A stretch of 40,907 nt of DNA from Verrucomicrobiota bacterium (lineage in GTDB: Bacteria; Verrucomicrobiota; Verrucomicrobiia; Limisphaerales; JACDHS01). The notes under the pieces are model-generated. The model had not been told where the DNA came from. It saw only the letters and a program-made list of their open reading frames with translations, and did not search any database. Made by a program: the position numbers and the translations under genes. How positions within the stretch are numbered: the stretch's first letter is position 1; the number at the start of each line of letters is the position of its first letter. Below, piece after piece: positions 1-40,907 of the stretch. The stretch is from positions 1-40,907 of the forward strand of contig JACDHS010000033.1 in assembly GCA_013820875.1 (NCBI GenBank), read 5' to 3'.

Positions 1-90
1 CCCTACCTTTTGAATTTGCGACAGACGAGCTGGAACTGTGATATTGGCGATAAATGCAGGAAGGTAGGGCGCGTCACTCCTGTGCGCGCC
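1..90. repeat. Inverted repeats at the window edge
   Basis: Two nested inverted repeats precede the first gene. CCCTACCTT at 1-9 is exactly complementary to AAGGTAGGG at 61-69. Immediately after it, GGCGCG at 68-73 and CGCGCC at 85-90 form a GC-rich hairpin. GC-rich palindromes of this kind are common intergenic repeats in verrucomicrobial genomes. The element may continue beyond the left edge. No gene is recognised in 1-279. Confidence 0.4.
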
Positions 91-279
91 GTCGTTAGGT
101 AATGTTGGAACGACTGGATTCTCTGCAACACCACACTCCTATCATCCTTAACTAAATGGCAGTGGGCCGATGGGCTGGGCTGAGGGATAATCGGCCCAAT
201 GGGCATTAGCGAGCGAGCACAACGTTTTCTCGACTCACCGAACTTTTGCCGTTACAACCTCGCCGCTTATCGCTGCATC

Positions 280-864
280 ATGAACGGATCCAAAACAAAG
301 TATAAACAAACTTTCGGCAGTTTCATCTTTCTCAGTCGCTGGTTGCAGGCCCCGCTTTACTGCGGGCTGATCATCGCGCAGGCAGTTTACGTTTACAGGT
401 TCCTCATTGAGTTATGGCATTTGATTGGCTTTTCGCTGCTGAATCATGAACCGCCGGCAGCACTGCGGGAGGCAGTGACCGATACTGCCGGGCACGTCTC
501 AATGGATATGCTCGTCATGCTCAGCGTCCTCGGCCTGATCGACGTGGTGATGATCGCGAACCTTCTCATCATGGTAATCGTCGGTGGATATGAAACTTTT
601 GTCTCGCGCCTGAACCTTGCCAATCATCCCGATCAACCTGAGTGGCTGTCGCACGTCAACGCCGGCGTCCTGAAAGTGAAGCTCGCGACGGCACTCATCG
701 GCATCTCTTCCATTCACCTGCTGAAAACGTTCATCAGCGTGGATCGATTCCAGTTCGATACGGTCATGTGGCAGGTCACCATTCACGTTGTGTTCCTCGG
801 GTCAGCAGTAGCGCTGGCCTGGATTGATCGGCTCACATTCCGCGAAGCTGGCATAAAGCATTGA
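280..864 (+). CDS. UPF0114 (YqhA-type) integral membrane protein
   Basis: A 194-residue inner-membrane protein of the UPF0114/TIGR00645 family, whose molecular role is unknown. About four hydrophobic segments are visible, near residues 20-45, 75-100, 130-150 and 165-185. The family-like motif GGYETFVSRLN follows the second segment. The in-frame ATG at 280 is preferred over the ATG at 199, because family members begin shortly before the FLSRWLQAP-like first membrane segment and the extra 27 residues look unrelated. The gene ends 6 nt before the nitrilase-family gene and may be cotranscribed with it. The family call is fairly secure; the start is less so. Confidence 0.8.
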   Translation: MNGSKTKYKQTFGSFIFLSRWLQAPLYCGLIIAQAVYVYRFLIELWHLIGFSLLNHEPPAALREAVTDTAGHVSMDMLVMLSVLGLIDVVMIANLLIMVIVGGYETFVSRLNLANHPDQPEWLSHVNAGVLKVKLATALIGISSIHLLKTFISVDRFQFDTVMWQVTIHVVFLGSAVALAWIDRLTFREAGIKH

Positions 865-870
865 TTACGT

Positions 871-1647
871 ATGAACGTCATCGGCATCCAATTCGATATC
901 GCGTGGGAAAACAAAAGGGCGAACTTTGAAACGGTTCACCGGCTCGTCACGGAGGCGCGCCCGGAGAAAGATTCACTGGTCGTGCTGCCGGAAATGTTTG
1001 CCACCGGTTTCAGCATGAACGCGGATGCAATCGCCGAACCTTACGACGACGAAACGGAACAGTTCCTCGCTAAAACGGCGCAGGACTTCGGCATCTGCAT
1101 CATCGCCGGCGCCGCAATGCGTTCGCGCGACGGTCACACGCGCAACAAGGCGCTGGTCTTTTCGCCTGAGGGAAAATTGATCGCTTACTACGCGAAGATG
1201 AAACCGTTCACGGTGGGTGGCGAACACAATCATTACACCGCAGGGGAGCGAGTGACTGTTTTTGATTTTGGTGGATGGCGCATTTCCCCATTCATCTGTT
1301 TTGATCTCCGTTTCCCGGAACTCTTCCGTCAAGCCGCCGCTCAAGGGCGTCCGGAACTCTTTGTGGTAATCGCGAGTTGGCCGGAGAAGCGGATTCAACA
1401 TTGGATCCCCATGTTGCAATCGCGCGCCATCGAGAATCAGGCTTACGTCGTCGCCGTGAACCGCATCGGCAACGATCCTTATTACAGCTACAACGGTCGT
1501 TCCATGATTATTGATCCGCATGGGAACATCCTGGCCGATGCTGAGAGCCGCGAAGGGGTGATTCAATCGAAGCTGGATTTGGTTACATTACGCAAATACC
1601 GCGAGGGGTTGCCGTTCCTCGATGATTTGGGAGGGTTACATGGATGA
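871..1647 (+). CDS. Nitrilase-superfamily omega-amidase (YafV/Nit2-like)
   Basis: A 258-residue cytosolic carbon-nitrogen hydrolase. The catalytic triad is visible: Glu41 in LPEMF, Lys109 in YAKMKPF and Cys143 in FICFDLRFPE. The length and the ICFDLRFPE context match the YafV/Nit2 omega-amidase group, which hydrolyses alpha-ketoglutaramate or alpha-keto-gamma-methylthiobutyramate and acts in metabolite repair and methionine salvage. The substrate is inferred from family only. The last two codons and the stop lie in the left arm of an inverted repeat (1641-1742), so the extreme C-terminus is partly repeat-derived. Confidence 0.85.
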   Translation: MNVIGIQFDIAWENKRANFETVHRLVTEARPEKDSLVVLPEMFATGFSMNADAIAEPYDDETEQFLAKTAQDFGICIIAGAAMRSRDGHTRNKALVFSPEGKLIAYYAKMKPFTVGGEHNHYTAGERVTVFDFGGWRISPFICFDLRFPELFRQAAAQGRPELFVVIASWPEKRIQHWIPMLQSRAIENQAYVVAVNRIGNDPYYSYNGRSMIIDPHGNILADAESREGVIQSKLDLVTLRKYREGLPFLDDLGGLHG

Positions 1648-1742
1648 ATGGTTGCATTGTTGCATGGTGGGAAGGCCGTGCAGCCGGATTACAAATGGAA
1701 TGCGGAGCCTTTTCACCATGCAACGATGTAACCATTCATCCA
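1641..1742. repeat. Long inverted repeat with 29 bp arms, REP-like
   Basis: The left arm 1641-1669 and right arm 1714-1742 are complementary over 29 nt with only two mismatches, around a 44 nt centre. The arms are built of near-tandem words such as TGAATGG, TTGCATTG and TTGCATGG. A related, shorter element sits at 38807-38870. It begins right at the stop codon of the upstream gene and could act as a transcript-end hairpin. No transposase is nearby. Confidence 0.7.
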
Positions 1743-1760
1743 TTTAACTTTTCTCTCCCC

Positions 1761-1842
1761 ATTCGTATTCATTCGTGGTTAAGAATAGCATCGTGAGCCT
1801 TTTCCGAATCTGTGTCCGTCTGTGTCCATCCGTGGTTCTTTT
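1761..1842 (+). repeat. GTGTCC/ATTCGTGG microrepeats at a gene start
   Basis: Two adjacent short repeats: an ATTCGTATTCATTCGTGG word near 1761-1778, then a TCTGTGTCC-type triplet repeat at 1808-1842. The second closely matches 35426-35457. The 1775 gene reads through the second repeat in frame, so part of its signal peptide is repeat-encoded. Confidence 0.6.
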
Positions 1843-3187
1843 CCTGTCCTTTCTGGCAACGCCCGTTCTCGCTGGAGATTGGCCGGAGTTTCTTGGGCTT
1901 GATAGAAATGGCATTTCTTCCGAAACGGGACTTCTGGAGAAGTTTCCCACCAACGGCCCTGCCCTGCTCTGGGAAAAGGAAATCGGCGCGGGCTACGGCG
2001 CGCCGTCGGTTCGTGGCGAACGTCTTCTTTTACATCATCGCGTCGGCACAAATGAAGTCGTCGAATGTTTCAACGCGAACACCGGCAAATCGCTCTGGCA
2101 ATTTGCCTACCCCAGCAACTTCCAGGATCCCTACGGCTACAACAACGGCCCACGCGCCACACCGCTCCTCACTGAGAAACTCGTTTACACGTTTGGCGCG
2201 GAAGGGATGTTGACTTGCCTGGAACTGAATACCGGCAAACTCGTCTGGCAACATGACACGGCGAAGAAATGGGATGTGCCGGAAGCGTTCTTCGGCGTCG
2301 GCAGTTCGCCGGTGCTCGAAGGTGATTTGCTCCTCGTCATGGTTGGCGGGCAACCGAATGCCGGCATGGTCGCGTTCGAGGCGAAGACCGGAAAGGTGGC
2401 ATGGGAAAACGTCGGGAAAACAAATTGGGATGGCCGCCCCAAAACCGGTTGGCCCGGTGAACCGATCTTCCACTGGCGCAATTATGAAAAGCAGGCGAGC
2501 TACGCCACACCGGTGATAGCAACCGTCAATGGAAAGCGCACTGCGTTCTGCCTGATGCGCCAGGGATTGGTTTCGCTCAATCCTGTCACTGGCGAAATCC
2601 ATGATTCGTTTTGGTTTCGCGCACGAGTGGAGGAATCGGTCAATGCGGCGAACCCGGTTGTTCTCAGCAACGAAGTGTTCATTTCCAGCGCCTATTACAA
2701 GAGCGGTTCCGTCTGGTTAAAGGTGCGTCCGGAAGATCAAAAGTTTGAGCAAATCCGACGCGACCTGGTGCTGGAGATCCATTGGACGACGCCGATCCTG
2801 CACAACGGTTACTTGTATGCGTTCAGTGGACGCAATGAACCGGATTCCCGCTTCCGTTGCGTGGAGTTTGCCAGCGGCAAACTGATGTGGGAACGCGACG
2901 AACGCTGGCAGGCTTACAGCACGAAAACACCGGACAGTTACGGGCGCGGTTCTGCCATCCTGGCCGAGGGTAAACTGATCACGCTTGGTGAAGGCGGTTT
3001 ACTCGGCTTATTCGAAGCGAACCCGAAGGAAGCAAAAGAAATCTCCCGCTGGCAGGTTCCACAACTGCAATACCCCTGCTGGGCAGCGCCCGTTCTGGCG
3101 AATAAAAAACTTTATCTGCGAAGTGAAAGCCGCCTCCTCTGTCTGGATTTTGGAAAACCCTCAACTAAACGTCTCACATTAGAATAA
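1775..3187 (+). CDS. Secreted PQQ-like (BamB-type) beta-propeller protein
   Basis: A 470-residue exported protein beginning with GTG; another in-frame GTG at 1793 is possible. Residues 1-33 form a signal peptide ending LATPVLA before GDWPEFLG, and part of it is encoded by a genomic microrepeat. The mature part has recurring blades of the type NTGKSLWQ, NTGKLVWQHD, KTGKVAWEN and ASGKLMWERD, the tryptophan-docking motif of PQQ-type eight-bladed propellers. The DWPEFLGLDRNGIS opening is typical of the large planctomycete/verrucomicrobial family of outer-membrane-assembly-like quinoprotein homologues. Whether it binds PQQ or acts as a scaffold or sugar-binding protein cannot be told. Confidence 0.82.
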   Translation: MVKNSIVSLFRICVRLCPSVVLFLSFLATPVLAGDWPEFLGLDRNGISSETGLLEKFPTNGPALLWEKEIGAGYGAPSVRGERLLLHHRVGTNEVVECFNANTGKSLWQFAYPSNFQDPYGYNNGPRATPLLTEKLVYTFGAEGMLTCLELNTGKLVWQHDTAKKWDVPEAFFGVGSSPVLEGDLLLVMVGGQPNAGMVAFEAKTGKVAWENVGKTNWDGRPKTGWPGEPIFHWRNYEKQASYATPVIATVNGKRTAFCLMRQGLVSLNPVTGEIHDSFWFRARVEESVNAANPVVLSNEVFISSAYYKSGSVWLKVRPEDQKFEQIRRDLVLEIHWTTPILHNGYLYAFSGRNEPDSRFRCVEFASGKLMWERDERWQAYSTKTPDSYGRGSAILAEGKLITLGEGGLLGLFEANPKEAKEISRWQVPQLQYPCWAAPVLANKKLYLRSESRLLCLDFGKPSTKRLTLE

Positions 3188-3260
3188 ACGGCCCGCCGGA
3201 GCGTCTGTTCTTGTGTAAAAAGTTGCCGCATGCCCTGGTGTGCTCCATCTTTCACGCTCA

Positions 3261-4262
3261 ATGTCGCTGGCCAGAACAGCAAATCGTAAATGGAGGTCCG
3301 TCGATCCCGTCCTGCGGGCATTGATCATTTCTGTTCTGGTGCATGTGATCCTTTTCGGAAGTTGGAAACTTGGGGAAGGACTCGGCATCTCGCAGAAACT
3401 GCCGCTGTTCAACCTGATCAAAAAGGTGGAAGCGAAACTTTTGCCAGTGCCCTTGATCGCAACCGCCCCAGCACAGCAGGAACGTGAAATTCAACTGACT
3501 TTTGTGGAGGTTGACCTTTCAAAAATCGCGGAAGAACCGAAGGACGCAAAACATTACGGCGCAGTGAACACGGAAGCAGCTAATCCGATCATCGAAAAAG
3601 AAACTGAGACCCCAAAGATTGACGGGAAAATCAAGGAAGTTTCGAAGCTGACCGACAATTCGAAATCCAAGGCAAAGCCTTTGGAACCCACACCCATTGC
3701 ACCCGCCGAACTTGAGGAGGAAGAAAAACCAAAATCGAAACCCAAAGAAGTTCAACCCGCTGGTGATCTGGCTTTCGCGAAGCCCGATGAGAAGCCACGC
3801 AAAAGCGACGGCGCATCCGACTCTGAAAAGGAAGAACCCGAGCAACCCAAACGGCGTCCCCGCACTGTGGCGGAAGCAAAGGCGGCGAACGCGCCGGGAG
3901 AAAAGCTAAAACAAGATGGCGGAGTTAAACGTTACGATCTGAGTGGTTCCTTCGACGTCAAAGGTTCGATTGTCGGAAGTTATGATCAACGTTTTATCGA
4001 AGCGGTGCGCCAATGTTGGTATGACATGCTCGACAATGTCAGTGCCACAAAGCCGGGACTGGTCAGGCTTGAGTTCAGGATCAATCACCGGGGACAGATC
4101 TCCGAAATGCGGGTTGCGGAAAGCACTGTGAATGAATTACAAGCGGTCATTTGCCAGCAGGCCATCCAGAAACCCGCTCCTTATGGCGAGTGGCCGCGCG
4201 CAATGCGACTCGAACTGCAGGGCGATTACCGCGACGTCACCTTTACATTTACCTATCACTAA
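3261..4262 (+). CDS. TonB/TolA-like energy transducer
   Basis: A 333-residue protein with TonB/TolA architecture. There is a short cytoplasmic N-terminus, a membrane anchor near residues 20-40 (ALIISVLVHVILFGSWKL), a long charged Lys/Glu/Pro linker to about residue 215, and a compact C-terminal domain (FIEAVRQCWYDMLDN...GLVRLEFRINHRGQI) resembling the TolA/TonB C-terminal fold. ATG 3261 is preferred over the in-frame GTG at 3240. It is followed 16 nt later by ExbB and ExbD, so it probably couples proton motive force to an outer-membrane receptor or Tol-like function. TonB versus TolA cannot be decided here, since no tolB/pal is adjacent. Confidence 0.72.
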   Translation: MSLARTANRKWRSVDPVLRALIISVLVHVILFGSWKLGEGLGISQKLPLFNLIKKVEAKLLPVPLIATAPAQQEREIQLTFVEVDLSKIAEEPKDAKHYGAVNTEAANPIIEKETETPKIDGKIKEVSKLTDNSKSKAKPLEPTPIAPAELEEEEKPKSKPKEVQPAGDLAFAKPDEKPRKSDGASDSEKEEPEQPKRRPRTVAEAKAANAPGEKLKQDGGVKRYDLSGSFDVKGSIVGSYDQRFIEAVRQCWYDMLDNVSATKPGLVRLEFRINHRGQISEMRVAESTVNELQAVICQQAIQKPAPYGEWPRAMRLELQGDYRDVTFTFTYH

Positions 4263-4278
4263 TTAACACACTGACACC

Positions 4279-4914
4279 ATGCTAGAACTGTTCTTCATTA
4301 TATTACTCGTCATCGCGTCCATTGTTGGAATGACCTTTATTGTCGAACGCGGGCTCGCTCTCCGGACGCAGAAAGTCGTCCCTTCCGAAGTGGAGGACGC
4401 GGTGACTTCATTCCATGCAAATGGCGACCTGGGTTACCTTCAAGACACTTGCCAGCACTATCCATCGCCACTCAGCCGATTGCTCCTGCTCGCCGCTGAA
4501 CATCGCCAGTGGCCAAAAGCCGATAATGCTGAAGCCCTCCAAACCAAAGCGCGCCATGAAATCGTGAAATTGGAGCGCGGCCTGGTGATCCTGGAGATCG
4601 TCGTCGGAATCGCGCCACTCCTCGGCCTCGTCGGAACGATCTACGGTTTGATCATGCTCTTCGGTGGCATGGGACAGGAAGACATCGGCAGCGGCGGGTC
4701 ACAAGTGGCTGCCGGTATTGCGCTCGCTCTGCGCGCCACGTTGATGGGTCTGCTCACGGCGATTCCCTCGCTGATCGCCTGGAGTTATTTCAATAAGAAA
4801 GTCGAAACGATGGCGGTCGAAATGGAAAACGTTTGCGCTCTTTTTCTGCGCAGGCTTTACCGCGATAAAAATCATGTCGCGACTGACAAGAATCATTCAC
4901 GAACAGTTATTTAA
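4279..4914 (+). CDS. exbB: ExbB/TolQ/MotA-family proton channel
   Basis: A 211-residue inner-membrane subunit. The N-terminal segment (residues 2-22) precedes a cytoplasmic region. The core follows: GIAPLLGLVGTIYGLI and GIALALRATLMGLLTAIPSLIAW, the two membrane helices that line the ion path, including the conserved Thr of GLVGT and the ATLMGLLTAIP signature. The family forms a pentamer around an ExbD dimer and energises a TonB/TolA protein. It lies between the TonB-like gene and exbD, with the next start only 2 nt past its stop, indicating translational coupling. Confidence 0.88.
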   Translation: MLELFFIILLVIASIVGMTFIVERGLALRTQKVVPSEVEDAVTSFHANGDLGYLQDTCQHYPSPLSRLLLLAAEHRQWPKADNAEALQTKARHEIVKLERGLVILEIVVGIAPLLGLVGTIYGLIMLFGGMGQEDIGSGGSQVAAGIALALRATLMGLLTAIPSLIAWSYFNKKVETMAVEMENVCALFLRRLYRDKNHVATDKNHSRTVI

Positions 4915-4916
4915 TC

Positions 4917-5336
4917 ATGCAATTCACCTCGCGAAAACGTCGTCAGGCCCCGGCAGTCATCATCGTTGCGCTGATTGATGTCCTTCTCGTGGTGCTAATC
5001 TTTTTGATTGTCAGCACCACGTTCAAAAACCAGCCAGCCATGAAACTGGCCCTGCCGGTGTCATCACAAACGAAAGATGGAGTGAGCGAAAACCCTGCCC
5101 TGGTGGTCAGCATTGCGAAGAGCGGAAGCAATATACCACTGCATCTCGGCACACAACCAGTCACGTTTGAAAAACTGGAGGAACGCCTCCTGGAATCCGC
5201 CAGGAGCAACCCGAACACCACGCTCTCCATTCGCGCCGACACCGATGCGCCGTTTGGGATGATCGTGAAAATCATGGACGCCGCCAAAGCCGCCAACATC
5301 AAAACCGTCAGCGCGTTCACCAGCCCGAAGAATTAG
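4917..5336 (+). CDS. exbD: ExbD/TolR biopolymer transport protein
   Basis: A 139-residue protein with a short basic N-terminus, one membrane helix (residues 13-35) and a periplasmic domain to the C-terminus. The helix holds the conserved proton-relay aspartate Asp21 in LIDVLLVVLIFL. The ending NTTLSIRADTDAPFGMIVKIMDAAKAANI is the typical ExbD/TolR distal domain. It is the last gene of the three-gene operon and is followed by a perfect 12 bp hairpin. It contrasts with the second ExbD in this window (33281-33949), which lacks the aspartate. Confidence 0.88.
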   Translation: MQFTSRKRRQAPAVIIVALIDVLLVVLIFLIVSTTFKNQPAMKLALPVSSQTKDGVSENPALVVSIAKSGSNIPLHLGTQPVTFEKLEERLLESARSNPNTTLSIRADTDAPFGMIVKIMDAAKAANIKTVSAFTSPKN

Positions 5337-5352
5337 TTTTGCCGCTAACGCC

Positions 5353-5385
5353 AACGTGCTGCCAACGAGACGCTGGCAGCACGTT
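5353..5385 (+). terminator. Perfect 12 bp hairpin after the exb operon
   Basis: AACGTGCTGCCA at 5353-5364 pairs exactly with TGGCAGCACGTT at 5374-5385 around a 9 nt loop, 16 nt after the exbD stop. There is no immediate T-run, only scattered TTTT 16-28 nt downstream, so this may be a processing or Rho-assisted end rather than a classical intrinsic terminator. Confidence 0.5.
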
Positions 5386-5477
5386 GTTCGCGACCTGATC
5401 TTTTCCCATCTTTTGCGATTTCCAAAAGCGTCGGTATCCGGTTAACTAGCAGTGCCCCCTCCCAGCAGCGCTGAAAG

Positions 5478-6896
5478 ATGAGTTCCATGCAGCCGCTTGA
5501 AAAGAAGCCGACCGACCGCAGAGCATTCTACGATGCTCGCGCGCCGTTTCGTTCAGACGAACTGAAACGGCATTATCACACCCTGCTGCGAAATTATTTC
5601 ACCTTCCTGATTCCACCGAATGCGCGTGTGCTGGAAATCGGCTGTGGCCTCGGTGACTTGCTCGCGTCGCTCATGCCTTCCTACGGCATGGGCGTGGATT
5701 TCAGTCCCGCAATGATTGAACTCGCGCGGGAACGCCATCCGCACCTTAACTTTTTTCCGGCTGCCGCTGCCCAGTTTCAGAAAGATGAGAAGTTTGATTA
5801 CATCGTGTTGTCGGACGTGGTGAACGATCTGGATGACGTGCAGAAAGTTCTCGAGCACGTCCAGCGCTTTGCCCATCCCGATACCCGGCTCGTCATCAAT
5901 TTTTATAATACACTCTGGCGTCCCATTCTCAGCACGGCGGCGTCGATGGGTGCGAAAACTCCCGCTCCGCTACAAAACTGGTTATCATTCTGGGACGTTA
6001 AAAATCTCCTGCACCTTTCCGGTTGGGAACCGGTCAAGACAGATTCCAAAATCCTTTGGCCGCTCAACACCCTTCTTCTCAGTCCGTTGTTCAATCGCTG
6101 GCTCGCTCCGCTCTTTCTCCACTTTTGCCTCACGATTTTCATCGTCGCACGGCCACGCCCGAAGCCGGCTGAAAAACATCTGACCTGTTCTGTCATTATC
6201 CCCGCCCGCAACGAAGCCGGGAATATCGACGCCGCGATCGAACGCACCCCGGAGATGGGCGCGGGCACGGAAATCATATTTGTCGAAGGCCATTCACGGG
6301 ACGACACCTGGATCGCAATCCAATGCGCGATCAAAAAATATCCGCAGCGAAACATCAAGGCACTGCAACAGTCCGGCACTGGTAAAGGCAACGCCGTGCG
6401 GGAAGGTTTTGCCGCTGCCTCCGGTGATTTGCTTTTCATCCTCGATGCCGATCTGACGGTGCCTCCGGAAGATCTGCCGAAGTTTTACGAGGCGGCTCGT
6501 TCCGGCACGGCGGATTTCGTGAACGGGGTGCGTCTCGTTTATCCGATGGAGAACGAGGCGATGCGTTTCGCGAACATGGTGGGCAACAAATTTTTCAGCC
6601 TGGCGTTCAGTTGGCTGCTCGGCCAACCGATCAAGGACACGCTCTGCGGCACGAAAGTGTTGTCGCGCCAGAATTATGAAAAACTCGCTGCGAATCGCGC
6701 CTACTTCGGCGACTTCGATCCTTTTGGAGATTTCGATCTATTATTTGGCGCTGCGAAACTAAACCTGCGCATCATCGATCTGCCGATCCGTTATCGCGCG
6801 AGAACCTACGGGGAAACCAATATCTCGCGATGGAAACACGGAATGCTGCTTCTGCGAATGGTCCTCTTCGCCGCGCGCCGTTTGAAGTTCTTTTAG
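5478..6896 (+). CDS. Methyltransferase-glycosyltransferase family 2 fusion
   Basis: A 472-residue bifunctional protein. Residues 30-180 are a class I SAM-dependent methyltransferase: motif I is VLEIGCGLGD at 51-60, the acidic partner is in GVDFSP, and there is a LSDVVNDLDD-type motif. Residues 200-227 are hydrophobic. Residues 235-445 form a GT-A glycosyltransferase with SVIIPARNEAGNI at 238-250 and a DAD metal/nucleotide motif at 323-325. GT2 enzymes of this kind transfer sugars to lipid or dolichol-like carriers. No sugar-pathway neighbours are present, so the substrate is unknown. ATG 5478 is used; ATG 5487 is a possible alternative. The next gene is convergent and ends 12 nt away. Confidence 0.82.
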   Translation: MSSMQPLEKKPTDRRAFYDARAPFRSDELKRHYHTLLRNYFTFLIPPNARVLEIGCGLGDLLASLMPSYGMGVDFSPAMIELARERHPHLNFFPAAAAQFQKDEKFDYIVLSDVVNDLDDVQKVLEHVQRFAHPDTRLVINFYNTLWRPILSTAASMGAKTPAPLQNWLSFWDVKNLLHLSGWEPVKTDSKILWPLNTLLLSPLFNRWLAPLFLHFCLTIFIVARPRPKPAEKHLTCSVIIPARNEAGNIDAAIERTPEMGAGTEIIFVEGHSRDDTWIAIQCAIKKYPQRNIKALQQSGTGKGNAVREGFAAASGDLLFILDADLTVPPEDLPKFYEAARSGTADFVNGVRLVYPMENEAMRFANMVGNKFFSLAFSWLLGQPIKDTLCGTKVLSRQNYEKLAANRAYFGDFDPFGDFDLLFGAAKLNLRIIDLPIRYRARTYGETNISRWKHGMLLLRMVLFAARRLKFF

Positions 6897-6908
6897 TTTC
6901 CCGCGTGC

Positions 6909-7532
6909 TTAAAACCCTTTGATCGCATGCTGGTGACGGAACAATAAAAAAGCTCCAACTGCGACGAACACCAATAGACCGATCGCGATCAGATATGTCA
7001 CCACCTTCAATATCTTGGCGTGGCCGAACATTTCTTGCGTCCGATCTTTTTCAGACTGCATAAAAAGCGCGAATTCCTTATCGAGGGAAAGGACCGTGTC
7101 GAGATCGTCCTTCAATTTGAGCGTCAGCCATTTCGGATCCGTTCTTCCGAATGGTTCCGGAAACTTCTGCAGCACGTCGGCGTCGGCGGATACAAATCCA
7201 TTTTGTTTCCAGAACGGGGCCGTTTCCAACGTCCAGAGACGGACGAGCCCATGATTCTGGGCAACACTCTGCAATCGTCCCCAGAGCAGTGGCCGCAGTG
7301 TGTCGGACATTCCGAAATCAAAGTAGGTTTCTCCGTGAACGTTCCCGTGCTTTTGGACGATCTGCAGGCCAAGAGCGCCCAACAACCTGCCATCGCTCGA
7401 TTCCACAACCTGAAATTCTGTGAACCGCTTTTCGAGTAAATCGACGGGGAGATGCGTCGCTCGCCAGAGTTCGATCAACTGAGGCAGATCGTCGGTGGTC
7501 GCGCGGCGCACCTTGTAATCAGTCGCGGTCAT
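6909..7532 (-). CDS. GNAT-like acetyltransferase with C-terminal membrane anchor
   Basis: A 207-residue protein from the ATG at 7532 (an upstream ATG at 7592 would add 20 residues lacking homology-like character). The first 150 residues read as a GNAT fold: YKVRRATTDDLPQLIELWRAT is the usual beta1-alpha1 start, and LWTLETAPFWKQNGF is the usual late strand-helix. A linker is followed by one strong hydrophobic helix near residues 178-200 and a short basic tail, giving a tail-anchored topology unusual for GNAT proteins. The acetyl-CoA loop is not a textbook Q/RxxGxG/A, so activity is uncertain. Confidence 0.6.
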   Translation of the reverse strand: MTATDYKVRRATTDDLPQLIELWRATHLPVDLLEKRFTEFQVVESSDGRLLGALGLQIVQKHGNVHGETYFDFGMSDTLRPLLWGRLQSVAQNHGLVRLWTLETAPFWKQNGFVSADADVLQKFPEPFGRTDPKWLTLKLKDDLDTVLSLDKEFALFMQSEKDRTQEMFGHAKILKVVTYLIAIGLLVFVAVGAFLLFRHQHAIKGF

Positions 7533-7780
7533 GTCAGCAAATATACGGGTGCGGCAGAACGGGAGAAAGTCGAAAAACGAAGTGCGGGGCAAAGCCGTGT
7601 AGCGAGGAAGTTTTCCATGGAAGAGGCTATCTTCCGACAGCTTGCCCCTGAAAACCGTCGAAAACTTCCCAATCTGCCCGAAATTCCGGTTTTGACTCTA
7701 TTTCGCTCCGAATACGGATGAATTGAGGGATTTCTTAAAAACAATGAACTTATCCCGGCGTGTTCACGTCAGTTTTCCAG

Positions 7781-9823
7781 ATGAACTGTGTTAAACAACC
7801 ACTTCTGCGCCTCGCCCATTCCTTTCTTCTGTGTGTCACAGTTTTAATTTTACAGTCCACCAGCTCGGCACAAACCTTTCCTGGCGGTAAGGTGCTCGAT
7901 TCGAAACTGTATCATCTCGGAGATGACGTTGTTGATCTCTGGCCGGGGATTTCACCGGAACCTGAGGGCGAACGTCTCGATATCGAATTCAAAAGCCGAA
8001 AGAATGAAAAGAATTTCACTCTCACACTGACTTATTGGGATCTGAATTATCCAGCAATCGTCAAGATCAACGGCAACGAGGTTCAGCCGCTCGATCCTTC
8101 CCAGAAGAAAAAGGATGCTACCGTCATCATCCCTGCGGGAACCCTGGTGAATGGGGAGAATACAGTATCCTTTATACCGAAGCTGCAGGACGATTGCGTC
8201 ATCGGGAACGTGGTGCTGCACGAAAAATCCTTCAAAGAATTGATGAAGCTGCAGACGGTCACTCTCAGTGTCCTGGACCAAGGTTCGAAACAGCTCATTC
8301 CCGCCAAGGTCACGATAACGGACAGCAAGGGCGCGCTGAAACAAATCTTTTTAGCGCCTAACAACCGGACGGCCATGCGCCACGGCTTAATCTACATTCC
8401 GGCAGCAGAAACAAAAATTGACCTGGTGGAGGGCGATTATGTTTTTCACGCGACGCGCGGGATGGAATGGAGTCTCGATAAGCAAATGATCAGGGTCAGT
8501 TCTACGACGAATGTGAACCTGAAGTTGCGCCGCGAAGTGGATACGAAGGGTTTCATCGCATCGGATACCCATATTCATACGCTGACCTTTAGCGGACACG
8601 GCGATTCCACCGCTGAGGAACGCATCATCACGCTCGCCGGTGAAGGGGTGGAACTGGCGATTGCCACCGATCATCATCACCACACGGATTTCAAGCCGTT
8701 CCAGGAAAAGCTTGGGATGAACCAGTATTTCACATCTGTCACGGGTAACGAAGTCAGCACCAAGGTCGGACATTTCAACACGTTTCCGATGGAACCCAAC
8801 GGTCCTGTGCCGAACAAACATGAGACGAATTGGGTGAAGCTGGTGGAGGATATGCGTGGGCACGGCGGAAGAGTTGTCATTCTGAATCATCCGCGTTGGC
8901 CGAGACAGGATGTGTTTGCTATTAACGGTTTCAATACACTTACAGGCGAACGTGCCAGTGGTGTTCCCATCACGTTCGACGCAATGGAACTGGTGAATTC
9001 AGGCGCTTCGCAGGCAAATATGCAATTGCTGGAAGATTGGTTTGCACTGCTGAATCACGGCGAGAAAGTCAGCGCGGTGGGTGCTTCCGATTCCCACACA
9101 GTCAGCGGGATCGTCGGACAAGGCCGCACCTATATCCGTAGTGCCGCAAAGGAACCAGGCAGGATCGATGTGGATGCAGCGTGCGACGCAATCCTAAGTG
9201 GCGATACCTCCGTGAGCTACGGGATCTTTGCGGATGTGGTGGTGAATAAGCGTTTTAAGATGGGACAAATCGTTCCAGTGAAGGGCGGGAACGTGACAGT
9301 TAGATTACGCATGGCGTCACCTTCCTGGGTGCGACCGGAACGCGCTGTCGTTTATCTGAACGGTGTCGCCGTGGCGGAACGGGAACTGACCCCGAAAGCA
9401 GGGCAGCCTTTCAACGAGTACGCGACCTTTTCAATTCCCGCACCCAGGCACGATGCTTACCTGGTATGCGTCGTATCCGGGCCTGGCGTGTCAGAACCGT
9501 CATGGAAAACCAAAGCGCCCTATACATTTGCCGCCACGAACCCAGTCTTCCTGGATGCAGACCGGGACGGCCAATATCGTAGTCCACGAGACACAGCAAA
9601 ATTTCTCCTGACGCAAACCGTCAATAACATGGACGCGCAATGGGACGCGACCAGCAAAGTCGATGATGCTGTTGCTGTGCAGATGGTGGATTTGATGCAC
9701 ATTGCGGCCAATGCCCAGGAGCGGGATGCATTGAAGAATCGTCTCAAGGAATCGGATCGTAAAGTGTTCGGAGAACTATTGGCCACCTGGTCGCCTGAAG
9801 TGAAGTCGTTGTCGGCGAAGTAA
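7781..9823 (+). CDS. Secreted CehA/McbA-family PHP metallohydrolase
   Basis: A 680-residue exported protein. ATG 7781 gives a clear signal peptide (residues 1-31, ending SSAQ); the in-frame GTG at 7760 adds an implausible leader. The N-terminal third is beta-rich (carboxypeptidase-regulatory/FN-like). The central PHP domain shows metal-ligand motifs: SDTHIHT, ATDHHHHTDF, ILNHPRWPR and GASDSHTVSG. CehA/McbA proteins act as metal-dependent esterases or phosphoesterases; the natural substrate is unknown. It is transcribed alone, followed after about 150 nt by the cytochrome/DUF1553 gene. Confidence 0.82.
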   Translation: MNCVKQPLLRLAHSFLLCVTVLILQSTSSAQTFPGGKVLDSKLYHLGDDVVDLWPGISPEPEGERLDIEFKSRKNEKNFTLTLTYWDLNYPAIVKINGNEVQPLDPSQKKKDATVIIPAGTLVNGENTVSFIPKLQDDCVIGNVVLHEKSFKELMKLQTVTLSVLDQGSKQLIPAKVTITDSKGALKQIFLAPNNRTAMRHGLIYIPAAETKIDLVEGDYVFHATRGMEWSLDKQMIRVSSTTNVNLKLRREVDTKGFIASDTHIHTLTFSGHGDSTAEERIITLAGEGVELAIATDHHHHTDFKPFQEKLGMNQYFTSVTGNEVSTKVGHFNTFPMEPNGPVPNKHETNWVKLVEDMRGHGGRVVILNHPRWPRQDVFAINGFNTLTGERASGVPITFDAMELVNSGASQANMQLLEDWFALLNHGEKVSAVGASDSHTVSGIVGQGRTYIRSAAKEPGRIDVDAACDAILSGDTSVSYGIFADVVVNKRFKMGQIVPVKGGNVTVRLRMASPSWVRPERAVVYLNGVAVAERELTPKAGQPFNEYATFSIPAPRHDAYLVCVVSGPGVSEPSWKTKAPYTFAATNPVFLDADRDGQYRSPRDTAKFLLTQTVNNMDAQWDATSKVDDAVAVQMVDLMHIAANAQERDALKNRLKESDRKVFGELLATWSPEVKSLSAK

Positions 9824-9969
9824 AGGGTGCCGTGCGGTCCGACGCATGTGGGGCGAGCAACCTGACGTCCGAGAACAAAAAAACACCGGGATTGGATTGG
9901 CTACAGGACTACTCACTCAAGCGTTCTTGCCCATTCGCGTTGTCGTCTTCTATTCTGCGGAGGTCACCT

Positions 9970-12900
9970 ATGGCTCACTTGCGTTCACAAATCCGCCGTG
10001 CTTTTACAAGGTTGATGCTTGTTGTGACCGGATGTTTCACAAACGCATTGCCTGCTGCTGAAGCGGTTGATTTCAATTCTCAGATTCGTCCGATCCTTTC
10101 TGATCGCTGTTACAAATGTCATGGGCCTGATGAACAGAGTCGGAAAGCGAAGTTGCGTTTGGACACCGAGGAAGGCTCGCGCGCGTGGGTGGATAAGGCA
10201 AAGGGTCTTCGGGCCATCACTCCAGGTAAAACTGATAAGAGTGAGGTGTTTCATCGCATCACTTCGAATGAGGCGGAGGAAGTTATGCCACCGCCGGATT
10301 CGAACCTGAAGTTGGTTGCGGGAGAAATCGAGCTGTTGCAAAAGTGGATTGAACAAGGCGCCAAGTACAACAAGCACTGGTCGTTTTCACCGGTCGAGAA
10401 GCCGCGTGTTCCTGCAACAAAGGATGCTTGGGTGCGCAATCCGGTGGATCGGTTTGTGTTGTTGCGACTTAAGAAGGCGAATTTGCAGCCGTCAAAGGAG
10501 GCAGCGAAGGAAATTTTGATTCGACGCCTTTCCTTTGATCTCACCGGTCTTCCGCCGAGTCCCAAGCAGATCGATGATTTCCTCAATGACACCTCACCAC
10601 GAGCCTACGAAAAGCTGGTGGAACGATTGTTGGCGTCATCTTCTTATGGCGAATGGATGGCCAATGAATGGCTCGACCTCGCACGTTATGCCGATACTTA
10701 CGGGTATCAATTCGACGTCGAACGCGATATGTCGCCGTGGCGCGATTGGGTGATCCGGTCGTTCAACCGAAATTTGCCTTACAACGTTTTCATTCTATGG
10801 CAAATCGCGGGAGACCTTTTGGCCAACGCGACGGATGAACAAACCCTGGCCACGGCGTTCAATCGGCTGCATCGCCAAACCAATGAAGGAGGCAGTATCG
10901 AGGAGGAATTCCGTGTGGAGTATGTGGCCGATCGTGTTCACACGTTTGGGACGGCATTTCTTGGACTGACGCTGGAGTGCGCGCGTTGTCACGATCACAA
11001 ATATGATCCAATCACCCAAAAGGATTATTATCGGCTCTCCGCCTTCTTCAATAACATCGATGAATCAGGGCTTTATTCGCATTTCACCCAGGCAACGCCA
11101 TCGCCCACGATGCTCCTTTACGGCACGGGGCAGAAGGAAACACATGCGGATTTGAAGAAGAAAATCCTCGCGCAAGAGAAGGAACTGAAGGGGATCGCAC
11201 AAGGTGCCAAATCAGATTTCCGGCAATGGCAGGAAAGGAATCCAGGGATCACTCAAACCGCAACGCCTCTTGCCCACTTTCCTTTCGAGGACACTGCTGG
11301 CAACAAAGTAGTTGATCGTTCCGGAAAGTTCTCTGGCGCGCTGATGGAGAATCCCATGCAGACGAACGGCTTGTTGGAGAATGGATTGATCTTCAATGGC
11401 GAAAGTTCCGTTGTATTTAAAGAACTGGCCTCATTCAAGCGCACGGATCCTTTCAGTTTTTCACTTTGGCTGCAACCGACTGAGGCACAGGAGCGTGCTG
11501 TTGTGTTTCATCGTTCGCGCTCATGGACCGATTCCGGCAGTCGCGGCTACGAACTGATTCTGGAACACGGGAAACCGAAATTCTCATTGATCCATTTCTG
11601 GCCGGGCAATGCGATTTCCATTGCGGCGAAATTGCCTTTGCAACTCAATGAGTGGACACATCTGACGGTGACCTACGATGGTTCCAGTCGCGCTTCCGGG
11701 ATGCGCATCTTTATTAATGGCGAACCGAGCGAGCACGAAGTCATCCGGGATAATTTGTTTAAAGACATTGTGCATCGCGCCGAGTGGGGCGACATGGATG
11801 TCGGGAACGTTCACCTGACACTCGGTGCGCGTTTTCGGGATGCTGGCTTTAAGAATGGTGTGATGGATGAATTTGCGGTGTTTGATCGATGTTTGACGAC
11901 TGGGGAAGTCGCTCACCTATTCCAAAGCGCATACGCAACCCCGCTGGGGTTGAAAGATATTCCGGCACATTCACCCAGGGTAGCTCCTGCCTCGCAACCC
12001 TTGGATTTGTTACGCAATCCCGTTGGGATTGGACTGCGTGGAGTTCAAACGGTCCATGATCAGAAACCCTCCGCTTCCGAACATCTTTTCACTTCGTTTT
12101 TGAACCGGATTCACCCCGCTTACACGATTGCTTTCGCTGAACTCAGCCAACTCCGAAACGAAGAGAACCAATTGGTCAACGACATTCGCGAGATCATGGT
12201 CATGCGCGAGATGCCGGAACGTCGGCCAACGTTTCTGCTTAAGCGCGGTTCATATGATGCCCCTGCCGAGGCCGTCCAACCGGGAACGCCGGAAGACATT
12301 TTTGCTTTTCCAAACCGCTTGCCCAGGAACCGCCTCGGTCTCGCTCAATGGCTGACGGATCGTCGCAATCCACTGACGGCCCGTGTAGCCGTTAACCGGG
12401 TTTGGAAAATGCATTTCGGCCACGGACTCGTTACCACTCCGGAGGATTTCGGCAGCCAGGGAGAACTGCCATCGCATCCGGAACTGCTCGACTGGCTCGC
12501 CGCAGATTTCATGGAGCACGACTGGGATTTAAAGCGTTTGCACAAGCTGATTGTGACCTCCGCGACCTATCGGCAATCCTCGCAACCTTCGGCAGAGGCT
12601 ATTGCAGCAGATCCTGAAAACATTTTTCTCTCGCGCGGGCCAAAACACCGTCTGTCAGCGGAACAGATTCGCGACGCCGCATTGGCCTGCAGCGGTTTGC
12701 TTGTTGAGAAAGTCGGTGGACCGAGTGTTAAACCATATCAACCTGCCGGACTATGGGAACAATCCGGTCTCAGTAAAACTTACGTGCAAGACAGTGGAGA
12801 TAATTTATATCGACGCAGTCTTTACACTTTCTGGCGCAGGACGTCGCCCCCACCCTCGATGACGACGTTTGACGCGACTTCCCGCGAAGTCTGCACCGCG

Positions 12901-13263
12901 AAACGCGAAACTACTGCAACGCCATTGCAGGCTTTGGTGTTGTTGAACGATCCGCAGTTTGTGGAAGCCGCGAGAGTGCTGGCCGAACAACTGATGCGCG
13001 ACGGCAGGTCGCTGCAATCACAAATTACGGAAGCGTTTCGTCATGTGCTCGGGCGATTCCCCCAGGAGCGCGAATCTGAAATTGTGGAGAGACTGCACGA
13101 CGAGCAATTAACCCTTTTCACCAAACATCCAGAGGCCGCAGAAAAGCTTTTGGCAGTGGGGCAGAAAGCACGGGACGCTTCTGCAAAAGCACCCGAGTTG
13201 GCAGCCATGACGCTGGTTGTCAGCACTCTGATGAATCATGACGAGTTTGTGATGAAACGATGA
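9970..13263 (+). CDS. PSCyt1-DUF1549-LamG-DUF1553 protein (planctomycete-type cytochrome)
   Basis: A 1097-residue exported protein. ATG 9970 has a good GGAGG seven bases upstream and begins a signal peptide ending LPAAEA; an upstream in-frame start at 9832 would add an unlikely leader. Domains in order: PSCyt1 with haem motif CYKCH at 47-51; DUF1549 from about 145, with a second CxxCH ([11 protein letters not shown]); a LamG/concanavalin-like insert about 430-650; DUF1553 from about 770 to the end. Such proteins are paired with DUF1501 proteins in planctomycetes and verrucomicrobia and are tentatively linked to polysaccharide use. Residues about 655-688 are encoded by an inserted genomic repeat (11931-12031). 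The stop overlaps the DUF1501 start (ATGA). Confidence 0.88.
11931..12031 (+). repeat. In-frame copy of the 39.8 kb palindromic element
   Basis: This 101 nt stretch inside the DUF1553-family gene aligns along its whole length with 39787-39891 in intergenic DNA. The last 25-26 nt (ending 12031) are identical, and the first 12 (ATACGCAACCCC) match exactly. Two short hairpins are kept: CAACCCC/GGGGTTG near 11936-11952 and CAATCCC/GGGATTG near 12015-12031. It lies in the linker between the LamG and DUF1553 domains and keeps the reading frame. Confidence 0.8.
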
Positions 13264-14717
13264 AAACCCCGCTTTGCACAGGTTCACTGCCGCTCGATGG
13301 ATTTGGCCGTCGGGAGTTTCTTAGCCGGTTCGGTCTGGGACTGGGCAGCATTGCTTTAGGCTCCCTTCTGAACCCAGCCAGAGTGTCAGCAGGAGCAGCG
13401 AGCCCGGGCGGTATTCTGAATGCCCCACATTTTCCGGCAAAAGCGAAACGGGTCATTTACCTTTTTATGGCGGGCGGTCCTTCGCAGTTGGAAACGTTTG
13501 ATTACAAGCCGCTCTTGAACGTACGAAACGGAGAGGATCTGCCCGCGTCGGTGCGACTGGGACAACGGCTCACGGGGATGAGTGGTAACCAGGCTTCCTT
13601 ACCGCTTGCCGGTTCCATCTTTAATTTCGCCCAACACGGACGTTCAGGGGCCTGGATCAGCGAATTGCTGCCGCACACTGCCAAAGTGGCGGATGATCTC
13701 TGCATCGTGCGTTCGATGTTCACGGAAGCCATTAACCATGATCCGGCTATCACTTTTCTTCAGACTGGATCGCAACTCTCCGGTCGGCCAAGCATGGGGG
13801 CGTGGTTGAGTTATGGATTGGGGAGCGATAATGAAAACCTGCCGTCGTTCGTGGTTCTTATCACGCCGGGCAAAGTGGACCAACCGCTTTACTCGCGTCT
13901 TTGGGGGAGCGGCTTCCTTCCGTCGCGACACCAGGGAGTGCAGTTTCGTTCCGGCAAAGATCCTGTTCTGTATTTATCCAATCCGGACGGCATCAGTGCC
14001 GAAAATCGTGGACTGATGTTGAACCGATTGCGCGAACTGCACGAGGCCAGTTTGGAAAGTTCCGGCGATGCCGACATCAACACCCGCATCGCGCAGTATG
14101 AAATGGCCTTTCGCATGCAGACCTCCGTTCCTGAGGTGGTCGATCTCTCGGGCGAACCGCAGCACATTTATGATCTCTACGGGCCAGGCTCACGGAAGCC
14201 CGGCACCTTTGCCGCCAATTGCCTGCAGGCCCGTCGCCTGGCGGAACGGGGTGTGAAATTTATTCAACTGTATCATCAAGGTTGGGATCATCACGGCAAT
14301 GTCCCGGGAGGAATGCGCACGCAATGCCGGGAAACCGATCAACCGGCGGCAGCGTTGATCCAGGATCTTAAACAACGCGGCATGTTGGACGATACGCTCG
14401 TGGTGTGGGGCGGAGAATTTGGGCGCACCAACTATTCTCAAGGTAAACTTACCGCGACAGATTATGGACGCGATCATCATCCGCGCTGCTTTTCAATTTG
14501 GATGGCGGGTGGCGGAGTGAAGCCCGGTTCTGTTTACGGGGAGACGTGTGAATTCGGCTATAACGTCGTCCAGAATGGTGTTCACGTGCATGACTTTCAT
14601 GCAACATTGCTGCACCTGCTCGGGATTCATCACGAACGGCTCACCTATAAATACCAGGGACGTTATTTCCGTTTGACCGATGTGCATGGGGAACTCGTTA
14701 AAGGCGTGCTCGCCTGA
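13260..14717 (+). CDS. DUF1501 protein (sulfatase-like fold, Tat-exported)
   Basis: A 485-residue protein starting in the ATGA overlap with the preceding gene. Residues 17-45 carry a twin-arginine signal ([19 protein letters not shown]). The body has the DUF1501 pattern: [57 protein letters not shown] and [19 protein letters not shown], ending in [19 protein letters not shown]. The family is related to alkaline phosphatase/sulfatase-fold proteins and co-occurs with DUF1549/DUF1553 proteins as an exported two-gene unit. The biochemical activity is not established. Confidence 0.9.
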
Positions 14718-14767
14718 CCACCCCTTATTTGCTTTCCACCGACACTCCGGAAAAGCACACTGCGCGC

Positions 14768-15391
14768 ATGGGTTTCACCCCACAGCAGTTCGAGCAAATG
14801 CAGCAGAGGTTGAAGAAGACAACCGGGGCACAAAAAGCAACACGATCCGCGACACCCGCAATTGACAGCAGTGCTCGTCACACAATCACTCACCAAATTA
14901 TTCTTGGGGTTGATCCTTCCCTGCGTGGCACCGGTTACGGAATCATTCGCCTTGGAAAACCATTTCCACAGACTCTCGTGTATGGAACGATTAAATGTCC
15001 TTCCACCTGGGAACACTCGCGTTGTCTGGTTGCCATTTCCAAAACACTTCGGGAATTGATCGCGAAACATCAACCAACCGTATGTGCGATTGAAGGACTT
15101 TTCTTTGCGCAAAATTTGCAGACAGCAATCATCATGGGTGAAGCACGCGGCGCGGCGATGACGGTGATCGCCGAAGCGGGTCTGGATATTTTCGAAATTG
15201 CCCCGCGCAAAATGAAGCAGGCCATCGTCGGTTACGGCGGTGCGCAAAAGCATGCGGTTGGGAAAATGGTGCAGCGCACTTTACAACTGGCTGAACCACC
15301 TGAAACCGATGCCGCGGACGCCCTCGCCCTGGCCCTCGCCCATGCACAAACGAGTAATGGGTTTGCAATTACCGCCTCAAAGAAAATATAA
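14768..15391 (+). CDS. ruvC: Holliday junction endonuclease RuvC, N-terminally extended
   Basis: A 207-residue protein from ATG 14768; an in-frame TTG at 14729 is less likely. The RuvC RNase H-like core starts near residue 43: ILGVDPSLRGTGYG has catalytic Asp49, AIEGLFFAQN has the conserved Glu, and ETDAADALALALAH has the C-terminal acidic residues. It resolves Holliday junctions with RuvAB, which are not in this window. The first 40 or so residues (MGFTPQQFEQMQQRLKK, then a Ser/Thr/Ala-rich stretch) are an extension absent from typical RuvC of about 160-175 residues. No Met lies nearer the core. It follows the DUF1501 gene by 50 nt but is functionally unrelated. Confidence 0.88.
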   Translation: MGFTPQQFEQMQQRLKKTTGAQKATRSATPAIDSSARHTITHQIILGVDPSLRGTGYGIIRLGKPFPQTLVYGTIKCPSTWEHSRCLVAISKTLRELIAKHQPTVCAIEGLFFAQNLQTAIIMGEARGAAMTVIAEAGLDIFEIAPRKMKQAIVGYGGAQKHAVGKMVQRTLQLAEPPETDAADALALALAHAQTSNGFAITASKKI

Positions 15392-15414
15392 ACACGCATC
15401 AGCAGATCCGGATT

Positions 15415-16659
15415 ATGAACATTAAATCAGTTGCATCCATTCTTCTCGCCATGAGCAGCGTTGCCATTTCTTTCGATTCTTTTGCACAAAATAAAACACA
15501 AGCCGACCGCATCGCAGAGGTAAACGCCATCCTCCGCGAAGTGCCGGTGATTGACGGGCACAACGATCTACCCTGGCAGTATCGCAAAAAAGGAAATGAC
15601 CTGGGCGCCTTTGACATCACAAAGGATACGAGCGCGAACAAGCTTGTGACCGATTTCCCAAGACTGCGCGCTGGCGGTGTCGGCGGGCAGTTCTGGTCGG
15701 TTTACATTCCTCCCACGATGACCGGCACGATCGGCGTTCGAGCGGTTCTTGAGCAAATCGATGTGGTGCATCGTCTTTGTGAAAAGTATCCCAACGAGTT
15801 GGAACTGGCGCTGACCGCGGATGACGTCGAACGCATTTATCGTTCTGGAAAAATCGCATCACTCATCGGGATGGAAGGTGGCCATGCAATCGATAATTCC
15901 CTCGCGATGCTGCGGATGATGCATGCGCTCGGAGCGCGTTACATGACTTTGACGCACATGAAGAGCCTGGATTGGGCCGATGCGGCGACCGACACACCGA
16001 AATCGAATGGTCTTTCAGAATTTGGGGAGCAAGTTATCGCAGAAATGAATCGTCTCGGGATGCTGGTGGATATTTCGCACGTGTCCGACAACACGATGCG
16101 TCATGTGCTGCGCGTCACCAAAGCTCCGGTTATCTTTTCCCATTCTTCAGTCCGCGCCTTGTGTGATCACGGTCGCAATGTCCCGGATGATGTCATCAAG
16201 TTGCTGCCGCAAAACGGCGGAGTGTTGATGGTGAACTTTATGCCCGGTTACCTCACCGAGCGCGGCCGACAATATACGGTCGCCAAGCAGGCCGAAGAAG
16301 ATCGCCTGGAAAAACTGCATGGCAATGATCGCACCGCGTCCCAGGCAGCCCTTGAGAAGTGGAAACAATCCAATCCGCGCCCGCAAGCCGCAGATTTAAA
16401 GGATGTCGCCAATCACATCGACCACATTCGGAAAATCGCTGGGATTGATTACGTCGGAATTGGCGCCGATTACGAAGGTTTCGATGGACCGCCCACCGGC
16501 CTGGAGGATGTTTCCACCTATCCTGCCTTATTCGCAGAATTAATGAACCGCGGCTACAGCGCGGAAGACATCAAAAAAGTTGCAGGAAGCAATATCCTGC
16601 GAGTGATGCGGAAGGCGGAAGGAGTTTCGGCGGAGTTGAAACGTAACAGCAAAAACTAA
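15415..16659 (+). CDS. Secreted membrane dipeptidase (peptidase M19)
   Basis: A 414-residue exported zinc dipeptidase. Residues 1-24 are a signal peptide (cleavage near DSFA-Q). Binuclear zinc ligands are visible: His49 and Asp51 in IDGHNDLPW, Glu154 in GMEGGH, His222 in ISHVS, His243 in FSHSS, and the Asp of GIGADYEGFDG. The family hydrolyses dipeptides, including those with C-terminal D-amino acids, suggesting periplasmic peptide scavenging or wall-peptide turnover. It begins 23 nt after ruvC. Confidence 0.92.
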   Translation: MNIKSVASILLAMSSVAISFDSFAQNKTQADRIAEVNAILREVPVIDGHNDLPWQYRKKGNDLGAFDITKDTSANKLVTDFPRLRAGGVGGQFWSVYIPPTMTGTIGVRAVLEQIDVVHRLCEKYPNELELALTADDVERIYRSGKIASLIGMEGGHAIDNSLAMLRMMHALGARYMTLTHMKSLDWADAATDTPKSNGLSEFGEQVIAEMNRLGMLVDISHVSDNTMRHVLRVTKAPVIFSHSSVRALCDHGRNVPDDVIKLLPQNGGVLMVNFMPGYLTERGRQYTVAKQAEEDRLEKLHGNDRTASQAALEKWKQSNPRPQAADLKDVANHIDHIRKIAGIDYVGIGADYEGFDGPPTGLEDVSTYPALFAELMNRGYSAEDIKKVAGSNILRVMRKAEGVSAELKRNSKN

Positions 16660-16759
16660 AATCTCAGCGGCAACTCCCTGAACAATCTGCGAAAGTGTTT
16701 AGTTGTGTGAGAGATCATTGTCTTTGTTGAAATGAACCCGCTCTGAGAAGCGAAAAACA

Positions 16760-16819
16760 GGGCAAACCGGAAGCCAGAACAAATGAGCCAACGAACCCTC
16801 ACGCGGTTACGGTTTGCCC
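16760..16819. terminator. Inverted repeat between convergent genes
   Basis: GGGCAAACCG at 16760-16769 is exactly complementary to CGGTTTGCCC at 16810-16819, with a 40 nt loop. It lies between two convergent genes and may end both transcripts. The loop is long and no T-run follows, so the call is tentative. Confidence 0.3.
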
Positions 16820-16840
16820 CGCCTGAAATACCTATCCAGC

Positions 16841-17695
16841 TTAGCTGGAAAAACGTTTCAGCAATGAACCTTTGGCGAAACTGAGCAGTCCGGGGATCAG
16901 GGATTCCTGGTTCATTGGATATTTTTTCATATAACGCTCCAGGCGCAAACTATCGGACGTGGTCCAACCTGGACGACTGCGTTCCTTCGAAATGCGCACC
17001 CGCTCCTTCTGCACGTCGCGAAGATATTTATTGTGGTAGCCGTCGCGTGTCAGCCAGCGCAGTTTCGGATCTTTCAGCAGTTCCCAATGCACGATATCCG
17101 AATGCCCCAGGCCGGACACGAAAAGATGATTGCCCAGATGGAATTGGCTGATGAAACGCGTGCCGAGAACTCCCTGGCGCGACAGCAGATCCTTCTCGCT
17201 CTGAAGAAACAGGAATGGCAAATCGAGGTCACCGGTACGGTTAAAAACTTCCTCGACGTTATTCGGCCCCACCTTCGGATCAAGAAACAAGCAGCGCACC
17301 GATCGTTTCTTAAAGAATTCCGGGTTGTTATTGAGCAGCCAGAGAAGAGTGAATGTCGCAACATTCGTGCCCTGACTGTGCGCGAGGATCAGGATCGGTT
17401 CGACCGGATCGGTCGGCTGTTTCGAAACCAGTTTGGGACCGATGACCTGCGATAAGCGATCGGCCTCTTCGTTCAGGACAGGTGATCCATCTAGCACTGT
17501 GGCCAAACCAACCTGCGAAAGAAGGGTCGTCCAATTGATACTGCTGCGGAAATGGTCCTCGTTATCTTTTCCCTTGTAGGTGAGGGGCAGGTTCGAAAGT
17601 GCCGTGGTAAAATCGCGGGCCAGATATTTCAATTCCACACCATCGTTTTGACCAACGAAGCCGCCGTTAATGCCTGAAAATGTAAATATACGCAT
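16841..17695 (-). CDS. Putative alpha/beta-hydrolase (lipase-like)
   Basis: A 284-residue protein I do not recognise as a named family. PILILAHSQGTNVATFTLLWLL near residues 100-120 is a nucleophile-elbow-like motif, with Ser107 in A-H-S-Q-G after a hydrophobic strand. Likely later elements are RCLFLDPKVGP, DLPFLFLQSEKDLL (possible Asp) and HLFVSGLGHSDIVHW (possible catalytic His). No signal peptide is visible, so it is probably cytoplasmic. It lies downstream of the FN3 gene on the same strand, with about 150 nt between them. The fold is likely; the substrate is unknown. Confidence 0.5.
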   Translation of the reverse strand: MRIFTFSGINGGFVGQNDGVELKYLARDFTTALSNLPLTYKGKDNEDHFRSSINWTTLLSQVGLATVLDGSPVLNEEADRLSQVIGPKLVSKQPTDPVEPILILAHSQGTNVATFTLLWLLNNNPEFFKKRSVRCLFLDPKVGPNNVEEVFNRTGDLDLPFLFLQSEKDLLSRQGVLGTRFISQFHLGNHLFVSGLGHSDIVHWELLKDPKLRWLTRDGYHNKYLRDVQKERVRISKERSRPGWTTSDSLRLERYMKKYPMNQESLIPGLLSFAKGSLLKRFSS

Positions 17696-17801
17696 GAGTT
17701 AATATCGGGTTCGCCGAGATTCGTAGGCGCGGATACTTCTTCTGGCAATAACAAAGAGGATGTTACGTAATTGGGGGGTATCTTGACACTGCCCCCACGA
17801 A

Positions 17802-17818
17802 GCGGGTCTGTCACCCGC
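17802..17818. other. Small hairpin between minus-strand genes
   Basis: GCGGGT at 17802-17807 pairs with ACCCGC at 17813-17818 around a 5 nt loop. It sits just past the stop of the FN3 gene (minus strand). It may be a weak terminator, but no T-tract accompanies it. Confidence 0.25.
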
Positions 17819-17844
17819 AGCAATGTTCGTGAATCGAGTGCGTG

Positions 17845-18828
17845 CTATTTTGTTTCCGTGGTTGGAGTCCTGAACGTCGCCACTTCACTCAGGGCACTCT
17901 CCCCACCAGTGTTCACCGCTGAAATCGTCACTTCCACCTCCGCATTCGCTGGCAACTCTTCAAACATAAAATCCGTATCCGTCGGCGTCCCCACCACTTT
18001 TGGTTCAGCATCCACTCCCACCACCTTGATGCGCACCCGATAAGATTCCGCGCGCGGCGCTTTGTCCCACTGCACAGCCCTCACATTCTCTGCCACCGAA
18101 ACCGCCGTGACATTCGTGGGAGTTTCCGGGCGTTCCTTTGTCGCTGGTGCGTTGAAGCCGAACGCTGTCCAACGTCCATCGTCGGGAGCTAAAATCAACG
18201 ACAACTCCTTCACCAATCCCCGCAGCATCTTAAGTAAGAGAGCGAACGCCGCGTCACTCTTCTGCACAAGTGTCGTCAAAGCACCCTCCTGCGCTTTCAC
18301 CGCTGCCCGTGCGTTCTTTATAGCCTCATACCGTTCCGCTGCCTGGGCAGCCGTGATGTTATGCGCAGGAACTTCCTTATCCGGATTCCGAACGAGGTAA
18401 CCGTGAAAAGTTTCCGCCCAAACCTCCAGGTCACTCGCCCGTTCCGAAACGCGAAAGCCACCACGAAACCCCGTCACATCCCAGCCCGGATGATACAAAC
18501 GCCCAAGGGCCGGTTTCAATTGATCCCGCCCCAGCAAAGCAAACTCACGCGTGGCGATCCGTTCCGTCTCCAAAAGTTCCCGCAGCTTGCGCAACTCTTC
18601 CTTGCCCAATTCGCGAGCATCCCGCGCCAGAACGGCTGCTGCTCGAGCGAAGCTCATCGTTACCGCCGTGTTATGCACCAGCCCCACTGTGGCGCTGTGG
18701 CTATCCGCCGCTTCGATCGCAACGTTCATTCTCCCGAGCAATCCACCCTGACTCACCGGTATATTCTGTCTCATAATATCGATTCCAATCTGTTTAAAGT
18801 TCTGTTTTCGTCGCTCGTTGAACTCCAT
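17845..18828 (-). CDS. Fibronectin type III domain protein, otherwise uncharacterised
   Basis: A 327-residue protein with no signal peptide. Residues 1-230 are mostly helical and rich in Ala/Arg/Glu (for example ARDARELGKEELRKLRELLE), with a central GWDVTGFRGGFRVSERASDLEVWAETFHGYL block. Residues about 236-322 form one fibronectin type III domain: TPTNVTAVSVAENVRAVQWD, then AESYRVRIKVVG, then ANAEVEVTISAVNTGGESALS. This layout resembles uncharacterised verrucomicrobial proteins. It may be an intracellular adaptor; no function can be assigned. Its upstream region is the repeat-rich accessory stretch 18829-19571. Confidence 0.6.
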   Translation of the reverse strand: MEFNERRKQNFKQIGIDIMRQNIPVSQGGLLGRMNVAIEAADSHSATVGLVHNTAVTMSFARAAAVLARDARELGKEELRKLRELLETERIATREFALLGRDQLKPALGRLYHPGWDVTGFRGGFRVSERASDLEVWAETFHGYLVRNPDKEVPAHNITAAQAAERYEAIKNARAAVKAQEGALTTLVQKSDAAFALLLKMLRGLVKELSLILAPDDGRWTAFGFNAPATKERPETPTNVTAVSVAENVRAVQWDKAPRAESYRVRIKVVGVDAEPKVVGTPTDTDFMFEELPANAEVEVTISAVNTGGESALSEVATFRTPTTETK

Positions 18829-18994
18829 TTCTTGTTAAACGAACGAGACATCCTCTCACAGTCACTCCGTCACCTAGTGTCGGACCAATTTTTTCAGGCA
18901 AATTATTTTTACCGCTGTAAACCACCGCAGATCAGGCGTTTACATCCCTTTTCATCAAAACAGGTGAAAAATAGTTTTGGATGTCCGCCTACAT

Positions 18995-19061
18995 AGGGGT
19001 CGGGACAGCCTGTCCCGAGTTCTTGCCAGTTAAGATGTGGGGACAAGCTGTCCCCACCCCT
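18995..19061. repeat. Nested REP-like palindrome pair
   Basis: Two self-complementary motifs lie in inverted arrangement. TCGGGACAG-C-CTGTCCCGA occupies 19000-19018, and GTGGGGACA-AGC-TGTCCCCAC occupies 19037-19057. The outer words AGGGGT (18995-19000) and ACCCCT (19056-19061) also pair, so the whole 67 bp can fold as one large stem or two small ones. The differences between the two motifs (C versus G) preserve pairing within each. This resembles BIME/REP doublets; no RAYT transposase is nearby. Confidence 0.7.
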
Positions 19062-19067
19062 GGCGCC

Positions 19068-19275
19068 ACGTTCTCAACCCCCATCCGATCTCGTCAAATG
19101 GGAGAAATAACGTTGTTAACCCCATGCGAATCCGTCAAACCCGAGGAATAACGTTCTCAAGTTCCATCTGACGCCGTCAAATGCGGGAAATAACGTTTTC
19201 GAGCACCTCCCGACCCGTCAAACGGAAGGAATAACGTCCGCAGCCGACCTCTGACATCGTCAAACGGCCGGAATA
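19068..19275. repeat. Five tandem 41-42 bp repeats with invariant core
   Basis: Units are at 19068-19109, 19110-19150, 19151-19192, 19193-19233 and 19234-19275, with lengths alternating 42, 41, 42, 41, 42. Every unit contains CGTCAAA, exactly 5 variable bases, G-A/G-AATA and, at each junction, ACGT. This gives a 22-23 bp core separated by 18-20 bp of variable sequence. Odd units 1 and 3 share CTCAA and CCATC words in the interval. The period is about four helical turns, suggesting protein-binding iterons on one DNA face. The lengths are not multiples of three, so it is not coding. Confidence 0.85.
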
Positions 19276-19571
19276 TCACCGTCTGCCTAAACGAAAGCCC
19301 AAAGGACTGTCACAGTTCCAAAGCTACCGGAGCTGCTGACAGATGCGGACCGGGTGCCAACATTTGGTGAGCATCAAGCCAGGCGCTTTCCCATCAGCGA
19401 AAACTAAACCCCCGTTCACTCATTCGCACAAGGATGGCAAACGTTGACTTTCGTTCGGCACCCTTCAACCTTTTCGCAATGACACCCACCAGAGTGACTG
19501 CCAGAAAAACAGATCCAACATCACTTATCAGGGCCAAATGAAATGTGAATCAAATGGTTCGGTAAAGAAGT

Positions 19572-20201
19572 ATGCGCGCCCTTGAGCTACCAAACGAAGT
19601 TCTATCGGAGAAAAATCGCCAGGAGGTTCTGCGCGCATGGATTGATGGTGGGATGTTGTCGATTTCAGTCTGCAACAGGTTTCCGGAAAGGTATCGCGAT
19701 GATCATGCCCAGATCTGGGGAATGCTTCTATCGGATATCTTCCATCATGTTGTAGACGCGGTTGTGCTTGAGACCTCCCGCACCCGCAAGGACGTGCGGG
19801 AGTCCCTGCGACATTCCTTGGAGGAGGTCGTTGGCTCTGACAGGGGAACTCGTTGCGGTGCGTTGAAAATTCACTCACGTTGTGCTTTGCAGCTACCCGA
19901 TCCGGACGTCTCAGGAGATGATAATTGCGTGGAGATAGTGCGGATCGCACTGCTTCCTGATTCGATTCGAGTAATAGTTTTGGTGGGAATGTGGCTTCCC
20001 GACAATGAAGAATCGGTTTGGGGTAACATCCTCTACGACGCTGCGGCAATGATAGCATCAACCTTTAATCCAGAGAGGGACGCCGACAGGGTAAAAGCAG
20101 ATCTGCTCGCAGACATTTTACACTATATCGATCATCCAAGCACGAAATACTCAGGTGAATACTACAACACCCAACCAGAGCGTCGAGCCAAGCGCCGATA
20201 G
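19572..20201 (+). CDS. Tandem DUF5076-type protein, cassette-borne
   Basis: A 209-residue soluble protein. Residues 1-75 (MRALELPNEVLSEKNRQEVLRAWI... IWGMLLSDIFHHV) resemble DUF5076, a small family of unknown function. Residues about 118-185 (VEIVRIALLPDSIRVIVLVGMWLP... VWGNILYDAAAMIAS) repeat the same pattern, so the gene seems to encode two diverged copies. The C-terminus (QPERRAKRR) and the stop lie inside an attC-like site starting at 20169, as is typical of integron gene cassettes. A purine-rich AAAGAAG precedes the ATG. Biological role unknown. Confidence 0.68.
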   Translation: MRALELPNEVLSEKNRQEVLRAWIDGGMLSISVCNRFPERYRDDHAQIWGMLLSDIFHHVVDAVVLETSRTRKDVRESLRHSLEEVVGSDRGTRCGALKIHSRCALQLPDPDVSGDDNCVEIVRIALLPDSIRVIVLVGMWLPDNEESVWGNILYDAAAMIASTFNPERDADRVKADLLADILHYIDHPSTKYSGEYYNTQPERRAKRR

Positions 20202-20276
20202 CGCTCCCTCGTTGCCAATAAACTTTTCGGCTCGCGTGAGTCGCAGGACGGCGCTGGCTCACGCAGGTCGTTAGAA
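20169..20276. other. Integron attC recombination site
   Basis: The R'' box ACCCAAC is at 20169-20175 and the R' box GTTAGAA at 20270-20276. The arms between them pair as GCGT, GAGCCA and GCGCCG in the 5' arm (20180-20197), matching CGGCGC, TGGCTC and ACGC in the 3' arm (20249-20264). The 5' arm carries one extra C (20184) and one extra A (20191). These correspond to the bulged extrahelical bases (G and T on the bottom strand) used by IntI for strand choice. The total of 108 bp falls in the usual attC size range. It spans the stop codon of one gene and ends 3 nt before the next ATG. No intI gene is seen. Confidence 0.82.
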
Positions 20277-20279
20277 ATC

Positions 20280-20582
20280 ATGCAACTCGCGGGAAGCACA
20301 TGCAGAGTCTGTGACCGGAAGATTGTCTTCTCGATAAATGGTCGATATTGCGCACGTTGCGGGAATTGTGCGCATGTTACATGCGAGCCTCAGCCTGACT
20401 GTGGTATTTGTTCTCAGCCATTTCAGCGAGAAGAACCCATCAATCATCAGCCTGACACCGTGGCACCTCCGACGAGTGGCATCCGAGCCGATACAGCAGT
20501 TTCTTTGTTTTTGATCTTTGTGGTGGTTGTCATCTGCATTGGCTATTTCATTGTGACCTATGCGATGGCTCAGGGACATTGA
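20280..20582 (+). CDS. Small zinc-binding membrane protein, cassette-borne
   Basis: A 100-residue protein starting 3 nt after the attC R' box, as expected for a cassette gene. Residues 8-44 hold a treble-clef/RING-like metal cluster: Cys8-Cys11, Cys24-Cys27, Cys30, His32, Cys35 and Cys41-Cys44. Residues about 72-94 are one transmembrane helix (AVSLFLIFVVVVICIGYFIV), followed by a short tail. The metal domain is probably cytoplasmic. Similar Cys-rich N-terminal domains fused to a membrane helix are known in uncharacterised small proteins. No function is assigned. Confidence 0.65.
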   Translation: MQLAGSTCRVCDRKIVFSINGRYCARCGNCAHVTCEPQPDCGICSQPFQREEPINHQPDTVAPPTSGIRADTAVSLFLIFVVVVICIGYFIVTYAMAQGH

Positions 20583-20600
20583 TTCTGTGATGAGAGGATT

Positions 20601-20607
20601 TTCTAAC
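20601..20607 (+). other. Possible R'' box of a truncated second attC
   Basis: TTCTAAC lies 19 nt after the stop of the zinc-binding gene and is exactly complementary to the R' box GTTAGAA at the 5' edge of the same cassette. In an intact cassette the 3' attC arm would be expected to match its own 5' end in this way. No matching 3' arm follows before the FKBP gene, so the site, if real, is truncated. Confidence 0.3.
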
Positions 20608-20688
20608 CAACTGATGGTGACTTGACCTGAGACAGGGCATCGGGGAATGTTTCCGGCAATGCTGCGATTCAACGTGGCAAAATCTATT

Positions 20689-21189
20689 ATGTTAAAACAA
20701 ATCTCCGTCACATTGGCCGCTGCTGTTTGTCTCATCGGCTGCGATAAAGGAACTGAAACCAGCAACAATACCGGTGGTACCGCCGGTGCGCCTCCCGCGA
20801 TTTCAGAAGCACCCGCTACCTCGGCCCCGGCCGCCAGCGAAGGTGAATCCGATATGATCACTACGGAGAGCGGGCTGAAATACAAAGTGTTGAAACGCGG
20901 CGAAGGAACGGTTTCTCCCACGGCGACGGACACGGTGAACGTCCATTATCACGGCACATTGCTTAACGGCAAAGTGTTCGACAGTTCCGTGCAGCGCGGA
21001 CAACCGATCAGTTTCCCATTGAACCAGGTCATTCCCGGCTGGACCGAAGGTGTGCAACTGATGAAAGTGGGCGATAAGTTTAAATTCGAAATTCCTGCCC
21101 CGCTGGCCTATGGCGAGAACAGCCCCACCCCTGCGATCCCGCCGAACAGCACGTTAGTGTTCGAGGTGGAGTTGTTGGGGATTAAGTAG
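20689..21189 (+). CDS. FKBP-type peptidyl-prolyl isomerase, lipoprotein
   Basis: A 166-residue protein from ATG 20689, chosen because it gives a clear lipoprotein signal with lipobox LIGC (Cys17). An upstream in-frame ATG at 20647 would bury it. After a Thr/Ala/Pro-rich linker (residues 20-58), the FKBP domain runs to the end: [55 protein letters not shown] and the terminal [13 protein letters not shown]. Active-site aromatics of the family are present (Tyr and Phe of VHYHG/FDSS, Trp of PGW). It likely folds proteins in the periplasm, tethered to a membrane. Confidence 0.92.
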
Positions 21190-21196
21190 TCGCGGC

Positions 21197-21219
21197 GATT
21201 CTGGATTCTGGATTACTGG
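21197..21219 (+). repeat. GGATTCTGG microrepeat
   Basis: Near-tandem GATTCTG-GATTCTG-GATTACTGG lies between the FKBP gene and the DUF1802 gene. A related but reverse-oriented TCCAGTATCCAGTATCC repeat sits at 22436-22458, so the two bracket the DUF1802-maf pair. Confidence 0.55.
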
Positions 21220-21225
21220 CCACCC

Positions 21226-21783
21226 ATGCGTTTCGCTTTCAAGGAATGGGCCATTGTGACCGATGCCCTCGGGCGCGGTGCCCAGATTATTATCCTGCGC
21301 AAAGGGGGCATCGCGGAGGGACGCGGCGGTTTCCAATTGGAACATCCGGAGTTTCTCTTCTTCCCCACCCTGTTCCATCAGCAACGGGAATCGGTTCTGC
21401 CTGCGGCACAACTGCGATATGATGAAATTGCACCGCACTTGCCGGGGCCTGATGTGCTGCAAGTCGAATACTTCGCCAGGGTTGTCGAATGGCGACAACT
21501 GGATTCACTCGCCGCCGCCGAAAGTTTGCGCGGCCAACATATCTGGCGCGATGAAGTGATCCGGGAACGGTTCGAATGGGGCAGGAATAAGAACATTTTT
21601 GCGCTGGCGTTGCGTGTCTTTCGTTTGCCTCATGCGATCAAGTTGCCAATGCTGCCAAGCTATGGCGGGTGCAAATCATGGATCGAACTTGAGCAGGACA
21701 TTTCCGCTGAGAATGCAATCCCGGTTTTGAATGATGCGCAGTTCGAGGAAAAGTTATCGCAGTTGCGCAAATGCCTGAATTGA
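21226..21783 (+). CDS. DUF1802 family protein
   Basis: A 185-residue soluble protein with the DUF1802 signature: FAFKEWAIVTDALGRGAQIIILRKGGIAE at the N-terminus, then FQLEHPEFLFFPTLFHQQ. The family is of unknown function and occurs in cyanobacteria and other bacteria. The second half (RDEVIRERFEWGRNKNIFALALRVFRLP) fits the family ending. It begins right after a microrepeat and lies 61 nt before maf. Confidence 0.82.
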   Translation: MRFAFKEWAIVTDALGRGAQIIILRKGGIAEGRGGFQLEHPEFLFFPTLFHQQRESVLPAAQLRYDEIAPHLPGPDVLQVEYFARVVEWRQLDSLAAAESLRGQHIWRDEVIRERFEWGRNKNIFALALRVFRLPHAIKLPMLPSYGGCKSWIELEQDISAENAIPVLNDAQFEEKLSQLRKCLN

Positions 21784-21844
21784 CGTCCGGCTATTTTGGG
21801 GTGATGGTGTAGTGGAGCGGTCCGCCCCTCCAATCGGAGTGATT

Positions 21845-22435
21845 ATGCATCTGCCTACAGTCATCCTGGCCTCAAGATCACCGCGACGTTCGGAACTTCT
21901 GCGGCAGTTGGACTTTCCCTTCGATGTTTTGCCGAGTGACCTGCCGGAAATCGAGCATGAACAGATGACCGCTGGCGAGCTTTGCCAAATTAACGCCTAC
22001 CGCAAAGCCCGCGCGATCTCCAAACAACATCCGGATTGCCTCGTTATGGGCGTGGATACGCTGGTAGCGCTGGAACATCGGGTGTTCGGCAAACCAGCCA
22101 ACATGGAGGAAGCCCGCCGGATGTTGGAGGAACTACAGGGAAAATCGCATCATGTCGCCACGGGCGTTTGCTTGATTTGTTTGCGCGGCCATCATCAGAA
22201 ACTGTTCTGCGAGATTACCGAAGTCACCTTCCGCTCCCTCAACCCGCACGATATCGACCATTATCTCTCCAAAGTGGATCCGCTCGATAAGGCGGGTGGC
22301 TACGCGATCCAGGAACATGGAGATGACATTGTGAGGAATATCCATGGGTCTTTCAGCAATGTGGTGGGACTGCCACTGGAACGATTGCGCGCGGAACTTG
22401 CGGAATTCGATCTGGAGCACGCACCAGCGCATTAA
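21845..22435 (+). CDS. maf: Maf/YhdE-type nucleotide pyrophosphatase
   Basis: A 196-residue cytosolic protein. ATG 21845 puts the hallmark VILASRSPRRSELL at residues 6-19; a GTG at 21812 would add 11 residues. Other motifs are DVLPSDLPE, VMGVDTLVALEHRVFGKP (catalytic Asp), LSKVDPLDKAGGYAIQEHG and FSNVVGLPLERL. Maf proteins hydrolyse non-canonical or excess nucleoside triphosphates (dTTP/UTP, or modified pyrimidines, by subtype). The stop codon is immediately followed by a microrepeat. Confidence 0.93.
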   Translation: MHLPTVILASRSPRRSELLRQLDFPFDVLPSDLPEIEHEQMTAGELCQINAYRKARAISKQHPDCLVMGVDTLVALEHRVFGKPANMEEARRMLEELQGKSHHVATGVCLICLRGHHQKLFCEITEVTFRSLNPHDIDHYLSKVDPLDKAGGYAIQEHGDDIVRNIHGSFSNVVGLPLERLRAELAEFDLEHAPAH

Positions 22436-22458
22436 TCCAGTATCCAGTATCCGTATCC
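22436..22458 (+). repeat. TCCAGTATCC microrepeat after maf
   Basis: Three near-tandem words, TCCAGTA-TCCAGTA-TCCGTATCC, begin at the base after the maf stop. The reverse complement resembles the repeat at 21197-21219. No hairpin is obvious. Confidence 0.5.
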
Positions 22459-22536
22459 TTTGATCCTCTCCCCCAGTCCAAGTTCATCTTTTTTCTCCTG
22501 TTTTACCCGAAAGCGATACTGTAACTTTTCTGCAAA

Positions 22537-23424
22537 ATGCAGTTCATTCGAGACATTTACTCCGCGAAAAAAGCCACTGGCCAACCAGTTATTTCGTTTG
22601 AATTTTTCCCACCCAAGACTGAGGAAGGCGAACGGACATTTTTCGAAAAGAATGTTCCAGCATTGGCGGCGTTGAATCCGGATTACTGCTCGGTGACCTA
22701 TGGCGCTGGCGGCAGCACCCGCGACAAAACCATCTCCATCGTGGATCGCATCCAGCGCGAACATAACCTTCCTGCCATGATGCACCTGACCTGCGTCGGT
22801 TCCACCGCGGAACAGATCGGAGAAGTGCTTGACCAGGCGAAAGCGCGTGGCATCAAGAATATTCTGGCGCTCCGAGGGGATCCGCCCAATGGCACTGCAG
22901 AGTTTGAAAAGGTGGAAGGCGGGTTCGAGTTTTCCCATCAACTTGTGCAGTTCATCAAGTGTCGTGGAGATTTTTCGGTGGCTTCGGCTGGTTTTCCCGA
23001 AGGACACATCGCCTGCAAAGAAGGCAAATACGTGGATTGGCAGCATCTCAAAACGAAAGCAGATGCCGGCGCCGATTTTATCCTGACCCAATTATTTTTC
23101 GATAACGCAGATTTCTTCGAATTCCGCGACTATGTGACGAAGCTCGGGGTCAACATTCCGATTGTTCCGGGAATTATCCCGATCCAAAGCGCCAATCAGA
23201 TCAAGAAATTCACAAGCCTTTGCGGATCAAAAATTCCGGCTGCACTGCAGACTGAGCTCGATAAATACTGCGACAACGATGAGGCCTGCGCGGAGTTCGG
23301 AATCGAATATGCCGCGAAACAGTGCGAAGAACTGCTGCGGAACGACGCTCCCGGACTACATTTCTACACGCTCAACAAAGCCCGTTCGACCACACAGATC
23401 TTGAAGAAATTGAAGTTGGCTTAA
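22537..23424 (+). CDS. metF: Methylenetetrahydrofolate reductase
   Basis: A 295-residue TIM-barrel flavoenzyme. Family motifs are ISFEFFPPKTEEGE (catalytic Glu region), DYCSVTYGAGGSTRDKT, MHLTCVGST, ILALRGDPPNG (FAD contact) and AGADFILTQLFFDN. It reduces 5,10-methylene-THF to 5-methyl-THF for methionine synthesis. The length matches the bacterial MetF type without the eukaryotic regulatory domain. The upstream 100 nt holds a microrepeat but no riboswitch I recognise. The downstream gene is convergent. Confidence 0.95.
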   Translation: MQFIRDIYSAKKATGQPVISFEFFPPKTEEGERTFFEKNVPALAALNPDYCSVTYGAGGSTRDKTISIVDRIQREHNLPAMMHLTCVGSTAEQIGEVLDQAKARGIKNILALRGDPPNGTAEFEKVEGGFEFSHQLVQFIKCRGDFSVASAGFPEGHIACKEGKYVDWQHLKTKADAGADFILTQLFFDNADFFEFRDYVTKLGVNIPIVPGIIPIQSANQIKKFTSLCGSKIPAALQTELDKYCDNDEACAEFGIEYAAKQCEELLRNDAPGLHFYTLNKARSTTQILKKLKLA

Positions 23425-23504
23425 GAGGTTCCTTCGCGGAGGCACGCACATCGCAACTTTTGCCTGTTACGCAATTTGGGATCGTGCAAGGGGTAAAAGA
23501 ATTC

Positions 23505-24893
23505 CTAGTCGAGAACTGCGGCTTTGATTTTGGTGTAAACGTCTGTTGATTCCAGCCTGCCTCCATTCGCGTTCGCTCCGATAAAGACCGGCCAATCCTT
23601 TTCATTCGCGGGGCGACATCCGTGCGAACCTTTCACCAGCGCGGCATCGAGGGGAATTACATTCATCAACATCCGAAACCCAAGTTTCTTCTTCAGCAAA
23701 CGCCAGGCGATTTTCAGTTTCACGGCTGGAATTTTTGGGTCGAGAAACAGTTCCACCGGATCGTAACCCGGCTTGCGATGAATATCCACGCAGCGCGCGA
23801 AGTCGGGAGCCACGGCATCATCCAGCCAATAATAATATGTGAACCACGCGTTTTCTTTGCTGACGGCAATCAGGTCTCCAGCCCGCGCGCTGCCTATTCC
23901 CCACTGCGCTTTTTCGTTTCCTCCGAGCACATGCTGAATGGCGGGTTCGCTCTCCAACACGTTGCGCACTTCCTTTTCGAGGGAACGATCGTTGATATAA
24001 ACATGCGCGACCTGGTGATCCGCGACCGCAAACACTTTGCTCGCGCCGCAATCGAGCAATTCGAGTCCAAGCTCTTCTTTGATCGTCAGCCATCCCTTCT
24101 TTCGAAAGATTCGATTCAGATGAATCGGCGTATCCACCGGTGTAATTCCGTATTCGGAGAGTAAGATCACCTGCACGCCACGGAGTTCGAAAAATAAAAT
24201 CAGATCGCCGACAATGGCGTCAATCTCCCGCAAATCGTTCTTCACATCCGGATGCTTCGGACCGAGGCGTTGCAGGTTGTAGTCAAGGTGCGGCAGGTAC
24301 ACCAGGCTAAGAGTCGGTTGATATTTGTTTTCAGTCCATTTCGCAGAGTTGGCAATCCAACGCGAAGCGGCGTCGCGCTCGCCCTGAGGTGTTTTCACTC
24401 CGGCAGCAGGCCCCCAGAACGTCGGGAACGGGAAATCGCCCAATTCCTTTTTAATTTCTGGTCGCATCGAATAAGGCCAGGCGTAGATGTCGAAAAACTT
24501 CCGTCCATCGGCGGGATACATCGGGCGCGGCGTGATCGAATAATCCGCGGTGGAATACATGTTGTACCACCAGAACAATTTCGCGCAGGTGAAATTCGAA
24601 TCCAACTCACGCAGTTCATCCCAGATCTTGCGTCCATGCACGACATGATTGGACTGTTTCCAGAACTGCACTTCAGCGAGTTCCCGGTTGTACCAACCAT
24701 TCGCGACAATGCCGTGTTCTGTCGGGGGCTTCCCGGTGAGATAATTGGATTGGGCGGTGCAGGTGACGCCAGGAAACGCGGGCACAATCTTCGAAAGCGA
24801 GTTCTTCTGAACAAACGCTTTCAGGTGCGGGGTATGTTCGCAGATAAGCGATTCCGTAAGACCGACAACATTGATAACAGCCGTTCGTTTCAT
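23505..24893 (-). CDS. eboF: Alkaline phosphatase-superfamily phosphodiesterase, EboF-like
   Basis: A 462-residue soluble protein of the type I phosphodiesterase/nucleotide pyrophosphatase family. Features are AVINVVGLTESLI at the N-terminus (metal site), FPGVTCTAQSNYLTGKPPTEHGIVANGWY with the nucleophile Thr, YLPHLDYNLQRLGP (Asp/His ligands), LLSEYGITPV, and PLDAALVKGSHGCRP near the C-terminus (His ligand). No signal peptide is visible. Such proteins are EboF of the conserved ebo cluster. The upstream neighbour on the same strand is the EboD-like gene, which supports the name. The role of Ebo proteins is inferred to be precursor transport or modification at the membrane. Confidence 0.75.
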   Translation of the reverse strand: MKRTAVINVVGLTESLICEHTPHLKAFVQKNSLSKIVPAFPGVTCTAQSNYLTGKPPTEHGIVANGWYNRELAEVQFWKQSNHVVHGRKIWDELRELDSNFTCAKLFWWYNMYSTADYSITPRPMYPADGRKFFDIYAWPYSMRPEIKKELGDFPFPTFWGPAAGVKTPQGERDAASRWIANSAKWTENKYQPTLSLVYLPHLDYNLQRLGPKHPDVKNDLREIDAIVGDLILFFELRGVQVILLSEYGITPVDTPIHLNRIFRKKGWLTIKEELGLELLDCGASKVFAVADHQVAHVYINDRSLEKEVRNVLESEPAIQHVLGGNEKAQWGIGSARAGDLIAVSKENAWFTYYYWLDDAVAPDFARCVDIHRKPGYDPVELFLDPKIPAVKLKIAWRLLKKKLGFRMLMNVIPLDAALVKGSHGCRPANEKDWPVFIGANANGGRLESTDVYTKIKAAVLD

Positions 24894-25108
24894 TTCGCAC
24901 CCGCTACATAAGGCGAAAAGCCGAGAAAGCCAAAATCATTTCGACACAGAAGCGAGGTAAAAAGCTTTCGAGGAAAGAAACTTTCATCGAAATGGCGCAA
25001 GGCAAGGAAGACCTGGTCCGATTTGGAGGAGCAAGATAGACACACTTTCCGAAAAGAACGATGCAGAGTTGCGCCAATTGATCACTGAAATGTACGGCGA
25101 GTAAGCGT
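24894..25108. other. Spacer between eboD-like and eboF-like genes
   Basis: No gene is recognised in this 215 nt. In complete ebo clusters a TIM-barrel gene (eboE) lies here. On the plus strand, a short frame ending DTLSEKNDAELRQLITEMYGE-stop at about 25104 looks protein-like but has no start or intact upstream part. It could be a remnant or chance. Confidence 0.4.
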
Positions 25109-26302
25109 TTACCCACGCATACGAATTACATTCGAAGCCTTCGCGGAATGTCGCTGCTGCAATTCATAAATTGCCTCGATCACTTTTGGCAGGTTCATCT
25201 CATGCATTTCGATCCCCTGCCCCACACTTTGCAGCAACGTGATGGTCAATCGGCCGCCGAGATGTTCGCGGAATTCTTCGAGGCCTTTCAGCACCAGCAG
25301 GCTCTTTTCCGCATCAATGTTCAGCAGTTCATTCGCAAACAGTTCAAAGCCCAGTTTCTCCAGCAGGACCAAAATGCGCTCGGCTGATTTGGAATCGAGC
25401 AAACCGATTTCACGCGCGTAAATGGTATCAAGCGCAATACCAATCGCCACCGCTTCACCGTGACGAATCTTGTAATCGGAAATCTGCTCCAACTTGTGCG
25501 CGGCCCAGTGACCAAAATCAAGCGGGCGGGCCGAACCGAATTCAAACGGATCGCCCGAGTTAGCAATATGGTTCAGGTGCAATTCCGCGGAGCGGTAGAT
25601 AAGCCGCTTCATCGCGGCAGGTTCGAAATTTGCCAGGGCTTCGGCGTCCCGCTCGATTGCCGCGAAAAATTCCCGGTCTCGAATGAGCGCCACTTTGACG
25701 GCCTCGACGTACCCAGCTCGTTTATCGCGCGGGGGCAGTGAGGCGAGCAATTGAAAATCGTTGATCACGGCAAACGGCGGCGTGAATGTCCCGATGAAAT
25801 TCTTTTTGCCAAAAGCGTTGATGCCATTTTTCACGCCGACACCGGAATCGTCCTGGCTCAGAGTCGTCGTGGGAATCCGAACATGACGAACCCCGCGATG
25901 CGCCGTTGCCGCCGCCAAACCGACCACATCCAGCATGGCGCCACCACCGACGGCGATGACGTAGGAATGACGATCGACATGGTGTTTCTCGACCAGTGAC
26001 TGAATTTCGCTGACGTGAAAATAAGAATTCTTGGCGCGTTCTCCACCTTCGATGATCAACGGGGCGCACACGAGATCGAGACAATCAGCATGTGCGGAGA
26101 AGTAGGCTTCGATGGCTTGAATGAGCTTTGGTTGCGCTGCCGAAAGCATTTCATCCACGACAACGACAGCTTTGCGGGGTTTCTCAGGCTTATCGTTGGC
26201 GAGCACCTCTTTGAGCAGCAGATTTCCCGGCTCAAACACGCCCTGGGTGAAGTGTACCTGGTGACGGTATTTGACCTGGATGATTCGTTCGATGCTCGTC
26301 AT
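25109..26302 (-). CDS. eboD: 3-Dehydroquinate synthase-like protein, EboD-type
   Basis: A 397-residue sugar phosphate cyclase-superfamily protein. The NAD-binding pattern VIAVGGGAMLDVVGLAAATAHRGVRHVRIPTT is clear, as are EAVKVALI, PLDFGHWAAHKLE and RHGEAVAIGIALD, corresponding to AroB metal ligands (Glu, His, His). The loop LSQDDSGVGVKNGINAFGKKNFIG differs from AroB (DSSVGGK) and fits the EboD subgroup better than true AroB. It is therefore unlikely to be the cell's shikimate enzyme. The substrate is unknown. It is divergent from tamB and followed by the eboF-like gene. Confidence 0.75.
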   Translation of the reverse strand: MTSIERIIQVKYRHQVHFTQGVFEPGNLLLKEVLANDKPEKPRKAVVVVDEMLSAAQPKLIQAIEAYFSAHADCLDLVCAPLIIEGGERAKNSYFHVSEIQSLVEKHHVDRHSYVIAVGGGAMLDVVGLAAATAHRGVRHVRIPTTTLSQDDSGVGVKNGINAFGKKNFIGTFTPPFAVINDFQLLASLPPRDKRAGYVEAVKVALIRDREFFAAIERDAEALANFEPAAMKRLIYRSAELHLNHIANSGDPFEFGSARPLDFGHWAAHKLEQISDYKIRHGEAVAIGIALDTIYAREIGLLDSKSAERILVLLEKLGFELFANELLNIDAEKSLLVLKGLEEFREHLGGRLTITLLQSVGQGIEMHEMNLPKVIEAIYELQQRHSAKASNVIRMRG

Positions 26303-26406
26303 CGTTTTAAATGTGTTTCGTTGGACGGACCAATTCGAGTCTTTATTGAACCTTTTTCAGCATCGCCCCGATGGCTCACTGCTAGGTTTAACGTAAATTG
26401 AATCTA

Positions 26407-29400
26407 ATGGCGTCAGGCAAACGGCGGAAATTATTAATTGCACTCGGCATCCTCATCATGGGGATGCTTCTGCTTATTTTCGCCGCGCCCATTTGGGTTC
26501 CATGGCTTCTTCGCCCGGTTCTGGCGCGGTTCGATGTTCAATTCAAGAGTTACGAACGGGATGGATACGAGCGTTTGAATTTGACTGAGGTTTCTTATGC
26601 TTCAACCAACTTTGCTTTCAGTGCGGACAAAGTTGCGTTTCATCAACCGGGCGTGTGGCTTCTGCGCCACTGGACCGGTCAATTCACCGCAGAAGATCTA
26701 CGTGTGGAAGATTGGAAACTAACCATCGTTCCGGAACCCAGGAACGAAGAGGACGAACCCACAACGCTCTACGAAGGCTTACAGAAACTCGACGAAACCC
26801 TCGCCCGAATCGAACCGTGGCTGGCCACTGCCTATTTGAAAAACGGTGAAGTCCTGTTCGAAGACCAGCAAATCTTGATTCCCCAGCTTGTCTGGAATCA
26901 TGGCACCGCCACAGCCTCGCTCACCTCCACCAATTTTGACGCGACCGGAGTTGTCAGCGCGCAACTGGATCCGCAAATAAAACTTTTTGATATCAACGTG
27001 TCGCAACCACTCGAGCTGAAGGCTAATCTACAAATCCAGCGCAATGGCAATGAAGTGAAGTTGAGCGGTGAAATCTTCTGGCAAACGAATTCCGCACACC
27101 TCGCCGCCACTTTCGGTCGGGACGATTTACTGCCTGCGACCGCATCAGTCCGATCCGAACACTTCCGTCTGCCTGCCGATTTGCTGAGAGTGGATGGTTA
27201 CGATGATTTGACCGGCTCACTCTCCGCCAACTGGCAGACCAACACTTTTATGCTCGAAGTCGATGCCCTCGCTTCGCCCACGAGTGGAACCAATTTGCCG
27301 CCAATTGAAGTTAGCGTTCACGCCACCGGCACAACCAACTTTGTGCAAATTGAACAAGCCGACCTTTCCACCCCCTGGCTCACCGCGAAACTCTCAACCA
27401 ATGTCGTATTTAACTTCGCCGGAGAACTACTGAGCCCCGAAGCCGCGCTGCATGTCGCCGTGGATCTCGACAAACAAGATTTCGTTGAGGCCACCGGGCG
27501 CTTCGTCGGGAATGCTTTCCTTCAACGCAGTGACAAAAAATATCCGCATGCGACTTTTACGCTAAACAGCGAAGGCTTTGCCGGTTACGGCGTGCGGTTG
27601 GATGGAGTTCAGATTTCGGGTGAGCTCGACTGGCCATGGGTGACACTTGAGTCGGCGCACATTGTCTTTGCCGACGGAGGCGTCGCTCATCTTACCAGCC
27701 GCTACAATGCTGTCGGGCGCTTCTTCGATTCCGGAACGATTAAGCTTCACGGCCAGGTTGGACACGAATTCCTGCCCCCGGAACTTTCCTACACCAACAT
27801 CGCCCTGACCGGCGCGTTCAGCGGATCCCTGGAACAACTCATTCACTCCGGCAAACTCGAAGTCTCGGGGTTGAGACATGAAAACATTGGTCCCGTTCGC
27901 ATTGCAACCGAGTGGCAAGGCAGAGTGTTGGAGTTCGACACATTCTCAGCGCAAGCGGAAGCGCGGGACGCTGTTTTGCAATTGGCGGGTTCGGGCGCAG
28001 TGAGCACCCATTCCTTCAACCTGGTTTTAACCAATGCGTTACTGCAACACAGTGGAGAAACGTTCCTTGCCTTGCAGCGTCCGGGCAACGTTTTCGCGGA
28101 GAAGAACGCAACATGGGAACTCAACTTCGATGAACTGGCTTTTGCGGCTGACGATCGCACCCTTTCACTGCGAGGCGATATTCAGTGGCCGACGCAAGGT
28201 TCACTGGATATTGCAGCACAGAATATAAACTCTGCCTGGTTGGAAAAATTCCTGAAGGAAGATTTCCCGGAGGTTCATTTAAACAACCTGCAACTGCAAG
28301 GGACGTGGACTAATGGTCCAGTCCAGTTCCTGGCGCGAACCAGTGCCCGTGTTGCCGTGGACAAAACCAACTCATTCGTCGTTCGTTTCGACGCTGCGAC
28401 CGATCCGCAAGGGGTTGTTATCGAACACATGGACATCCTCTCTGACTCTGGTCCGGTGCTCTCCGGGCAAGGCAGGCTTCCGCTCGAGATCGTCCCAACA
28501 AATACAAATCAGATCGTTCAATTGAGCCGGACAGCGCCAATTGATTTTCGTGCCGGCACCGTTCCGAACGCTGCCGTGTGGGATCAAATCGCAGCATTGA
28601 CGAAGTTCCGACTGCTGGATCCGCACCTGCACCTTGTAATTTCGGGCACTCTGCAAAATCCGCAGGGCACCATGCAATTGCAAGCGGGCCAGGTGAACTG
28701 GCTGGGAACAAACGCGCAACGCATCCCCCCTATTGAAAACGTGCGCGCCAGCATCAACTTCTCGGAAGATCGAATCCGCCTGGAAGAACTGAACTTTTCG
28801 ATCGAGCGCCAGCCAGTGTCCGCTCAAGCGGAGTTACCGATTGGCGACGATTTTTCACAACCCTGGCGCACCTTCTTTGACTGGCGAAAAGCAAGCGGAC
28901 GAGTGCAGGTTCGAAATGCCGAATTCGCGGCGTTCATAAAATATTATCCCGAGATCCTGGCGCCTCAAGGTGTCCTGAACGCGGATGTCTCCTTCGCTCC
29001 CGGCCCGCAACTGAGCGGCTCACTCACAGTGAACAACGCCGCCACTCGTCCGTTGCCGAATTCCGGGCCGCTCCAGGATGTTTATGCGCGGCTCCGTTTT
29101 GTTAAGCAGCAAATTGAATTTGAAGAGGTCCACGCGCTGCTCGGGGGGCAACCCATCGGCTTTTTTGGCAGAATTGATTTCGCAACCAATACCGCTGCCA
29201 ACCTGCCATTGATTGATGTTCATCTCAGGGGCGAGAACGTGCCGATGGCCCGCCGAACCGACCTGGTTCTTCGCAGTGATCTGAATCTGCGCCTGTCCAA
29301 TCTCACAAATGCAGTTCCGCTCATTTCCGGGAATGTTCGTCTCCGCGACAGTTTTTACCTGGGAGACCTGCGACAACTCATTCCCGGTCGCGTCGCATCG

Positions 29401-30084
29401 CCAAGGCGTCGCCCCCCGTTTTTCAACATTGAAACCGAGCCATTCAGTGATTGGCTAATGGACGTCCGCGTCACTGGAGAAAACTTTTTGCGAGCGCGCA
29501 GCCCTATATTTCGTGGTTCTGTTTCAGCAAACCTCCGTGTCTCTGGCCCGCTCAGGGAACCGATTGCACTGGGTGATGTGCGCGTGGAAAGCGGAATGAT
29601 TTTATTTCCTTTCGCCAATTTCCAGGTAGAGCAAGGATTCGTCACCCTGACGAGCGAGAATCCATATCAACCACAATTGTTTGTCACTGCCGGTTCGCGG
29701 GCATTCGGGCACGACATCGAAATGACTCTGACCGGTCCGGCGGACAACCCAGTGATCGAGTTCTCATCCACCCCGCCCCTCTCTTCCGAGCAAATCATTT
29801 TAATGGTGACGGCGGGTGAGGTGCCCCGGCAAGGATTCGGGTTTACCACCGAACAGCGTGCGCAGCGGCTTGCTTTGTTCGTCGGCAGGAGCGTCTTATC
29901 GCGACTGACAGATGGCGCGGGCGGAGAACGTCTTTCCATCACGACCGGGGCAGAGATTTCTGAGCAAGGCCGGGAAACATACGCGCTGGAATACAGGATC
30001 AACGAGGACTGGTCGATTGTTGGTGAATACGACCGTTTCGGCGCGCTGAATGTCGGGATGAAATGGAGAATCTATTCACGATGA
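26407..30084 (+). CDS. tamB: TamB-family translocation/assembly protein (DUF490)
   Basis: A 1225-residue protein from ATG 26407; an in-frame TTG at 26398 is less likely. One N-terminal membrane anchor (residues 9-31) is followed by a very long beta-rich region of AsmA/TamB type. The C-terminal part is diagnostic: NVRLRDSFYLGDL, then LGDVRVESGMILFPFANFQVEQGFVTLTSENPY, then the closing YALEYRINEDWSIVGEYD. TamB spans the periplasm and works with TamA in outer-membrane protein insertion and probably lipid transport. Its stop overlaps the tamA start (ATGA), giving a coupled two-gene operon. The length is near that of E. coli TamB. Confidence 0.9.
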   Translation: MASGKRRKLLIALGILIMGMLLLIFAAPIWVPWLLRPVLARFDVQFKSYERDGYERLNLTEVSYASTNFAFSADKVAFHQPGVWLLRHWTGQFTAEDLRVEDWKLTIVPEPRNEEDEPTTLYEGLQKLDETLARIEPWLATAYLKNGEVLFEDQQILIPQLVWNHGTATASLTSTNFDATGVVSAQLDPQIKLFDINVSQPLELKANLQIQRNGNEVKLSGEIFWQTNSAHLAATFGRDDLLPATASVRSEHFRLPADLLRVDGYDDLTGSLSANWQTNTFMLEVDALASPTSGTNLPPIEVSVHATGTTNFVQIEQADLSTPWLTAKLSTNVVFNFAGELLSPEAALHVAVDLDKQDFVEATGRFVGNAFLQRSDKKYPHATFTLNSEGFAGYGVRLDGVQISGELDWPWVTLESAHIVFADGGVAHLTSRYNAVGRFFDSGTIKLHGQVGHEFLPPELSYTNIALTGAFSGSLEQLIHSGKLEVSGLRHENIGPVRIATEWQGRVLEFDTFSAQAEARDAVLQLAGSGAVSTHSFNLVLTNALLQHSGETFLALQRPGNVFAEKNATWELNFDELAFAADDRTLSLRGDIQWPTQGSLDIAAQNINSAWLEKFLKEDFPEVHLNNLQLQGTWTNGPVQFLARTSARVAVDKTNSFVVRFDAATDPQGVVIEHMDILSDSGPVLSGQGRLPLEIVPTNTNQIVQLSRTAPIDFRAGTVPNAAVWDQIAALTKFRLLDPHLHLVISGTLQNPQGTMQLQAGQVNWLGTNAQRIPPIENVRASINFSEDRIRLEELNFSIERQPVSAQAELPIGDDFSQPWRTFFDWRKASGRVQVRNAEFAAFIKYYPEILAPQGVLNADVSFAPGPQLSGSLTVNNAATRPLPNSGPLQDVYARLRFVKQQIEFEEVHALLGGQPIGFFGRIDFATNTAANLPLIDVHLRGENVPMARRTDLVLRSDLNLRLSNLTNAVPLISGNVRLRDSFYLGDLRQLIPGRVASPRRRPPFFNIETEPFSDWLMDVRVTGENFLRARSPIFRGSVSANLRVSGPLREPIALGDVRVESGMILFPFANFQVEQGFVTLTSENPYQPQLFVTAGSRAFGHDIEMTLTGPADNPVIEFSSTPPLSSEQIILMVTAGEVPRQGFGFTTEQRAQRLALFVGRSVLSRLTDGAGGERLSITTGAEISEQGRETYALEYRINEDWSIVGEYDRFGALNVGMKWRIYSR

Positions 30085-32204
30085 ACATAGGGTTACGCCA
30101 ACGAATCATTTTCCTTCTGACCGCGTCTTTACTCCTATTCGCAGTGTCCGCCGCGTTTGCCCAGGAGCCAATGCCAATACCCAAGCGAGAACGGGCCCAC
30201 TTAAAAATCTCCGGATACGGCCTGCTCGGTAATTTCGAGTTGAAACGCCTGTTGCAATCGCTCGACCTGGAGTGGAGGGATCGCACCTCTTTTGATGCAA
30301 ATTTCATCGAGGATTCCGCCCTTATTATTCTCTCCACGTTGCAGAGGGATGGTTACTTGCAACCCAAAGTCACGGCGGAACTCACCTTGCGCGACGGAAG
30401 CATTGTCTCCTATGAATGGGAGACCACGATTGATCCTCCACTGCCCCGTCCTTTTGAGGCGAGGCGCGTTCGTTACAGAATCGATCAAGGTATTCTCTAT
30501 CGTTACAATGAGATTCAGGTCGTCGGCTCCCGCGAATTCACCGATAGAGACGTGCGCGGTTTTTTTGTTGAGCGCGGGGTTCTGCTCCGTTTAAAGCAGA
30601 CCCGAATCTATTCACCGGACAGACTGGAACGCGGGATCGGGAATTTAACCGAGGCTCTCACTCGGCGGGGTTTTGAGAATGCCCGAGTAACCGCAACGAA
30701 CATCGTCCAGAATCCTCAAACCGGTGGTGTTGATCTGACGATTCGAGTGGAGGAAGGCCGAAAGGTTCTGGTGAACTCCATTCGCACTGAAACTTTCATC
30801 AGCACCAACCAGGAACCGATCGTCGTCGAAATCATCCAAACCAACGCTCCCTATTCGAGACTATGGCAACAGGACTTCGGATTGATGCTTCGGACCACGA
30901 ACTATCATCATGGCTATCCGGATACCACGACTGAAATCTCGCGGACACGGGAGGAACACCAGAACGGGACGACTGAAATCGATTTACTCGCGCGCATTGA
31001 ACTCGGCGAGCAAATCAGGATTGGCGAAGTCATATTTGATGGTCTGCAAAAAACCAAACCCTCGGTCGTGCATCGCCGGGTGGAGATGGATCCCGGCGAT
31101 CTTCTGAACCGTATCGAGGCAGAAAAAGGCCGGCATCGCCTGGCGCGCCTGGGAGTTTTCAGGACGGTGGATCTGCGCTACGACGTCATTGATGAGCACA
31201 CGCGCAATGTCATTTATTCGGCGCAAGAGGGGAAGCGTCTGAACGTGAGCCTGCTCTTCGGCTATGGCAGCTATGAACTGCTTCGTGCTGGCATTGAAGT
31301 GGAACAGCAAAATGTTTTCGGACGCGCTCATCATCAGCGTTTGCGCGCCGTGCAATCGTTCAAAGCGACCACCATTGATTACCTTTATACCATGCCCGAA
31401 TTCGTCGGTGAACGCGTGGACGTATTCATCAACGCATTTTATCTCCGGCGCGAGGAAGTTTCTTTTACACGCGAAGAATTTGGCGCCGGGGCAGGTGCGA
31501 GCACTTTCCTGGATCTGCTGCAAAGTGATTTCAGAGCCAGCTATAATTACCAGATTCTGTCAGCAGAGAAAATCGATGTTGTAGAAGGGCCAACCAATGC
31601 CGCCGTCGGAGCAATCATTCTCGACCTGCGACACGACAAACGCGACAGCCCCCTTTATCCCCGGCGCGGCTACCGATTCTCCGGTTCTCTCGAAACAGCG
31701 TCTGATTATTTGGGAGGCGAGGTCAATTATGCGCGGTTCGAAACTCAAGCCTCCTATCATCAACCCCTGGATGCCGGGCGCTGGCTTCACTTTGGACTCA
31801 GTCACGGAGCGATCCTGACGCTCCATCATCCCAGTGACGATCTCCCCTTCAACAAACGGTTTTTCCCGGGCGGCGACAGTTCCGTGCGCGGCTTTCAATT
31901 CGGTGAAGCGGCACCGCGGAATGCAGCAGGCCAGACCGTTGGCGCGGAAACCTACACTTTGGGCAACCTGGAATTCGAACAGGCTCTGACTGACAAGTGG
32001 TCTTTGATCACATTCGTTGACGCTATTGGGTTCGCCCGGCGAGTGGGGAATTATCCCTTCAATGAATACCTCGTTTCGACAGGGGCAGGCATCCGCTGGA
32101 AAACCATCATCGGCCCGGTGCGACTGGAATACGGTTACAACGCAGTCCGACGCGCTCCCGATCCCACCGGCACGCTGCATTTCTCACTAGGGTTCCCTTT
32201 TTGA
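30081..32204 (+). CDS. tamA: TamA/BamA-family outer membrane protein
   Basis: A 707-residue Omp85 protein. ATG 30081 overlaps the tamB stop and starts a signal peptide (residues 1-27, AAFAQ); an ATG at 30063 would add six residues. Residues about 30-340 contain POTRA-like repeats (IRIGEVIFDGLQKTKPSVVHRRVEMDPGDLLN is the last and clearest). The rest is a 16-strand barrel with the conserved lid-loop motif RGF in VRGFQFGEAAPRN, and ends with an aromatic residue (LGFPF), as outer-membrane barrels do. Direct linkage to tamB supports TamA rather than BamA. Confidence 0.9.
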   Translation: MNIGLRQRIIFLLTASLLLFAVSAAFAQEPMPIPKRERAHLKISGYGLLGNFELKRLLQSLDLEWRDRTSFDANFIEDSALIILSTLQRDGYLQPKVTAELTLRDGSIVSYEWETTIDPPLPRPFEARRVRYRIDQGILYRYNEIQVVGSREFTDRDVRGFFVERGVLLRLKQTRIYSPDRLERGIGNLTEALTRRGFENARVTATNIVQNPQTGGVDLTIRVEEGRKVLVNSIRTETFISTNQEPIVVEIIQTNAPYSRLWQQDFGLMLRTTNYHHGYPDTTTEISRTREEHQNGTTEIDLLARIELGEQIRIGEVIFDGLQKTKPSVVHRRVEMDPGDLLNRIEAEKGRHRLARLGVFRTVDLRYDVIDEHTRNVIYSAQEGKRLNVSLLFGYGSYELLRAGIEVEQQNVFGRAHHQRLRAVQSFKATTIDYLYTMPEFVGERVDVFINAFYLRREEVSFTREEFGAGAGASTFLDLLQSDFRASYNYQILSAEKIDVVEGPTNAAVGAIILDLRHDKRDSPLYPRRGYRFSGSLETASDYLGGEVNYARFETQASYHQPLDAGRWLHFGLSHGAILTLHHPSDDLPFNKRFFPGGDSSVRGFQFGEAAPRNAAGQTVGAETYTLGNLEFEQALTDKWSLITFVDAIGFARRVGNYPFNEYLVSTGAGIRWKTIIGPVRLEYGYNAVRRAPDPTGTLHFSLGFPF

Positions 32205-32267
32205 GGGTTTAAGGTTTAAAGTTTAAGGTTCAAAGTTGGTTGTGCCGCCGACTTTGAACTTTGAACC
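32205..32267. repeat. TTTAAAG/TTCAAAG microrepeat hairpin between convergent genes
   Basis: The left side is near-tandem GGTTTAAAGTTTAA, then GGTTCAAAGT at 32227-32236. The right side is ACTTTGAACTTTGAACC at 32251-32267. The two can pair around a 14 nt loop. It fills the gap between convergent tamA and the zinc-ribbon gene and may be a bidirectional terminator built from a genomic microrepeat. Confidence 0.55.
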
Positions 32268-32274
32268 GCCCCGC

Positions 32275-32499
32275 CTAGAACTCTATCGCATTATTCAACT
32301 CACCGCATTGCGAGCAACGGGAACGATCCACATCGGCGTCGTCGGTATAGACAAAACTGCACTTCTCGCAACGAAACACCCGGTCTTTATTTGGATCTGC
32401 ACGAAAGCGGCGCTTGCGCATTTCCGTGAGCGTCGCCACTCCGCCGACCGCTCCAAGGATCGCGAGCAAATAAATAAAAATGAGTTTTTCAATCGGCAT
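32275..32499 (-). CDS. Small membrane zinc-ribbon protein
   Basis: A 74-residue protein. Residues 5-25 are a membrane helix (KLIFIYLLAILGAVGGVATL), then a basic stretch, then a zinc ribbon with Cys44-x2-Cys47 and Cys62-x2-Cys65. It is the last gene of the second ExbB/ExbD/TonB-like operon, starting 2 nt after its neighbour's stop. I do not recognise a named family; a role in assembly or regulation of that complex is only a guess. Confidence 0.7.
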   Translation of the reverse strand: MPIEKLIFIYLLAILGAVGGVATLTEMRKRRFRADPNKDRVFRCEKCSFVYTDDADVDRSRCSQCGELNNAIEF

Positions 32500-32501
32500 A
32501 G

Positions 32502-33284
32502 TCAGCGCGGCTCGGAGATCACCGGGATTCCATTGGTTGCTGCCAACGGTTCCGTTTGCCAGAGAAAATTGATCTTGCCCAACATCAGGCTCGTGGCGGA
32601 CGCAGGAGCAAACTGAAGTCTTCCCGCCATCTTCAAGGCAACCTGGTCTGCTGCTGCCAATCCTGAATGATGGATCAATCGCATGCTCACCACCTGCCCG
32701 GCTTCATTTACACCCACCTCCACGACCGATCGATCCAACGGTTCAGGATTTTGCCAGGAATTCAACACCGGCAATTCAGAAGCGAGCCGCCCTGCGATGT
32801 CACCGTGGACTCTTACGCGGGAGAAGTTGTTGGAAACCGTCGTTCGTGTCGAAGACGGCGGTTCGAATGGAACAATCTTCTCAGAAACGTGCATCACAGG
32901 ATTCCTGCTCAACTGCACAAACTGGTTGAAAGCACCTATCAATGTCTCGGGACGCAAACTTAACCACCGAGGCGGTTCGGTCCATTCGGCGGGAGAATAA
33001 TCCATCTCCTTCACATTCATCCAGGCGGCGCCAGAAAACGAACTGCCGCTCGGCACGACAAATAAAGCGGGATCGCTGACCAGCAGAGTATCAAACGCCC
33101 CCGCAGGCAGAGTTTTTGCCAGCATTCTAAACGAGGTCCGGCGAGGAATCTCATCCAGAGGAGCCGGATCCGGCCGACCAAACAGGAACAGCCAGATCAC
33201 TTGCAACGCGAAGACAACGCCGAGGACTGTGCAGAATTTTCGCCGGCTCCACCCTTTATCCCTTGATACCTCTTCCGCTCTCAT
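32502..33284 (-). CDS. TonB-like C-terminal domain protein
   Basis: A 260-residue protein with one membrane anchor at residues 18-36 (FCTVLGVVFALQVIWLFLFG). A long periplasmic region follows. The C-terminal 90 residues (LNSWQNPEPLDRSVVEVGVNEAGQVVSMRLIHHSGLAAADQVALKMAGRLQFAP) have the TonB C-terminal pattern of a VxVxxxGxV strand followed by a variable helix. It overlaps exbD by 4 nt (ATGA), so it belongs to the ExbB/ExbD operon as its energy transducer, though the Pro-rich linker of classical TonB is missing. Confidence 0.68.
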   Translation of the reverse strand: MRAEEVSRDKGWSRRKFCTVLGVVFALQVIWLFLFGRPDPAPLDEIPRRTSFRMLAKTLPAGAFDTLLVSDPALFVVPSGSSFSGAAWMNVKEMDYSPAEWTEPPRWLSLRPETLIGAFNQFVQLSRNPVMHVSEKIVPFEPPSSTRTTVSNNFSRVRVHGDIAGRLASELPVLNSWQNPEPLDRSVVEVGVNEAGQVVSMRLIHHSGLAAADQVALKMAGRLQFAPASATSLMLGKINFLWQTEPLAATNGIPVISEPR

Positions 33285-33949
33285 TTTTGTGCCGGTGGAC
33301 GTGTGACCTGAAGCCAGTCACTGATACCCGCCTGCCTGGCGATCTCCGCCAGTTGCACCATCACCCTGTATTCCACCGATTCATCAGCGCTTACCAAAAG
33401 GGTCAGTGGCTGCGAAGTCTTCACGACAATGTTACTCAAACGTTTCTGCAGGTCTGCTCCTGATATTATTCGATTCTCGTAAAAGAACTGGCCTCCCATG
33501 TTCACCGCCACAGAAACAGTCGGATTGGGTGTGCCGATGACTGCTTCCGCAGGAGGAAGAACAATCGGCACGCTCGACGTTTCCAGCGTGATCGCCAGTC
33601 CCCGGGCGGCATTGCGAACTTCCACCGCAACCTGGCGCGGTGCCTCTGCATCGGCATGCACCACGACGACCGAGTGCGGCGGAAGCTTTCTAAATTCGGT
33701 GCGCAACGCTTCCATCTCCGTAATCCGATTGGTGCGCTCGTTGAAGATGATTTCTCCACTGCGCGCGATCGTCAGTGTCCGGCGTTCCGTCCCCGACATA
33801 GTCAGTTCGCCCTCCAAAGCAAAGGGAATGCCGGGTGTGTAAACCAGCGAGCTGAGCAAAATGAAAATCAGCAGCAAAAACAAAACGCCGACCAGCGGAA
33901 CCATATCCACCTGGCCACGGAAAATTTTTGTATTGCGCGGAAACCTCAT
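33281..33949 (-). CDS. ExbD-like protein with duplicated periplasmic domain
   Basis: A 222-residue protein, longer than usual ExbD (about 140). Membrane helix 15-38 reads VDMVPLVGVLFLLLIFILLSSL. The residue after PLV, normally the proton-relay Asp, is Gly21 (codon GGC). Two similar periplasmic units follow: residues about 57-124 (RTLTIARSGEIIFNERTN...VVVVHADAEAPRQVAVEVRNAARGL) and about 142-215 (PTVSVAVNMGGQFFYENRII...LTLLVSADESVEYRVMVQLAEIARQAG). This is a fused double ExbD domain. It overlaps exbB upstream and the TonB-like gene downstream by 4 nt each. How it works without the Asp is unclear. Confidence 0.8.
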   Translation of the reverse strand: MRFPRNTKIFRGQVDMVPLVGVLFLLLIFILLSSLVYTPGIPFALEGELTMSGTERRTLTIARSGEIIFNERTNRITEMEALRTEFRKLPPHSVVVVHADAEAPRQVAVEVRNAARGLAITLETSSVPIVLPPAEAVIGTPNPTVSVAVNMGGQFFYENRIISGADLQKRLSNIVVKTSQPLTLLVSADESVEYRVMVQLAEIARQAGISDWLQVTRPPAQK

Positions 33950-34569
33950 TGCGGACGGCTGTTGGTTTCAGTGACGATGTTTAATATTTCGGTCGAAGTC
34001 TGCTCCATATCGAGCGCGATGGAATTCACGCGGCTGACGAGATAGTTATAGCCTGCATAAGCCGGAATCGCCACGGCCAGACCGAACGCCGTGCAGATCA
34101 GCGCCTGCCAGACACCACCCGAGAGTTGCCCGATGTGCGCCTGCAATCCTGCATCCTGCAGCTTGGTAAAAATCTCGATAAAACCGAGCACCGTTCCAAG
34201 CAAGCCCATGAGGGGGGCAATTTGTGCAATGGTGGCGATGAGATTCAATTTTTCCTCCAGGCGCGGCACTTCAAGGTAACCGGCGTCTTCGAGGATTTCG
34301 CGGATGTCTTCGCGGTTTCGTTCCCGATTCAGAATGGCCGCTTTGACCAGGCGCGCAACAGGACCGGGTGTGGCATCGCAGATCGCGAGGGCTTCGACGA
34401 CATTATCGCGTTTCAACACATTGCGTACGCCATTCAGGAATTCTGCGGAATTGATCTGGGCGCGGTGATAAAACAAAACGCGTTCGAAGAATACAGTGAT
34501 TCCAATGGCGCTGGTCGCCAAAATCACCCAGATCATCGGCCCGCCTTTTGCAAGAACTTCAGGCAACAT
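33946..34569 (-). CDS. exbB: ExbB/TolQ-family proton channel (second system)
   Basis: A 207-residue membrane protein. The N-terminal helix is residues 12-30 (MIWVILATSAIGITVFFERV). The core helices contain IAQIAPLMGLLGTVLGFIEIF (conserved Thr) and ALICTAFGLAVAIPAYAGYNYL (conserved Thr). It is the first gene of a four-gene minus-strand operon with ExbD-like, TonB-like and zinc-ribbon genes, all linked by ATGA overlaps or gaps of a few bases. It is distinct in sequence from the ExbB at 4279-4914, so the cell has at least two such motors. Confidence 0.88.
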   Translation of the reverse strand: MLPEVLAKGGPMIWVILATSAIGITVFFERVLFYHRAQINSAEFLNGVRNVLKRDNVVEALAICDATPGPVARLVKAAILNRERNREDIREILEDAGYLEVPRLEEKLNLIATIAQIAPLMGLLGTVLGFIEIFTKLQDAGLQAHIGQLSGGVWQALICTAFGLAVAIPAYAGYNYLVSRVNSIALDMEQTSTEILNIVTETNSRPQ

Positions 34570-34784
34570 GGCGCTTAGTCTATTGGTAGAATAGGAAAGG
34601 CAAAGTGGAAAGTAGCCAGTGTTCAGCTTTCCGGCTTCAGTTTTTCAGGTCGGTGACTATTGGCAATTGCTCCCCACGCAACGGGAGTGGGAACCACGCG
34701 AAAGGGAGTGGGAATTTGGGGAGAGGCCGGAATTACCTGAAATTCGTGTCAAATCCCCGTTGAGAAGAATCCCATTGGTGCTTC

Positions 34785-35462
34785 TTAGTCCTTACCCGCG
34801 GCAACAACCGCCAGGTCATCAAAACGGATCGTTGTTCCGGCGAACGGTGTTCCTGAGATCGAGGCTTTGCCGGGGGTGAGCAATGCCGTGTCTTCAAAGG
34901 AAAGGTGAATTGGCTCCGCGCCTCCCTGCGACACTTTGCCCTCTACTTTAACTCCGTCCCTGGTTTGGACCGCAGCGAGATGCAATGAACTCCATTCACC
35001 CGATTTCCATGTGTATTCCATCGTTTGCATGACCTGCTCGCCTTTGAAAAGTTCGACTGCTTTCTTGGCGGCGGAGATTTGCAGCTTATATCCCCCTACC
35101 CCGCACAATGCGACTCCGAAGGCCGGCATACGACGCCCTTTTGAAGTGCTGAAAATGCGAGCGGAAACTGCGACGTTCGCATTCGTTACGGGACCAAACA
35201 TGACGGTGTAGGTGTCCGTCGGCGAGCCGGGCAGTTCGAGAAATTTGTTTCCCTCTTCCTCCTGAACAGTGAACTGCCCATCGAGCACCATCAGATCTTC
35301 AGGGACTTTGCCGATTTCGGCTTTTTGGAAATTGTTCGTGTAAAAAGTTTGCGCCTGCGCGAGAGCGATGGAGGCAAACAAGACCGCTACGATCAATGCC
35401 GATCGAAAATTCTCAACCCCTCCGTATCTGTGTCCATCTGTGTTCATCTGTGGTTTTGCCAT
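34785..35462 (-). CDS. Secreted protein of unknown function, LamG/DUF1080-like
   Basis: A 225-residue exported protein. The start ATG 35462 has AAGGAAG eight bases upstream, and the coding start falls inside a genomic GTGTCC-type microrepeat (MAKPQMNTDGHRYGG is repeat-encoded). A hydrophobic signal segment follows (SALIVAVLFASIALAQA). The mature part, about 190 residues, is beta-rich (FYTNNFQKAEIGKVPEDLMVLDGQFTVQEEEGNKFLEL, then AGTTIRFDDLAVV), reminiscent of concanavalin-like glycan-binding folds. It is 12 nt downstream of the FtsX-type permease on the same strand and probably cotranscribed. Confidence 0.62.
   Translation of the reverse strand: MAKPQMNTDGHRYGGVENFRSALIVAVLFASIALAQAQTFYTNNFQKAEIGKVPEDLMVLDGQFTVQEEEGNKFLELPGSPTDTYTVMFGPVTNANVAVSARIFSTSKGRRMPAFGVALCGVGGYKLQISAAKKAVELFKGEQVMQTMEYTWKSGEWSSLHLAAVQTRDGVKVEGKVSQGGAEPIHLSFEDTALLTPGKASISGTPFAGTTIRFDDLAVVAAGKD
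35426..35457. repeat. GTGTCC microrepeat at a gene start (second copy)
   Basis: Three near-tandem words, ATCTGTGTCC-ATCTGTGTTC-ATCTGTGG, closely match 1808-1842. Here the gene reads the opposite strand, and the repeat codes for MNTDGHR-type residues just after the start codon. Confidence 0.65.
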
Positions 35463-35474
35463 TAAAATTCTTCC

Positions 35475-38400
35475 TTACTCATTTCGCAGCGCATTGAGCA
35501 ACTCGCCTCGCAACGCCAGGCTTGTTGCAACTATCGTCGAAAGTAAACCGCAGAACAAAATTGCGCCCAGCAAAATTCCGAGTGAAACCAGCGGCAACTC
35601 CGTCCGCGCATAGAGCAGGTTTGGAAGGATTGCTATGCCTGCTGCGACCACACCAATGATCAACCCGAACCAGAGCAGCACCGCATGCTCATTCAAGACC
35701 AACCATCGCAAGGCGCGCTTCCGAAAACCGATCGCCTGTAGGGTGGCAAATTCGCCGCGTCGCTCGAACACATTACGCAAAACAACAATGCCCAACCCGG
35801 CACTGCCGAGGAGCAAGCCGAGTCCGCCGAGAATCTGGAACGTATTCAAATAGGTATTTTGCACAGCGTTGAAAGCGGCCAATCGTTCGGCTGCTGGCGT
35901 GATTTCCAAACCGGCATCACGCAACGCACGGGACAATGCCTGAGAAACCTCGCTTACATTGTTTGACGGCGCATCGATCAGGAACATTCGATAGCCGGCT
36001 TCTCCCGGAAACTTTTCGATAAAGGCACGCTCATCAATTAAGAGGTTTCCCTGGAGAATCGAATTAGCCACACTCGCCACAATCCGCACCTTGAACCGGT
36101 TGCCGCGTTCGTCGGTGTAATCAAGGGTGTCGCCCACTTTCTTGCGCATCGCCCAGGTGATGGAGGCGTCATCGCCGATGGCGGGGATTTCATCCGGAGA
36201 AGTCGCTTTCAAAAGCAGCCACGGATTTTCGACGGTTGCTCCCTCAACCGTTTTCGCGAAAGAAAAGGCACCACGTCGAGCAAGTTCGTCCGGATCCACT
36301 CCCAGCAAACGCGGCGTCTGCGCGCTGTTGAGATTCAAACAACTGGCATCATCGCCCGCTCGAACACGGAAGGAAACAAAACTGACGTCCGGTAGATCCG
36401 CTTCCTCCAGACCAAAAAATTCGCGTCCGGCTGTTTCGTTTAAATTTTTTATCACCGGGAATGCCGATTCACCCAGCAGCGCGAAGCCGCCGGTTCCAGA
36501 GGAACGTTCTGTAAGTTGATCACTGGTCTCCAGTCGGAACGCACCTACCGCCACGATCAAAAAGGTACCGCTGGCGAGCAACGCCATGGTGGCCAGACTC
36601 CGTTTGCGACGACGCGTGGTGTTGCGAATGCCGAGTGCCGAAAGGTTAAAATCGGAAGCATGGCTGGATCGCGCGATCCGTTTCAGAAATGCCGCAACTC
36701 CCGAAAGTCCGGCGACGAGCAACAACGCACCCGCACCAAAAAAGATTCCGGCATTGGCGGTCTGCTGTTGCCAAAGGGCAAATGCAACAAGGCCCAGAGC
36801 AACAATGACAGAAAGAGCAAAAACCCATTCTGCCCAGTTGCGATTTTTTTCACCGACGGACAACTCGCTGCTCGTCGGATCGCTGCTCAGCAATTCGCGC
36901 GCGGGTTGACGGCCTTGCTTCCGCAGCACGAAAAAGATCGTGAGCACACTCACGATGAAACTCGCTGACAAACCAATCGCCAGGGTCACGGGGGTGAAAT
37001 GAAACGTGAGGGCGGATGTTCCGGTGGCGCTGCGCCAGATCGTGGTGAGCCCCGCAAGCATCGCTCGCGCATAAAATATTCCACCGATCACTCCGAGAAT
37101 TCCGCCGAGCAACGCGATGCCGCTGCCTTCCAGCAACAAGAGATTGCGAACCTGTTTTGGACGGAAGCCGAGGGCAAGCAATGTGCCGGTCTCGCGGATG
37201 CGTTGTTCGACACCGAACTGAAACAGGAGGGCCATCAGAATCAACGCGGCTAGAATCAGGAAGAAACTGAACCCGAGAAAGAGTTGTCCGAAATCCTGTG
37301 CCGGCGCGCTGGCCGCAAGGGCGCCTTCACGAAGCGGCAGGAAACTCAGGCCCACCGATTGCGGAGTGATGCTCTTTTGCAGAGCCGTTTCGAGTTCCGC
37401 AAACGCGGCAGACTCAGGATAACGCACGGCAGTGAGATCGCCGAAGCGGTTAGCCCACAACCCCTGCCCGGCTGGGAGTGTGATGAAGGCTTTTGGAGTT
37501 CCCCGGAATTGTTCCCAGTATGCTTCATCTTTTGGACGAAGCTTTTTCATCTCAATCGTGAAACCCGCATCCCAGTTCTCGGTCTTCTCAGCTTTGGCGA
37601 TGCCCGGAAATTCCGGCATCAAGGTCCGATCGGCATAAATCCCTTCCATCGGAACAATCGCGCGCACGGTGAAGACGTTTGTTCTTTCCACCAGTTGCTG
37701 CGCACTGCCGGGAACGAAATAGCTCAAGGAGATTTCGTCACCGGCTTTTGCACCGAGATCTTCCGCCAACCATTCGTTCAGCAGGATTTCATTATCACGC
37801 ATTTCCTTCGGGACAATCGGAGCATCGGCGGCAGTGACTATTGAGTAAGGAGTGGAACGATCGCCGAGTCGCAGTTCGTTGACGAAGTAGGTCAGAACAC
37901 CAGTAGTGCGCGGGGTAGCTTTCAACGCGGCATTCGCGATCGGCTCATCCAGGAAAACGCGTTCAGAGCGGAGTTCAGATCCCGGCTGATTTGTCATCTT
38001 CACCAAGGCGAGCTGTGCGTCGGCAAGTTGCCAGTTGTTACGCAACGCAGCACCTGGATCCAAACCTTCGGAGATTTTCGCGAGCAGTAGATTCGCTTTA
38101 CCGGGAAGCTCCAGGCGTTTTTGCAAAAGGCTGATGGGAACAAAGGCGTTCAACGGCGGGATCTGGTTCGCCTGCAGGCTGAAATGGCCAAATGCGTTGT
38201 CATCGGCAATGGCGGACACCGAAAGCCTCATGACTACCGACGTGTCTTCCTGCGGCGAAATCGGCGAGTCACGTGAAAGCAAGGAAGGTTTGTGGACGCG
38301 CAGGAGAACGGAATCGCCAACCGTTGCTTTCAGATGATGCGCGAGACGATCGTTTAGAATAACGCCATCGGCCAATGCGCCATCCAGGCGACTCTGCGCC

Positions 38401-38747
38401 AGTTTCCAAAACCCGTCGTCCACCCCAAGGATTTGCACCTGGTTGGCACGAGCCGAGTTGTCGGAAGTCGCCACAATTCCGGGCACCTGCAAAAGAGCCG
38501 CAGTGTCGCCGAGTCCGTTCAATTCACTTGCGAGTTGTGCCCGAAAGAAACGGTCATTCCCAACCAGCGCCACATCCGCTTTCCCAATCCGCGCAAGTGC
38601 CATCCCGCGCAGACTGGCACGAACCGAATCGCCGACGATTAAAGCTCCAATCAACACTGCGCTACCAATGGCCGCCCCGAGCAAAGGCCCGAGATGCGAC
38701 CGCGCATGAAACCGAAAACTGCTACAAATGAGCCGGAAAAAATTCAT
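35475..38747 (-). CDS. FtsX-like ABC transporter permease
   Basis: A 1090-residue inner-membrane protein with an N-terminal helix at about 22-42 and large periplasmic regions. Two FtsX-type domains are visible, at about 486-614 (FSFFLILAALILMALLFQFGVEQRIRETGTLLALGFRPKQVRNLLLLEG) and about 959-1085 (LGGLGLLLGSAGLGIVVLRNVFERRGEFATLQAIGFRKRALRWLVLNEH). The RETGTLLALGF and RGEFATLQAIGF cytoplasmic segments are the FtsX coupling motif. Such fused double permeases belong to MacB/LolCDE-like exporters that pull substrates from the membrane. No ATPase gene is adjacent within the window. Confidence 0.85.
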   Translation of the reverse strand: MNFFRLICSSFRFHARSHLGPLLGAAIGSAVLIGALIVGDSVRASLRGMALARIGKADVALVGNDRFFRAQLASELNGLGDTAALLQVPGIVATSDNSARANQVQILGVDDGFWKLAQSRLDGALADGVILNDRLAHHLKATVGDSVLLRVHKPSLLSRDSPISPQEDTSVVMRLSVSAIADDNAFGHFSLQANQIPPLNAFVPISLLQKRLELPGKANLLLAKISEGLDPGAALRNNWQLADAQLALVKMTNQPGSELRSERVFLDEPIANAALKATPRTTGVLTYFVNELRLGDRSTPYSIVTAADAPIVPKEMRDNEILLNEWLAEDLGAKAGDEISLSYFVPGSAQQLVERTNVFTVRAIVPMEGIYADRTLMPEFPGIAKAEKTENWDAGFTIEMKKLRPKDEAYWEQFRGTPKAFITLPAGQGLWANRFGDLTAVRYPESAAFAELETALQKSITPQSVGLSFLPLREGALAASAPAQDFGQLFLGFSFFLILAALILMALLFQFGVEQRIRETGTLLALGFRPKQVRNLLLLEGSGIALLGGILGVIGGIFYARAMLAGLTTIWRSATGTSALTFHFTPVTLAIGLSASFIVSVLTIFFVLRKQGRQPARELLSSDPTSSELSVGEKNRNWAEWVFALSVIVALGLVAFALWQQQTANAGIFFGAGALLLVAGLSGVAAFLKRIARSSHASDFNLSALGIRNTTRRRKRSLATMALLASGTFLIVAVGAFRLETSDQLTERSSGTGGFALLGESAFPVIKNLNETAGREFFGLEEADLPDVSFVSFRVRAGDDASCLNLNSAQTPRLLGVDPDELARRGAFSFAKTVEGATVENPWLLLKATSPDEIPAIGDDASITWAMRKKVGDTLDYTDERGNRFKVRIVASVANSILQGNLLIDERAFIEKFPGEAGYRMFLIDAPSNNVSEVSQALSRALRDAGLEITPAAERLAAFNAVQNTYLNTFQILGGLGLLLGSAGLGIVVLRNVFERRGEFATLQAIGFRKRALRWLVLNEHAVLLWFGLIIGVVAAGIAILPNLLYARTELPLVSLGILLGAILFCGLLSTIVATSLALRGELLNALRNE

Positions 38748-38806
38748 AAAACCGCACCTATGCTAAAACCAGGGGCAGAAAAATGCTATAGCGTGAAGTT
38801 ACATAG

Positions 38807-38870
38807 TTGAATTGTTGCATGGAAGCGCCGTCGCGGCCTCCTCCCCCGACGCAACCATGCATCCATTCAA
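38807..38870. repeat. REP-like inverted repeat (second, shorter copy)
   Basis: The arms 38807-38822 (TTGAATTGTTGCATGG) and 38855-38870 (CCATGCATCCATTCAA) pair with two mismatches around a 32 nt GC-rich centre. The words resemble those of the 1641-1742 element. It lies between the permease and lgt starts (divergent), so any terminator role is unlikely here. Confidence 0.6.
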
Positions 38871-38932
38871 CCATTCACCCACCCCCTTCTGTCCCTATTT
38901 GCTATTTAATCGCACGACACTAATCTACGCCG

Positions 38933-39724
38933 GTGCATCCGATTGCATTTAGAATAGGCGACCTTTCTGTCCATTGGTACGGCATCCTTGTCGCGCTTGG
39001 TTTTATTCTTGGTTTCTGGACCGCTGGCCGCCGCGCGCAACGGAATGGGATTTCTTCGGATAAAATAATGGATCTCGCGCCCTGGATCCTGATCCCGGCG
39101 ATCATCGGAGCACGCGGTTTGCACGTTATTTCCTACTGGCAGGAGTTTGCCGACAAATCGATTTGGACCATTTTCAACATTCGCGGCGGCGGGCTGGTTT
39201 TCTACGGCGGGTTCATTGGAGCCTGTCTTGGCACTATTGCGTATGCCCGGATCAAAAAGATTCCACTTTGGAAACTGGCGGATGCACTCGCGCCCAGTGT
39301 CGCACTTGGCCATGCCTTCGGTCGCCTCGGTTGCTTGATGACCGGATGTTGTTATGGCACAGAATGCACGTTGCCATGGGCAATCCAATACCCGCATGGA
39401 CATGAAACCTTCCCGGCGGACGTTCATCCGGTGCAGGTATATGAAGCCCTGCTCAATTTCGCGCTCTATGCCGGGCTTGCGTGGTTTTACCGGCGTAAAA
39501 AGTTTGATGGCCAAATCTTTGCGACGTATCTCATCCTTTACGCAATCGTCCGTTCCTTTACCGAAATGTTTCGCGCGGATTACAGCGCTTCGGAATATTT
39601 CCTGGGCTTCATCAGCCCCGGACAATTGGTGAGCATTTTTATTATCACGTTCGGGGTTGTGCTGTTCTGGTATCAATCACGGCAAAAAACTGCCGGTGTT
39701 AATGAGCGCGTTAAAAGAAAATAG
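38933..39724 (+). CDS. lgt: Prolipoprotein diacylglyceryl transferase
   Basis: A 263-residue integral membrane protein starting with GTG; no better start is close. Several membrane helices are present. Family motifs are FRIGDLSVHWYGILVALGF at the N-terminus, GGGLVFYGGFIGA, the Lgt signature GHAFGRLGCLMTGCCYG and HPVQVYEALLNF. It transfers diacylglyceryl from phosphatidylglycerol to the Cys of prolipoproteins, the first step of lipoprotein maturation. This fits the lipoprotein FKBP in this window. Confidence 0.95.
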   Translation: MHPIAFRIGDLSVHWYGILVALGFILGFWTAGRRAQRNGISSDKIMDLAPWILIPAIIGARGLHVISYWQEFADKSIWTIFNIRGGGLVFYGGFIGACLGTIAYARIKKIPLWKLADALAPSVALGHAFGRLGCLMTGCCYGTECTLPWAIQYPHGHETFPADVHPVQVYEALLNFALYAGLAWFYRRKKFDGQIFATYLILYAIVRSFTEMFRADYSASEYFLGFISPGQLVSIFIITFGVVLFWYQSRQKTAGVNERVKRK

Positions 39725-39729
39725 TTTGT

Positions 39730-39891
39730 GTCCCGAAGGGGTGACTAAAATTTTTCGCATCGTTGCCCCATTGAATTCCAAGGGCTATACGCAACCCCTT
39801 CAGGGTTGGAACATTGTTTCACGTTTTCCCAGGGGAGCTTTTACCTCGCAACACCGTTGCTGGGCTTTGTTACGCAATCCCGTTGGGATTG
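39730..39891 (+). repeat. Palindromic intergenic element
   Basis: A repeat of about 160 bp between lgt and miaA. It starts at CCCGAAGGGGTGA and contains short hairpins separated by similar spacers: CAACCC/GGGTTG near 39792-39808, GCAAC/GTTGC near 39848-39860, and CAATCCC/GGGATTG near 39875-39891. Its right 105 nt (39787-39891) has a full-length relative inside the DUF1553-family gene. An open frame reading through it is an artefact. Confidence 0.75.
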
Positions 39892-39913
39892 AATTTGCGA
39901 ACGCACAATTTTC

Positions 39914-40861
39914 ATGAGTGCCGAACCCGCCCAAACACCACTTCCCGTCTTCATCGCCGGCCCAACCGCTTCCGGCAAGTCGGCGCTCGCGCTGGCATTG
40001 GCGGAGCGGTTGAACGGCGAAATCATCTCTGTTGATTCCATGCAGGTTTATCGCGGACTGGATATCGGCACCGCCAAACCGACACCTGCCGAGCGCGACA
40101 CAGTTCGCCACCACCTGATCGATGTCGCGGAGTTGAGCGAGCCGTTCGACGCCGCAAAATTTTGCGAACTGGCCCGGGCCGCAACGAGCGAAATTCAAGC
40201 GCGCGGCAAGGCGCCAATCTTCTGCGGCGGAACAGGGCTCTACTTCAAAGCCTTCCTCGAAGGTTTAGGCGAAGCCCCTCCTTCCGACGAACAATTACGC
40301 ACCGAACTTGAGCAGACCCCTTTGGAAGAATTGCTGCGCGAATTACAAAGCAAAGATCCAATAACCTTTGAACAGGTGGACCGGCAAAATTCCCGTCGCG
40401 TCGTTCGCGCTTTGGAAGTTATTCGTCTCACAGGCAAACCGTTCTCCGAACAGCGCTCCGCCTGGCAGAAGACTACAGAAAAGAAACCGGCGCCAAATTT
40501 TTTCGGGTTGCAGCGTGAACCTGCTGACCTGCACGAACGCATCAACCGGCGCGTGGATCAAATGTTTGCTAAAGGATTAGTCGTGGAGACGGAACGCTTG
40601 CTCAAGGCCGGTTTGGACCAGAATAAAACAGCGATGCAGGCAATTGGTTATCGCCAGGTAGTGGAACATTTGCGAGGCGAACGGAACCTCCCTGAAACCG
40701 TCGATGTGATCAAAATCAAAACCCGCCAATACGCCAAACGCCAGATGACCTGGTTCAGGGGCCAATTTGAATTGCAATGGCTGGTAGTAGGCCAGGATAA
40801 AAGTATTCAGCAAATCACCGAGACGATTGGCTCGGTATTCGTGAGCCGCAAAGGGGCGTGA
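39914..40861 (+). CDS. miaA: tRNA dimethylallyltransferase MiaA
   Basis: A 315-residue cytosolic enzyme that adds a dimethylallyl group to A37 of tRNAs reading UNN codons. Visible motifs are the P-loop VFIAGPTASGKSA (residues 12-24), EIISVDSMQVYRGLDIGTAKP, HHLIDV, ARAATSEIQ, PIFCGGTGLYFKAFLEG and the C-terminal TKTRQYAKRQMTWFRG-like KIKTRQYAKRQMTWFRGQ. Length and motifs are complete. It is 22 nt downstream of the palindromic element, so its promoter may lie in or before that element. Confidence 0.95.
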   Translation: MSAEPAQTPLPVFIAGPTASGKSALALALAERLNGEIISVDSMQVYRGLDIGTAKPTPAERDTVRHHLIDVAELSEPFDAAKFCELARAATSEIQARGKAPIFCGGTGLYFKAFLEGLGEAPPSDEQLRTELEQTPLEELLRELQSKDPITFEQVDRQNSRRVVRALEVIRLTGKPFSEQRSAWQKTTEKKPAPNFFGLQREPADLHERINRRVDQMFAKGLVVETERLLKAGLDQNKTAMQAIGYRQVVEHLRGERNLPETVDVIKIKTRQYAKRQMTWFRGQFELQWLVVGQDKSIQQITETIGSVFVSRKGA

Positions 40862-40907
40862 TTAAAAGTGGGTGAGATTTCCGAAGGAACGGAGCGCGGC
40901 GTAAACC

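Follow-up and report, generated by a model that had tools for sequence, protein, structure and literature searches.

Integrons are described as typically having a single attI site, which lies close to the integrase gene. Clusters of at least two attC sites without intI (CALIN) have been interpreted as integrons in decay, as insertions off target or as products of rearrangement (PMC9024848; PMC8618304), and for integrase-less clusters in general an origin by off-target insertion, by loss of intI or by rearrangement has been named (PMC8618304). Because IntegronFinder does not detect attI sites outside class 1 (PMC9024848), an arrangement with many attI sites in one genome would go unseen, and loci of the type described below are presumably labelled CALIN by this program. 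A literature search for multiple or dispersed attI sites, which did not extend to most subscription journals, found none.

The locus analysed here belongs to a Verrucomicrobiota bacterium (assembly GCA_013820875.1, contig JACDHS010000033.1, positions 1-40,907 of the forward strand; this whole stretch of 40,907 nt is called the window), the genome of which is available as a draft of 5.70 Mb in 239 contigs (99% complete). It resembles a chromosomal (sedentary) integron in having an attI, cassettes with attC sites and G|TT borders, a promoter-like element upstream of attI and, elsewhere in the genome, remnants of intI that are oriented divergently, as expected, but it differs from such an integron in that an intact intI is missing, that about 20 attI docks are present instead of one, and that the arrays are short and spread over the genome. 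With CALIN and SALIN it shares attC sites without an integrase gene, although, unlike in CALIN, the arrays each begin with an attI that can be recognised as such and that has a conserved motif upstream of it. It is also similar to integron sites borne by phages (PMC9892861), inasmuch as viral contigs show attC sites, and once an attI of the window kind, without intI in the stretches examined; those sites, however, lie on viral contigs and their attC arms are only partly shared with the class of the window. We consider it probable that the genome carries a multi-dock integron, i.e., platforms made of a promoter-like element and attI without intI, at which cassettes were loaded in trans by an integrase that has been lost or lies outside the assembly.

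The attC site of the window

The hairpin at 20169-20276 (forward strand), which was recovered by a covariance model, by folding and by a pairing scan, is, judged by its sequence, a genuine attC, that is, a cassette recombination site. Its R'' box (ACCCAAC, 20169-20175) and R' box (GTTAGAA, 20270-20276) both agree with the consensus RYYYAAC / GTTRRRY, with a deviation at the last base of R' (A instead of Y), and its arms pair in three segments (GCGT/ACGC, GAGCCA/TGGCTC and GCGCCG/CGGCGC). Two extrahelical bases are found on the 5' arm only, C20184 and A20190 or A20191 (G and T on the bottom strand), 6-7 nt apart, and the spacers are CAGA/AGGTC, with an unpaired central spacer. In attC sites, 2-3 extrahelical bases on the R''-L'' arm, with a bottom-strand G and a T 6-8 nt off, and an unpaired central spacer have been described (PMC2727003); the extrahelical bases of the window attC are canonical, since the identity of G and T and their spacing match this description. 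The bottom-strand fold reached z = -3.7 against dinucleotide shuffles, none of 200 shuffles being equally stable. The site spans the stop codon of a DUF5076 gene (TAG, 20199-20201) and its end is 3 nt short of an ATG (20280). A first-pass annotation made from the letters alone had already given this position relative to stop and start codon, together with the boxes, the three arm pairs, the two unpaired bases and the coordinates, and all of these were confirmed, the coordinates being exact.

The covariance-model search that the annotation had proposed was carried out with a model (R1) for which eight further attC sites of this genome, but not the window site, served as the training set. R1 matched exactly 20169-20276 in the genome-wide search (E = 2.2e-11), and, with filters off and the window alone as target, it gave 20169-20275 (E = 6e-12) as the sole significant match. 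A simple scan for R''/stem/R' pairing, which was used alongside R1 for counting attC sites, returned the same single site (20169-20276) in the 40.9-kb window, and a search of Rfam yielded nothing relevant. The hairpin is an inverted repeat, though an imperfect one, and related copies of it occur in the genome; in this it resembles REP-like or terminator repeats that have no tie to cassettes, and a REP repeat was the reading that the annotation itself had set against its own. The R''/R' boxes, the asymmetric extrahelical bases, the G|TT cassette borders and the attI upstream all speak against such a repeat, as do the different genes that lie between copies and the presence of attC sites of the same model on intI-bearing contigs of relatives; with sister sites that border different cassettes, in arrays behind attI, the REP repeat, to which we attach a negligible probability, is excluded.

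attI, cassettes and flanks in the window

Upstream of the attC, at 19498-19559 (forward strand), lies a diverged copy of attI with its crossover at G19557|T19558, and the window thus shows the order of an integron, an attI upstream of the cassette array. The copy was found with an attI profile (R2) that had been built without it (E = 3.5e-6 in the retrieved stretches and 1.3e-7 genome-wide). Given this crossover, the DUF5076 gene is a whole cassette between attI and its own attC: cassette 1 measures 713 bp (19558-20270, forward strand) and is bounded by G|TT at the attI and at the attC, and its gene (19572-20201, forward strand) encodes a protein with two DUF5076 stretches (Pfam PF16826, 7e-21), as the first-pass annotation had it. 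A search of 319 further genomes of the order did not detect this protein in any of them (E<=1e-8), which fits the expectation for an acquired cassette. DUF5076 also occurs in other cassettes of the genome (L026:7021-7398 and L017:8781-9086) and may be a recurrent cargo family of cassettes.

The annotation had interpreted the locus as a solitary attC or a cluster without integrase (SALIN/CALIN). Its statement that no intI is present in the window can be extended to the rest of the assembly, in neither of which a full intI was found, but the attC is not solitary, given the attI upstream and some 20 platforms in the genome. A SALIN is an attC apart from attI and intI, and here an attI lies about 610 bp before the attC; a CALIN has at least two attC sites without intI, and the window has one, although in most sister platforms the number is two or higher. 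A single attC that has no intI nearby would agree with the idea that an integrase encoded elsewhere put one cassette off target into a secondary site; we nevertheless hold this to be very unlikely, because the point of insertion is a recognisable attI with a TTGACT motif upstream and not a random G|TT. This motif (19444-19449, forward strand), which is -35-like and conserved and lies 114 bp before the crossover, is a putative element of a cassette promoter. A sigma-70 promoter scan of the window detected no consensus site, and no consensus -10 was found near the window attI.

The second cassette starts at 20271 (TTAGAA), opens with TTAGAAATC-ATG and carries a gene that, from its sequence, encodes a small Cys-rich (zinc-ribbon-like) membrane protein (20280-20582, forward strand) without a Pfam match. 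No attC was found within 20583-20690 by the covariance model and the pairing scan, and the cassette has evidently lost its attC at the junction with the FKBP gene; CTAACCAAC just before the junction may perhaps be an attC stump. On its right-hand side the platform meets the ancestral FKBP locus, and this junction was placed at 20600-20620 (forward strand) by homology to G001, the sole other member of the family compared. The homology begins at about 20614-20617 of the window, and in G001 the FKBP locus has another gene upstream and no cassette. The order-level relatives that were checked have kept DUF1802-Maf but not the FKBP neighbour and therefore provide no empty-site comparison. Both the attI and the attC of the window are among the most diverged members of their respective sets, and the window copy may for this reason be dead.

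On the other side, upstream of the attI, the window contains a gene for an fn3-containing protein (17845-18828, reverse strand; Pfam fn3), a paralog of which (C61:32648-33771, 90%) is likewise located upstream of attI in the duplicated C61 platform. The fn3 family is multi-copy in this genome (17845-18828 in the window, C130:16013, C61:32648, C9:20324, C109, C229 and C12), and three of the copies (window, C61 and C9) lie upstream of attI sites. Between this gene and the attI, a tandem array with a period of 41-42 bp (19068-19237; TRF) is the sole array of its kind in the window.

attI platforms across the genome

The attI profile gave 21 matches at E<=1 in the genome, of which 17 (the window among them) were at E<1e-6, and no match at all in 27 of the 36 genomes searched. 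R1 gave 17 attC sites at E<=1, a number that is a lower bound, as R1 covers mainly one attC class and at least five other classes occur in the genome. Platforms and attC sites were counted from the model searches and from the platform stretches, which were read over up to 6 kb each. By this count the assembly appears to contain about 20 dispersed attI platforms, at least 13 of them with distinct upstream flanks (the platforms on C155, C149, C68, C156 and C200, where the contigs end close upstream, could be strain variants of others; some attI contigs break 150-850 bp upstream of attI). Two platforms lie on one contig (C69:1525 and C69:40834), which rules out a single variable locus. Arrays of 1-11 attC sites follow 16 of the 20 platforms (pairing scan, stretch read up to 6 kb), and these downstream sites fall, by reading, into about six sequence classes, some of which are common to several platforms. 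Matches of the pairing scan on C133 and C156 (TCGAAGTGAAGCGGG-type arms) and on C200, which resemble other palindromes, were left uncounted.

In platform pairs with detectable homology, the homology reaches G|TT and then ends (between the window and C61, for instance), and the first cassettes differ. One DUF5076 cassette is common to C220 and C69, the two copies being 98% identical with both breakpoints at G|TT. The motif TTGACT/A, reading towards the cassettes, was present 104-140 bp upstream of the crossover at all 20 platforms of the genome that were examined, many of which are interrelated and not independent (the five sites of G001 and the window, A, B and C9b types are more telling), and at 10 of 13 sites of relatives, against a background expectation of 0.04 per 200 nt. 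The consensus sequences of two subgroups, B1 and B2, in which at most the first codons of intI are left, differ at 0 of 29 positions in the attI core and, stepwise upstream, at 3/29, 7/29, 11/29 and 8/38, so that an identical 29-bp core is joined to leaders that are about 20-38% different. As both subgroups are without intI, the core seems to have outlasted the loss of intI in cis. The simplest reading would be selection on the core for use by an integrase in trans, although gene conversion rather than selection could be responsible for part of the conservation; the docks as such may also have been kept by selection and may be active at present.

Most attI copies for which sufficient sequence is available have tandem arrays of 41-43-bp period upstream (window 19068-19237, C220, C69, C56, C9, C20, C18, C156, C200, C61 and C237, and in G001 on C655, C110, C389 and C60); their units differ between arrays and many contain a short dyad. 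Similar arrays also occur away from attI (C127, C198 and C167), and the array was dropped as a defining part of the platform.

Integrase remnants and proposed loading in trans

The first-pass annotation had also suggested a search of the full genome for intI and further attC sites, which was successful for the latter (the 17 sites given above) but not for the former: in the draft assembly, a whole-genome search with TIGR02249 detected fragments only and no integron integrase above the cut-off, along with two Xer-like tyrosine recombinases. The first 92 codons of intI are present in three copies (on C220, C69 and C56), each within a unit of about 900 bp, these units sharing 92-95% identity, and 29 residues of the IntI C-terminus in one copy on C237 (L020:1589-1675). 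On C220 and C69 an attI ending in ...AATGG|TT adjoins the N-terminal intI stump in the expected divergent orientation, and the genome G099, which belongs to another family, has a comparable attI next to its partial intI (60% identical over 87 aa); the attI is considered genuine because the same site adjoins a partial intI in G099 and intI stumps in the genome under study. The remnant on C237 adjoins a 41-bp array, and the flank of this array is, on visual comparison, like the one at the C18 platform.

Ordinary decay might have produced these remnants, if several integrons or segmental duplicates had each lost intI and the platforms were CALIN relics, inert but with an attI that can still be recognised. 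More than one kind of intI stump, the clear segmental duplication of the window and C61 and the eroded appearance of the window platform would be in line with decay, whereas the unchanged attI core in subgroups with strongly different leaders, the TTGACT motif retained at 20 of 20 platforms and the cassette on two platforms argue against it. The sharing of that cassette at 98% identity and with exact borders indicates that recombination seems to have gone on after the docks had multiplied, and we judge decay unlikely, if still a serious competitor.

An intact intI may, alternatively, be present in the organism but outside the draft (on an unbinned repeat contig, a plasmid or a phage), in which case the system would be a normal integron with extra attI copies. 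An assembly in 239 contigs and at 99% completeness leaves room for such a gene, several contigs break near attI, and intI was found above the cut-off in 10 of 30 relatives and in 6 of 14 further genomes. However, C9, C20, C18, C69:40834, C237 and the window have long contiguous upstream sequence without an intact intI, and the related G001 has no intI above the cut-off either. We regard this alternative as doubtful; it overlaps with the multi-dock integron, because it would supply the integrase in trans and leave the multi-dock feature as it is.

Several attI copies are also found in relatives. G001, of the same family, has five to six, most of them with a 41-bp array upstream; G012 has several attI matches, with intI elsewhere in the genome; and G096 has two attI sites of identical sequence that are followed by different arrays, with intI on another contig. 

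For the multi-dock integron, the following course of events can be envisaged. An ancestral integron with intI beside attI would have lost most of intI, by at least two routes to judge from this genome (either 92 codons remain or, at most, the first few). The leftover dock (TTGACT promoter motif, leader and attI) would then have multiplied around the chromosome, and an integron integrase would have inserted and exchanged cassettes at the docks in trans, through recombination between attC and attI at G|TT. At the window dock, the DUF5076 cassette would have been inserted and the array later truncated against the FKBP gene. Since no intact integrase was found, we only infer that an integrase worked in trans after the loss of intI in cis, and TTGACT would, on the same scheme, be part of the cassette promoter. 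In its most specific form, the proposal is a distributed integron with about 20 promoter-attI docks on one chromosome, each with few cassettes, without integrase genes in cis and loaded in trans, the pattern being common to two or more genera of a single family and, in part, to G012, a further genome of the order; we advance this form tentatively, with doubt slightly outweighing confidence.

Dispersed docks suggest a way to explain stray cassette clusters. If the proposal is true, a fourth origin of integrase-less clusters, on-target insertion into attI copies dispersed over the genome, would have to be added, and every first cassette could be served by a separate promoter; if docks multiply and work in trans, some CALIN would not be debris but the outcome of on-target insertion into attI sites that went unrecognised. 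The upstream motif and the attI alignment can be used directly on other genomes.

Among viral sequences, nine contigs from IMG/VR (L097-L105; 10-204 kb) have attC arms that are partly shared with the class of the window, and no intI was seen in the contig stretches examined. In another viral contig of 56.6 kb, likewise without intI in the 6.3 kb examined, an attI-like site (L231:2900-2931) precedes an ATG, and an attC lies about 0.6 kb further downstream.
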